From Citrus sinensis (Eukaryota; Streptophyta; Magnoliopsida; Sapindales; Rutaceae): 64,000 bases of DNA. A program made the position numbers and the translations under genes. Below the pieces are notes generated by a model. It saw only the letters and a program-made list of their open reading frames with translations. It searched no databases and was not told the DNA's origin. Every line of letters begins with the position of its first letter. The stretch's first letter is position 1. Shown in pieces: positions 1 to 64,000 of the stretch. The stretch is taken from positions 30,533,001 to 30,597,000 of the forward strand of contig NC_068564.1 of NCBI RefSeq assembly GCF_022201045.2. The letters run 5' to 3'.

Positions 1-3000
1 TCATTATTGAGCAGTTAATAATTTCTCACAATTTTTAAGTGTATTGGTTATTTTATTTTATTATTTAATTGATAAATACGAAGTTTTATATAAAATTTTG
101 GGATTGGAGATATTTTGAAAAAAAATTAGTCGTTTTAAAAGATCCTTCCAAAAGCTCAGTTAAGTTCTCACTGTCAGAGAATTTTTCGTCCGTAAACATG
201 AGCCGAATTGCGTGTAAACCAAGAGCGGGCATGATTTGTGTGACTCGTCGGCTATAACTTAGAAGTGTAGACGACTGTACTTAAAAGGATGGGCCTAGGC
301 CCACAATAGAAAGGCTTCCGAAAATCATTAGCACGAAAAGAAAAAACGTGGTGACAATTCGCCCCCTTAATTTATCTCATCATCCCCCATTTCTAAACGA
401 ACCCCGTAAAAAATTTTTAAAATAATCTCTCTTAATAAACAACTATTACAATCCCTAATTTACCCTTATCAAGTAACAGCGGAGGTGAAATGGCAGTTCC
501 AATTATGGAATCGACCAGAGACTGATAGAGCTTGGACTTTACAAGTAGCCCTTTTTTGTAGGCTACCACTGCTGACTGCTCGTTGCAGTTGTCAACCTGA
601 AGGATTGAAGCTCAAAATTGCTCAGTAGAATCCCTGTGACGCTCTTCTTCAAGTTGAAGAGGATGTCAAAAGAGTAGAGGTAGAGGTCTTTTGGTCACCC
701 ACAGGTTTGTTAATGAACCAATTGCATCCTTTAAGGAGCCAATGAGCGGGAAAACTAGATCATTGTAATACCATTTTTCCAACTAGCGATGAGGTGAGGA
801 CCAACACAGCAGGCTATTGTGAGCACATTATTCAGATTTGTGGTTTTATTAAATAGAGCGTGAGAGGGCTCAAAAATCGAATCTCAGTATCATAAATAGG
901 ACGTAGCTGAACTCAAAAGTGTCCTAGTTCTAGTTGTGATATTGGTGGCACCATAAGTGCTTAGTTTCTTTTTTCTTTTTTTTTTTTATAAAAAAATTTT
1001 ATGACCTTTGTAATTGAACGATAATTCTGCAAGAACTAAGGAATTGAGATTAATATAACAGCAACTGTAAAAATTAAAGTGAACTTTATTATTGGTTAAT
1101 CACTTAGACATGAGTGTGATTGTGTGAAGTATGAGAAGATATAACTAATCACACTAAATTAGAGATTAAAATACTTATAACGGGTTAATTAAGAAGTGGG
1201 GGCTGATGAGACAAATTGAGGGGTTCAAATATTATCACTTGAAAAAGAAAATTGCTTTTTATGATAATGACCATGGTGGGGGCCTAAGGGCAATGGGCTA
1301 TTATAACCAAAATTCTAAGAGTCGGAGATTTTTTTAGTTATTCCTTTTAAATTTCAAAAAATATCCTTTAAAAAATGAAACATTTTTATTTTTCAACTTA
1401 ATTTTTTATTGTTAAAATTCAAAGTAGTACTTTATTATTTTTCTATTGGTAAAATATAAAATAGTATTCTGTTATTTTGCTTTTCTTTTGCAATCTCATT
1501 GTCATCCTACACATAAATTAAAAAGTTTCATGGGTGATAAATTTTTTAATGTCAATCATTAACACAAATTACACATATTTTGAATAAAAATTTGAAAGTA
1601 CAAACATATTTAATTAGTAAGAGATAAAAAAAAAAGAACAATAAGAAGTGACAAGTTAAAAAAAAAAGAATCGATTATAAATGCAAGTAATTTGTATAGA
1701 AAAAAAAATCTAAATGTATTAAATTAAATTCATATTTATCCTTAAATGTAACATTATGCGAGGATAACAAAGCGGTGCCAATAACTTCAGTCAAAATATT
1801 AAATATTGTAATGCTCACAAGCACCCATCTGTCATGATTGTTAGCCTATATTATTTTATTATTGTCATCATCATTGTCATCTTTTTTTTTAAAGACTAAA
1901 AAATGCTGATATTTATCCTCTCATTTTATTTTGCTTCGACTAATTACTTTTATATTGTTATCCATTTTGTCTTTATGTAAAATTACTTAAAAAGATATGA
2001 AATTTTTAAGTACACCCCATTTGGGGGATAAAACTATGGGACCACGATTAGATGTTTCCCTCACATTAATTCGCATTCTTCTCATTATAAATCAAAGGCA
2101 AAGGAACAACAAGCAGGTAATCTTGATGGTTTGTTCCTATTAATTCTCACAAAATGACCCCCTAAGACATGAATTTACGAGCAATTAACTATCAGAAGAT
2201 AAAATGTGAGGAGAATTTATATGGGAGATTTTAAATAAGTTAACCCGATGATAGATTCCGTCAAAATTATCTCATCAGTTTCCTTGAAAAATTAGGGATT
2301 GAATCTGATCCTCTAACAATCACTTCTCAGCCTAGGGGAAAGAGGACTCTCGACTCTATAAAACCCATAGAAAATTGAAATACCATTAAGTTTTATTTTC
2401 CTTTTTCTCTCTCTAAGGTGACCTTTTCTTACAAGAATCTTTTCCTTGCTCTTTTCATTTAGGAAATCTCTCACTTTTTCTTATCCATCACTGACTAAAA
2501 TCTAAACATCATATTCATTTTTGTTGTAAACTCAATAAATTAACTTGAGCGCTGAAGGGTTAACGCTAAAAACAGAATTTCTGGCAGCCCTTGTTGTTTT
2601 ATGTGATCGCAAGTGGTCACAGAGGGATTACTAGTGGTCGCAGTATTATGTTCTAGGTGAAAGATATCAATGAAAATTGTCTACCACATATATAATTATA
2701 TATAAATTTATATGCTGGCATTGACATTTGGTCACTAGTCTATGCACCATTTTGGTATTAACACTTACATTTTATGACTTTTACTAGTATCTAATGGGAT
2801 GAGTGCAAAAATTTTACTCTCAGATTTAATGCCTACTAATGATCAGGATTACATTAATTTATTACAATAAATTTTTTAAATAAAAAATTAATTATTTTTT
2901 CTTTCCTCCTAAGTCCTAACCATCGCATCTCGTCTAACATTTTCTCTTCCTTTTCTTCACTCGCTAAATTGCAAAGTATGCCAATGTTTAAAGTTAACAA

Positions 3001-4116
3001 GCCTCAAAAATCTAATTTAAACTTTACTCTAATTAAATATCATAATAAATTATAAATATAAATTAGATTGGGAGATCCAATAGCTAGATTAAAAGAAATT
3101 CTTCATGATGATATTTTAATCATTTTTTCGAATATGTCATTCATGTTTTCAATAACAGAGGTAGAGAAACATACCGAGAGGACCTTTCAATTCCATTCTC
3201 AAGGTGAAAACTGTTAATGTTCCGTTTCGTTTCTTAATCCATTCCAATAATTTTCAAGCATTTCCTTTTTCTAAGGAAATTTTTAAAGTTTTATACGGTG
3301 GGGTGCATGAAAAAAGGATAAAAATTATAATGAGAGTTAAGTGGGAAATACATAACATAAATTGAGAGATAAAGATTGTCTTAAAATTTGTAGTGGAATT
3401 AAGAAAGGAGTGAGAGGTGATAAGATAAAATGGAGGGGCAAATTATCACCATTTACACCCAAAATGTCACCTTTAACTCCTCATTTTGTACAGATTACAA
3501 ATCCTTAAGAGATTTTCGTGGCTCTTTCTTATACAATACTGTCTTTAATGTTGGAAAATGCCAAATTGACCACCCTTTATAAATAGTAACAATAAGAGTG
3601 AGTGGGGTTGAGAGTTATTTCCTAAAATTCTCTTGCGGTTGTAGATGGTAAGGCTTGGAAACAAATCTCCCCTCAAATGGGTGGTGATGAGATTAAATTA
3701 CAATCACTGAGAACATAAAAACAAAAAAGAAAATTTTCGCTTTCCATCCTCCTGTTCCTCATTCGTTTACGATTTTACCCTATCCAAGTTAATTAGTCAT
3801 ACACCTTTCAACATGTCATCATCTTGAATATTAATCCAATTTCTCTTCTAATATTTTGTGACAATCTGATTCTTCAATTTCATTTCTCTTTGTAGTTCCA
3901 AAATCCAAATGAGTGTGAAATCGGAGGGTCCTCTTTCACTTGTAAATCTATTATTGTCCTAATTTAACCTTTTCCATTACAAGATCATCCTAAATCTTCA
4001 TCATACATAATGCAACACCAAATAAAGATAGAAATGAGACATAGATTTGGGCAAGGAAGGAGGCGCTAAGCAAAACCTTAATGCGCAAATCCACTGTTCT
4101 ACTTTATGAGAATCGG
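1..4116. other. Intergenic, AT-rich, no gene recognised
   Basis: There is no reading frame with recognisable protein similarity over these 4.1 kb. The stretch at about 475-950 is less AT-rich than its surroundings and lies inside the inverted-repeat element listed at 346-1245. The piece just below 4117 should hold the 3' UTR of the mechanosensitive channel gene. A sequence at about 3412-3455 resembles the terminus of the 346-1245 element, so a second degraded relative may lie here, but I could not find its partner end. Confidence 0.6.
346..1245. mobile_element. Degraded non-autonomous element with imperfect terminal inverted repeats (Mutator-like?)
   Basis: The sequence at about 355-397 (core CCCCCTTAATTTATCTCATC) is matched in reverse complement at about 1193-1231 (core GTCTCATCAGCCCCCAC read on the minus strand), roughly 30 of 39 positions by eye. 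Flanks on both sides carry an AAAAGAAAA-type 9-mer that could be a target duplication, but it is low in complexity and not tight against the ends. No transposase frame is visible. Class and exact ends are uncertain. Confidence 0.4.
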
Positions 4117-7100
4117 TCATTTGCCGGTCAAAGTTGCCGATTCTGTCCCAATATGGTGAAGATGAACTTGTTGGGGCAGTAGACTGTAGTTTATCTCTAG
4201 TTCTTCAAAAATTTTCTTTAATTCAGTGATCAATGCGCTTCTTCGATTGTTCTTCTCTCCGAATTCTTGGAAGTTCATCGTGTGATTACAATAGAGAGCT
4301 ATCTTTATCTTGTTCACATTCTCAATTTCTTTCACCACTACAGAATGGTTAGGATGCCAATGTAGGGAATTATTCTCCAGATACCTGACCAAACACATGC
4401 AAAATCTCAAAATTCAAGGAGAAAAAACAATTTTCAGTTTGCAAAGAACACTGAGGAATGGGGCTACAGTCAACTTACAGCTTTATTCTTTCTTTCAGCA
4501 TGCCAATTTTCTCAATTGGTGTCGCAAAAGCAATTGAGAATTCAACTGTATCACTCATATCCGGACTTCTATTATAATTGCTGATGGGCTTTGTAGCCAA
4601 AACTGAATTGGGATAGCTTATCTTTTCATTGCTAAGCTTCAGAAAAATCGTTGTCAATATGTTCATTTCTTCGACCAACAACTGCAAATCATCATATATT
4701 ATTAGTAGGAGTTGGTTGAACATTCATAACAAAAGAAATAAGAGAGTTTTGAAAATCTAACTGGAACGCCATCAACAACACAACGGTCCCCAACATCAAA
4801 TGGATGCATCACAAATACAAATATGATCGCTTCAAATATAGTCCTGCAGGTGGTGCCAAACACAAAAGCCGCGGCCACAAATTGTGAAGAGAGGAAGACA
4901 ATAACTTTTGTTGTTGCAATTCCCATTAAAAGGAGCCACACAATAATGGTCACAACTACAACAATTGCTGTCACTAGCTTGTCCAATTGCTTCACAGCAG
5001 TTTTTGTATCAGTTAAAGCATGTGCAAGTGCTTTTCGATCATTGTAAACCTTCACCTGCACATAAATTAAAAGATACATTTACAATACTAGATGTTACTA
5101 AAAGAAACTCAGCAAACGAAACAGAGATTAATATCAAAGCTGGCCATACAAGAATAGACTTGATAAACTTGAGAAGTCGGAGTTCTCTTTTCTTTGAGGG
5201 TTTTCAAATTTCAAGTCACAGCAGAGAAAGCAAGTAGTGTATTACTAAATTCTCTTTTTCATCCATGTCTTATCAGCGGTCAACTAGAGTACATGTTATC
5301 AAGAAATAAAGTGTATAATGTGACAGTTTCTTGGTTGCATAATTTTAACTCAATCTTAACACCGACAAGTGGGATTAGACAAGTGCTGTCATTTGGGTTC
5401 ATGGAGCTAAAATAACCACGAGAATTAACAAACAAGGATTGAATTTCACCAAGTACATAAGTGATCTTACCACCCAGTCTGTCAGAGCCTTCCTATCAAT
5501 TTGTCCTTTGTCCCATCCTTCAATGAGAGGAAACACAAGATCCACCTCCTCCTTAATCATAAATCTTAAGAGGTCTTCCTCCTCGATGTACCTAACGATT
5601 AAATTTTTAGGATACATATATGCATATATAAAAGGGGAAAAGAACACCAGAACAGTGAAAAAACCACAAAAATTGGGGGAAAAAATATCACTTGCTATCG
5701 TGCTGAGCGACATTCCTAAAAATGTAGAAGGCAGCAGCTCTTGCTTCCATCTCACTGGTGATTTCCTTATCGGCTTGTTCACCTCCGTCCTCTATGCTTT
5801 CGTCTAATGCATTGGAGATAGTCGACAGCCCTGAATTCATGACTGCATCAACCAACACCTTCATTGTCCACATTGAAACCTTCTCTTGCTTCATTTTATG
5901 CACCTTTCCCATATCAATAATCTTTGTTTTTTCTGATTCTTTACCCTTTTTCTTATTCTTGATACTCAGTTGACCAAAGCTTGGTGATCTGCCAACCCTC
6001 TCAGCCTCCTCAATGAGTGCAGGCCCTGAAAGGGTCTGAAGAACATACTGATGAAAGACAGATTCTTGAATTCTATCAAAGAACCTAGTGACATGGAAAT
6101 TTGAAGCCAAGATCTTTAGCAACAAAGTCTTCAACAGCCATAGAAACGCTCCAATCTGAACTGTAACAAGAGTCCAACTTATATAATCCAGGATCTTGGT
6201 TGCAAGCTTAGAACGTTTGACCCCATGATCAAACAACAAGACCCAAGTAATAAGCACCAGAGCCAGCCATATAAAAACCTTAACAATCTTCTTCAAACCA
6301 TGAACAAAATAAAGGACCTTCTTCCTTAGCAAGAAGTTCTTCTCGATCAAAAAAACAATGAAATGCATAACCCAATTAGTCACCAACATGCCAGAAAATA
6401 TCACTAACACAAGTAAACACCATTTCCAAACTTCCAGCCCCCAAATCACAGATTTCTCCAATTCATCCCAAGTCAAACTAGCAACTAAACACCCAACAGT
6501 GCACCCAAAAAAAATCCACTCAATCAACACGATAGGTTTCACCTTATTGCGCTTTTCTTTAATCAATTTAACTTTCTTGTAAATCTCCTCATCATCCTCT
6601 CCTGGTCCTCGAGGAGATGCCATCAACGGTGTTTTTGGTGTGATAGAGTTGGTCCTCGCACTCAAACCCGACTTGCTATTAGGTGATGCTCTACTAAACG
6701 AAGTCCTATAAGGTGAATTCACCCCAACTTGATCTCGGCGTGATAAATCAACATGCTCATCAAACGCATTATCATCAATGTAAGATGGTTCTCCAAATCT
6801 TGACTTGGGTTTCGAGTAAACTGACCTTGCAAGTGACCTTCTTCGAGCCAGGGTAGCGGCCTCATTTGTGGTAGGAATTTTTGGTGGCTTATTTGGGCTT
6901 GAAGCAAATCTAATTTCAGGCGAAGGGCTACTCGCTGGCACCGATTTCGCCGCAAAACCAGCAGTAACTGGTTCTGTTGTTGCTTCCGAAGAAGACCCTT
7001 TTGAGTTTCTGGCGTCTACATTATCTTTTGGCGATTCGTCGCTTGAGATTTTGATCACAACTTCACTTCCATTAACATTTTTCTTCTCCGACATGCTTAT

Positions 7101-7139
7101 CTCACCACCGTTAACAGCAGCTTTCTCCTCAGCATCCAT
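4117..7139 (-). CDS. MSL10: Mechanosensitive ion channel, MscS-like, MSL10 type (777 aa, 5 coding exons)
   Basis: Tension-gated, moderately anion-preferring channel of the plant plasma membrane; Arabidopsis MSL10 also has a cell-death signalling role in its N-terminus (family knowledge). Coding exons: 7139-5692, 5591-5471, 5055-4762, 4681-4479 and 4384-4117, all with GT-AG borders, summing to 2334 nt in frame. The start is the ATG at 7139; the TTG just upstream is not used. Residues 1-200 form a soluble, Ser/Pro-rich tail. Several hydrophobic helices follow, then the MscS pore region at about residues 571-620, containing FEAIIFVFVMHPFDVGDRC, and a beta-rich cytosolic domain with LATKPISNYNRSPDM. 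Length is close to Arabidopsis MSL10 (734 aa). A 5' UTR intron is likely: CTG/GTAAG at 7405 and CTATCAG/GG at 7150. MSL9 and other group II MSLs are the alternatives; the family call is secure. Confidence 0.93.
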
Positions 7140-7149
7140 CAATAAAACC

Positions 7150-7405
7150 CTGATAGCACATCAAAACACGACAAGAAGATTTGCTACGATTCAATATAGA
7201 TTGAGCAGAAACAAACTAGAAACTTAAACTTTATAACTGTTGCCATCAGGTAGCCTTTCAGCCCAAAGTCAAGGCTAGGTAATCGTTTTGTCTAAAAATA
7301 CGTTTAGCTTTTTGTAAAAGTAAAGTTAAATTCGCGCCAAATAAACAACAAAAAAAAAAGAACTTTTAAAAATCCTAACAGTGGAACATGAGTGAGTGTG
7401 CTTAC
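7150..7405 (-). other. Probable 5' UTR intron of the MSL10-like gene
   Basis: On the minus strand a consensus donor (TTCTG/GTAAGC, boundary at 7406/7405) is followed by an acceptor (GCTATCAG/GG, boundary at 7150/7149) ten bases before the MSL10-like start codon. Inferred from splice signals only; cDNA would settle it. Confidence 0.5.
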
Positions 7406-7409
7406 CAGA

Positions 7410-10400
7410 ATATACAAGAAGCTACTCGCCGGAAAGTTTTGCCATTCACAGAGAACCCACCAAGAAAAAGATAGTGAAAGAGAAAGTGACTAGATGCTTT
7501 GAGCAAATATGGATCCAGATAGAAAAAACCAACAGAGTAGCTCAATCCGATAGAGGTGTGCTTCTTCTTTTTTCTTTTTTTTCCTCTTCCTTTCTCCTTT
7601 TAATATTTTTATGAGACTAATGATAAAGATAGAAGCACATGTAAGGACAACAGTGGTTACTAATTTTTCAGGCGACAGGCAGAAGCAAGAAAACAAAAAA
7701 GAAAGGGAAGAAAAATAATATTTTTCTAATGAGTTGTTTTTCGTACTTTAGGTAAATGAACGATGCTGAGACGGTGTGGCCACTGACCAGAGACTGGAAA
7801 AATGCAAACTGAGGAGATTGCAAAGTCAAGCGAGCAGTGAAGAATGGTTATTTTAGCTTTTCTCAGAACCGAGGAAGTAAGAGAGCATGTAGATCACCTC
7901 TCAAGAGTCTCTGTTTATTCAAATTTGGGATTTTATCACTTGAGTGTTTGTTGTTCTTAGAAAATAAATCAAAGACCACATGTTCGAAAAATACATTACT
8001 TGAGTCCTTGTTATGTTTTCCTTTTGGTTCGATCAAGTTCTTGACTGAGTCTGACCAGTAAGAGAGAATTGGCATTTTAGGGGTATTTTATTTTATTTTT
8101 TTTAAAAAAAGCACTATATTATGTCCTATTTCACGTGAGCAACATGTGTCTAAGTAATTTTAAATAAGTGTTGAGTAATGATATGATAAAATAAACTTAG
8201 ATTAATTATTTCAATATGTTATTTCTCTTTATACTTACTAAAATAATTACTAAATTCTTATAAATGGTGCAAGGATTTCTAGTTACTAGACAAAGAATGT
8301 TTTGAATATTATTTAGTGGTATGGTTAATATTAAAAGAGAAAGAAGCAGAAGCCACACAATTATATTTATGCAAAAATATGGGATAAATGAATAAACAAA
8401 GAACTAGAAATACAAGTAATTAGATTTGTATATATATAAAAAGAGAACTAAATAAAATATACACTTTAATTTTTTTTAAAAAAGTGAACTAAGTAATTAG
8501 TACCATTTTTCTTACTTATGTTTATTACATCATTTTCTTGATAATGAAACTTGATTAAGGTTTATTAAGTGTAGCAATGTGGAATGTGCATTGGAGAAGG
8601 AATGAAGTAACAATTTTCAAAACTAACAATCTTTGAGCAATTTTATGCAAATAGTCAGGAGTCAACTGATAAATATCTACAATGTTGTTTATTATTAAAT
8701 TAAAAAAAAAAAAAAGGGGGAGACGGCGAACAAAACCAAAGCTGTAAATCAATATTTTATTAGACATACGTGATACGACCGAATTTTTTAATAAGCCGAG
8801 TGGGGGTTTGATGCGTCCTTGTCCTTGTATGGAAGTATCGTCGTTACACAGGAAAAAAATAAAAAAATAAAAAATAAAAATGGCGTGAGGATATCATTGT
8901 CAATTTACAATACGGTCCAGCTCTTCTGGTATGCGGATTCATACATTTCGCTCTCCAGCACTGCACCGTCGTGTGAGCTAAAATTTGATAAAAATATACT
9001 GCCAATAAAATATTATTATGTCAGGCTTTAATTTTTCAATCGTGATTTTTTCTGTCCCAAGAACGGACAAATTCAGACAGCTATTGATGTAGTTGCATGC
9101 CACCTGGACGGTGGACCGCTGTGGTAATCATTTCATTTCATATTTTCCGATTGGTTTGTTAATTTCTCTGTACCCACTATTGAGGACAATATTGAATTAT
9201 TTTGTGATATGAAATTTTCTTCATAATTTTCCGAAATAGTTCATAATTTCTGAGTGTTTTTACCTTCTACTTCAATTATAATTGTATAGTATTATTATAA
9301 TATAGTGTTAATATAATATAATATATCAATATTAAAATAATATAATATAGTATGCTAAACACACTCTAAAAATAATAATTTGAAGTAATGATTTAAAAAA
9401 ATAAAAAAATAAAAATTTAAGGTCGCCTTTTATATTGTATTTGTTCAATAGTCATATTAGTTCTTTAAGCGATAAGTATTTGTTTTGTTTTTCATATTTC
9501 TTGTAGAAATTTGATGCTTGTAAGACGTTGGCGTTTTAAATTTATTGCAGGGTTCAAGAATCTGGGAAAGGATTTGATTTTTTAATGGATAGAGATATAT
9601 TGAGAACAGAATACTACAAGAAAATGAGAAAGACCAAAGAAAATAGAAAAAATGAGTATGAAAATTTTTAGAATATATTAGAAGTATTATATCAATTATA
9701 CAATAAATAAATAATAAAATAATATTATGATAGGTGTATATTTAATTAAAAAATTATTATGTACAGCTTTTCACAAGTACATTTTTAAATATAGGGGCTT
9801 GTTATTATTTAATAGTTTCTAAGAAATAGAAATATTTGCTTGGTAGGTGCTGTACAGCTTTTCACAAGTACATTTTTTACTAAAAAAATCGTTGAATTTG
9901 AGTGATAGACAGTAGGTTCGAATAAGTGAAGTCTTTTACTATTACCCAAACCATTTAATAATAAAGAAAAAAGCACAAATATGTATGTCAACTCTAGTAT
10001 AAACAATTGGATTGTGATTTAATAAAAAGAGGTTGTATTTTTTTTAAGGTATGATCAGAAAAGACCAACGAGCGGCTTTTGGATCGTCGCAGAGACATAT
10101 TTATTTACTTGAAGATAAAATATAAAATATACATCTTCACAAATAAAATATAAAATATGCATCTTCACTAACGCGACATATCACATATGCCACAATATTA
10201 TCTAAAACTTGTTAAATTTGATTTTATAAAAAAATCATAGCAAAAACAAAGGAACTTACATCCAGTCCTAGGCTCATAGCCATCAAATTCTCCTAAATTA
10301 TAAAGAAGTCAAATACTAGAAAAATTAAATTTTAATATTATAATTTCACTAGAGTTTTTTTTTTATTTTTTTTGGGTCTTTCCAACACCATAGTTTCTCG

Positions 10401-11600
10401 TGAATAAATGGAATACATGAGCTTAATTATTAGATCAGGGGCCCTTAATTTCGGTTTTCTAAGATTCATTGTCTTATTCTCTCATCAAGAAGAATATGAA
10501 TACTAAGGGAAAGAGATGAGTCATAGTATCCTCAATATTTGTTAACCACCGCAGTATGTAGAGGGATTTTAGGAGTAGTAGACATTATCATAACTTCTCT
10601 TAAAATTGTTCTTTAGTTTTGCGAAATTTAAATAAAAATAAGAAGTTATAAATAATAAAGTAAGCTAATAATTATTATTGACTTTATTAAATGAATCATT
10701 TTGGACATGAAAAAATCACATAGATTTTAAAACATATCTTATAAAACTCTCCTATATTAAGTGGTTACTTATCCTATCAACTCACTTGCCACAAGATGAA
10801 TTGTATACCCATATCTGAGTACAAAAATTAAAAAGAACGGTTATATACTTAATCTATACATTTCTTTTATAAGTGTTGTAGAATGTGAACAAATTTTAAA
10901 CTCGAGACTTCTCTTACACCATTTTAAAAAAAATTTACCAGTTGAATTTCAATATGCTTAGCTTGGGTACCGGGTCCAAATTAAGCTCATTCGTCCCCAA
11001 CACCGAATTCTTGGTACAGATTAATAAATTATAAGTATAAAAAATTTCCATGAAGGCAACGGGATCGTAATATTTATATTTCGAGTTTCAAAATTTCTAG
11101 TACTACGCATCCAAGCAAGCACTAAATCTAAATGAATGCATGCGTGTTTTATATTTCAAAATAATAATAATTTTTGTCCGGCTCTGGCCCGCCCCTTTTG
11201 AATCCGCATTTCCATTAATATAACGACCTTTTGGAAGTAAAGTCTCTTTCAACATCTAATATGTTCGTCACGTGGGGATCAAATTTTTTTTTTTGTTTTT
11301 TTGTTTTATTTGGACTGTCAAGCACGTGGTGGCATGAAATATTATGATGACAATGTACAATGATAGTCCCAACTCCCAACGGGGCAGATGTACATATTCG
11401 CTTTTGTTTTGTAAAGGTGTGTGGCTGTCCACTCTATACCAATCACTTGCTCAATAGGTTGCTCAAATAGGTTTGTTCCATTAGAGACGAAGGAGAAATT
11501 TTAAAATACATTTAAAGTATTATGTCAATCATATAATAAATAAATAATATCTTAATATGTGTGTATTTATTTTAAAAAATCATCTTACAAGTAATAGCTA
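7410..11600. other. Intergenic, promoter side of MSL10-like gene, no gene recognised
   Basis: AT-rich sequence without a supported gene. Two copies of a 26-bp direct repeat beginning GTACAGCTTTTCACAAGTAC lie at about 9760 and 9851. A diverged repeat of about 95 bp (core CAATAAATAAATAAT) is shared between about 9660-9765 and 11503-11595, so a dispersed repeat family is present. The MSL10-like transcription start should lie within 7410-7700. Confidence 0.55.
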
Positions 11601-11614
11601 TATTAAATTTAATT

Positions 11615-12938
11615 GAGAAATTTACACCAATAGCCATAAAAATTTTAGCTTTTTCCATCTTAACCCCCCAAATAAATTTCTATCAACATTATTCATAAAA
11701 AAGCCTTTGAGACTAAAATACCCCTCTCTATCATCTCTCCCCCAACAATCTCTCTTTCTCCCATCTCTCCCAAACCGAAGAACCTCCAATCGTCAGCGGC
11801 TAGCGTGAAGCAACCCATCTTAAGGGAAAGAACTTGGCATAATCTGTTCAAACTGCAAATATGTTCCTCAACAGAGCCAAATATATACCCTATTTGCGCC
11901 CTCTCTTAGTCTTTTTCTTCTCTCTCACTCAAAATACACTGCCCCTGCCCATGCTCATGCCCGTTCCCATAATGCTTCCAATTAAACTCGTCCAGCTGCA
12001 CAAGTTGTGTAATATTTTATATAGGTGCACAATAATTTTATTTTTTATTTTATTGGGGTGAGAAATGGTATAACTTCAATTAACTTAAACATGTGGAATC
12101 GGCAGTTTCCATATTCATTTTACTTCCATGCGCTTGATGAATGAAGGTTGTGTTGAAAAAGAAGAAAATTTTGAATCTTTTGTTTTGTTTCTTTGCATGT
12201 AAAAGAAGCAATATTTTGACCCTCATTGAGTTAAAAGTATGAATAGTTGTAAAATGGCTCATTCCATCGGACGCCAAGACTTCTGTAATAACTTGAGGGT
12301 GTCATAAGATAGCATTAGACTTCAATTTCATTTGTTTCTTTTTGTCCTTTGGCAACCAATAGGAGATATATTGAATGACGAAGATCTGGGAATTGGGGCG
12401 TCAATAATTGGTTACTGGAGTAAGCAGATGTCTCTAGTCGCAGTTCATTGGCAGGCGGGAAGGCAGAGGAGGATGATAAGGTCATAAGGATGACTAGGAG
12501 ACTGCACTGAGAGAGGAAAAAAAGAAAATAAGGGCTGCCTGTTGCACGAAGGCTTGGTGCGACAGGCGCCTGTCGCTCGAAACTTCGTGCGACAGGCAGC
12601 TTGTCGCCAGATTCACCCCGACTCGCAGTTCACTTAAACTCTCGAGCAAGTTGAGAAAATAACTCATACCACTATGTGATGCCGATTAGTGTTGAATCCG
12701 GATAGATTATTATCGGATTTCACTTTTATCGTTGCCTTTTACCATCGCCGTTGGTTGATGATTCAAGAGTGGAAAACTGCATTTGGTTTAACGAAAGGGG
12801 AGAAAGGAAGTTGCTTTTGGTTTGTAAAGAAGGAAGGGTAATTTTGGGAGAGAAGAGTGTGTTTGGCTAATATTGATAGAAAAAAGTTGAGAGGGTTAAT
12901 TGTGAAAATAGCAAAAGTTTTATGATTATTTTTGTTTT
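11615..12938. mobile_element. Non-autonomous Mutator-like element, 1.32 kb
   Basis: Imperfect terminal inverted repeats of about 100 bp: the left end (about 11633-11740, AGCCATAAAAATTTTAGC then TTCTATCAACATTATTCATA) is mirrored by the right end (about 12930-12830, read on the minus strand as AATCATAAAACTTTTGC then TTCTATCAATATTAGCC). The element is bracketed by the 9-bp direct repeat AATTTAATT at 11606-11614 and 12939-12947, the size typical of Mutator superfamily insertions. No transposase frame was seen. The interior holds a GC-rich palindrome (12534-12600) and less AT-rich stretches that could be captured host sequence. Confidence 0.6.
12534..12600. repeat. GC-rich nested palindrome inside the Mutator-like element
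   Basis: An 18-bp outer stem (GCTGCCTGTTGCACGAAG against CTTCGTGCGACAGGCAGC, one mismatch) encloses a perfect 18-bp inner palindrome, GCGACAGGCGCCTGTCGC. The GC content contrasts strongly with the surroundings. It would fold into a stable cruciform or hairpin. Function unknown. Confidence 0.8.
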
Positions 12939-12947
12939 AATTTAATT

Positions 12948-14344
12948 ACATATGTCATGCATGTATCAATTAATTATTATACATTTGAGGTATTGTACAA
13001 TTTTTTGGAAAGAAGAGCTAGTAAAGCCACACATTTGCGTGGGATCACCGCTTGCCATCAACTATGCCCATCATTGCTCTCATAAAATGTACAATTATCA
13101 ATTTTCAGTAGTAAGTACTTTGCTCTTTAGTCTTAATATCATTGCTCTCATAACGATTATTTCGACCTACATCAACCTTCATGTTGAGGTTTATGCCCCA
13201 ATAATTATTGAGGGCAACGATCGATTTGAGAGACTCAAAAAATTTATTTATCCACTCCACGAAATATATTAAATTTAATTTTGCAGTAGATCCAAAATTG
13301 TACACGTGGACTGCATAATTCTTAAAGGAAAAATAAAATAAAGGGTGTCATGAGAATGAGACGCATAAATGATCCTTCTTTAATTGGAAATAATGACCCG
13401 CAATTGATTGATTGCAATAACTCGATTTTCCAAACGTTGTTATTAGGAGATCCATTTAATGTAGCAAAAAACATTTTCTCTTCAGGTTGTGGTAAGGCAG
13501 CGAATTTAACGTAAGTCTATGTCACATTCAAGTATTCAACATTCTCTAATTTCGTTCAACTACCCCACCAGTTGAAAGAGACCATTTTGACGAGGTTATC
13601 GTGTCCCTGGAACTTGCTGTTGCCTTAGCCGCCATGTCAAATGCTATTATTACATTTTTTAGATAATATGTTAAGCACCTAATCATTCACTAAGATTAAA
13701 TTTGTTTATAAAATGTTAGACATATAACTAATGATTGAGGGGAGGGGGGGAAATTACGAAGGATTCAAACATAAAAATCGAATACATCATATACACACAC
13801 ATACATATATATGTGTGTGTGTGTGTGGTCTATTAAGAGTGAAACGCTGTGTTTGCCACAAGGAACCATAAGCTCCGGGCTTGGGCTTGCCTATATGGGC
13901 CTAATTAATCCAAAGGGGAGACTGGGCCGGGATGATATTGAATTGGATTCCTCTCCAATGTTCAAATTAAACGTGTTCCCTTTGATTGGAACCCCTACTC
14001 TTGCTTTCGCCATAGGAAGTCAATGCAAGTAAGCTATCTTTTAAGAATCTCAACACCTTTTTGAATACACAAACAATCAGGACGAGCTGAGTTGAGTATA
14101 GAATGTTGGGCCATTTAGTCAGTAATAGCTGAGCCCCTCTCCAGTGTTTAAACTGAGGAGCAAGTCTGAGTCTCTGCGAGTGCAACGGGACTCCAAAAAT
14201 CCGGTTAAAGTTTATCAAAGAGAAAAAATAATATATAAAGTGGGTTGTCGTAAAGTTTCAAAGAGATGCTACGAATGTATAAAAAAAGTACATCAATTTT
14301 ACTATAACTAGACACGTGTACAATACAACGGAAACATCCCTATG
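12948..14344. other. Intergenic, no gene recognised
   Basis: Contains a short AC/GT microsatellite around 13792-13827. Open frames at 12952-13272 and 13811-14032 show no family resemblance and look like chance. Nothing else supported. Confidence 0.5.
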
Positions 14345-15335
14345 TGCTAGGGATGGCAATGGGGAGGGGAGGGGAGGGGACCGATCTCCCCGTATCCGTC
14401 CCCGATATTTTGCGTATGTCCCCGTCCCCTCCCCGTCCCCGTCAGAATTACTTGAGAGAATCTCCATCCCCTCCCCGAATAATAGCAGGAGATTTCCGAG
14501 GGTCCCCGATCCCCGAATAACTAATATATTTTTTTTCAATTTTGAGTTAATCATATTAAAATAAAAAATTCAAATAAAAGTAAAGTTTAAAATATATCTT
14601 ACATTAATATCTATTACAAAAGTCAAATACATTAAATTAGTAAGTAACGCAACATGTAAGGAATATAAACTTCTTTTACAAACTATCATGAACAAATTAA
14701 TAGTTTAATACAAAATTGTTACAAATAAAATCGAATTTAGATTCAAAATTAACTTTTTCAATGGTGGCGTGGGCACTTTATAATTGTGGACTATTCCCTT
14801 TACAACACAATAGTTAAATCGGAGCAAATCAAAAGCAAATATTAGATTAGATTAGATTAGATTAAATATTAAATTTGTGATTCGCTGTTGGTAATTATAA
14901 CATCTAAAAATAGATTTAAGTTTAAAATATTTAAAGAATATTAAAATTTTAAAAAAAAATTGGCTAATAGAATCTACTCAATCTTTTTAATGTCCTAAAT
15001 AAAAATTTAGGACTTTAATTAGTTAATTAGGCCTAAAAGTTTAATAATATAAATATTTTGATTTTTTTTTTTACCAATATTTATAATTTTATAATTTATT
15101 TACTAGTAATTTTAAAAAATTAAAATAAAATTAAAAATTAAAATGAGGAAATGGGTAGGGGATGGGGATTCCACCTCATCCCCGTTCCCTCCCCGAATAA
15201 GAAATTGGGTAAAAAAATTTCTCCGTCCTCTCTCCGAATAAGAAATTGGGTATGAAATTATCTCCATACCCTCCCCGAATGAGGAAAATCTCCGAAAGTA
15301 CCCGTCCCCGTGGGGATTTTTGCCATCCCGACTCT
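14345..15335. mobile_element. Non-autonomous hAT-like element with C/G-rich subterminal repeats
   Basis: Starts with AGGGATGGCAATGGGGAGGG and ends with GATTTTTGCCATCCCGA, so the termini share the inverted motif GGGATGGCAA. Both ends are packed with CCCCG/CCCCT runs (14345-14515 and 15160-15320), while the centre is very AT-rich. This layout is a familiar plant hAT-type repeat. No transposase frame is present and I could not find a clean 8-bp target duplication. It stops only about 20 bp beyond the stop codon of the ankyrin gene at 15353, so it probably forms part of that gene's 3' UTR or terminator region. Confidence 0.6.
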
Positions 15336-15352
15336 GCAAATGGCATCCTTTT

Positions 15353-16788
15353 CTACACGTTATTTAAATTGCCCAAATTAGATGCTGCACTTGCACGGTG
15401 GTTCACCAACATTGAGCCTGAGGAAGATGATGGCGATGATGATGATCTCCTTCGTTGTCTCCTGATTAATTTTCTAATAAACTTGATGATCCTCACCATT
15501 AGTCGAATCGTATGGCCGAAAAAAAGGATCGCGCACAAGCCAATCCACACCAAAATTACATATCCAATAACGGAAGCATACGTATTCGCTTCATGAGCAG
15601 GAGTGAATGCAGACATGGAAAGTAAATAAGTGACAGCAATTGCCGTAATTGCAACCCACATTATCACCATCAAAACCCACATGAGAATCCTGTTCCTAAT
15701 TGGTAACCCACTAACGAGCAACAATATTATGCTGAGAGACGCTACAAAGGCTATAGAGTTTGAAGTGAGGAAGTGACCGTATGCCTCCGGGCTTAGATCA
15801 GCCAGAATTGAAGACCCCGCATTGTGTGCTGGCGTTTTCTCGTCGCCAACGAAATTGTCTTGCCATAATCCGCCGGGAGGGTTCGCCCCGACTTGGAACG
15901 CCATGGTTGCGATCAGTGATGCCACCACCATTAAGGTACTGCGTTTCTTTCTCAGCCAATCATATTCATCTCGCCTTGCTAGGTTATCGTTATTTACGTG
16001 GGATTTTGATGGGGTTTTGGTTTTCTTCTTCTTCTTCTTCTTCCCTTCATCACGAGCACTGATTGCTGAAGCGCGTCCAAGTAACTCAATGATCTCGCTG
16101 TCTTTCTCGTCTCCTTTGATTTGTGGTAAAATATCCAATGCTGCGAGGCCATTTGCATTCAGAGCATTCACTTCTATCGTGGTACTAGTTGTCAAAACCT
16201 TTATGGCCTGAAAATTCAAGACAATTACAAGAAATGTACTGAATAAAACAAGTTAGTTTCATTTTAATTATTTTGTCAGATATATATTCACCAAGTGCTG
16301 CATTCAATTCTCAAGAATGCCCATGGCTTTCTATGGATTATTCCACTAAACTTGAAAGCTTAAGTTAAAAGATCTTCGCTTGTTGTAAGGAGGGAGACAA
16401 TACCATAAACTAAAGTATATTATAATTTTAGTAAATCAAAACATTTGATAAGTGTAAAAACAGGAAGCTTTTTATGGGATAGGAACACCAAATGATCGTT
16501 TGTATGCTGATCTAATCAAATTTTGAGATATCAATGACATGCGATATATCAATTATATAATGAGAGGAAACAAATTTAAATCAATGACATGATTTGATTG
16601 ACTTATGTAAAACTTTCTCTTCTGTTTAAATATATATATATATATATATATAGTAGCTTTTTGGTTTAAGATCATAAAGTGTGGGAAATATTTGGGAAAA
16701 TTTTAAAATTCAAAATACTTAAACCGCATGATTTATGCGTTTTTCCAGACGTTCCCGCACTTTAAAATTTCGGATTGGAACACTTCTA

Positions 16789-16819
<31 letters not shown>

Positions 16820-17712
16820 TATATATACATATATACATATATATATTTGGAATGGATATATTGGTTCGACCAAAGGAGGTTTAATTATTAGCTCACTCTT
16901 AATTTCTACTGTTGATCAGAACACTTGTAAACTTAAGTTATATACATAAGTCGAACAGTAACTTAACATGTTGTAGATTTGACCTTGAAACAGAGAACCT
17001 AAAGATCCTTATCCTTTAAAAACTACTGTATTAGGTCGTGAAGAACATAAAATTAAAAATTAATATTCATGGACACACAGAAAGATTAATGGTAAATGAG
17101 ATTTTATCAGTTAAAATTGTAACTCATTTGATAAGTTAAGCATACCTCTGTTTGTTTATCAGCTACTGCCAGATGCAAGATAGTGTTGCCATCATTATTC
17201 TTATAATTCACAAACTCGCGATCACTCAATATGTCCAACAAAAACTTCATTGACTCCAGCTGGTTATATCTCACACACGCATGTAGAATTGTCTCACCTC
17301 TGTCCATCAACATTCGAGCTGCCTGGGGTCTTACTTGAACTAACTCTCTCAAGACATTAACATGACCCTTGATGGCTGCAACATGTAAAGGATTTCTCCC
17401 ATCTCGATCGCGAACATAACACATTTCAGGATTAACGGATACCAATTTTTTCACTATAACAAGGTACCCTTTTGCACTTGCCACGTGAAGTGGGGATGCT
17501 TTTCGGGAATCGAGCTCTCCGGCTAACTCAGGCTTTTGACTAACGATTTCCTGCACGAAATCTACATGTCCAAGCATTGAAGCTATGTGCAAAGGAGTCT
17601 CAGCGTGACAACTCACCATGAATCTATCAAGAACTAGAGCATCCTCTTGAAGCAAGTGAATCAAAGAAGCTACACTGCCGTCCACCGCTGCTTCATAGAT
17701 TCTCCTTTCCAT
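15353..17712 (-). CDS. Ankyrin-repeat membrane protein with PGG domain, BDA1-like (473 aa, 2 exons)
   Basis: Plant ankyrin/PGG proteins (ACD6, ITN1 and BDA1 groups) sit in the plasma membrane and act in immune or stress signalling; the partner here is unknown. Exons are 17712-17146 and 16207-15353; donor GAG/GTATGC and acceptor TTTTCAG/GCC join in phase 0. Residues 1-189 hold about five ankyrin repeats (TPLHIASMLGH, NPLHVAAIKGH, ETILHACVRYN, NTILHLAV). A lysine run follows near residue 250. The PGG domain starts at RSTLMVVASLIATMAFQVG with NPPGGLWQD, then three more hydrophobic helices and a basic, Ser-rich tail. The start ATG at 17712 matches the start of the paralogue at 62062, and the exon 1 length is identical (567 nt). 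The intron has TA microsatellites near 16630-16652 and 16787-16850. Confidence 0.92.
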
Positions 17713-18650
17713 TGTCTTTGATTAGAGTGATCACCGATCACAGGGTAATAATTTACCTTAATTTACATCTTCGTTTGTGACTGGTCCAGCTCTCTTTTGT
17801 AAATTCTTTGGAAGAATTCAGAAAAATATCCACTTTATCTTCCACTTGTGTGTGATTGAAAGTCTTCCACTTGTGTGTGATTGAAAGTCTTTGAAGTATC
17901 TGCAGCTAATAGGAGTGTGGGGCGGATTCTAATGAACCTAATGAAATCACCTTGAGTGCGTTGTGAAAGAGACTTGGGTGGAGTATCTCTGTCCCGCTCC
18001 ACTTCCGAAGAAGTACCCACTGTACTCCTTTCATGATTGTTGCGAGAGAAAAAATTAGGTTTGTCCACACATCACGTGCTCGGTACAGCCATTCAATATT
18101 TGTCGATCACACTTATCAAATATTTCACAATTGTCTCAATAACTTCATCCAATTTGATTCAATTTTCACTCAAATAATAAGATTACTAAGTATGTAATCT
18201 CCAAAATTATAATTCAATTACAAAATAATAATAGAACAACCTAAACTTATTGCAGATAAATCCAAGAAGGTAAAAACTATGGAAAATGGGCGGGCCCACG
18301 CACCTATAGGAACTCATAAGCTTAATAGATATTCAAAGGTTAAATTATAGTCTGAAAGTTACCGCAAGGTTATATTACTAGTCCAATAGTTATACTCAGA
18401 CGACATGAGATATTTTAACTCTATAATTTTTTATTTTATTTTTAATCACATTCATATATTTGGTAAGATGAAATCTAACACGAGTAGAGCATCTCTATCG
18501 TATAAATAGAGTTGATAATATAATATTTCTCGACTGTCATGATTTACGAGAAAATAAGTATATATATACATTTACAGTTGTGCTTAAATAGTTAAAATGC
18601 GCTGCAACATCCGAACACTACTTGAACTCTGATATAGTTAATTACTAATC
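17713..18650. other. Intergenic between ankyrin gene (5' side) and kinase gene (3' side)
   Basis: Promoter and 5' UTR of the ankyrin gene plus the 3' UTR of the kinase. A perfect 25-bp tandem duplication (TCTTCCACTTGTGTGTGATT followed by GAAAG) lies at 17838-17862 and 17863-17887, about 125 bp upstream of the ankyrin start codon. No gene seen. Confidence 0.6.
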
Positions 18651-21600
18651 TCAAATAGTTTCTGTAACTTTCATTTGAATATTTTTGAGACTACAGGTAA
18701 TGGATGAAAAGGATGGTCTAACAGAAGCATCTCCATCCCATGAAAGGCAAATAAGCTCAATGAGCTCTCTCAGTTGCCCATCCTCCTCCGGAAGAGCAGG
18801 CCTTAGCTTCCCCTCTCCAACTTCCATAGCAATCTATCAACAATTCAGATACCCAATAAATAAATAACTCTAGCTTTGGTTAATATTACTACTCTTTAAT
18901 CATGTTCAGAAAACAACGCTTATTTCAAATGCTTTGGAAAATGATTGTCATTCTTGAACTTCCCCCTCCGCCCACTCCCCCCCCCCCCCCCCCCCACCCC
19001 ACCCCATACGAACATAATTAAATATCTAATAATTAAGCTCTTCATACCTTCGCTGGTTTGTAGTCTTTTTCAATATATGGATGATTTCCAGTAATGATCT
19101 CATTTAGAATAATACCAAAACTATAAACATCACTTTTTTCACTATAAGGCTCGCATCGAATCACCTCTGGTGCCATATACACGAAAGTTCCTGAAATGAT
19201 AAAAATAGCATAAAATTTCTAGCATTAAGGGCACAAAACAAGGGTAGAAATACATAGAGGTTTAAAAAAGGATTCAATTTTGTTGGGGGACTTGATTTAG
19301 AATTTTTAGATATCCTATCCAAAATATTAGTCTATTGAGTGGAATGACTCATCCTACTTATGAATCCGAGTAACTATTTTTTACTATCTAATATGGGACA
19401 CAACTCAACAAGATAAATAAGAGTTAGACCGTAATTTACCTATTTTTATGCAATTTTACTATTTGGCCCTTCAAATCCAATTATAATATTATGACATTTT
19501 AAAATTTATTCCTTTTAATAATATAACTTACCACTAAGTGTATTATGTATTGCCCTAAGAGTGAATTGAGTGGATTTTAAGTATTTTTATTTAATTGGTC
19601 ACGCAAATTTAAATCATGAGATAAGGGATAATAAAAACTGATTTGATTTTTGTCCACCCCTTGAACTTGAAACAAGGCATATCACTCTATCATAAATTTA
19701 GTGCATAGATAATAATTTAAGGGAGAAGTAATAAAATGTGACGTTGTTTCTTGCCTGTTTCGCCGGTGAGTGCCATCTCTCCATCAGACAAAAACCGAGC
19801 ATGACCAAAGTCCGCAATTCTTACATGCTTGGCATCATCCAAGAAAATGTTGCTAGGCTTCAAGTCTCGATGAATCACCTTTGGTTTCTGCTCATGCAGA
19901 TATTGCATTGCTTGAGCAATTTCCAAAGCTCTAGCCAATCTCTCTTCAAAAGGAGGAAGCGGGACCATTCTCTCTTTTCGCCTCTGACTGCCTAGTCCAT
20001 GCAGCCACTCCTTCAGTGTCGTGCCCAAAAGCTCCGTCACCAACCAGCCGCGATACGGAGGTTCCAGGCACGCGCCCATCAGCTGCAGCACAAAACGATG
20101 TCGCTGCCTTGACAATGTGTCCACTTCTTGTGCGAAAAATGTTACGGCGTTTTCGTTCGTGTGAAAAAAATCAGGGTATATGCACTTCACTGCAACGTCA
20201 AGTCCTCTCCAAATGGCTCTGTAGATGTTTGCTGTAGTTCCTTGGCCTATTTTCTCTTGCAAATCTATCTGTTTATTCCCAATTACATGCATCATGCCTT
20301 TAATTAATATTGCATGTGATGATAATAATGTTATGAACTGTCAGCATCAAGCATTTAGAAACAAGAAAATTCTCAATTGATCTTTGTATTTTTTAAAATA
20401 CAAAAACCAACTTGGAATGAAATGCACCATCACCATGGGTACCCACTTACAGAACCCTTACCTCTTTGGGGTCAATGTACCATCCGTTCATTTTTGCTTG
20501 ACTGACTGTAACCGCAAGATCAGACTGTTGTAGCAAAGGAGTTTGACTACAATAACGGTGCAAAGGAGTTTGATGAGAATGTTGGTGCAAAGGAGTTTGA
20601 AGTAGAGGACTAGCAATGACGCTGCCAGTGTTGGAGGAAAGAAGAGATTGATGTTGATCTTCTTTGTTGTTAGTCATGAGCTCCAACACTCCATTGTCCT
20701 GTGCTATTTGAAGACAGTGGCGTAGGTAGTCTTGCGTTCTTTCTAGTCTCTTCCTGTATATGATCCGTAATTCTTTCTGCCTTTGGACCTCCCTTGTTAG
20801 ATCTCCCACCTGTTCAATGAGCCCAAAAAATGGAACATAATTTAATTTGCATACAACTCTTGGATCAAAGGTTCACCACTTTTTTGAGCCTATCTAGCCG
20901 ACATAGACCTACCCTTCAAAGACCTCCCTTGTTAGATCTCCCACTTGTTCAATGAGCCCAAAAAATGGAACATAATTTAATTTGCATACAACTCTTGGAT
21001 AAACGGCTCACCACTTTTTTGGGCCTATCTAGCCGACATAGACCTACCCTTCAAATATTATATATTATGTAACAGCAGAGCTGTTATCTATTATGTGAGA
21101 GCACAGCTATCTTTCACAGAAGAATGAAGAAGCTAATAATACACGCACTCCTTTCATTCTTTGTGTGCTTTCTTGATACTTAAAATGATCTACATTGTAA
21201 AAAGTTTTCAGGATATAACTAAATCTTGTACACAAATCACTCAAATTTAAATTTATAAGGTTTGTGTGTATGCAATCAGCCACGCACTACCGGGATTATA
21301 ACATAAGAAGAGCAAATTTGAGGGAATCAACAATAAAACTTCAGTTTAAAAGCTTTATTTTTTTCTGAAAAGTTTTCAATCTTCAATTCTAGGCCTTAAC
21401 ATAGTTCCACCACCATGAACCTAATCAGATTTACTTTTGGTCCAAACTACCTGCTCCTCCAATTTTAATGTAGATTGGTGACGGTTGTGTTGCTGCTGGC
21501 ATTGCGGATTCTGTTGTTTTTTTGAGACCATTGACCCCATGCTCATGCAATCACTAAATCCGCGACAACATCCACGAGAGTGGCCAGTGCTGGTGGGCTT

Positions 21601-21947
21601 TCTTTGCTGCCCCGCAGAGCTCACCACCGGCGACTTTCGTGACCCCAATAGACCGGTCTTTTTCTTCTGAGGGGTGCCTGCAATATTCATGTTATGCTAT
21701 TGTTTGTTACTTGCTAAATTCTGATGCCAACTAATGCAGGCAACGAGAGGGGAAGCATGAATACACACATTCTAGTGGTAATTATAGAAATGTATAGTTG
21801 TCATCAAGTGCTTAATTTAGGCGGATTTCTTGATGAATTAATACTTTAATTATACATAATTTAGCAATAGTCAAACAGTATGATTTCCAAAGTGTTTGAT
21901 TCTTGGTCTCGGCGACCATTTTGATTCATTCTCATACCTGAATTCAT
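18651..21947 (-). CDS. Raf-like / TKL serine-threonine protein kinase (474 aa, 6 coding exons)
   Basis: Probable cytosolic kinase of the plant tyrosine-kinase-like group; substrate unknown. Exons: 21947-21938 (10 nt), 21677-21451, 20809-20462, 20268-19755, 19190-19048 and 18833-18651; total 1425 nt, in frame throughout. The N-terminal 195 residues are basic, Gln/Ser-rich and contain a predicted coiled segment ([20 protein letters not shown]). The kinase domain begins at about residue 196 with GQGTTANIY (third loop Gly replaced by Ala), VAVK Lys223, Glu243, HRDLKPSN with Asp330, DFG Asp348, [10 protein letters not shown], and ends with a DASVRPSF motif. All catalytic residues are present. The intron after exon 4 uses a GC donor (ACAG/GCAAGA). 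A 135-bp tandem duplication spans the exon 3 acceptor. The start is the least certain part, since exon 1 is only 10 nt. Confidence 0.85.
18977..18995. repeat. 19-bp poly(C) tract in kinase intron
   Basis: An uninterrupted run of 19 C residues, flanked by more C-rich sequence, lies in the last intron of the kinase gene (poly-G in the transcript). Prone to slippage and to assembly error. Confidence 0.9.
20786..21055. repeat. 135-bp tandem duplication across the exon 3 acceptor of the kinase gene
   Basis: Block 20786-20920 is repeated at 20921-21055 with about five differences. The exon-proximal copy contains the first 24 nt of exon 3, the acceptor AG and 111 nt of intron. In the upstream copy the acceptor has changed from CAG/GTGG to CAAGTGG, so the AG is shifted by one base. 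Recent duplication; only the exon-proximal copy keeps the frame. Confidence 0.9.
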
Positions 21948-22761
21948 AGTGAATATCAACACTTTGATCATGAGGGAATATCGACCGTGACACACTTGTA
22001 ATTTTCTTCTGAAAAGGTAGCTATGATGGGCGATAATGTCAAAGTAAATTTTAACGTAAATGACGAAACAGATAACTGGGCGTGATTCACTAAAATTCGA
22101 GGCCAATGCCTAGCAGCAAAGTCTGGACCACACAAACAAGTGAACTGAGTAGAGTGGTCCTTCAAGTCCAAAGTATGATGAGGCTATGACCAGTGGGTGC
22201 GCACGGGGGCTTAGCTATAGCTCCAAATGACACCAGCTTTTGACGTAACCAATTGGTAATTAGAGTTACTATGATTGTTATTAATAATGTTGTTTGTGAA
22301 GCAAGAAATTGAAAAGCGGGGGAAGAAAAAGACAATGTTCTTATGCATTTTTGATGGATGGATCGATCAAACATCATCTTCAACATTGGCTTTTGTACTT
22401 TGAATGATAGGGAAAAGAAATTAAAGCTGCTAGATATGGCGTGGAAACTCAAGGCCTAGGGATCGCCGATTGATTAAACGTCTTTGTCTTTTTCACTAGT
22501 AAAGCAAAGCAAAGCAAAGCAAAGCAAAAGCATATGTAAATCATCTTGTGGACCAAATTCTATTCAATGGCCAACTTTCACGCGGTTTTAATTTGTTTAA
22601 ATTGGAACGGCTATATGTATGTATGTGTATAAATATATATAGCTCGTTTATGGACATACCTAACAGCAATTTAATTAGTTGATACAAATTAGATGATGAT
22701 ATTTTTATGGAAGAAGAGAATTTTGCAGGCAAGAATTGTTGGTTGGTGAGGCTCTGAAAAT

Positions 22762-22807
<46 letters not shown>

Positions 22808-22808
22808 C
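22762..22808. repeat. GT/TA compound microsatellite
   Basis: About 19 GT units run directly into TA units. Likely polymorphic. Confidence 0.9.
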
Positions 22809-24526
22809 TCATTTTAAATTCAACGTATGATTGTTTGTTGGGTGAGTTTTGCCTGTTTTGGTAACGTTTGTAATGCCAGCACTGTTTGCTCATCGCTTAA
22901 TGATAAAAACAATGAACAATTCTTATCTTCTTATTCTTTAGAAGGAGCTAGATTGGAATTTAAGGAACTATAATAATAGTAATAATAATAACAACAACAA
23001 GAAGAAGCTAACTGCCTAGAGCTCTTCATCATCATTTGGTAGTTAATATGTCATCGACTGTCTTACCATGCAAATGCACAGGAAAAAGAAAAAGAAAATA
23101 GATGCATATATAGCGATTTGAACCGTTTGTAATTCCCTGAGAAAATTCAATGAGAGTATGGGTTTCTACTACAACTGGTTGAGTCGGTAAAATTTTTACT
23201 GAAAATAAAAATTTTGGAGTTTAAATTCTGCTCAAATGGATGAGGTGGAGATTGGCCTAAAAAGAAAATTCTAATGAGATCTAGTTTATTATTATGAACT
23301 ATATATAAATCACTAAGTAAAATTATAAATTAAAATCTCATCTCTACTACAATTCTTTATATATAACTAATTTATTGTTCATTCGTGTTGGAAATCTTCT
23401 AAACTTGTTAAATTTAGAAAGTCAAATAAAAATTTTCAAAGTCCGATTTTTTTTTTCCCGAGTGCAAACATTTACAATTCAAGAATTTTCAGTTAAAAAC
23501 TACATAACTCTTATATTTACTGCTATCTTCTTTTCATATCGTCGTAGTCTTTTAATGTTGAAAGTTTTTCTTAATTAAAAAAAAAAAAACCCATTTAGCC
23601 ATTGTTTCATAGTATGAGCCGAATCAATTATAACGAGTAATATATAAAAAAAACAATTATAAACAAATGTCAAAGAGCAATGAATTTGAGAAGTCGAATA
23701 TCATGATTGTGGTGGGAGGGAAACTAGCCAGAATAGTCAACGCCTAGGCAATTAGGTTTTAATTTAATTTGTTCTTTTTAACTATCAATCTTCAGTTCTT
23801 CACCATCCAAATGTGAAATTAATGTTCCCATTAATATTCTTCTCATCATTTCCCTGCCTCACCAACTGTACGGAATCTTTTATTTACACATTAACAAATC
23901 AAGTTTAGGGGATTGATCAGCCCCTCCTAATCAATTTTTAATCCCAATAACTGCATTGTTTAGTCCTATAATTTAATCTCACATAATCACCCAACTTTAT
24001 TAACTAATTTTTTACACACTTGGAACTATAAAGCAAACCCATTAGAAAAAACCTTTAAAATAATTTTTGTTTGAATTAGTTACGAATCCACCAACACCTA
24101 AAAAATAAGCTTCTAATGATTTGATCATGTTAGATTTTTGACTAAGAGAAATTCTTTTGAGTGGGGCTTCTTCTGCATGCTTGTCACGTACTAAATTTTA
24201 TTAATTTTATGATTTATGTATGTATAGGTCATTATTAGGTCGATTCACAATGAACATGAATCCTCTCAATAATTTATTATTCTCATCTCACATTTCCACA
24301 TTTTCACTTCATGCATAACTAAATTCAAGGAGACCTTTCAGATTTGTATAATTCAAAGAGGAATCCATGTGTTCGTTGTCATGATTTATAATTATACGTT
24401 TACACGGTGATGAAGCTTAATATGTAAGACTTGTGTTAGCCCCATAACAAGTGATAATAACACTTAATATGCGATAGCATAAGCATATGCTTAATAATGT
24501 TATCAATACACACATAAGCTTTTAAT

Positions 24527-24561
24527 ATGGAGTATGGAGTATGGAGTATGGAGTATGGAGT
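24527..24561. repeat. Heptamer minisatellite, 5 copies of ATGGAGT
   Basis: Five perfect tandem copies of a 7-bp unit in intergenic sequence. Confidence 0.9.
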
Positions 24562-25860
24562 CAATTAAATGGCAACCATATTTGTAAGATTCCTTGAATG
24601 GGACCCCTTATCATTGTTATACTTCAATTTTCAATATAAATTTGCCCGAACGTCGCCCACCGCAATTATTTTTCTGTCACAAGGGAGAGATAATTAATAA
24701 AGAAGGAAGGACATTTCTATCTTGCTGTAAACTAACCTCACATTCCATCACCTTTAACAATGACTCGCAAGTGTACATGTTTATTAGATTTCCATTGATT
24801 TTGGTGCAATAATTTGTGTAAGTTATTGGTCCGAGAAAGTTCCGCTAACAAAAAAAAGGTAAAATGACACTTAAAATCTTGAAATTTAAGTCAATAGACA
24901 ATGTTTTAAGTGTTAATCAATCTCGTTTATTGTTAGATGAAGGTAAGAATATATTTATGCACCATAAAGTCCATGGTGATTAACGTACTATAATTATTGT
25001 CTTTATCCCCATTCAAATATGCGAAATTCACTAATACAAAGAATTTGTGTAAAAACGAGAGTTTTGGCTATTTGTTTGAATCATTTCTAAAGCGCTAGGG
25101 TTTAGCTATGATTGGAATAACAAGTTTGCAGTATTCCAGTTACTGAAATCTGTCAGGAAAAAAAAAAAAAAAGGGACTCTAAACTCTACCTTTGAAATTG
25201 AAGAGCCTGAGAGCAAGTGGTTCATGTCAATAAAAACAGTAAAATTAAAGTAAATTATTAGAATGATGAGGATACCATTTTGGGAGAAGACTTGTTTGAG
25301 AGGGTTAGGCATCCAGAGCAGGCGTGTCCTCTTTTGGGTATGGCTCTTTGGTTTTTGGGACAAGAGAGAATAGTAGTGGCAATGTTGCCAACACATTGAT
25401 TCAATTCAATTCAATTCAAGAAAGAAAAAGAGAAAAGAAAGCAAAAGCTCTCAACTTTCTCTATTCCCATGGGCGAAGATCTGACTTTGCCTTTACCATC
25501 ACTCCTCTCATTTTGCTTGTGATTACGATCTCGAATCTTTCATTTTCCCACCCCCCCTCTCTCTCTCTCTTTTCTTCTTTTTTTCTTCTCCTATCAATAC
25601 TGTCAGTATCTCTCCAGTTTCTTGATAATCCATCGAGAGAATTAACGCATCCCCATTCAACTTGTCACTTTTTCAGAAAATCCCATCCCATCATCGCTTT
25701 GTTCCTTTTTCGGCATTCACATTTTATAAGTCATAAAATATGACACAAAAATAAAATCTCAAAATTTTATCATCAACAATTTAGCATAACAAAACAAAAC
25801 TTAAGCAATAATTTACAATAGCTTGGATTTTAGCTGTATCACAAGACAAATTAATAAAAG

Positions 25861-27225
25861 TTACATTATCAAGCCATTAGCAATGGCACGATTGGTACCA
25901 ACATGAGTGGTTTCATACACCGGAAGCTCTTCACAATACCTATCGTTTCCAATAACGTTAAGATGATCAAGCTCAAACAAATCGGAACTTGAACAACTGG
26001 CCGCATCATCATCATCATCATCATAATTAACGCGAACATCTCGCATAATAACATCATTTTTCTTCTGATTTTGGTGGTAATCTTTCAAGAACTCTCGAGC
26101 CATTTCTCCGACACGCTCGACTTCGTTCTTTCTTGACGGTGATTTCCCAATTTTCCAAGCTGTAGCTACTGAAACCGACATTAAGCTCGTATTATCTTCC
26201 TCGTATAAGCATTTGTGACCGCATGGTCTGCAATCTTCGTCCACGATAACGCTAACTGGGTAAAACCTGACGCTTCTTTGAGCCCCATTGCGCAGTCTTT
26301 CCCTCGTAGAAGGCGAGCTTTTGCTTAAACATGATCTTGAGAACGAAGAAGCCGAAGAACAAGTTGACACCTGCCCTGACTTTGAGCTCCTCACAGCGTT
26401 CATGACATCATCATCATAACTTGCGTTCAGCGAGCTTGCTGAATTCTTTGTTTTCTTTGCGTTTCCTGCTGTGAAAAGCGAGTTAATGAAACTTGCGAGG
26501 CGACCACCGGGCGAAATGGGCTGCTTCACTTTCTTGAGATTGTTGTAAATTTTCAAGGCCCTTGATTTTGACTTGATGAGATCGGTGCCATCAAGCTGCT
26601 TTGGTGTGGCGGAATTGTAGTGACGATACTGATAATCATCAAACAAATGCAATTCTCTCTGTTCATAAAACAGAGCAGCCCTCTCTGTTCTCTCTGTTCT
26701 CTTTGCTTTCTCTGGCTGAGCCTGAGCTGCTGCTACGCTAGTCCTCACAGGCTTAGGCCTTCGGGGCTCAAAAAAAGAAGCTCCCGATCTCGAGCCGTAC
26801 AATGAATCCGTATCAGACGATGAGAATCCACCGGAACTCGAATCTGATGAGCTCGAAGTGGAGCTAAAGAACATAACATCCTGATCATGGTCATGATCAC
26901 GATGCAACCTCCTCTCGCAGTCATTCCAAACCTGCCCCTGTTTCGGGTTTGCCTTCTCGCCAACCTTCTTGTCCATCCACTTCTCGATCAAACAAGCCCG
27001 CTGAAGGCTTGACATTTGTTCTTCTTCAACTGGCTTGCTGCTTCTGCCCCTGCTTCTGCTCTGTCTGGTATTCATGGTTTCTCTGTAGAACTTCAAATCT
27101 GGCGACTTTGCGACGCCGTCGTCGGTTGAACGGTAGATTTCATCGAGAAGACTCGAAGAGAAAGATGGGTTCTTTCGCTCTTGCATATATCTATCTTCTC
27201 TAAGCTTTTGCTCCCGCTTGTACAT
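25861..27225 (-). CDS. BIG GRAIN 1-like protein (454 aa, single exon)
   Basis: BIG GRAIN 1 proteins are plant-specific, membrane-associated positive regulators of auxin transport and response that affect organ and grain size (knowledge from rice BG1). The frame is uninterrupted. The ATG at 27225 begins MYKREQKLREDRYM; the TTG 15 bases upstream is not the start. Conserved family blocks are present: NPSFSSSLLDEIYRS near the N-terminus, the Ser-rich SSSSDSSSGGFSSSD stretch, KIYNNLKKVKQPISPGGRLASFINSLF in the middle (the family core), and the acidic, Ser/Asp-rich C-terminal part with CSSSDLFELDHL. No transmembrane helix or signal peptide is obvious. Low-complexity regions are extensive. The subgroup within the BG1-like family is not resolved. 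Confidence 0.88.
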   Translation of the reverse strand: MYKREQKLREDRYMQERKNPSFSSSLLDEIYRSTDDGVAKSPDLKFYRETMNTRQSRSRGRSSKPVEEEQMSSLQRACLIEKWMDKKVGEKANPKQGQVWNDCERRLHRDHDHDQDVMFFSSTSSSSDSSSGGFSSSDTDSLYGSRSGASFFEPRRPKPVRTSVAAAQAQPEKAKRTERTERAALFYEQRELHLFDDYQYRHYNSATPKQLDGTDLIKSKSRALKIYNNLKKVKQPISPGGRLASFINSLFTAGNAKKTKNSASSLNASYDDDVMNAVRSSKSGQVSTCSSASSFSRSCLSKSSPSTRERLRNGAQRSVRFYPVSVIVDEDCRPCGHKCLYEEDNTSLMSVSVATAWKIGKSPSRKNEVERVGEMAREFLKDYHQNQKKNDVIMRDVRVNYDDDDDDAASCSSSDLFELDHLNVIGNDRYCEELPVYETTHVGTNRAIANGLIM

Positions 27226-30200
27226 TGCTTTTTGTGACAAGTAAAACGTCTAACAAAATAAAAAAAAGAAAAAAGAAAAAACAAGCTAGAAGAGGAAGTT
27301 TATAGAGACTTTTAGGAACTGCAAAGGCTAAGAGGCTCTAAGCAATTGAAGAAGAGATGGAGTGAGTAATGAGAGCAAAATTGCACGCTTTTGATTGAAG
27401 GTGAAGAGAAGGGTACAGAAGCTTAGAGGCTTTATAAAGCTCTTTCGTGCGCGTGCATGTGAATCAATGTATGTTCCATCCATCCTAATTGGAGCCAACG
27501 CCAGCTTGGCGTCTGCTTACGTGGCATTATTTTTCACCCATCCTTTTTTTTTTCTTTCTTTTTCCAGATTACCCCCTGCTTAGACTTTCAAAATTGAATT
27601 TGGAGCCGTTGATCGTGTAGTATATCATACAGCATTAGCGTTTGCCTTTATACTGTTAACGTGCCATACAGGTGGGTCCGTGTGTTGGTATTGGATGGTG
27701 ATTTGTTTGATGGTATAGATTGGTAATCGTACACGGCTCCACACAGGATCATTATTATTAGATTTAAGTACATAACTTAAGTGTTTTTTTATTTAAAAAA
27801 AAAAAAAAAGGTACGTAACTTACACTCTTTTGAAGGAGGACAACAAAAAAGCTGGACCTTTGAAGGTTTTAGCAAATATGGATGTGAACAGATGAACTGA
27901 ATTTTCAGTGGAATTATTTATTAATTTTAAATGTCAGCTGGACTGGTAAAGATAATATGGGTAATTATAATTTATTAGGCATTATCAAATCTTCATATCA
28001 GAAAATAGCAAGCACATTTTATGATGATATCCCATGAGTTGGCATGGTCATAATAAATTATTGAAAGGGACCATATATATAACACAAGGACAATTAATGT
28101 AATATATTTAGATAAATTAAATCAGTCATGGAATTATTTTACTTTTATATTTTCCCTCTTATTTATTTTGTATTTTTATGGTTGTTAATAGGAGTTTGTA
28201 ATCTTCATATAATTATTTTTGCCTACCTTGCATCTACGTATATTGTTTTTATATTGGTGAAGTACTAAATTATTTGCTTATTTATATACATTTATTCTTG
28301 GTAGGCATCTGGATTATGGTTTAAGATGAATTCTTCAATAATTGGATTCAACAGCGAGCATGGGAGCTAAAAAGCTTGGACGATTGTGCATTATACATGC
28401 AATTAGAGAGCACCCCACATGTATTTGTTGTAATTATTCAATCAGTGAGCCACTTTAAGGATGTCAATCAAAGAGCAATACAGAAATATCATGAATCATC
28501 TTTTTTTTTTTGGGGGGGGTTGAAGTGATTAGCTTTTTTTTAATAATAATAATTTTGGTGCATTATATTCCCCATTAAACACGACAAGAAATTAAAGCTT
28601 GCCAAAAATACGGATGCAGACGAAATGGTAGAGAATCTACTTTACTGCGAGTTACAGGATTTTGTACTTCAAGCCTACGGGTCCCATTTTGCTTTGTCTA
28701 ATCTTTTGAATTTGAAAGTAATAGAAGCTCTATTACCAAAAATGGGACAAATATGACAGTTAAAAAGGTTAAAAAAAAACTAGTGGACGAAAGATGGGTT
28801 CTTTAATCATGAAATAATATCGATGATTTTGAGTTTTAACTTTTAACCATGGGTAATTACTAATTGATCGCAGGAGCCTCTAAAAGTTAACTTGTAATCA
28901 TAAAAATTTAACCCCAAGGAGCCTGTTTGTCCCATTTTGAGCTCTGAAATTAATAATGCTCCTCTTGCTTCTGAAGACTTAAACACGCCCTTAAGTTGAT
29001 TTGAAGCCATAACGAAAGGATTTGTCTGCCACAATCTCAATCATTTTTTTAGTCTTATATGGTCAACTATAACTTTATGTCTCGCGAAATGATTTGCTAA
29101 GCATTTTGGGGGTCATCTTGCAAAGTCTCCCACTTCTCACAAAGAAAAAGAATAAAAAAAAAATTGATGTAGTTGGATGATTTAAAAGTATATGTAAACC
29201 ATTTGTAAGAAATTGGACATGTAATTAGATAGTCAAAACTAGATAATAAGTACACGTAATCAAATGTAACTTGAACGTTAAAAAATAAAAATTTATATAA
29301 GAAGAGGAACCCCCTTCATTTATTACGTCTGAGTTAAAGTTTGAAATATATTGTTACAAATATTTAAAGAGTGTAGGGATTACAAAATGAAACTAAAGTG
29401 TCAAACTCAAAATTTATGATTTGTAAGTCGTACATTTATGAGTGTCAATAATCTTTATAACGAAAATGAACTGGCAAGTGTCAACACACATACATGACAC
29501 ATAACTCTGCAGCACGAGATGGTCCAAACTCCTAAATCGATCGACCCATGCATGGACCTTATTCGTAGCCATGTGCACGTGAGATGGAACCATTGAAATG
29601 TTGATGGAGGAATAAGCTATAAAGCTTTTTGTCACATGCAAGACCATTCGTGGTTCCTGCAAAACCTGGCTAGCCATTTGCATCCATCTGTTTCTCTCCG
29701 CAACATTAATTAAAACAAGGAAAACAAAACAACATCATTAACTCGACAGAGAAAAAGATGGCACTCGGCAGTGGCCCGGATTAATTTATTAAACCCTAAA
29801 TTACAGATTTAGCAAAGGGTCTGCTTCCATAATCGTTGTCAAGATCACATGTTTTTCCGATTTTGGTTTGTTCTTGTTGATCCATCTAAAGACATAAGGG
29901 CATAAGCTATTATGCAGGCAACATTCTTAAACTCTTTTATGTGCCCTTGCTTGTAGATAAAGGAGAAGTTGAGGCAGAAAGGTCATTGATTCGGTCTGTT
30001 GAATTGGCTTCAACAGTGTCTTAAATCTTTAGCCATTTCGATTTAGGGTTAAAGTAAGGTGACATGCAAGGTGGCTTCCACCAGCAATTAGACAATGAAG
30101 TTGTGTAATATCCACATCTGATGCTTAGAGATCTGGGGCAGAGATTTAATATGTGGTAGGTCCCAAATCAAATTTGGTTCCCGTTGTATTGATACGCCCA

Positions 30201-31019
30201 TGTATTTGGTCAAGATAATCGTATGCAGATTAAGCACTTTCCTGGAATAAAATCCAATGGCAAATTTTTGAGAAGTAAATATTTGGGGGTTTCAAGTGAG
30301 TCCCACTGCCACTGCCTTCAGTTTTTAGTCCCTGCGATACAACGCTCCGCCTTTTGTTGAAAACTCAGCCGGCACTGTGTCTAACATACCATTAGAATTT
30401 GAGTTTTTTTTTTTATAGAGAATATGGTGAATAAAAAAAAAAAAAGAAGATAATTTCATCCTTTTTATATATTCAATGTGACTCAAAAACTCGAAAAATT
30501 TACAACATCAATATACCCAAGAAAGTGAATAATTAAAAAAAAAAAAATAGTATGGTTTAGAGATGTTTTCATATTTGTACTTTGTAATAGTCGTTGTATT
30601 TCTCATTTAATAGCAGTCGTATCCGTTATATGATATGTTAAAATGGTGTTGATGATTTTAGTTCAAAATAGTGTTTATTGTTTTAATTAGTCGAAAAAAT
30701 CATCAGAATTAACATGCGCTTTGAAAGCAGAAATTATTTCAGTTATTGTTGTATTATGGTCATTCACTTAATTAATACACTTGTAATGGTATATGTTCTC
30801 ATGAGCTACGTTAAAATGTAAAAATTGAATGAATGCAAGCATAGAATGAAGTTGCTTTCTTGATTGTCGATGAGCTGTGATTCAAACTAAGTTGCTAATA
30901 AATAATTTTTGACATTGCTACGGTCAGAATTGAAGTTCTGGATAAATTTAAAATGTCGTAAATTCAGTCTAAATACTTGCTTATCTGGTAAACAAAAGAA
31001 GGCGACGGAGTACGGGTAG

Positions 31020-31430
31020 GTTCATGGATATGGAGGGCGAGGATCAACGTGAGTGAAGTGAATAGAAACAGCTCATGCGATACGATCATACGAATAATCA
31101 TGCGCGGCTGATCTCGCTCGCATCACGCGCGTGGGACCGGGGCTCGCACGTGAATGATTCACTGTTCAATACATACAATAAGACTCTGACACGTGCGGTG
31201 AGAGGGGGTGTGCTCTCTGATCCTCTCTGTCCGTTCCCTTCGCTTTTGCCGCACGCATACGTCACGCTCATTAATTCAGTTTCCTCTTTAGGAACATCTG
31301 ATCCAATAGCATCTGACCACCTGTCGCAAAGTTTCTGTCACTGTTGCAGCCGAACTGATGTGATGCGCCTGTTTGATGATCAGCGTAGGCTAGTCTTTTG
31401 CCCTCAAGATTCGGAATCCAAGTAGCCTTG
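31020..31430. promoter_or_regulatory. GC-rich island with two G-boxes
   Basis: CACGTG occurs at 31147-31152 and 31190-31195 within about 400 bp of noticeably higher GC content than the surroundings. An open frame at 31075-31425 has no recognisable protein similarity. Could be a distal regulatory element or the promoter of a non-coding RNA. Tentative. Confidence 0.35.
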
Positions 31431-33179
31431 TAACGACATCAAGATAGTAATTCCAATTTCCAAGATTAATGTTAGTGTTTCATGATTCTTGCTAAATTCG
31501 AGTTTTAATCGATTTATAAACTTTTAGTTTGGAATTTATATTACCAGTTAATTGGTAACGATTTTTTTTCTTTATTTAAATCGGCAATTCTCTTTTTAAA
31601 TTATTCTTTAACATTAGGTGTCGACCGTCTCAAAATAAATTTGAACTTAATTTAAATGAGTGCAGATATTTGGGTTCTGATATAAAATAAATAAATGAAT
31701 GCCAGTACATTAAGAAAATATCTAAACACGGTGTTGGATCGTAAATTGAAAAATTGGAACATATAATTTTGTAATTTATAATGAATGCGACATATAAATG
31801 TCACATTATTTTAAAATATTTTGTGTTAAGTGATTATTTGTTTTATTATTTTATTTTTACGTAATAATAATTTACAGAAACATGTTTTTAGGCAAATCAC
31901 ATCACTTATAATATTATTTTTATTTTTATTTTTTTATAGAGTACAATTTTTATATTTTAAAAGCGTAGGTATAACACTATTAATAATTGAACGAGCAATA
32001 TATTATGCATGTAGAAGCACATTTAATTATAATTTTCTCCTAGACAGAGGCATATGTCCTTCCTTATTTTTGCTTACTCTGAAAGTTCACACTAAGAGGC
32101 CACTTAGAATTGTCTTTAAGAGGTTCGAAATTGATTTTCAAAGACTGAAAGCTAGTTTTGGTATTTGATAAATTTTTAAAAAATAACTTTTGGTAAAATC
32201 ATCTTGTCCTACATTAGATTTTTTAAAAGTAGAAAAGATTAGCTTTTAAAATTTTAATTTTGACAATCAATTTTATAATTAATACAATTCTATATATATT
32301 CTCAAATATATTATAAAAATCCAAGATTATTCTTATTGAATTAAGAAATAAAATTTTTATCATAAATATATTGAGATAACAAAATAAAAAATAAAATTAT
32401 TAAAATAAAAATATTTTACTTATCAAATTTTATATATACACACACACACATACATGTTAATAAATGGGCAAATAAATTTTATCCAACATGATGTCCATTT
32501 TATCTATTTATATTCTCACGACAGTTTACTAATAAATTTACTATATATATATATGACTGCCTTCAAAACTTACAATACTTTTACACACAAATTTTACTAA
32601 GAATTTAATTGGTTCTCCTTAAAACTCATTATTTTTATAGCACAACTAACAATAATTATTTTAAAAATTACAGTATTATCAAATTGGGCTTAAAGACTAA
32701 TTAACTATGTTAATTTAAAAAAAAATCATAAATATTAGTTTTGATCTACATAAATTGCCAATTCCAATTACCTCCACTGAATTTGATATTTTCGTGACCC
32801 GTCCTTATCATTTGTCTCATCTTACCAGACAATTATTCGGAAATATTTTACTCGAAAAATTGTTAACCGTCGGTGAAATCAATACTCGACCACTTCCACT
32901 CTCTGCGTCGTCTTGTTTGTAATGTTTATAGTCAAACGGCAAGTTGCGTCTCATGTTTCGATCATTAAATCATTTAATCACGACAAAATTAAAGATAAAT
33001 GCCAGAGGACCACGTATTGCTAATCAACAGGGAATTGACAATAACAAAACCCGCATTATTTGTGATTAAAACAACGTCAAAATTTTTCGTCCGATTAACC
33101 TTCAATTGCTTCCTTGACGGGGCAAATCAACCAAAAATTGGAAAATAATTGTCTGAAGCAACTTCTTGAGCGTCCAATC

Positions 33180-33800
33180 ACAGGGGAACATATCTGAAAT
33201 GGGACCCAAATGTTGCCCCCTCAGCAGCGCACCACGTGATAATGCATGGCCGACACACCTGGTTGATCGATGCTAGCGTACATAAAGAAACCAGAGTCCG
33301 CTGGCCCTCCATCCGAAGATTTATCACGTGGATAAGACAGCCAGTAAGAGCATTTGTGGTCCATCACGAATCGCCGTCCAGATGTGATCAGTCAGAGTCA
33401 GTGGAGTATCCGACGGTGGGCATCCACTGTCCATTCAGAAGGAGACGTGGGGACTTTGTCGGGGGGATCCCGAGGAGAAGTTTTGGGTTGGCGATGACTG
33501 ACTTGTGTGAATTCGTGATGAAGAAAGGAGCAGTTCTCTTTTTTCCCCAACAACAAAGCCGATATTGTATGGGACTGGGCACCTTCCTCTTCTTTCTTTG
33601 AAGTTTGAATTGCTTTGTGTATGGGGACTCTTTAGGCTGGGGTCTGCCTCCGCCTCTCTATATTATTTATGTCGTTGCATGTATTAATTAATTTGCAGGT
33701 GTGGATGGGAGACCCATGCACGTGAGCTTCATGACTTGGCTGCTGTCTTGGGGCCTCCATGGTCACGTGCGCTGCATGCCTCCTTCTATTACTCTCTCTC
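33180..33800. promoter_or_regulatory. GC-rich island with four G-boxes and an I-box
   Basis: CACGTG occurs at 33233-33238, 33325-33330, 33719-33724 and 33764-33769; the second is followed directly by GATAAG, an arrangement common in light-responsive promoters. No coding sequence is recognisable downstream on either strand within 900 bp, except the 3' end of the omega-amidase gene. The open frame at 33236-33601 has no family resemblance. Confidence 0.4.
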
Positions 33801-34742
33801 TCTCAAAAATAGTCTTACGACGATGATTGATGAGTGATTGATGGCTTCAATCTTGCTCTTAATTATTAGAGAGTTCTCAACGGGCACTGTCATGCCAGTT
33901 CCATTCCAAAGATGAGGACTACTTGTGTTGGGCTGTATCATGTCTCCTTACTTGAACTCCCAGTTTAGTATGCAGGTTGTGTTCAAGTATTTGGTAAACA
34001 TTCTCGATTTTAATTTTTATTATCGGTATTAATTAACTTTGCTCCAATTTTTACAAGCTGTAATTTACCGAACGATCGTTCATCCTTTACTCATTTGATA
34101 GTTAGTTCTTTCATTTGCAGGCGTGACATTGTAGTTCTTTCTTTGATTGTGCTCTTTGTTGTCACTTTCAATAAACCTTTAATCCGTTTCATTTTGTGTA
34201 CTTGTAATACATAATACAAACCGTAAATGTTGTGGACACCATCAACATATTATAGATAGATCTCTGTCTCAAAGTTCTGGGGAATGATCAAGTGTCGCGT
34301 TTGGGAAAATATATCTCCGCTGCTTTTATCTACAATAGAAAGACAAACACACGTATCTCTTAATTGGATGTAGCGCAGGCATGCAAATTAACCATTTCAA
34401 GGGAGGCCAGATTTAATGTACTCTTAAGTCGTCCTCTTCTTGAATGCCAGTACCTTCTGATTGCATGTAGTAGGTAGTTGTAAAGGATATATAGCAGCCA
34501 ACCATATGCAATGTCACTACACTACCCCACGCTAATACAGTTGTGCTTATCGGCATAGTTTGATCTGTGCTATTGGAAAAAAAAATTGGAGAAAATACAT
34601 GTTGACTGCTCTTTTAGAGTTTATTTCAATGGTCAAATTCACATCGCCAAATCTAGATTCTCTAAAGGCCATGATGGTTTCATCATCTTCATCGAGTCAA
34701 ACTTCATGTAACATACAGATATTTTAATATTCTGCGCATGAA

Positions 34743-37700
34743 TCACTGAGAGTTAAGCCTTTGAATGTCAACCAACTGGTAAAGATCACCTCGCCTTTGC
34801 TTTGATAATGGAAGGCTTGTCCTGGATTTTGAGTTGGCACTTGATTAGAGGGAGAATACAAATGAATAAGCATTTTACCAGATTTTTGTGCAACAGGACT
34901 ATTTGATGGGTTGCAAAGTCACATCACCTTCTTAACTCAAGTATCGAATAATCAATCTCCGCTATTATTATGTCCTCAGCATGTTCAGTGGTAGCCAAAA
35001 CTTCTCCAAACTGTCATATTCATTTCTTTCAATCAGCACTTTTGCTCATAGAACTTACAGTGCAGAAGCTTGCCCAGTTTTCATGATAGCAAGAAAGAAA
35101 CTGACAAAGCTGAAAAAGAAAGCATTCACTTACTGGTCCTACAAGAGTAGAGTGGCCCCAGGCCACATAGCCAGCTCCTTCATCTCGAGCAGGCGAACAA
35201 GTTGCCACGTACAACTGCCATTTTTCATTTAACAAGGAATGGAGTTCCCATGAGAACCACTCGTATGTATAGCACAGATGAACCCAATGTATTGACTGTT
35301 ACATGGATGACTTAAAAGGAGAGGTTCAAATCTGTGATGCCTTGCTTGCAGATTACTTGTATTTTAATTAGGAGATGCAGTTGAAATATGCCTCTATACA
35401 AAATTTTAACATATCAAACACATTGAATCACCGTGTATATTGAAACCCTAGGAATTTCATTTTCACTTGGTAGTTTACATGTTTCAAATTTGGCAGCCGT
35501 CAAACTGCAAGCTGCATGCAGTAATGAACTGAAGCTCATTTAGTTTCTTCATAAATTTTCTGTCCAAAGAAAACCTATTAACTGAAAGGAATGAAGTTAA
35601 ACCATAAGCACAACGATCCTATGTATTCATATATGTTTCTGTCAGAAGAAAACCTATACAACGAGTATGCTAAACAATAGGCAATAGGAATCTATGTATG
35701 CATTGGAATATGAGTGGGCAGATGGATAAATGCATCGTAGGGCAATAATGTGCATTACATTGTAAGATAATACTTTCTCTAAGCTCAAGTCTTCCTTCAA
35801 TGAGTTATTCTCAATTGTAAAACCCAAAATAACCATATTTTCCTGTCCCAGTGATAATGCCCCTTCCCCCCTTAGTCTAATAATTTATGTTGATATTTAA
35901 AGTCAAAACATTAACTGGTTTGATATTTAAAGTCAAAACATTAACTGGTTTGATATTTAAAGTCAAAACATTAACTGGTTTATACTTTTCCTATCTCCCA
36001 GATAACACATTGATAGTTTTCTTTCCATTTTTCAAGAGGTGAAGTTTGGAAATTCAAATGTATAATTTTTCGGTGTCAACATGCTTCTCCTTAAATATAG
36101 TGATAAAAGAATCAAGGCACTCATTCTGAGATGTAGAACTAATCTAAAACAAGACAAAAGGGCTGTGTGGAAGTACCTGATTATCTGTGGCCCTGCATAA
36201 GAAATAGCAAAGAAAAAATCAGTACAATGATATCAGCCATCATGTAAAGCAGAAAATAGCAAATACTACGGCAGTCTGAATTATTGAGAAAAAAGGATAT
36301 TATTGAATCACCAAAGGCAGGGAAGTATAGGGTAAGGGGAAACACAGAGAGTTGAAGAGAAAAAAATATAAATCATAAATAGTCATCATATAATATGAAA
36401 AGAAAACTATCAGTCTTTGGGCGTTAATGGTACAATATCTGTATCTCATCCCTGCACAACTTATTAAGCAAAGTACGCCAATATCTAAAATACATTAGTA
36501 CCTTGCCCTCTGCAATAACTCCCAATGCAATGGCCCAGTAGTCATGTTAAATGCCCCAGGATAGCATATCAAGTGAGCACCTGATGTCAAAATCTTAATG
36601 CTGTCATTGTCAGCAATCACGAACAGGACCCATCAATATGAAAATTTTAATACCAATTTGGTGTAATAGACCAGTGGAAAGGGCAATCAATTCGAAAACT
36701 GCCAAATACATGGACCTCAATTGACAAAAAGGAATATATTAAACATGATCATGGCATGGGCATTACTCAATGCACGTAAGATCTTGAAGAGATATTTGGT
36801 ACGTTCCTAACCTTAGGCTTCAAAGTAACCATTCTTAATATTTGAAATCGTACAATAGAGCAATGGGAAGGGTTCCAATGTGAAAGCTTTTGACATCTTT
36901 ATTCATGCCATAAGAACAACTGATTTTTTTTTTATTTTCAGTAGATAATAATGTAGATAGACTGACAAGGGTTTAAACTAAGATATCACTTCAGATATGT
37001 AATGTAAATTTCTGAAGGACTCTGGTGGCTGAACTACTATAGCTGTAAATATGGCTTTGCCGGTTTACATCGAATATATTACTGAAGAAATCTCACGTCT
37101 AGGATTATAATTTAGATACCTAAAAGTTGATATTATTACTGAAAGATGTTAGAATGCTGCTGGAATTAATGTTTAGTCAAAGCAGGCAATATCCACAGAG
37201 AGAATACTAAATTTAATTACTTCACTGGTCAATGGAAATAAAACAAACCTCTTGCTCCATATATCATTGCCAGTTCCTGAAACCGAATATCATAACAAAT
37301 ACCTATTCCAATACGCCCAACATCTGCACGAACCAGTCATGGTTAAACTTCCAACAGACGGAGAAAATCAATAGATGCCTTTTTGTCAGATGGTCGAATA
37401 GAGGTCGAGAAAACAGAATACAGTATTGGGCTGGTGTAATAGCGTAAGAAGAACAAAATAATAAGCAGAATTACTGCTGGACATAAAAAATAAAAACTTG
37501 ATGAGTTGATAGCTAATAACAATTTAGCACTGGCCTTATTTTCACACTTTTAGGAGTAAAAACATGTCTAAACTACATGCATTTTCTGGTAGATATAGCA
37601 AATGGGGCTCTACAGTATGAAACCATCCAGAAGCCATTATGTAATTTAAACAGTCAAGCTATCAAGCTAAAAAGCCCATGTGGAAAGTAAAAGAACCATT

Positions 37701-39068
37701 CTAGATGTCTCATTAATTGGATTCAAGAAATAGAAGCATCGTAAGATTTTTGACAACAAAAATTTGACTAAATCATAGAAAACATACAAATAAGATATAT
37801 ACAAGCCTCTGCTATCACGCCTAGAGATGAATAATTTGGGAAAAGGAAATAAGTCCGTTATAAAACAAAAGGAACATCAAACCTGTGTCCACAATGGTTG
37901 GTGTCTCCCCTGCTGTAAGAGACTTTGATTCTATAAAGGTAATCTTCCCGGGAATGTCAATATCAAAAAGGTGTATCTGTGCATACACAAGGGTGTCAGA
38001 AATTATGGATCTGCAACAAAGAGGCATCACATGCCTCAAAGTGGGAGCCATGATCCTAATCAATACAAACAGGCAAACTTGGAGAGAGAACTTCCTAAGC
38101 GATAAAAAAGACATAGGAGATCATCAATACCATCAACCACTATCCTATTATATTAAATATCCGATTTTAATAGAACAATAAGGAAACAATACAGGGGTTT
38201 CGAACAAAAGATCAGTCAGATGCATAGTTCCAGATAGCAAGATAAGCTTAACTCTACAAGGAGACATGGCATTCAAGGTGAGACTGAAAAACTACCTTCC
38301 GGTGCTTAGCTATCAGTTTCCCATCCGAACCAAAGACGCAGCAAGTATTGTACAATCGATCCCCAGAACGTTCGGGAATAGAGCCGCCAACTATAGTGAT
38401 CTTCAGAAGACGAGCAACTTCAGAAAGCATGGCGGTGGAAGGAGATGCATCACCGCCAGCATCAATGTCTTCGGCATAAACTGGGAAGCTGTCATGCGAA
38501 TAGGGACTGTTCCAAATCTCCTGTAATAAAATAATAAAAGCTTAATTTGAAGTCAAACAATCATAGCGCTGGTATGCATAGAAGAGCTAGGAAAACAGAC
38601 AGGCAAAAGAATGAGCTTGGCGCCTTTCTCAGCGGCCTCCTCAATGGCTCTACGAGCATGAGCGATGTTCCTTTCTTTGTCAGCCGTTACTGACAATTGG
38701 CAAAGCCCAACCTTAAACTGAACAAAATAAATAAACAAATAAATAAATGAAAAAACAAGCGCAACAACAGAACACAAATAGCAGTCATCGAGATTCAAGA
38801 AATAAGCAAAATGGGAAATTGCCTTGGCGACGGGGGGAGTGGGCAAGGGAAGGGCGGGTGGGGCCCTGGCTTGTTCGGGCTTGGAAGAGGAAGCCATGAT
38901 TGGATTTGGATTTGGATTTGACGAGTGTGTGCGGATGAGAGGAGGAGATTGGAAGACGGGTTTAGCCTTTCCGAGAAATATGGAACGAGAGAGAGGGGAG
39001 TACAAGTGATTGCGTCTGAGATTGAGATTTAGATGAATCTTAGAAGTGATTGCTACTGCTGACTTCAT
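34743..39068 (-). CDS. NLP3: Omega-amidase / nitrilase-like protein, NIT2 type (364 aa, 10 exons)
   Basis: Hydrolyses the omega-amide of 2-oxoglutaramate and 2-oxosuccinamate to 2-oxoacids and ammonia, clearing products of glutamine and asparagine transamination (family knowledge). Exons: 39068-38823, 38717-38601, 38520-38296, 37976-37883, 37323-37249, 36580-36502, 36192-36177 (16-nt microexon), 35214-35134, 35010-34928 and 34821-34743; total 1095 nt, all in frame. The nitrilase triad is visible: Glu122 in LLPEIW, Lys196 in KHRKIHLFD, and Cys237 in [10 protein letters not shown]. The first 57 residues are basic, Ser-rich and acid-poor, like an organellar transit peptide; a second ATG (Met58, 38897) would give a cytosolic form. 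The first intron appears to start with GC (AAG/GCAATT). Intron 7 carries a 30-bp repeat in triplicate. Family assignment is secure. Confidence 0.93.
35891..35980. repeat. 30-bp minisatellite, 3 perfect copies
   Basis: The unit beginning TGATATTTAAAGTCAAAACA is present three times with no differences at 35891-35920, 35921-35950 and 35951-35980, inside intron 7 of the omega-amidase gene. The perfect identity implies recent expansion and likely copy-number polymorphism. Confidence 0.95.
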
Positions 39069-39224
39069 TTCACTTTCTTCCCTGTTTTTTTTTTTTTACT
39101 CTATTCAAAGCTCAATTCCACGGCATCAGAACACTCGATTTTGGATCCATTTTCACTGACGAGCTATTTTTCCTTTTTTTTTTTTAAAAAAATTCATGCC
39201 ATGCGAAACGACGTCACTTCATTT

Positions 39225-39584
39225 AACGTTTATTTCTCATACCAATGGGCTTTTGGTCCAATGAGAGAAGCTTTGCACTTACAATGTTGAGTGTAATGGT
39301 TTGAGCTTCCATAAGAGCATTATGGAGGTTAGTTTCAGTTCTTTCTCAATTATCAATTAATTGAGTGGAGACAGTCTCTCTCTTACGAAATGTGAGTAGA
39401 GTAGGCACCCCTCGAATATTAGAGAGAGTTTAAAAATATCTGGGCATATACTTCAGTGTGTTAATGTATGATGGTGGTCCCAGTTATATAGTATGATTGT
39501 AAATATTAATTATAATGTCTGATGTAATGTCAGTAATATCTGTGTATAACAGACTTAAAAAAAAAAAAAACGTTTATTTCTCAT
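39225..39584 (+). mobile_element. SINE with 16-bp target-site duplication
   Basis: A 328-bp body (39241-39568) ends in 14 A residues and is flanked by the perfect 16-bp direct repeat AACGTTTATTTCTCAT at 39225-39240 and 39569-39584. GGTTTGAGCTTCC at 39298-39310 resembles a Pol III B box, and a weak A-box-like stretch lies about 40 bp upstream. No open frame. The perfect duplication suggests a recent insertion, 157 bp upstream of the omega-amidase start codon. Confidence 0.8.
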
Positions 39585-40648
39585 TATTGTTTTTCCATAA
39601 AACTTTCTAGTGTTTCCATTTCACCATTTACTTTAACTTTTTTTTTTTTTAACAAAGTTAAGAATGTTCAAATTCATATGATTTCACCATGCCATAGTTC
39701 AACTAGCTGTAAAAGTATTTTATGTCTGCGTCATTCGAATCCAAAAACTAATGAGAAACGAAGGATTAACAGTATTCAATAAATAAAATTTTTCATCCTT
39801 ATTAAAAAAAAATTGATTTTAATTATTATCCGCCTTTCATTTTTATCAATATCGAAAAGGTGAATAATTTTCAACAATCTTAATATGCAAAGTCATGATT
39901 TAGAAGTATGCTTATTAATATTGAATTGTTTTAGAGAAAAAAAAGAAAAAAAAAAGTGCCTTCCATTACAAAAAGTTTAAGCTGTAATGAATGAGTTTAC
40001 ACTATTCTTTAAAGTTGATGTACAAATATTATAGAGAATTAGACATTTTCTTTTTCAAGGTTGGTATGGTGAAAATTAATATCTTTTTTTTTAATATCTA
40101 AATGTAGATTAAATCTTTTTTTTTTAATTTCTATAATCATAGATATATTTAAGTCATTCTCAACTTAAATATACGCGCCAAGTGATTAGTCAAACGATTA
40201 AACATAATAGAATCAAAATATGGTAGTAAAGCTTTTGAGTAAAAGAAAATTTGTAATATTATATTATAAAATGCCTACTAGAATTAAATTATTTTTCTCG
40301 TTGCTGGGGAATAATTTCCAAAAAAAAATGTCTTTTTATTTTAATTATTAATAAAATGTCTTAGAAATACATTATTTAATATTAATTCCAAAATGGTTAC
40401 TTGGAGACGGCCTAACGTTCTATGGCGCACGGTACCCAATGGCCAATTCTCTGGTTCATTGAGAATCCGCGCACCCAACCCTGCATTCTGATTTGTCAGT
40501 TGATATTTAATTTAGTGTGTGAGTTCCTTAAAGAAGGCATTCACAGTACCGAATTACCCCCATAATTTTTTTCAAAAACTTAACCGTCTCTGTCTAAAAT
40601 CGGTCTCTTAACTGCCTCTCGCGCCTTCCCTGTTTTGTCACACACCTC

Positions 40649-41078
40649 TTGAAGTTCAATAATGCTACACATTCCAAATTTTTTATTTTAAAAAATTATC
40701 CCAAATGATGTGACATTTATCAATTAGTTGGTGAGATAATATAATTAATTCACTTGGATCTTGTAAAAAATCATCAACCACTCAATTAATGACACATTAT
40801 TTGGGAGAACTTTTTGGGATAAAAAATTTGAGATGTGTAGCATTATTGTCAAAAATTTGGAATGTGTAGCATTATTGTCAATAATGCTACACATCCCAAA
40901 TTTTTTATCCCAAAAAGTTATCCCAAATAATGTGTCATTAATTGAGTGGTTGATAATTTTTTACAAGATCCAAATGAATTAATTATATTATCTCACCAAC
41001 TAATTGATAAATGCCACATCATTTGAGATAACTTTTTTAGATAAAAAATTTAGGATGTGTAGCATTATTGAACTTCAA
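40649..41078. mobile_element. Two 192-bp MITE copies head-to-head in the RWP-RK promoter
   Basis: Unit 1 (40657-40848) and unit 2 (40879-41070) are reverse complements of each other with about 11 differences by hand alignment (about 94% identity). Each unit starts CAATAATGCTACACAT, ends ATGTGTAGCATTATTG, and so has its own terminal inverted repeats of about 60 bp. The 30-bp spacer is a partial copy of a unit end. The palindrome continues outward through TTGAAGTT/AACTTCAA. A 9-bp direct repeat TTCAATAAT lies at 40655-40663 and 41074-41082 and may mark the target site, though it overlaps the termini. No coding capacity. Unit 2 ends 145 bp before the RWP-RK start codon. The published polyembryonic allele of the Citrus homologue also has a promoter MITE. 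Confidence 0.92.
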
Positions 41079-41215
41079 TAATCACAATTCCAATTCTTAC
41101 TACCCACTTAATCCCAAAAGCACTCGTGGCGGCGCTTCAAAAATCAAGCGCCGCCACCACTACCTTAAAGAAGCAGCACCACCGAATGATCTTCTGAACA
41201 CAAAGTCAGTTTTGC

Positions 41216-42980
41216 ATGGCGGATCCTAGGGCCATTGTGCCGTACCATGACCCACATGATAACTCTTACACAGAAGACATTTTCAATTTCATCAATAACC
41301 CAAATCCTACATTTGCAGATTTATCATTGTTCGAGGAACCTTCTTCGATTCCGCATTCAACTAATAATCCTCAATCTGGTGGTATAATCACGGATGCCGG
41401 TGACCCTTTTGATGATCCACTCTTTTGGGATATTGGTAATAATTGCAATGCTGGGAGTTTTCAAGCGGGTCCTTCAGGAAATCAAGCAGAAATGAGTGAC
41501 CGAGGAACGCCAGCGATTGAAAATGCAGCAAATATGAAGGCATTTCCAAGATGGCCAGTGCCACCGGAGCCATATTTGTGTAGTTGTTGCCTGGTGCTCA
41601 GAGAAATCATTCATACTAATGGTACTTTTTCTTTTATCGATCTTTTAGCTTTTGTAGTCTGTTAGGATTCTCTAATTGTTGGGTGGTTTAGTTTTATAAT
41701 TTTTTGACTCTGTGTAAAGTAGTGTTACTTGATTTTGATGGTATACTATAGGCCATGGCACAACAAAACTTGAGATTCATGGAAGACTTGGTTTAATCTG
41801 TCATGCTATTCTTGAGATTCGACAAAGTACCAATGCGAGTCAGCATTACATGATCGAGTGAGTTAAATTTCTGTTTCCCACTTTGTTAAGTTTAATTCCC
41901 TAATTTAGTTTTGGTCCAAAAAAAAAAAAAAAATCCAATTTGATTTTATTAATTTCACCATTGTTAATTTTCTGTACTTGTGTGTTCTGTCCAGTCTTTA
42001 TTTAATCCTCCGTTATCATTCTGTTTTGTTCAAACAATGCATTGTTAAGTAGTTTTTCTCTTTGATCAGTTTTTGCAAGAAAAGCATAGAGAATGTGAAG
42101 GAATATCTGGTTCAATATTGTGAAGAGCGAAAGCAAGCAGGGTTTATGATGTTGCCGGACCCACTCTCAGATTTCTATGAAGCCGTTTGTGTGGGGTTGG
42201 TCTTGGATGATAATCTAACCACAGATGATTATTCTCAGCCTCCAATGACAAATTCAGGTTGGTTTAATTCACTTTTCTTGTTATCATTAGTTAATTGATC
42301 CACGCTTCAGTTGATTTATCTATGATCAATTCATCAGTAACTTTTCAATGTTACTTGTCATTAGAAGTGTTGGATTTATGATCAATTTTCTGCAGGAGAA
42401 AATGAAATGCATCAACCAGATATGGAGAATGAAGCAGAGAGGACTACAAGGACTTCTCTTTCGGCGCAGGTGATAGATTTTCTCTTCATCATCTAACTTA
42501 ACAATTAATATCGAATTGTATCTTTCTGCTCCTTTTTGTCATTTACATTATATTATCATCTTTAACCCAGTATTTTTTTGTTGTGCTGGGGATTAGTGCA
42601 GAGGGAGAGAACAGGAAAGTTGACATTGAGAGACTTGATGATTTATTTTCATCTCCCCATTGAGGAGGCAGCCAGGAGGATGAAATTATGCCCTACTGTG
42701 GTGAAGAAGATATGCCGCAGAGATGGTTTGCATAGATGGCCCCATAGAAAGGTCTGACTTAATCCCTTTCAATCTGCGTACTTCTTCTTTCTTCGATACT
42801 CATTATGTTATCGAAATTGTTTTCTTTTGGTCTATGCAGATAAAAAGCATACAGAGGAGGATGTCGGTTGCATCAGGCAGATTGCGTTCAAATGATGCAG
42901 AAGAGAGGGCAAATGCTCAAATAGAAATCCAGAGACTTCAAGAAGAAATGGCTGCTGCATGTGCTGGACTCACTAGATGA
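41216..42980 (+). CDS. RKD1: RWP-RK domain transcription factor, RKD type (354 aa, 6 exons)
   Basis: RKD proteins are nuclear DNA-binding factors that control egg-cell identity and early embryogenesis (Arabidopsis RKD1/2/4); the Citrus member CitRKD1/CitRWP is the main candidate for nucellar polyembryony. Exons: 41216-41621, 41752-41857, 42070-42257, 42396-42469, 42602-42751 and 42840-42980; 1065 nt in frame, GT-AG throughout. The N-terminal 115 residues are acidic and Pro/Asn-rich, plausibly activating. A central cysteine-containing region with REIIHTNGHGTTKLEIHGRL and LPDPLSDFYEAVCVGL follows. The RWP-RK domain occupies about residues 259-320 (RTGKLTLRDLMIYFHLPIEE, then RRDGLHRWPHRK at 297-308). 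The C-terminus is a short coiled coil (AQIEIQRLQEEMAAA). The MITE pair lies in the proximal promoter and could alter expression. The symbol follows the Citrus name and assumes the species call. Confidence 0.9.
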
Positions 42981-43689
42981 CTTAGGAACATAATGTTAAA
43001 GAGTATATAATAAGGAGTTAGGTATCTAGTTTTTCATATTCCAATTTTTTTATACACATTCTCTAATGCTAAGGATCACCAGCTGAAAGAAACCAAAGAA
43101 CGAAGTAGGCTGATTACAATTATTATTTTTGGCGGAAAGACAGAGTAAAAAAAAAAATTGTTACATTTGTATATTATATTGATTCTGGTGAGTAGAGAGA
43201 GAGAGAGAGAGAAGACATGTTGAAATTACGTCAGCAGTAGCCTTGCTTGACAAATATCACTTAGTGCACTACAACGTTCTATTAGAAATGACCAGGCATG
43301 TTCGAACAAGAAGTGAGATGCATTTTTGTTTAATTAGTACATTGTAATCATATTTTGCGTTGCTTATCATCATACCGTGTGATGTGAATGAAGACAGATT
43401 TTAACAGATGGAACCAAAATTTGAATAAAAACTACGGAAGAGGAGAAGAATGCTTTTGTCAGCCGGCATTGTGTTTTCTTACCATTGGTTAAGCCAAATA
43501 ATTACACACAATAGCATTGGGAAATCCCTCAAAGGGATCTGATATAGAGTCCTCAAAATTGACGTTCTTGGACTTTCCTTTTCGTACAACGATTTCTCGG
43601 TTTCAAGACCTCTTTGAAATCTATCCTTCTTCAATATAAGCTCATTAGATTTCGTGGAATAGCACAGCTGCATTCTCAGGAAAAAGAAT
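42981..43689. other. Intergenic between RWP-RK gene and conserved plant protein gene
   Basis: Holds the 3' UTR of the RWP-RK gene, a short GA run near 43195-43212, and the promoter of the gene starting at 43690. Nothing else seen. Confidence 0.6.
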
Positions 43690-45489
43690 ATGAGCAGTGT
43701 TCGGACACTGGTTTGTGTAAAGCAGGTGAAGCAAGAGGCACCAGAAGAATGGGATGAAAGTATGCCATTGCCAGGAGATATAATTGAAGGTTTAGCTGAG
43801 AATGGTGATCATGAATCATTTGTGCAGATTAAAGCCAAGTCCGAGCTTGGTATGCTGCTTGGCAAGATTAGTCAGCAGGTTGAGGCATTATGGCTGAGGG
43901 TTAGAAGGGGTGATAGAATAATTAAGCTCCGTGTTCGGGCTGTGGCAGAGAGGAATTCAATGCTACAGAAGAAGTATACCATTAGAGCAGCTAAGGATGA
44001 CAGGCATGTTGCAGTTATAGGAGATTTGACCTTTGAACAATGCACTGAGCTGCAAGGTAGGTTCCTCCCCTCATTATTCACCATGCCATATAACTTATTT
44101 CCTTTACACGATTTATGAAAAATCAACATAGTCCCAAACACTCAATCCATAATACCACACGACAACTTGACATCTTTTCCTTTTGAATGAAGCTATGTTC
44201 TGATAAACGAATAACAAGATGGATAGGTGTATCTTATCATGCAGAAATGAGCAGGAAAGTGGTTAATGTGGACGGTAGAGGATTCCGAAAACAGGGCGTG
44301 AAATATGATTGGAAGATGAAAGTTGATACCTACTTGCCAGACCAAAGATCCCCAGTTATTAGCTCCGTTTTGTTCCCACCTCTCCAGGGAGAAAACAGCA
44401 TTGAGGCCACTACAGCTAGATGCATGGCCTGGTTTTCTGCAGCAGTTTCTTCGGGGGTTCCTCTTGTTTTTGTTAATATCCAAACAGAGCAGATTGTAAC
44501 CTCGGTATATAATTTTCACACTCAGGCACCCATTATCTCTTCAGTGTCCTACATTTTCTACTGAAATCTGAAATGGGACGTTTCTTTTTCTTATAAGAAG
44601 CGAAGAGGTCCATTGATACAACCCGAGTCTATTTCTAATTCACATTCTGCAAACTTATCACAAGATATATTAAAAGTCTCGCTGATGGGAATTTGGGAGA
44701 GTTTGTTACCTGTAATTTGTTTACACATTTCAATCGTTTGAAGTTTCTTGTAATATATAACCTATGTGGAGAATTGCATGGAAGTTTATAGCGACTAATA
44801 ATGATTCTTGCTTAAGCTCAATTCTTGTTACAGGCTTTATACTTGTAGCAACCAATTGCATACTGAAATTATTCTTTGAAACTTCTTGAAGGAGAGAATC
44901 AATTTCACAGGAAGAGAAATATGTGGGGGGAAGCAACAAAATCCCACTACAACTATGCAAATAGTGTTGGGAATAAGACTTTGGTTTCTACCGGGAGTTG
45001 CTGAAGTTTTACTTGAAATGACACCGGAACTTGGAGAAGCTCGATTTGGAATGGACATTAAACGTACTGAGGAGGTAATGTTGTTGCATCCAAAAACTTC
45101 ATCGTTAACTTTGATCTTCATTTATCATTTAAAGAATCATTTTGCTTGTTCAGGGCTTCTTCTGTGTATACTCAGTGACTGAAGGATCACCGGCTGACCG
45201 TGCTGGAATGAGGCATCTATCTGAAGAAGCAAATGCAAATGGGTATCTACTTGTTATCTCTAGATTAGAAGGAAAAAGTGTAATGCCTTCTGGTGCTATC
45301 TGTGATGGGCACTTAGACTGTTGTGATCACAATGAAATCAAAGACACCCTCACTTCTGCAATTGACAGTATGGAGGGAATTCTTGTCCATATCATGGTAT
45401 GGTCTAGCCAGCCTCATCCTAGCGTTTCTCGATCAAACGCTGCAACCCTCTTGCCTCCTAACTGGTTTCATCCTTCACCACCACTGTAA
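43690..45489 (+). CDS. Conserved plant protein of unknown function, possible PDZ-like C-terminus (381 aa, 4 exons)
   Basis: I recognise the family as plant-conserved but know of no established function. Exons: 43690-44056, 44245-44504, 44892-45074 and 45154-45489; 1146 nt in frame. The N-terminal half is charged and contains [10 protein letters not shown] and [20 protein letters not shown]. The middle holds [20 protein letters not shown] and [13 protein letters not shown]. The C-terminal part, [19 protein letters not shown] followed by [16 protein letters not shown], resembles a PDZ-type peptide-binding fold by its GSPADRAG motif; that is inference. No signal peptide or membrane helix is visible. 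The acceptor of exon 3 (TTGAAG/GAG) has a poor pyrimidine tract, and the N-terminal part of exon 3 fits the family weakly, so this exon border is the doubtful part of the model. Confidence 0.68.
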
Positions 45490-47365
45490 CAAAATTAGCT
45501 TTGAGAATTTACTTGGTGCGGTAAAGAACATGAGTTTTTGGGCTCGAGAGACAGAATTATATATGAGGTGGATATGTTTGTGTTTGGAAGGAAAAATTTA
45601 TTTTCTAACGAGATTACGTCCAATAACTACTGTCAAAATTACATATATGACCTGTGAAATATTTTAAATATTAAGAATAGTGTATTTACTGATTTAAATA
45701 CTCGAAATTCATCCTTTATTCAATGACACTTGGTTGCTTCAATCTTTTCCGCTGTACTTTGTTTCAAAATTAGATCGGCCCCTGGTATAGTATATGGTTT
45801 TGAGAAAACCAGCTGAAGTTAGCTGATTCCTAAGCAGAAAAGTCCAAACTGAAACTAGGAAATCGTCTCAAACTTTGCTGTTTCTTTCCCCAAAACACCA
45901 ACAAGAAAATAAGGTAATGTTTCATAATCTTAAAAGAATGCAGTGGCCATCTTTGTGATGGCTCTAGAATCACGGAAACACTGTTCACTGACAGAGCTAG
46001 CTTTTATTTCGTTTTCAGAACTACAAGAACCGATTCGCACTTGAGAGTCATCCATTCACTTATCATGGTCTTTGAAGCACTTCCATAGTTCCATGCCTCT
46101 GCTGGTTATGTTGTTGATTGGCCCAATATACCATCCCATCTCTAACATGGAATTGAAGCTTGAACTTTGGTTTCTTGTTGGTTTGTCTTGACAGCTTTAA
46201 ACCTGTACTTTCAGTAATTCAAGCTCTAAAATCATTCTAATAGTGCTTGTAAAGATCTAAGGTAACACACTTTGTGGCTTAAGCCAAAAAATAAAGCCAC
46301 AAGTGGCTCATTAAATTGAAAGCAGCCACCTGTTTGCTTTGTTAAGATCACGTGCATGCTTCGCTTATATGCTTCTTCTGCTTGCTTGAATCGGTGCATA
46401 TATAGATATGTTGAAAATTGAGAGCTGCATGCATAATTGATTCATTTGACAGAGAAATTGAAAGAAAGAAAGCGATAAAAAGAAAGAAAAAGAGAGAATG
46501 AAAAAAATGAATTTGAAAAGAAGAGTTGAGATGAAAGATTACAGGAAATAAAATTGGACCAGTGAATCAATAAGAGAAATTCTCAGGAATCAATAAAAGT
46601 CCCAACAAAATAGTAAATTAACTACGATTTTTAAGTGGATTTCTATTATTAATATTATGTATCCTGTGAACCATTTAGACTTAATAATATGATTTAGTAT
46701 GATGTTATAATTATACACATGTACATCATATGATTGATTAAGTCATGAAATATGATTATCAATCACCATTTTTACACTCTTCTCGTTTCGTGTTGTGCAT
46801 GCATATTGAGAATTAGATTGCTATGCCCATGACGTTATTTCTATCAAATATGATTTTCCCGATCTATTCATATGATGATGATCTTGGTGAGTATGGTAGT
46901 TATTTTTCCTGTGTATTATTTGATCCGAGAGAAGAGTCGGGGGTCATGTCGTCTACGATGAAGAAGATCTTGGTCAGCCCACAATGTGCAATTCCCAAGT
47001 TTGCTTTATAAATTGTATATATTGATATCGTCAGATAACAGAACGAACTGCCCTGTTTAGTTTATCAAGTATTTGTTTCTTTATGGCTATTACATAATAT
47101 GTCGTCTCAGGCTTTTGGCCAGGCCTAATTGCAACTATGTGGTGTCAAGCTTTGGGTGTCCACCAACCACCATGGACCATGAACTAGAAACCGGAGAAAC
47201 TGCACCTCTACATTATGAGTCTCAAACCTTTATGCGCGCTCGCACTCTGCAAAAGAAATGTGGATTCTCGCGTCTTTTCAGAATGAATTATCTGCCCTTT
47301 GTCGTATTTTGCCAACTTTTAACAAAAAGTGCTGATAATTTTCGACCAAAGCAACACAAATAGCA
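45490..47365. other. Intergenic, no gene recognised
   Basis: 3' UTR of the preceding gene, then AT-rich sequence. Short frames at 46823-47011 and 47073-47363 show no recognisable domain. Some degraded coding sequence could lie around 47100-47350, where base composition is more even, but I cannot name a family. Confidence 0.5.
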
Positions 47366-47722
47366 ATGAATGTCTTAGACTTTTCAGTTGCTCAAATCTT
47401 CCTAGCTCTTAACACTTTACACTCTTTATCAACCTCCCTAGTCACTGGAGCATCCTCTAGCCCTGCTTTATGGCTCGCCTACAAATCCCCTCCTCCACTT
47501 CCCTCACCATCCCCTGTGTAAAAATACAAGTCACCACCACCACCACCTCCAATTTTCAAGTACGTATCACCACCACCACCTCCTCATCATGTATACAAGT
47601 CACCGCCACAACGAGCATAAATGGAGCCCATATCCTTATGTAACTTATAAATTGTCTCCAACACCACCACACAAGAGTACCCTGTTAATTACTACAGTTA
47701 TCCACCTCGGCGGTTTTACTGA
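47366..47722 (+). pseudogene. Broken extensin-like proline-rich gene
   Basis: From the ATG at 47366 the frame encodes a hydrophobic N-terminus and then YKSPPPLPSPSPV before an in-frame stop (47519-47521). The same frame continues with KYKSPPPPPPIFKY and VSPPPPPPHHVYKSPPQ to another stop. Further Tyr/Pro-rich pieces follow to about 47722. These are Ser-Pro(n) and Tyr-Lys extensin motifs of secreted cell-wall glycoproteins, but the array is far shorter than a working extensin (usually several hundred residues) and is interrupted. A degraded fragment, not a functional gene. Confidence 0.65.
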
Positions 47723-47855
47723 TGTACTGTGCCGTGGAAAATAAATAATTAATTTGTTCGATTGTTTGGGTATTTACTGTTTTCAAGCTTTATGATTTGT
47801 AAAACTTGTTCCTTCTCCTTCTCTAGGGACTTTGGTTAATGTGTAATATCCTAAA

Positions 47856-48057
47856 GAGTAATGATATAGCCACAAATTCTTGTACAAACTTATTTTGTAC
47901 AAACTGATGTGGCATGATAATATTGGTTGAATTAAATATCACTTGGCCCACATGATTTGTTTTTATTAATTTATATTTTCATTCAACCAATCTTATCATG
48001 CTACGTCAGTTTGTACAAAATAAATTTGTACAAGAGTTTGTGGCTGTATCATTACTC
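47856..48057. mobile_element. 202-bp MITE with perfect 9-bp target duplication (Mutator-like)
   Basis: The termini are inverted repeats of about 77 bp (GAGTAATGATATAGCCACAA against GAGTAATGATACAGCCACAA on the other strand, about 90% identical). The perfect 9-bp direct repeat TATCCTAAA flanks it at 47847-47855 and 48058-48066, as expected for the Mutator superfamily. No coding capacity. It shares internal motifs (GATGTGGCAT, CACTTGG) with the MITE pair at 40.7-41.1 kb. It lies about 490 bp upstream of the PPR gene. Confidence 0.88.
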
Positions 48058-48545
48058 TATCCTAAATCATAATGCACGGTAGATTAGTTTGTCATGGGAA
48101 TTAAATAAAAAAAAACTATACGAATAGTATAATCTTTTGGATGATGAATAGGATTGTTGAAATAAGAGCAAAGAAGATTTAGAACCCCATTTTCTCTTTT
48201 GATCTACAAACCAGAAGCTCGAACAGAGCTTCTCATAATGAAACAAAATCTGTCTTTTGGATCAGTGAAAATCTACTCGAAAATTAGAATTCAACTATAA
48301 TGTTTCCACATAAAATTCAACCCAACTAGGCCGTTCTGACTGCTGAATGCTGAGTATGGGATCGATTGCGGAGCATGAACGCATAGCAGAATGTTAAAGA
48401 GTGCTAAATTCCATCCCACGCATACTATACAAGCCGATTTTGAAGAGCTCTTTCTATAGATTATAGTGGGTCCAAGGTGAGCTGTCAAGCCTATAAGTAG
48501 TCGATATGAAGTGAAAACACACCGGCATTCGCCGAAACCGTTTCA

Positions 48546-50249
48546 ATGGCTACCCCACGGAGATCCCTTACCAACATATCTCAAATCCCGGACCAAAGCA
48601 TTCTTGTTACCTCCATAACTTCCGTTATCCAACGCCTAAATCCACAAAACCCTAGCCCTAAAAACATCTCCTCACAACCACTCGATCAATTTTCCCTTTG
48701 CTTAGGCTCAAATATAGTCACCAAAGTTATCTACGAACAAACCAACCCTTATCATGCTCTTTTCTTCTTTAACTGGGCATCCAACCCTAACCCTAACCCT
48801 AACAAATATCACCACACTACTCCATGCTATACAGCCATCACTGACGTTTTGCTCTCTCACTCGCTCATCTCCATTGCCGCTTCACTTCTTAAAAATTCCA
48901 ACAAGCTCTCTGATTTCTTCATTAGCAAGCTCATTAAGGCTTACGGTGATCGCGGCAATGTTAAAGCTGCAATCTTTTGGTTTCACCAAGCCAAACAGAT
49001 TGAAAATGGGGCTTGTTTGTATTCATATAATTCGCTTTTGGGTGTTCTGGTTCGAGTTAATTCAATCAAGTTAGCTGAGGAATTTTTCCACCAGATTGTG
49101 AAGGAAAATGTCGTGCCGCCTGATGTTTCGACTTATACAACGATGATTAGAGGATATTGTAAAATGGGTATGATCGAAAATGCTAAGAAGGTGTTTGATG
49201 TAATGACTGTTAAGCCTAATTTACTTGCTTACAATACTATGATAAATGGGTTTTGTAAAAAAGGTGATATGGAGAGTGCAAGATTGGTTTTTGATCGGAT
49301 GATGAGTGGCGAAGATTGCTTGCCTAATCATGTGACTTATACTACTTTGATTGATGGGTACTGTAAGAAAGGTGAGTTAGAAGAGGCAAAGAAGTGTATG
49401 AATGAAATGATGAACAGAGGTTGCCGGCCGAATGAGTTGACTTACAATGCAATGATTTATGGATTGTGTATAAATGGTCGTGTTGATGAGGCTAAGATGC
49501 TGATGGCAAAGATGAGGTTGAATGGATTCAAGGATAATGTTTCCACTCACAAAAGTATGTTAAAGGGGCTTTGTGTTGTGGGGAAGTTTGATCAAGCTGT
49601 TGGATATCTTAGGAACGTGATGGAGGCTAACATGAATCCGGATGTGAAATCTTACGAAGTTGTTATTAATGGGTTTTGCAAAATTGGGAAATCAGATGAA
49701 GCTATATCGCTTTTGAAGGAAATGCGAGCAAGAGGCTTAAAGCCAACTGTGTTTAGCTTTAATGCAGTGTTTAGGATTCTTGTGGAAAATGGGGAGCTTG
49801 ATAGAGCAATTTTACTGCTAAAACAGATGCCACAAATGGATTGCCTGCCTAATTTTGTGTCATATAATACAATAATATGTGGTCTTTGTATGGCTAAAGG
49901 TAGGATGCAAGATGTGGAAGACCTTGTTGACCGCATGATTAGAAGTGGTCACAACTTAGATTTCACCATGTATAGTTGCTTGCTTAAAGGATACTGCGAG
50001 GAAGGCAACGTGGAAAATGTAATGCAAATTGCCCATGAAATGGTCACTAAGAAGTATGTCATTGGTCTAGAGAGCTTTTCAGTTCTTGTCAAGCAGTTGT
50101 GTGCAAAGGGGAAGGTTACTGAAGCTGAAAAACTTTTTGACACGTGTAGTAGATGCCCTGCTGTTGATGTGGATAGTTACAGGAGGGTCTTGGATCAGCA
50201 GATTTGTATTCGTTCATCAAGTTGTAGTAATTATGGAGAGAACTGTTGA
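48546..50249 (+). CDS. P-class pentatricopeptide repeat protein (567 aa, single exon)
   Basis: PPR proteins bind organellar RNA one base per repeat and act in stability, splicing, translation or processing; the target RNA here is unknown. The intronless frame runs from the ATG at 48546. The first ~110 residues contain the family's usual N-terminal region with YHALFFFNWAS, and may include an organellar targeting sequence, though it is not a strong one. From about residue 130 there are about 11 P-type repeats of 35 residues, for example SYNSLLGVLVRVNSIKLAEE, TYTTMIRGYCKMGMIENAKK and TYTTLIDGYCKKGELEEAKK. No E, DYW or SMR extension follows, so this is a pure P-class protein. A run of CCCTAA hexamers at 48783-48803 simply encodes alternating Asn-Pro. 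Confidence 0.93.
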   Translation: MATPRRSLTNISQIPDQSILVTSITSVIQRLNPQNPSPKNISSQPLDQFSLCLGSNIVTKVIYEQTNPYHALFFFNWASNPNPNPNKYHHTTPCYTAITDVLLSHSLISIAASLLKNSNKLSDFFISKLIKAYGDRGNVKAAIFWFHQAKQIENGACLYSYNSLLGVLVRVNSIKLAEEFFHQIVKENVVPPDVSTYTTMIRGYCKMGMIENAKKVFDVMTVKPNLLAYNTMINGFCKKGDMESARLVFDRMMSGEDCLPNHVTYTTLIDGYCKKGELEEAKKCMNEMMNRGCRPNELTYNAMIYGLCINGRVDEAKMLMAKMRLNGFKDNVSTHKSMLKGLCVVGKFDQAVGYLRNVMEANMNPDVKSYEVVINGFCKIGKSDEAISLLKEMRARGLKPTVFSFNAVFRILVENGELDRAILLLKQMPQMDCLPNFVSYNTIICGLCMAKGRMQDVEDLVDRMIRSGHNLDFTMYSCLLKGYCEEGNVENVMQIAHEMVTKKYVIGLESFSVLVKQLCAKGKVTEAEKLFDTCSRCPAVDVDSYRRVLDQQICIRSSSCSNYGENC

Positions 50250-51358
50250 GGATGGAAAAAGATCTGAGTGTCTCATTGTCAGTTTTTAGACAAATTTAGT
50301 CTGTCAACAATCTGATTTTTTGTTCTATCACATGGAGTCCAAATGCTGAGTTCCACAGCTGCAATTCATATAGTTAAATGGAAAGAAGCGGCATCAGTGA
50401 GTTGTAATTGACTGCTTTTGCAAAGAAACCCGAACAATTTCCATTCCATGCCTTCTCGATGGTCGATGACCAATTTGTGCCACTTATGTCTATATTGCTT
50501 TTGCAATGTTGGTTCTGGTTCTCGTATCACAACTTAACACTGTCTCCACTCTCCAGGACTACTAGCATTTTGTATTTGCTGCCAAATCATTAAAATCTTT
50601 TTCTTATTTATATCGTTGTATTTAATTAAAATAGTTTTAAATAACGTTTGGGAAAAAATAAATAATTGAAGAAGGTTCGCACCGAGCATGCAACAGGTGT
50701 TCCATCCATCAGTATTCACATATTACTAGTAACCGCTGCTACATAGCTTTCCAGCAGTTTCGGTTGGGAATATCATTTTTGAAAGCCAGTTAGATTTCTG
50801 GAGCCGTAGGCGAATTAGTTGTTTGGTCAATCAAATAGATAGATGCTGACGGGCCACCTTGGCAAAGCCGATGCCACCTAGACAAACACGGAATTGAGTG
50901 AGCCCCACACGATGACGACCTGCAAGATCTGAGTGGCTTAACCCTCCCGCGGGTCGCATCAATTTACCAATGCAACCCACCACGCGTCAACATCCAAGTG
51001 GGTCTCAATTTTAAAAACAAACCATCGAGCCCTTTCCCTATTTTAGGGTTTCTTTTTTCTTTCGAAAAATAAGGGCCAGAAAACCGAGTGGCAGCCGGTT
51101 CACGGATTCTTCCCACATTTATCAAATCCGGTTAATTAACACACTTTCAATCCGATTCAAATCCTCTAGACTCTCGCGTTCTCACACACTGAGTCCACTT
51201 CTTTTTGCTCAACAGTGGTCAAAATATTTTCACATCTTTCCCTCCTTTACTCTTACTCTCTCTCACTCTCGCCAATTTCGAACTTCGATCTCTCTTCTCT
51301 GTAAATCTGAAAACAAACAACGAAAAAGAAAAAGGGTGCGAGAGAATTTGATTCGGTG
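50250..51358. other. Intergenic, 3' of PPR gene and promoter of Alfin-like gene
   Basis: No gene recognised. The last ~300 bp (51050-51358) is rich in CT stretches and contains the probable transcription start and 5' leader of the Alfin-like gene. Confidence 0.6.
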
Positions 51359-54300
51359 ATGGACGCAGGTGGAGGCTACAATCCGCGTACGGTTGAAGAA
51401 GTTTTTGGCGATTTCAAGGGCCGAAGAGCTGGCATGGTTAAAGCCCTTACTACTGGTATTCCTTTCACTATTTTTTTCCTTTTAATTTTGGGTATTTCTT
51501 TATCTTTTTCTTTTCACGAAAGAGAACTTTTTAATGGAAATTTTCTGGTGGTTTTGCAGAGGTTGAAGAGTTTTACCACCAGTGTGACCCTGGTAAGCTT
51601 TTTCTGTTTTTCTCTCTTTAAAATCTGACGTTAATTAAAGTTCTTTTTGTTGTTGTTTCATTTTACCACAGCTAATTAATGTTTAATTTGCTGATTATTC
51701 GCTTTCGCTGTTTTTAATTTTGACTCTATACAAAGTAAAACTTGTTTCTTTCTTGCTTTCGTTTTTCAACAAGTTCTATGATAGTGTAACTTTGGTTTTG
51801 AATTTTCTTTGCAAAGCTTTTCAATCGCTTTTCATCGATTGTGCATAAACTATTTGATTCATAAGCTAAATAATGTATAGTGGATGCATTGGTGGATAGC
51901 TGTGCCATCTCTCTTTAATGGTTTTTTTATATTATTATTATTAATTTTTTTTGGAGCTGTTGTGTTTTCATGATGGATTAATGAGCTCTGTCTGATGTTT
52001 GCAAATTATAATTGTAATTGAGTTTTGATTCTGTGACTAATCAGTCGCCAATACTTTTTCTAGCCAAGGCATTAACAACATGTCTGTTGAGAAGGGTGAC
52101 TCTTAAGAGTTGTTATTAAGAGTTGCCGAGGTGGCTTGAACCATTTGGACGAACGCTCATGATACCTTGTTTGTAGTTTTCCTTTTCTTTTCTACGGTTG
52201 AAAAAGTAGGATGCACATTTGTAAACTTTACAAAAACATTCCATAATTGAGGGGGCATCACGCCACGTGTATCAAGATCAACTAGTGAATTTGGTCTAAA
52301 GAGCTGAATGCTAGAGATACTAAAATCTTTTATAGTCTTGGCTGATGTATCTTGTAAAATTTTATTTTGTATGGAATCAGCCTTTAAAGAACACCCAGTG
52401 TGACGTCATTGTTGTCGTCTTCAGTTTTAAAAAAGTTTCTTTCTGGTTTTTGGATGTGAAAAACTGTTCGGCTAGAACACATTTGTCATTGTTATTTTAA
52501 ATGCATTGAACTATTTTCTTATTTATGGATTTGGACTTGAGTAGCTATTTACTAATTTTTGAGAGCCATGGCTGTTTTCTGCATTGAATGTCCTAGGGGG
52601 TCTTCAGTTGTTGGGCTCGATGTTCCGTCTTTTAGGGGAATTTTGGTAGATTATGGTTGAAATAGTAAAAGCATGTGACACTATAGTATTTGCTGAGAGT
52701 AAATTTGGAAATTGTTGGAAATACTATTTTGGTGTTCTAACTTCAGTTTGCCAAAAGATATCGACATTCTAAATTGAAAAAAAAAAGGATATAAAAAATC
52801 AGGTAAGGACTAATTCATTTTCAGCTGTTTAATTTTAAGAAATATGCAGCATATTCTGTACTTTTTTGGTCGGAAACAGAAAATAGGCTAAAAAACCCAT
52901 ACTGAAATCCCCTTGGTAATACTTATATAATTGGTATTTAAAATTACTATAGATTTACTTATTACTGAAAGCATTTGAATTCTTGCAACGCAACTACTTT
53001 TCCCATTTTGTGCTTCAGTGGAGATGAAACATGTTTTACAGTTCTCATCTTGACACTAAATTTGAGTTGTGTGGACCATGTCTTAGTTACCAGGAAGAAT
53101 TCTTTTGACAGACAAATACAATTGCATTGCCGAATCTAGTTAATAATTAATGAACTGTGTAGTTTTACATAAATTTGATACTTTTTGATCATAGAGAAGG
53201 AAAATCTTTGCCTCTATGGTTTTCCAAGCGAGCAGTGGGAGGTAAACTTACCTGCTGAAGAAGTGCCTCCAGAGCTTCCAGAGCCTGCATTGGGTATCAA
53301 CTTTGCCAGAGATGGGATGCAAGAAAAGGACTGGTTGTCTTTGGTTGCTGTCCACAGTGATGCTTGGTTACTCTCCGTGGCCTTTTACTTTGGTGCTAGG
53401 TTTGGTTTTGATAAATCTGATAGGTATGGTTTTATCTTTGGCAACTTGTTGATGTGCAATTTGACTTTGTAAATGACCCTTCCGAATTTTGGTCCCACTC
53501 TAGTTTTAATTAGTTTTACATCAGGCTCCCATTCTAATCTCTTCTTTTATGTTGTAGCTATAATGATTTAAACACCTGATTGACAGATTAAATAATGTAT
53601 ATTTGATAATTATCTTTTGGCTTGGTGCTTTTTTCTCTTTTTATGGTAATAATCAGTTTATGGGACATTTCTTATTTTCCATGAAGATTAATCAAATTTT
53701 GCTGTCATTATTAATTCTGATTCCTTTGGGGAAAAAAAGAATGTGTCAATTTGCTTTCCTTTCAATCTCTCTCTTTCCCTCTCTCTCTATAAATATCTCT
53801 ATCTCTATCCCCCAAGCCACTCCTTCCCTTTCTATTCAATGGGTGGAGGTTCTGGCCACTGAGGCTTTTCATTTTGACTCTCCAATAAGTTGTCAGTAGG
53901 AAACTGCTCTTCCTTTTTCTTTCTTCATTTGTCACTCAGTTACATGTGTGTCCATGTTTTTTGCTTGGGTTTTTTGAAATGATAGTTATTACTTTTCCAC
54001 ACATTTAATGTCTCTTAATTTTTCTTTTCACGATTTCTAGTTTGAAAATTGTACGGGATGAAAATTCAACACAATGAATTATGGTTTTGTTAATAACTCT
54101 AGGCTCCACATTGCCACTAAGAAGTCTTTCTAAATATGACATTCTATATTCATTCATGATATTTTTGTCGGCAAATGTTGTGCAGGAAACGTCTTTTTAA
54201 TATGATAAATGAACTTCCAACAATATTTGAGGTTGTGACAGGGACAACAAAGAAACAGGCAAAAGAAAAGTCTTCTGTGTCAAATCACAGTAGCAGCAAA

Positions 54301-54867
54301 TCTAAATCAAACTCAAAGGTAACAAAGAACTTTTGCAGACCTCGTTTATGTGCCCCTTTTGTGCTTTTATTTTTTTGCATATTACCATTTTCTATAATAT
54401 CTTGGCCTAGTGAAGTTTTAAAGAAATAAATTATATTTTCTATGTGATAGTTGAATGAGTTTTGTTGAAGCATTATCTGTACATGCCTACATTGGACCTA
54501 GAAAAAGACAAATGGTTGATCATGGCCCATGGTTAAGTGTTATCTTCTTCCTGAATATTGCCTCGTGACTACCGTTTGTTTCTGTTGGCATATGCAGCGA
54601 GGCTCTGAAACTCAAGCCAAGTTTTCAAAGGCAGTGCAATCAAAGGATGAAGAAGATGAAGGTCTGGAAGAGGAAGATGAGGAGGAGCATGGGGAGACAC
54701 TGTGTGGGGCTTGTGGGGAGAACTATGCAGCCGATGAGTTCTGGATTTGCTGTGATGTCTGTGAGAAATGGTTCCATGGAAAGTGTGTTAAGATCACCCC
54801 AGCAAGGGCTGAGCACATTAAACAGTACAAATGCCCATCTTGTAGCAACAAGAGAGCTCGGCCTTGA
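51359..54867 (+). CDS. Alfin-like PHD-finger protein (253 aa, 5 exons)
   Basis: Alfin-like proteins are nuclear chromatin readers: the C-terminal PHD finger binds H3K4me2/3, and the N-terminal DUF3594 domain mediates DNA or PRC1-partner contacts (family knowledge). Exons: 51359-51455, 51560-51592 (33 nt), 53195-53423, 54186-54318 and 54598-54867; 762 nt in frame. The start is the ATG at 51359; an in-frame GTG just before it is not used. Residues 1-140 match the Alfin domain ([54 protein letters not shown]). A Ser/Lys-rich linker and an acidic stretch follow. The PHD finger has the C4HC3 set: [31 protein letters not shown], ending in NKRARP. Full-length for the family (about 250 aa). Intron 2 is long (1.6 kb). 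Which of the AL1-AL7 subtypes it matches is not resolved. Confidence 0.95.
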
Positions 54868-56357
54868 TGATGGTGGGACTGGCGACTGTGTATTCTGGCA
54901 TTATATGGACTTCTAACTGTCTATTAGGCTTGTTCTTAATCACGCTTTGTCTAGGTTCTGTGGGATGTTGTGTAGGTTGGAAATTTGCTATTTATTTAGT
55001 TATAAATTAGAGTCTTGTGCTCCCGGGGGGGAATTGTTTTCCAGCTGCCACTGGGAAGAAACTAGTTTAAGGTCAGAATTTTCTCGTATTTATATGCAAC
55101 ATAGTGCTCATTCTTGGTGCATATACTTTCATTAGGTCCAGATTCAGCATTCAATTTACATCTTCGTTGGTAAAATAATTTAGTCCCGCATGCAAAGGCA
55201 AATTATGAACGGTTTAGGGATGTCGTCAAATGCTTCATAACATTTTTATCATGTTCCGGGGAAAAAGAAAAAAGTTGCATAATGAAACGGCAGAGGTAAC
55301 GGTCCTCTGGAATTCTTCCGCGTGTCATCCACCTGCGCCTACACATTGTGTGATTGCATTCACTCATGCCCGTCAAAAATGTGACCTCAGCCTTATCGTG
55401 TCCCTAACAAGTAAAAGACTGATTCGCTGCTGCGGGTTCTTGGGATTATCTTAGAAGCGGTCCCCAGCTTTATTCTTAACAATTAACAAAGCACAAAGCT
55501 TCCTCCTACGCTCACTCGGCCATAGAAAATGAGAAGGGATGGAGCCATTTGCCCTTTTGTAAAATGATGCATTTACCATCTGACTCTTCTTGATGCAATT
55601 ATAGGTGCATAAAAACATAATTATATTGCCAAGAGTCAGTTAAGAATAGCATAAAAATGACCTCACATCAACCAACCCCTCTCGAAAGACAATTTAGATT
55701 CTGTTTTTATTTGGAATTGAAGTTTTATACTTTTTAAATTACAGCTGCTCTGAAAAAAATTTATAATTATAAAATAAAAATTAATAGGATGTAGTAAATA
55801 TAAATTTTAAATAATAATTTTAATAAAATTATTAAAGATATAATAAATTTTTTATCATATAAGTAAAAAATTATATCAACATAACTTTTAAATTACAATA
55901 ACTAATATTTAACAAATAATTTAGTGTCCAACTTAAATCCTAAATGGACCCTCAGTCAATAAAACTTGCCGGCAACTCACAGCCATATGTTGTATTAGGA
56001 AGATACAATGCAAGAAAAGGCAATAATAATTTGAGTAACATCTTGATCACTTTCAGAACCTTCCCTTTCATTGTTCTCAAGGTAAAAACATCATACTTGT
56101 ACAGTATTGATGACATAGATGAGAGTTGGAAATTACATAATCATAGATAAGGGAAAGACGGATACCTTTCTGATACTGTACAAGTTTACACTAGTTTCCA
56201 GTGATCTTCAACATGATTAAAAAAACCCAAAGAAGAAAATGAGAAGGAAAAAAGAACATGGAATTTACAATCGCCAGCCCTCTCGCCAAGCCGCCAATTA
56301 AGCCAACAAAGGATAAAGAAAACAAGAAGCAAATCATGTTCCTTATTGCGGTTCAAG
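54868..56357. other. Intergenic between convergent Alfin-like and carrier genes
   Basis: Both flanking genes end toward this region, so it holds two 3' UTRs. The AT-rich stretch at about 55695-55965 (left TTTATTTGGAATTGAAGTTT, right ending AACTTAAATCCTAAATGGAC) looks like a small non-autonomous transposon with weak inverted ends; confidence in that is low. Confidence 0.5.
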
Positions 56358-57416
56358 TCATGATCTCAAGCTCTCTTGGCTCTTAGTAGAATGCCGTTTC
56401 AGGAACTCGTAGGTAGTGATCATGGTTGTTGCAGACATAGACATTGAAGCCCACCTTGGCCCCAATCCCCTGTAGCAAGCAGCAAATCCGCCTTCCTTCA
56501 CCAGATTCCTAACCGTCTGCAAAACAGTCAGTGGCCTTCTTTGCCCTTTCTCTTCTGCATCCAAAACCTGTAAACGAGTCTTAATTGTATCAAGTGGCAT
56601 AGTGATTAGCGCTGAAACACCACTAGCCATTGCTGCGCTTAGAGTCTGCACTGCCACTACGGCCTTTGAATTAGGCTTGTAACCAGTACACCCACTACTT
56701 GCAGAATTTTCATCTTTTTGACTAATATGGCAACCAAAACTACCCCAAATGAGCCTATTTGCCACAGAGTAAGAAGCCCACCAAACTGCATTAGAGGGAG
56801 CGTATGCCAAAATTGATATCCCGAATCCCCTATATAATCCTCTTGGACCATCGGCAACCAAAATTTTCCTAAAAGCATCAAGACCATTGCTATATCTACA
56901 AGAACTCACATTAGGGACTATTGTTTTGCTATTATTTTTGCTGTATCCTTGAACCATAAGTCTTTGACTCACAACATCAACCGGGGTCCAAATTAACTGC
57001 GCAGCCATAGCAGAACTCAACCCAGCAGCAGCATTAGCTATGGTAGTAGCAGTAGTGTCAGAAAATCCTAATCTAACAGTAGCAGTCCCAACGTTACTCT
57101 TGGTGATCTCGAGTGCTGTCATGTACAGCGCACGAGCCGGGATCGTCCCCATCAAAGAGGAACCAAATCCTCTGTAGAACCCTTTAAAACCTTCATAACA
57201 CATGATCTGAAAAGACATTTTGAAGGAAGAAATCGGTGTGGACAAAACTTGTTGACGGGTTTTTAACACAACGATCGGATACAGAGCAGCAGATATCCCA
57301 GAGAACAAAGCGGCACCCAAGAAGAAAAACTTGGATTTATCGAGCATATGCCAGTCTATCTCAGCAGGTATATGAATCTCTGAAGCCGAATCATCCTCGG
57401 CCGCACCTAAACTCAT
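56358..57416 (-). CDS. Mitochondrial carrier protein, SLC25A44-like (352 aa, single coding exon)
   Basis: Inner-membrane transporter of the mitochondrial carrier family. Animal SLC25A44 carries branched-chain amino acids; the plant substrate is not established. The start is the ATG at 57416 (MSLGAAEDD); the longer frame to 57479 begins at a TTG. Three carrier repeats are visible, each with a signature: PIVVLKTRQ (Pro47; Val in place of the usual acidic residue, a SLC25A44-group trait), PVDVVSQRLMVQG and PLDTIKTRLQ. Typical carrier glycine motifs follow them (GFKGFYRGF, GPRGLYRGF, FAACYRGLG). Family length is about 330-360 aa. A donor-like CTG/GTAAG at 57833/57832 suggests a 5' UTR intron upstream, with a first exon running into the GA-rich leader near 57990. 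Confidence 0.9.
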   Translation of the reverse strand: MSLGAAEDDSASEIHIPAEIDWHMLDKSKFFFLGAALFSGISAALYPIVVLKTRQQVLSTPISSFKMSFQIMCYEGFKGFYRGFGSSLMGTIPARALYMTALEITKSNVGTATVRLGFSDTTATTIANAAAGLSSAMAAQLIWTPVDVVSQRLMVQGYSKNNSKTIVPNVSSCRYSNGLDAFRKILVADGPRGLYRGFGISILAYAPSNAVWWASYSVANRLIWGSFGCHISQKDENSASSGCTGYKPNSKAVVAVQTLSAAMASGVSALITMPLDTIKTRLQVLDAEEKGQRRPLTVLQTVRNLVKEGGFAACYRGLGPRWASMSMSATTMITTYEFLKRHSTKSQESLRS

Positions 57417-57985
57417 TTTCGCCACTTTCAAACACCAACTCCCAAACGACACACAAGTAAGACAACCCACCCAAAACAAACCCCTTTTTCTTGGCTTTAA
57501 TTACTTTATTGAAAATCAAATCAAAAGATTAACTTGTTCCCTTCCTCAGCTCACAACTCAACCTATAATACAACCTTGAATCTTCTTTTATTTATTTATT
57601 TATTGAACTACAAGTCTAATATACCAAAAAAATAAAGAAATTTGAAGAGAAGACGAGGAAAGCAGAGAAATTTAGAAATGGGCGGTGTTGGATTTTAATC
57701 TTTTTCGTTTGCGCAACCAGATTTGAGAGCGAACGTGGATGAAGAGAAAAATGTCGAACATTAATCAAAGTAATCAAACAGAAAACGTTATTTTAACTAA
57801 TAACTAACTGAAAATGTTAGGAAAATTCTTACCAGACATCTTGATGATCATTGGTCCATGTCATGTCTGTGAGGGGAGATGGGAGGGAGAGATCTCAAGA
57901 GATAAGCAAAAGAATCTTGCGAGAGAGAGAGTAAATGGATATCACACAGAAAGCGAAGTAGATTGTACAATTCGCGCGAGCGGGC

Positions 57986-58016
<31 letters not shown>

Positions 58017-58260
58017 AGAAGGCAAAGGCTACGGGCGGGGGGGCCTTCAACGGAAAGAGAGGACGAGAGAGAAGAGAGAAGAGAGTAGAGACTGGGGAGT
58101 GTGGATTTAAGCGAGGGTTTTGAGGAACGAGGAAACTGGACACGTGTCGGTTATCACTTCGAGAAGATTTCGAGATATTCGCCTTTGCCCTGCTGAGTGC
58201 TGACTGACCTGCCACTGCCTGGCGCCCCTGTTTTCGGCATATTAATTAATTAATATACAT
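57417..58260 (-). promoter_or_regulatory. 5' UTR and promoter of the carrier gene, with GA microsatellite
   Basis: Contains a likely 5' UTR intron donor at 57832 (minus strand) and a perfect (AG)n run at 57989-58014, which reads as CT repeats in the transcript, common in plant leaders. Open frames here are low in complexity and not taken as genes. Confidence 0.5.
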
Positions 58261-60309
58261 AATTTAACTGAGTCTGTGGGTGCTCCCCTACTACGTACGC
58301 TTCTTACCTTTGGTGATCTGAATCTGACCATCAATCGACATGTAATACCCCTGGGTTGGGCCGTTGGCCCCAGCTCATGGTATTTGGCACCTTACCACTT
58401 GTTCCCTCCATTCATGGGGCTGCCGACTTGCTCTTTGGATTGGGCGCTCACTGATCACCATCCACACGCCCACAATCGTTTTGATACACGTTTTATTTAA
58501 GACTAGTAAAATTACAAAAATATTACCCAAATCTAAGTTTTAATTAACGATAATAGTCCTTACTAAAATTGAGTATTTTGGATATAATATGAATGATAAC
58601 AAACTAACCGTGTCAGCAGATGGGGTACTCTATGTTAGTAGATGTTTGTCATCATACTTGGGATATTATTATTGTCTAAAATGTTCTTCTTTTCATTTTT
58701 TTTTCCCACCAAAGTATGAAAATAATAAGTGAGACTAGTTTTGTAAATTAACTTAAAAGTATTCTTAGGGCATGTTTGGTAAATGAGATAAAAATATCAT
58801 GGTTGAACTATTTGAAACAAATCCCACCCTATCCTGTATTTAGTGAATCAAAACGCCGTAGGATTGTTTTATCATTGGGTCCACCATATAGAAAATTTAT
58901 TCTAGGGAAGGAAATTGAGATTAGTTAGGATAGGATCATATTGTTAATTTGATTAAAAATAATAATTTATAAATATTAAAATTATATTAATTTTTGATAA
59001 ATATAATAAAAAGCATTGATTATAATAATGTAAAATAGTAAATATAATAATTATAATTATGATCTTTTAATTAATTAATTTAAAATAACATTTTTAGTAT
59101 TATAATGTTTATTAAAAATAATTTATTTATTTAGGTAAATAATATTTTTAATATTATAATTCATTTTTCTCATTAAATTATAATAATATTTTAATTTATA
59201 TAATTCTTAAATATTCTTATAATTTCAAGTTTACATTTTAAATTAATTATTAATAATATTTTATTTTAATAATAAAAATAATTTAATTTAATATTATAAT
59301 ATAAAACATTATTAGTAAAAATATTAAAATATTTTATAATCAAAGATTTTTCATTTTATATTAAGTCAATTTCATTTTTAATAATACAATTAAACTAAGA
59401 TATTTATTTATTTATTGTTAATTTTAATAATAAAAATTTATTACTACAATCTAATTTAATCATAACTATTGAATTATACCAAATATAGACAGTATTAAAC
59501 ATAATTCAGTCATATACTATCTTATATCATCTCATCCCATCCTATCACATTCTATCATATCTTATGCTGCATACCAAATGCACTTCAAAATTTATGATTG
59601 AAATGTAGAATTCAACTAATTTAAAAGCCTATGAAGTCACTAAGTCAAAATTTAATGAAGATTAGGGTCCGTAGAAATACATTTTTGAAAGTTGCTTGAA
59701 AATTAGTAGGAATTTGAGACTAAATAATAAAAATATTAATAAAACCTTGTACATTATCCCAACTTCCATAATCTTTAACAAATTCGTATTAGTATAAAGG
59801 GTATTGCAAAATTCTTCTACAAATCAGAATAAGCCAGCAAATATAACATTGAATATAATTCGATTATCTATATTTTCAATAAGCAAACATTTAAAAAGAA
59901 ATTATTATAAGAACAAGCAATCTAAAAATCTACCTACTTATTATAACTCAGTTTGTATTGCAACTAACAAAATTAATGTTCAAATAAAAACCAAATAAGC
60001 ACAATTCCATCTCCAAACTCAAATAAACCCACACCATAATTGAAAAATCCAAGAGAAGAAATGAGGACATAGGGTAAAATTGAAATCTGAGAACTGAAAC
60101 CGAACAATCAGTCCATGGAAAGAGATGACAAGTAATTTTTACTTGGAGGAGTTTTTTTTTTTTTTGTGAGCAACAAGGGCCACTCTGATATTGGGGTTTG
60201 AAACACAATGGGTAACGACAAGGTGGGCAAACATTCAGGGGGAATATATATATATATATATATTCCGAAGGGTTTGCTTTTGCCTTCGCACCGCAAGAGT
60301 TGTGGGACA
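58261..60309. other. Intergenic, very AT-rich; possible hAT-like remnant at 58767-59585
   Basis: From about 58767 (GGGCATGTTTGGTAAATGAG) to about 59585 (ATACCAAATGCACTTC) the sequence is extremely AT-rich, and its two ends share a short inverted TTTGGTA motif, a layout common in plant hAT-derived MITEs. I could not find a clear target duplication. No gene recognised. Confidence 0.45.
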
Positions 60310-61037
60310 TTTAAAAAAATGGTAATTTTTAAAAATTTCCCATGAGGTTTGAGGCTGTTGCAAGTAGATGGTGAAAATTATTTTATTTGTAAAAGGTCTC
60401 CTACCGTTAGTTAAAAATTTCATTGACTAACTGTTGATTTTGAAAAGACAATATTACCCCCAATATTTACAATTCTAAATATTTACAATTTCATAAGTAA
60501 TTAAAACAATTATTTTCACCATGATCAAGTTATTGATATTTCCTTAAAATCTTAAAAAAATAAAATTACAAATCTTAAAATAATTTTTTTAAAGTTTGTA
60601 ATAAAATTACAAATCTTAATTATTTGATATAAAAATATAATTTTTTTTAAGTTTGTAATTTTAATTTTTTTAAGATTTTAAGGAAATTTTAACTGACGTA
60701 AACTTTTTTTTTAAGTTTGTAATAAAATTACAAATCTTAATTATTTGATATAAAAATGTAATTTTTTAAAGTTTGTAATAAAATTACAAATCTTAATTAT
60801 TTGATATAAAATATAATTTTTTTTAAGTTTGTAATTTTATTTTTTTTAAGATTTTAAGGAAATTTTAACTGACGTAAACTATTATTGGGGGTAATATTGT
60901 CTTTTTAAAGTCAACAGTTAGTCAATAAAAATTTTAACTAACGGTAGGGGGTCTTTTACAAATAAAATAATTTTTACCATCTACTTGCAACAGCCTCAAA
61001 CCTCAGGGGAGGTTTTTAAAAATTACCCTTTAAAAAA
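60310..61037. mobile_element. 0.7 kb element with ~145-bp terminal inverted repeats (Mutator-like)
   Basis: The left end (60320-60463) and right end (60884-61028) are inverted copies at roughly 90% identity by eye; both arms contain GAGGCTGTTGCAAGTAGATG and CTACCGTTAGTTAAAA when read inward. The 9-mer TTTAAAAAA abuts both ends (from 60310 and 61029), compatible with a Mutator-type duplication but low in complexity. The centre consists of several copies of a unit containing ATTACAAATCTTAATTATTT. No coding capacity. The transcript would be a long hairpin. Confidence 0.75.
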
Positions 61038-62061
61038 AAAAAAAAACCCAGGCTGATTTTTGTTGCTAGGAGCCTTATGCTTCGTCCCCCTTCTTGTTTT
61101 TTTTCCCCGATTGAAAGGAGCCTTGCGCTTTTCTTATTGTTTACAAATTTAATAAAAAAAAAATTAAATGCGGAGTTCTAATGGGGAAGAGGAAGGTGTA
61201 GACTGTACAGAACTGAAAAATTGAACCGAAACCGAACTGTTTGGTTTTGATTTGGCTTTATTTTTTTATTTAGTTTATTTACTTTTTATGAAATTATAAC
61301 CGAACCGATTTGATTCTGTTAATTCAATTTCGATCCGAATCGAACTGTACCCACTCGGAACTCAAATCCAACCCATAGTGGATATGTGGTGCTAGGCCAG
61401 GCTGTCACAAAGATATCCTGGTATAATGAAGGGAATTGAAAGTGAAAGGATTTTTGGTAAACTAAAAAATCAGGTTATTATAAATTTTTTTGCAAAAAAT
61501 TAACAGAATATCTACTTGAAGCTGTGAAGGAATAAAAGAATTGAAGTCGAGAGTAATATGAACGGGGATATAATGATGGCAATCACCGAAAGATCGAGAA
61601 TGACTATATAAACGATTAAGGGAAAAAGATTGAGTTAGGGCGAGTCAATAATAACAGGAGAAGAAGAAATGGCATTGAGTTTTAATTAATGGGTAATTTT
61701 ACTAGAGTAAAAATAACAATAAAAATAATAAAATAGTAACGGTTTTTGTAAAACCTGACATTAAAGTCAATCCACCATATGATAGGGGATAAGCCGTGAG
61801 CATTAAGTGGTCGACAACAAATCGGTCTCCTAAAGTCAGCCCCACACCAAGAAGACTTGTAAGTTGACTTCACTAGACCTAAAGAAATATTTCCAAAATA
61901 ATGCAGCTTAAATAAAGTACCAGACTTCATCTTTCGAGTCATAACGGAGAGATCACTTGAATCTTTGTGAGCCTACATACAATTGAGGAATTAATAAATT
62001 AAAAAAAAAAAATTCGAAGGATTGTAACTTCTTTTGTGACCAGTCTGGTGAATTTAAACAA
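61038..62061. promoter_or_regulatory. Intergenic, promoter of the second ankyrin gene
   Basis: AT-rich, no gene recognised. TTGACTTC, a W-box-like sequence, occurs near 61864, which would fit a defence-related gene, but a single site is weak evidence. Confidence 0.45.
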
Positions 62062-63597
62062 ATGGAGAGGAGGGTCTATGAAGCAGCGGTTGAGGGCAGC
62101 GTAGAATCTTTGCTTAAATTGCTTCAAGAGGATGCTCTGCTTCTCGATAGATCAATGGTGAGTTGTTACTCTGAGACCCCTTTGCACGTAGCCTCAATGC
62201 TTGGACATGAAAACTTTGTGCGGGAAATTTTAAGTCGAAAGCCTGAGTTAGCTGGAGAGCTCGATTCCAGAAGATCATCAGCACTTCACTTGGCAGCTGC
62301 AAAAGGGCACCTTGGCATAGTGCTGAAATTGGTATCGGTCAATCCCAAAATGTGTTGTGCTTGCGATCGAGATGGGAAAAATCCTCTACATGTTGCCGCC
62401 ATCAAGGGCCATGTTAATGTCTTGAGAGAGTTGGTTCAAGTAAGACCCAAGGCCTGTCGAATCTTGATGGACAGAGGTGAGACAATTTTGCATGCTTGTG
62501 TGAATTATAACCAGTTGGAGTGCCTGAAGTTGCTGGTGGAGACACTGAATGATCATGAGTTTGTGAATTCGAAGGACGACGATGGCAACACTATCTTGCA
62601 TCTCGCCGTCATCGATAAACAAGTAGAGGTATATATAATGTAGCTAATAATTAATGATATATCTCCTTACCATTAATTAGTTGATTAATTCTACTCTTTC
62701 TTTTCCCTTTGTATTTAACTTATATATAATGCGAAACCCGAAAACGTGCAGACGATAAAGTTTTTGACTGACAGCTGTACTACATTAGAAGTGAATGCTG
62801 TTAATGCAAATGGCTTCACAGCTTTGGATATTTTAGCACGAAGAAAATTAGATGTGAATTGGACGATCGGAGAGCTGCTTCGATGCGCTGGAGCAAGAAG
62901 TCAGAAGGAAACACGCGAACCTTCTCCAGCCATCACACAGACACCGACAGGATCGATCATAACATCCCATTCTGATGACCCTAGTAATCAAGGGCGTGAA
63001 CGTCCAGAGAAGGTTAGAAAAAAGCAAGAAGATGAATGGTCCGAAAAAAAGCGTAATGCATTAATGGTGGTAGCATCACTCATCGCTACCATGGCATTTC
63101 AAGCTGCTCTGAACCCTCCTGGTGGTGTATGGCAAGACGATTCCCAAGCAAACGACACTTCACCACATGACGCAGGGTCTTCGATAATGCTAACTAATGT
63201 TGAGAGTGTTTACTATCTTTTCTTTGGTTTTAACACCACAGGCTTTGTGGCGTCTCTTAGCATCATATTATTGCTCATAAGCGGCATCCCATTTTTTAAG
63301 CGCAGGTTTTTCATGTGGATTTTAACTGTGATAACGTGGGTTGCAATTAGTGCAATGGCACTAACTTATCTGTTCGGGGTAGTTGGTATTACGAATTCGG
63401 GTAACAGCGTGGCACCCCAGTGTGGTTTTTTATATGTAATGGATGGATGGATTGGGCTGATAGGGATTCTTATTCTCGCGCACATTGTACGCCTTATGGT
63501 GAAGATGATAAAATTTTTGCTAAAATTAATGAAGAGATCACCACGGCAACCCTCAAGTTCGGATGCTCACGCAGCACATCCTATTCATACCGTCTAA
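62062..63597 (+). CDS. Ankyrin-repeat membrane protein with PGG domain, BDA1-like (470 aa, 2 exons)
   Basis: Paralogue of the gene at 15353-17712, on the opposite strand about 45 kb away. Exons are 62062-62628 and 62752-63597; the donor GAG/GTATAT and acceptor GTGCAG/ACG join in phase 0, at exactly the same codon as in the paralogue. Residues 1-189 form about five ankyrin repeats (TPLHVASMLGH, SALHLAAAKGH, NPLHVAAIKGH, ETILHACVNYN, NTILHLAV). The PGG domain begins KRNALMVVASLIATMAFQAA with NPPGGVWQD, then three further hydrophobic helices and a basic tail. The ankyrin halves are about three-quarters identical by eye; the region between ankyrin and PGG is much more diverged. The intron is far shorter (123 bp against 938 bp). 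The likely role is plasma-membrane immune signalling, by family only. Confidence 0.93.
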
Positions 63598-64000
63598 TGT
63601 GCACAGCCCCCGTGGGATGAGTATAATAAGGGTGCGTTTGAGAGTTAGATACAATAATTTTTAAGTTATAATTGCTGGGGTGTAAAAATTATAGTTGTAG
63701 AGTAGAATTCGATAGTGTTTGGTAAAAATATTGAATCTTTTAAGCTGCAGAAGCTGATGATATTTAGTAAATTTTAATATTTATGGAGTGCATGAATATT
63801 TGTAATAATTAATTTTAAATAACGTTATTTTTAATTGTTAACAAATCACATTATTTTTCATACATTGAATTATTATATTGACATACAATTACGATTTATT
63901 ACTTCACAAATTAAATTAATATTTAATAAATCAAATTTATTTTTTTGCACAAGTTGTAATAAATAATTTTTAAAATAAATAAATTTTAATTTTAAATATT
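63598..64000. other. AT-rich 3' flank; left end of a possible hAT-like repeat
   Basis: From about 63629 (AGGGTGCGTTTGAGAGTTAG) the sequence resembles the start of a plant hAT-type MITE and turns extremely AT-rich up to the window edge. The other end would lie outside the window, so this cannot be confirmed. Confidence 0.35.

Follow-up and report, generated by a model that had tools for sequence, protein, structure and literature searches.

In this study, we found that a 64-kb window of DNA (the whole stretch analysed here) contains a dominant polyembryonic allele of CitRKD1/CitRWP, in which an inverted pair of AT-rich fold-back MITEs in the promoter most likely represents a cis-regulatory gain. 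The structure and the identity of the locus were determined from the sequence analysed here, and the expression, binding, and phenotype data were taken from publications.

CitRKD1/CitRWP is located at 41216-42980 on the forward strand, where six exons (41216-41621, 41752-41857, 42070-42257, 42396-42469, 42602-42751, and 42840-42980) could be placed at GT-AG borders. The resulting model (1065 bp, 354 aa) encodes an RWP-RK domain (Pfam; residues 264-312, E = 3.7e-21) and agrees in ORF length, amino acid count, and exon number with CitRKD1 as described by Shimada et al. 2018 (1065-bp ORF, 354 aa, six exons, and five introns; PMC6090715). In addition, all six published CitRKD1 primers tested (two genotyping, two P/M marker, one fifth-exon, and one 3'-UTR) match once each in the 64-kb window. 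The genotyping primers, at 40396-40417 and 41837-41857, enclose an amplicon of 1462 bp here (40396-41857). Because both the primers and the gene structure match, the window is a Citrus haplotype with the polyembryonic CitRKD1 allele. The sequence-only reading, which had recognized an RKD gene (CitRKD1/CitRWP) of Citrus with a link to nucellar polyembryony, was therefore right. The alleles of satsuma have been told apart by an A/G SNP at CDS position 240 (PMC6090715), and this position is G in the present allele. An ORF on the reverse strand (38553-39068), which encodes the first part of a carbon-nitrogen hydrolase domain (E = 4.5e-06), is divergent from CitRKD1, and the MITE insertion is placed between the two.

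The insertion consists of two 192-bp MITE units, which were delimited by inverted-repeat alignment and which face each other: unit 1 at 40657-40848 on the forward strand and unit 2 at 40879-41070, reversed with respect to unit 1. In an ungapped inverted alignment, 181 of the 192 positions are identical (94.3%), whereas the same-direction alignment gives only 75.3% identity (146 of 194 columns). Nine of the 11 changes between the units are transitions. The inverted-repeat arms reach 208 nt (40649-40856 and 40871-41078; 94% complementary) with 14 nt between them, and together form a near-palindrome at 40649-41078. The best ungapped inverted-repeat score in a 3001-bp region was 316, whereas 50 dinucleotide-shuffled versions averaged 13.9 and never exceeded 20. 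When folded as single-stranded DNA, the 430 bp reached -187.3 kcal/mol (z = -35.8), and none of 100 shuffles folded as well. The ATG of the RWP-RK gene, at 41216, lies 145 bp past unit 2 and 137 bp past the right TTCAA. These results bear out the earlier proposal of two facing 192-bp units of about 94% identity, arranged as a near-palindrome of about 430 bp and ending 145 bp ahead of the RWP-RK start codon. Each unit is also self-complementary over its own length (74% and 76%), and unit 1 folded alone gives a z of -8.5; since unit 1 folds without its partner, the pair is not needed for hairpin potential.

The units are short and AT-rich, and CAATAATGCTACACAT is found exactly at both ends of both units. 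TTCAA, GTCAA, and TTCAA are candidate 5-bp TSDs, the middle one being off by one of five bases. Both this reading and that of a 3-bp TSD (TAA) fit, although with 5-bp TSDs the right TIR would be separated from its TSD by additional bases. Counted from TTCAA to TTCAA, the whole insertion covers 424 bp (40655-41078). Besides the pair itself, the longest MITE relative in the window is a stretch at 1-77, cut by the window edge, which resembles the inner part of the unit (positions 59-136) with 73% identity; all other matches in the window are 25 bp or shorter. With one TIR pattern each, no match was found in microbial contigs and none in viral contigs, as expected for such collections.

Of the 30 bp between the two units, 27 (40851-40877, reverse strand) are an extra MITE end rather than a plain spacer. 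This piece is identical at 27 of 27 positions to the reversed left end of unit 1 and at 25, 26, and 25 of 27 positions to the remaining three ends, and it shares with the left end of unit 1 a T that is absent from the others. When up to three mismatches were allowed, AATAATGCTACACAT gave nine matches in the 64-kb window; five of them are exact, and these five all lie inside 40658-41069. The presence of the 27-bp piece thus makes five exact MITE ends, not four.

The twin-MITE structure is already known as the Citrus polyembryonic allele. Using PCR and circular-consensus sequencing of the promoter in 103 Citrinae samples, Wang et al. 2022 described a Citrus allele of 424 bp, in which a ~202-bp and a ~227-bp MITE have 5-bp TSDs that overlap, and a Fortunella allele of 596 bp with three 202-bp MITEs; the insertion is reported there as absent from sexual haplotypes and also from apomictic Poncirus (PMC9671666). 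The present allele shares with the Citrus allele of Wang et al. the gene, the promoter position, and, in the 5-bp reading, the overlapping TSDs. The ~227-bp MITE corresponds to 40655-40881 (TTCAA to GTCAA) and the ~202-bp MITE to 40877-41078 (GTCAA to TTCAA), and 227 + 202 - 5 gives 424 bp, all three being exact in a comparison of lengths, not letters. The sequence-only reading had left open the number of units in the published allele, and the answer given by the circular-consensus reads is two; the head-to-head pair is therefore the allele already described rather than a novel structural variant (PMC9671666). The same 424 bp in these reads, along with the 11 differing sites of 192, which indicate that the two units are not one sequence assembled twice, also rules out an assembly artefact of a single unit.

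Wang et al. contrasted the two Citrus units with their own prior single 203-bp MITE, which was based on short-read and/or Sanger data. They termed the two Citrus MITEs 'different', and read the differing numbers and sequences as hinting that the insertions of Citrus and Fortunella arose separately (PMC9671666). In our alignment, unlike in that description, the two Citrus units are 94.3% identical once one is reversed, which weakens the sequence half of this hint. The FhRWP allele of Fortunella hindsii, compared by description only, likewise has ~202-bp MITEs in the promoter of the same gene, but it has three units and 596 bp. Should both 'different' Citrus MITEs be one element in two orientations, part of the argument for separate Citrus and Fortunella origins would have to be reconsidered. 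The main text of PMC9671666 does not name the orientation of the MITEs, the word 'orientation' being used there only about introgression. These MITEs are also the subject of Jeong et al. 2023, and the orientation may already have been published; the near-identity after reversal, the fifth MITE end, and the absence of CG and CHG sites are not stated in those parts of the literature that we considered.

Shimada et al. 2018 reported a single MITE in satsuma: the CitRKD1-mg2 allele has a 219-bp insertion with a TAA TSD, including a 185-bp putative MITE with the 19-nt ends ACACATTCCAAATTTTTTA (PMC6090715). In the present allele, 219 bp lie between TAA at 40660-40662 and TAA at 40882-40884 (40663-40881), and this stretch equals unit 1 plus the stray 27-bp end. 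ACACATTCCAAATTTTTTA is found exactly at 40667-40685, in unit 1. However, no second exact copy of this 19-nt TIR was found, its reversed form occurring only with one or two mismatches, and the 19-nt TIR positions give spans of 172, 201, or 394 bp instead of the reported 185 bp; the 219-bp fit therefore relies on the TAA-to-TAA distance. By subtraction, the genotyping PCR would yield 1462 bp with both units, 1265 bp with unit 1 alone, and 1043 bp with none, and the reported products are about 1.3 and 1.0 kb (PMC6090715). CitRKD1-mg2 and the present allele are thus alike in gene, primers, left TIR sequence, exon number, and the 219 bp between TAA, and they differ in that CitRKD1-mg2 has no second unit, its 1.3-kb product being nearer to 1265 than to 1462 bp, and in that its 185-bp MITE and second exact 19-nt TIR are absent here. 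As judged by these sizes, the report of Shimada et al. looks like a description of the allele without the second unit. Because TCAATAAT, located at 40656, 40878, and 41075, recurs at the latter two positions, loss of the 197 bp between these would give a product of that size. Unit 2 may have been lost in the tube, by slippage past the hairpin, or in the tree. The base-level anatomy thus offers a way to reconcile the published sizes of 219 and 424 bp, but leaves unexplained the published 203 bp, which is one off a 202-bp unit. PCR across this palindrome may drop a unit, and this should be taken as a warning.

As for the origin of the pair, we prefer a scenario in which two sibling elements were inserted in opposite orientation, together with a short templated copy of the end of unit 1. 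Alternatively, one unit may have undergone a recent local inverted duplication. The latter would fit the outermost flanks, which prolong the symmetry with TTGAAGTT beyond both outer ends, but the two units have diverged by 5.7%. If about 2.2e-9 substitutions accumulate per site and year, this would need about 13 My, whereas the insertion has been dated to the early Pleistocene (PMC8313541). Deamination of methylated C could have accelerated this divergence, since nine of the 11 changes are transitions.

In the most likely scenario for its function, the two opposed copies of an AT-rich fold-back MITE, which end 137 bp before the ATG, would provide binding sites for an activator of the ARID type (in kumquat, FhARID). 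With the promoter open in the ovule, the RKD factor would be expressed in cells other than the egg cell and would turn nucellar cells into embryos. The insertion would thereby act as a gain of activator sites that switches CitRKD1 on in the ovule. Several published results speak for this scenario. CitRKD1 transcripts derive from the MITE allele, and antisense CitRKD1 abolishes polyembryony (nucellar embryos) in sweet orange (PMC6090715). In 95 varieties, the marker genotype is said to agree with the embryony type without exception. In kumquat, the right part of the MITE is bound by FhARID, which activates a reporter (PMC9671666), and a 2025 review citing Song et al. 2024 (ATAC-seq) describes the Fortunella MITE allele as more accessible. 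On the other hand, the binding evidence comes from the kumquat MITE, and ARID binding in Citrus is putative.

The earlier suggestion that the pair brings duplicated regulatory motifs next to the promoter is correct insofar as the sequence is doubled in the DNA, but two or three copies of the MITE fragment gave no significant gain in a luciferase test (PMC9671666). This lack of a copy-number effect also speaks against a gain of activator sites. Together with the folding of unit 1 alone, it counts against a role of the pair as such, although the inverted geometry may make a putative extra contribution. The insertion would not be the sole route to apomixis, given that apomictic Poncirus is reported to lack it.

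The insertion could instead act whatever its sequence, by separating a repressing upstream element, or the control region of the divergent neighbour, from the proximal promoter. Such an option of disruption has also been raised in a review, and mango polyembryony, for which an unrelated insertion of chloroplast origin about 1.1 kb upstream of the orthologue has been implicated, would be a case of quite different inserted DNA with the same outcome. Nevertheless, FhARID activates a reporter via MITE fragments alone, and Fortunella and Citrus both have ~202-bp MITEs at the promoter rather than random DNA (PMC9671666); we therefore regard an effect of mere spacing as rather unlikely. It is highly improbable that the insertion is nothing but a tightly linked marker of the polyembryonic haplotype. 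While we found no removal of the insertion from the promoter combined with seed scoring in the parts of the literature considered, distinct insertions in Citrus, Fortunella, and mango have all hit the promoter of the same gene, and allele-specific transcription tracks the insertion (PMC6090715).

In the forms tried here, the promoter motifs TATAWAW (TATA box), TAAATGYA (L1 box), CCAAT, CArG, and a WUS-type core have no match in the insertion, which lends no support to a putative ready-made promoter inside the MITE. Shimada et al. named an L1-layer element specific to the MITE allele (PMC6090715), and this element was not reproduced in the insertion with the L1 pattern TAAATGYA. The 424 bp contain six copies of an ARID-like core, RATTAA, as compared to 13 copies in the 1586 bp upstream (about 14 versus 8 per kb), a density that is higher in the insertion but not special for such AT-rich DNA.

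The GC content of the insertion is 26%, as compared to about 45% in the flanks (40400-40654 and 41079-41215). Its 424 bp contain no CG and no CHG on either strand, but 110 CHH cytosines (56 + 54). Base shuffles of the insertion have on average 7.1 CG and 6.2 CHG, and none of 2000 was free of both. Since the two halves repeat each other, shuffling a single unit is a fairer test, and in this case a fraction of 0.0002 (n = 5000) was free of both. Among 6358 windows of 424 bp taken in 10-bp steps, 29 lack CG and CHG, all of them starting at 40631-40701, which is the insertion, or at 58861-59061; the stretch at 58861-59484 is the sole other place with such windows. GC-matched windows (20-bp steps) have a mean of 10.3, and four of 249 have none. 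The absence of CG and CHG is thus unusual, albeit not unique.

With neither CG nor CHG sites, only CHH methylation would be possible on the insertion, and claims of its methylation can concern CHH sites only. Reviews describe the MITE as hypermethylated in polyembryonic citrus, which does not sit easily with simple open chromatin. One may then ask whether the palindrome works as a structure or as a source of siRNA, both of which had been suggested in the sequence-only reading, so that read-through would yield a duplex of ~200 bp, 24-nt siRNAs, and CHH methylation, or a cruciform would form, either of which would alter promoter activity. The near-perfect 200-bp hairpin potential and the restriction of methylation to CHH are in line with this idea. 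On the other hand, siRNAs and CHH methylation at another citrus MITE accompany repression, which is the opposite sign (PMC11022811); methylation in kumquat was measured in leaves, and its authors deemed a role in expression unlikely, leaving the nucellus open (PMC9671666); and unit 1 already folds alone, making the pair unnecessary. We thus consider this mechanism very unlikely. It is also tempting, albeit quite unlikely to be correct, to speculate that function lies in geometry and base composition and not only in a binding site: an opposed pair free of CG and CHG could not keep heritable symmetric methylation, its own hairpin would feed RNA-directed CHH marking, and this reversible state would time CitRKD1 in the nucellus. 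In a linked reading, the stray 27-bp end would be what is left of a lost middle unit, and the Citrus allele would have collapsed from an array of three MITEs, having one common origin with the Fortunella allele rather than being an independent event.

Other fold-backs and genes were also found in the window. An inverted repeat at 60317-61031, whose 149-nt arms (92% complementary) are separated by 417 nt, resembles a larger non-autonomous DNA element and encloses smaller fold-backs (60533-60868). A further MITE-like fold-back close to a gene, at 47855-48058 with 82-nt arms (91% complementary), lies about 490 bp ahead of the start, at 48546, of a 567-aa PPR-repeat ORF (PPR_1 E = 2.7e-86). Ankyrin-repeat and PGG-domain gene pieces lie opposed near the two window ends, at 15353-17712 (reverse strand) and 62062-63597 (forward strand). 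The ORFs of the window were listed from a length of at least 150 aa, which is more than the 424-bp insertion could encode.

In summary, the polyembryonic CitRKD1/CitRWP allele most likely owes its activity to a cis-regulatory gain through its MITEs. According to reviews, the PAR alleles of dandelion and hawkweed similarly combine a promoter MITE with dominant activation of an embryo-inducing gene, although both the gene and the elements are different. The points worth keeping from the present analysis are the orientation of the units, the additional 27-bp MITE end, the lack of CG and CHG sites, and a proposed explanation of how the 219- and 424-bp sizes relate. Clonal seed formation in sweet oranges, lemons, grapefruit, and many mandarins has been linked to this allele, which serves as a model in the engineering of apomixis.
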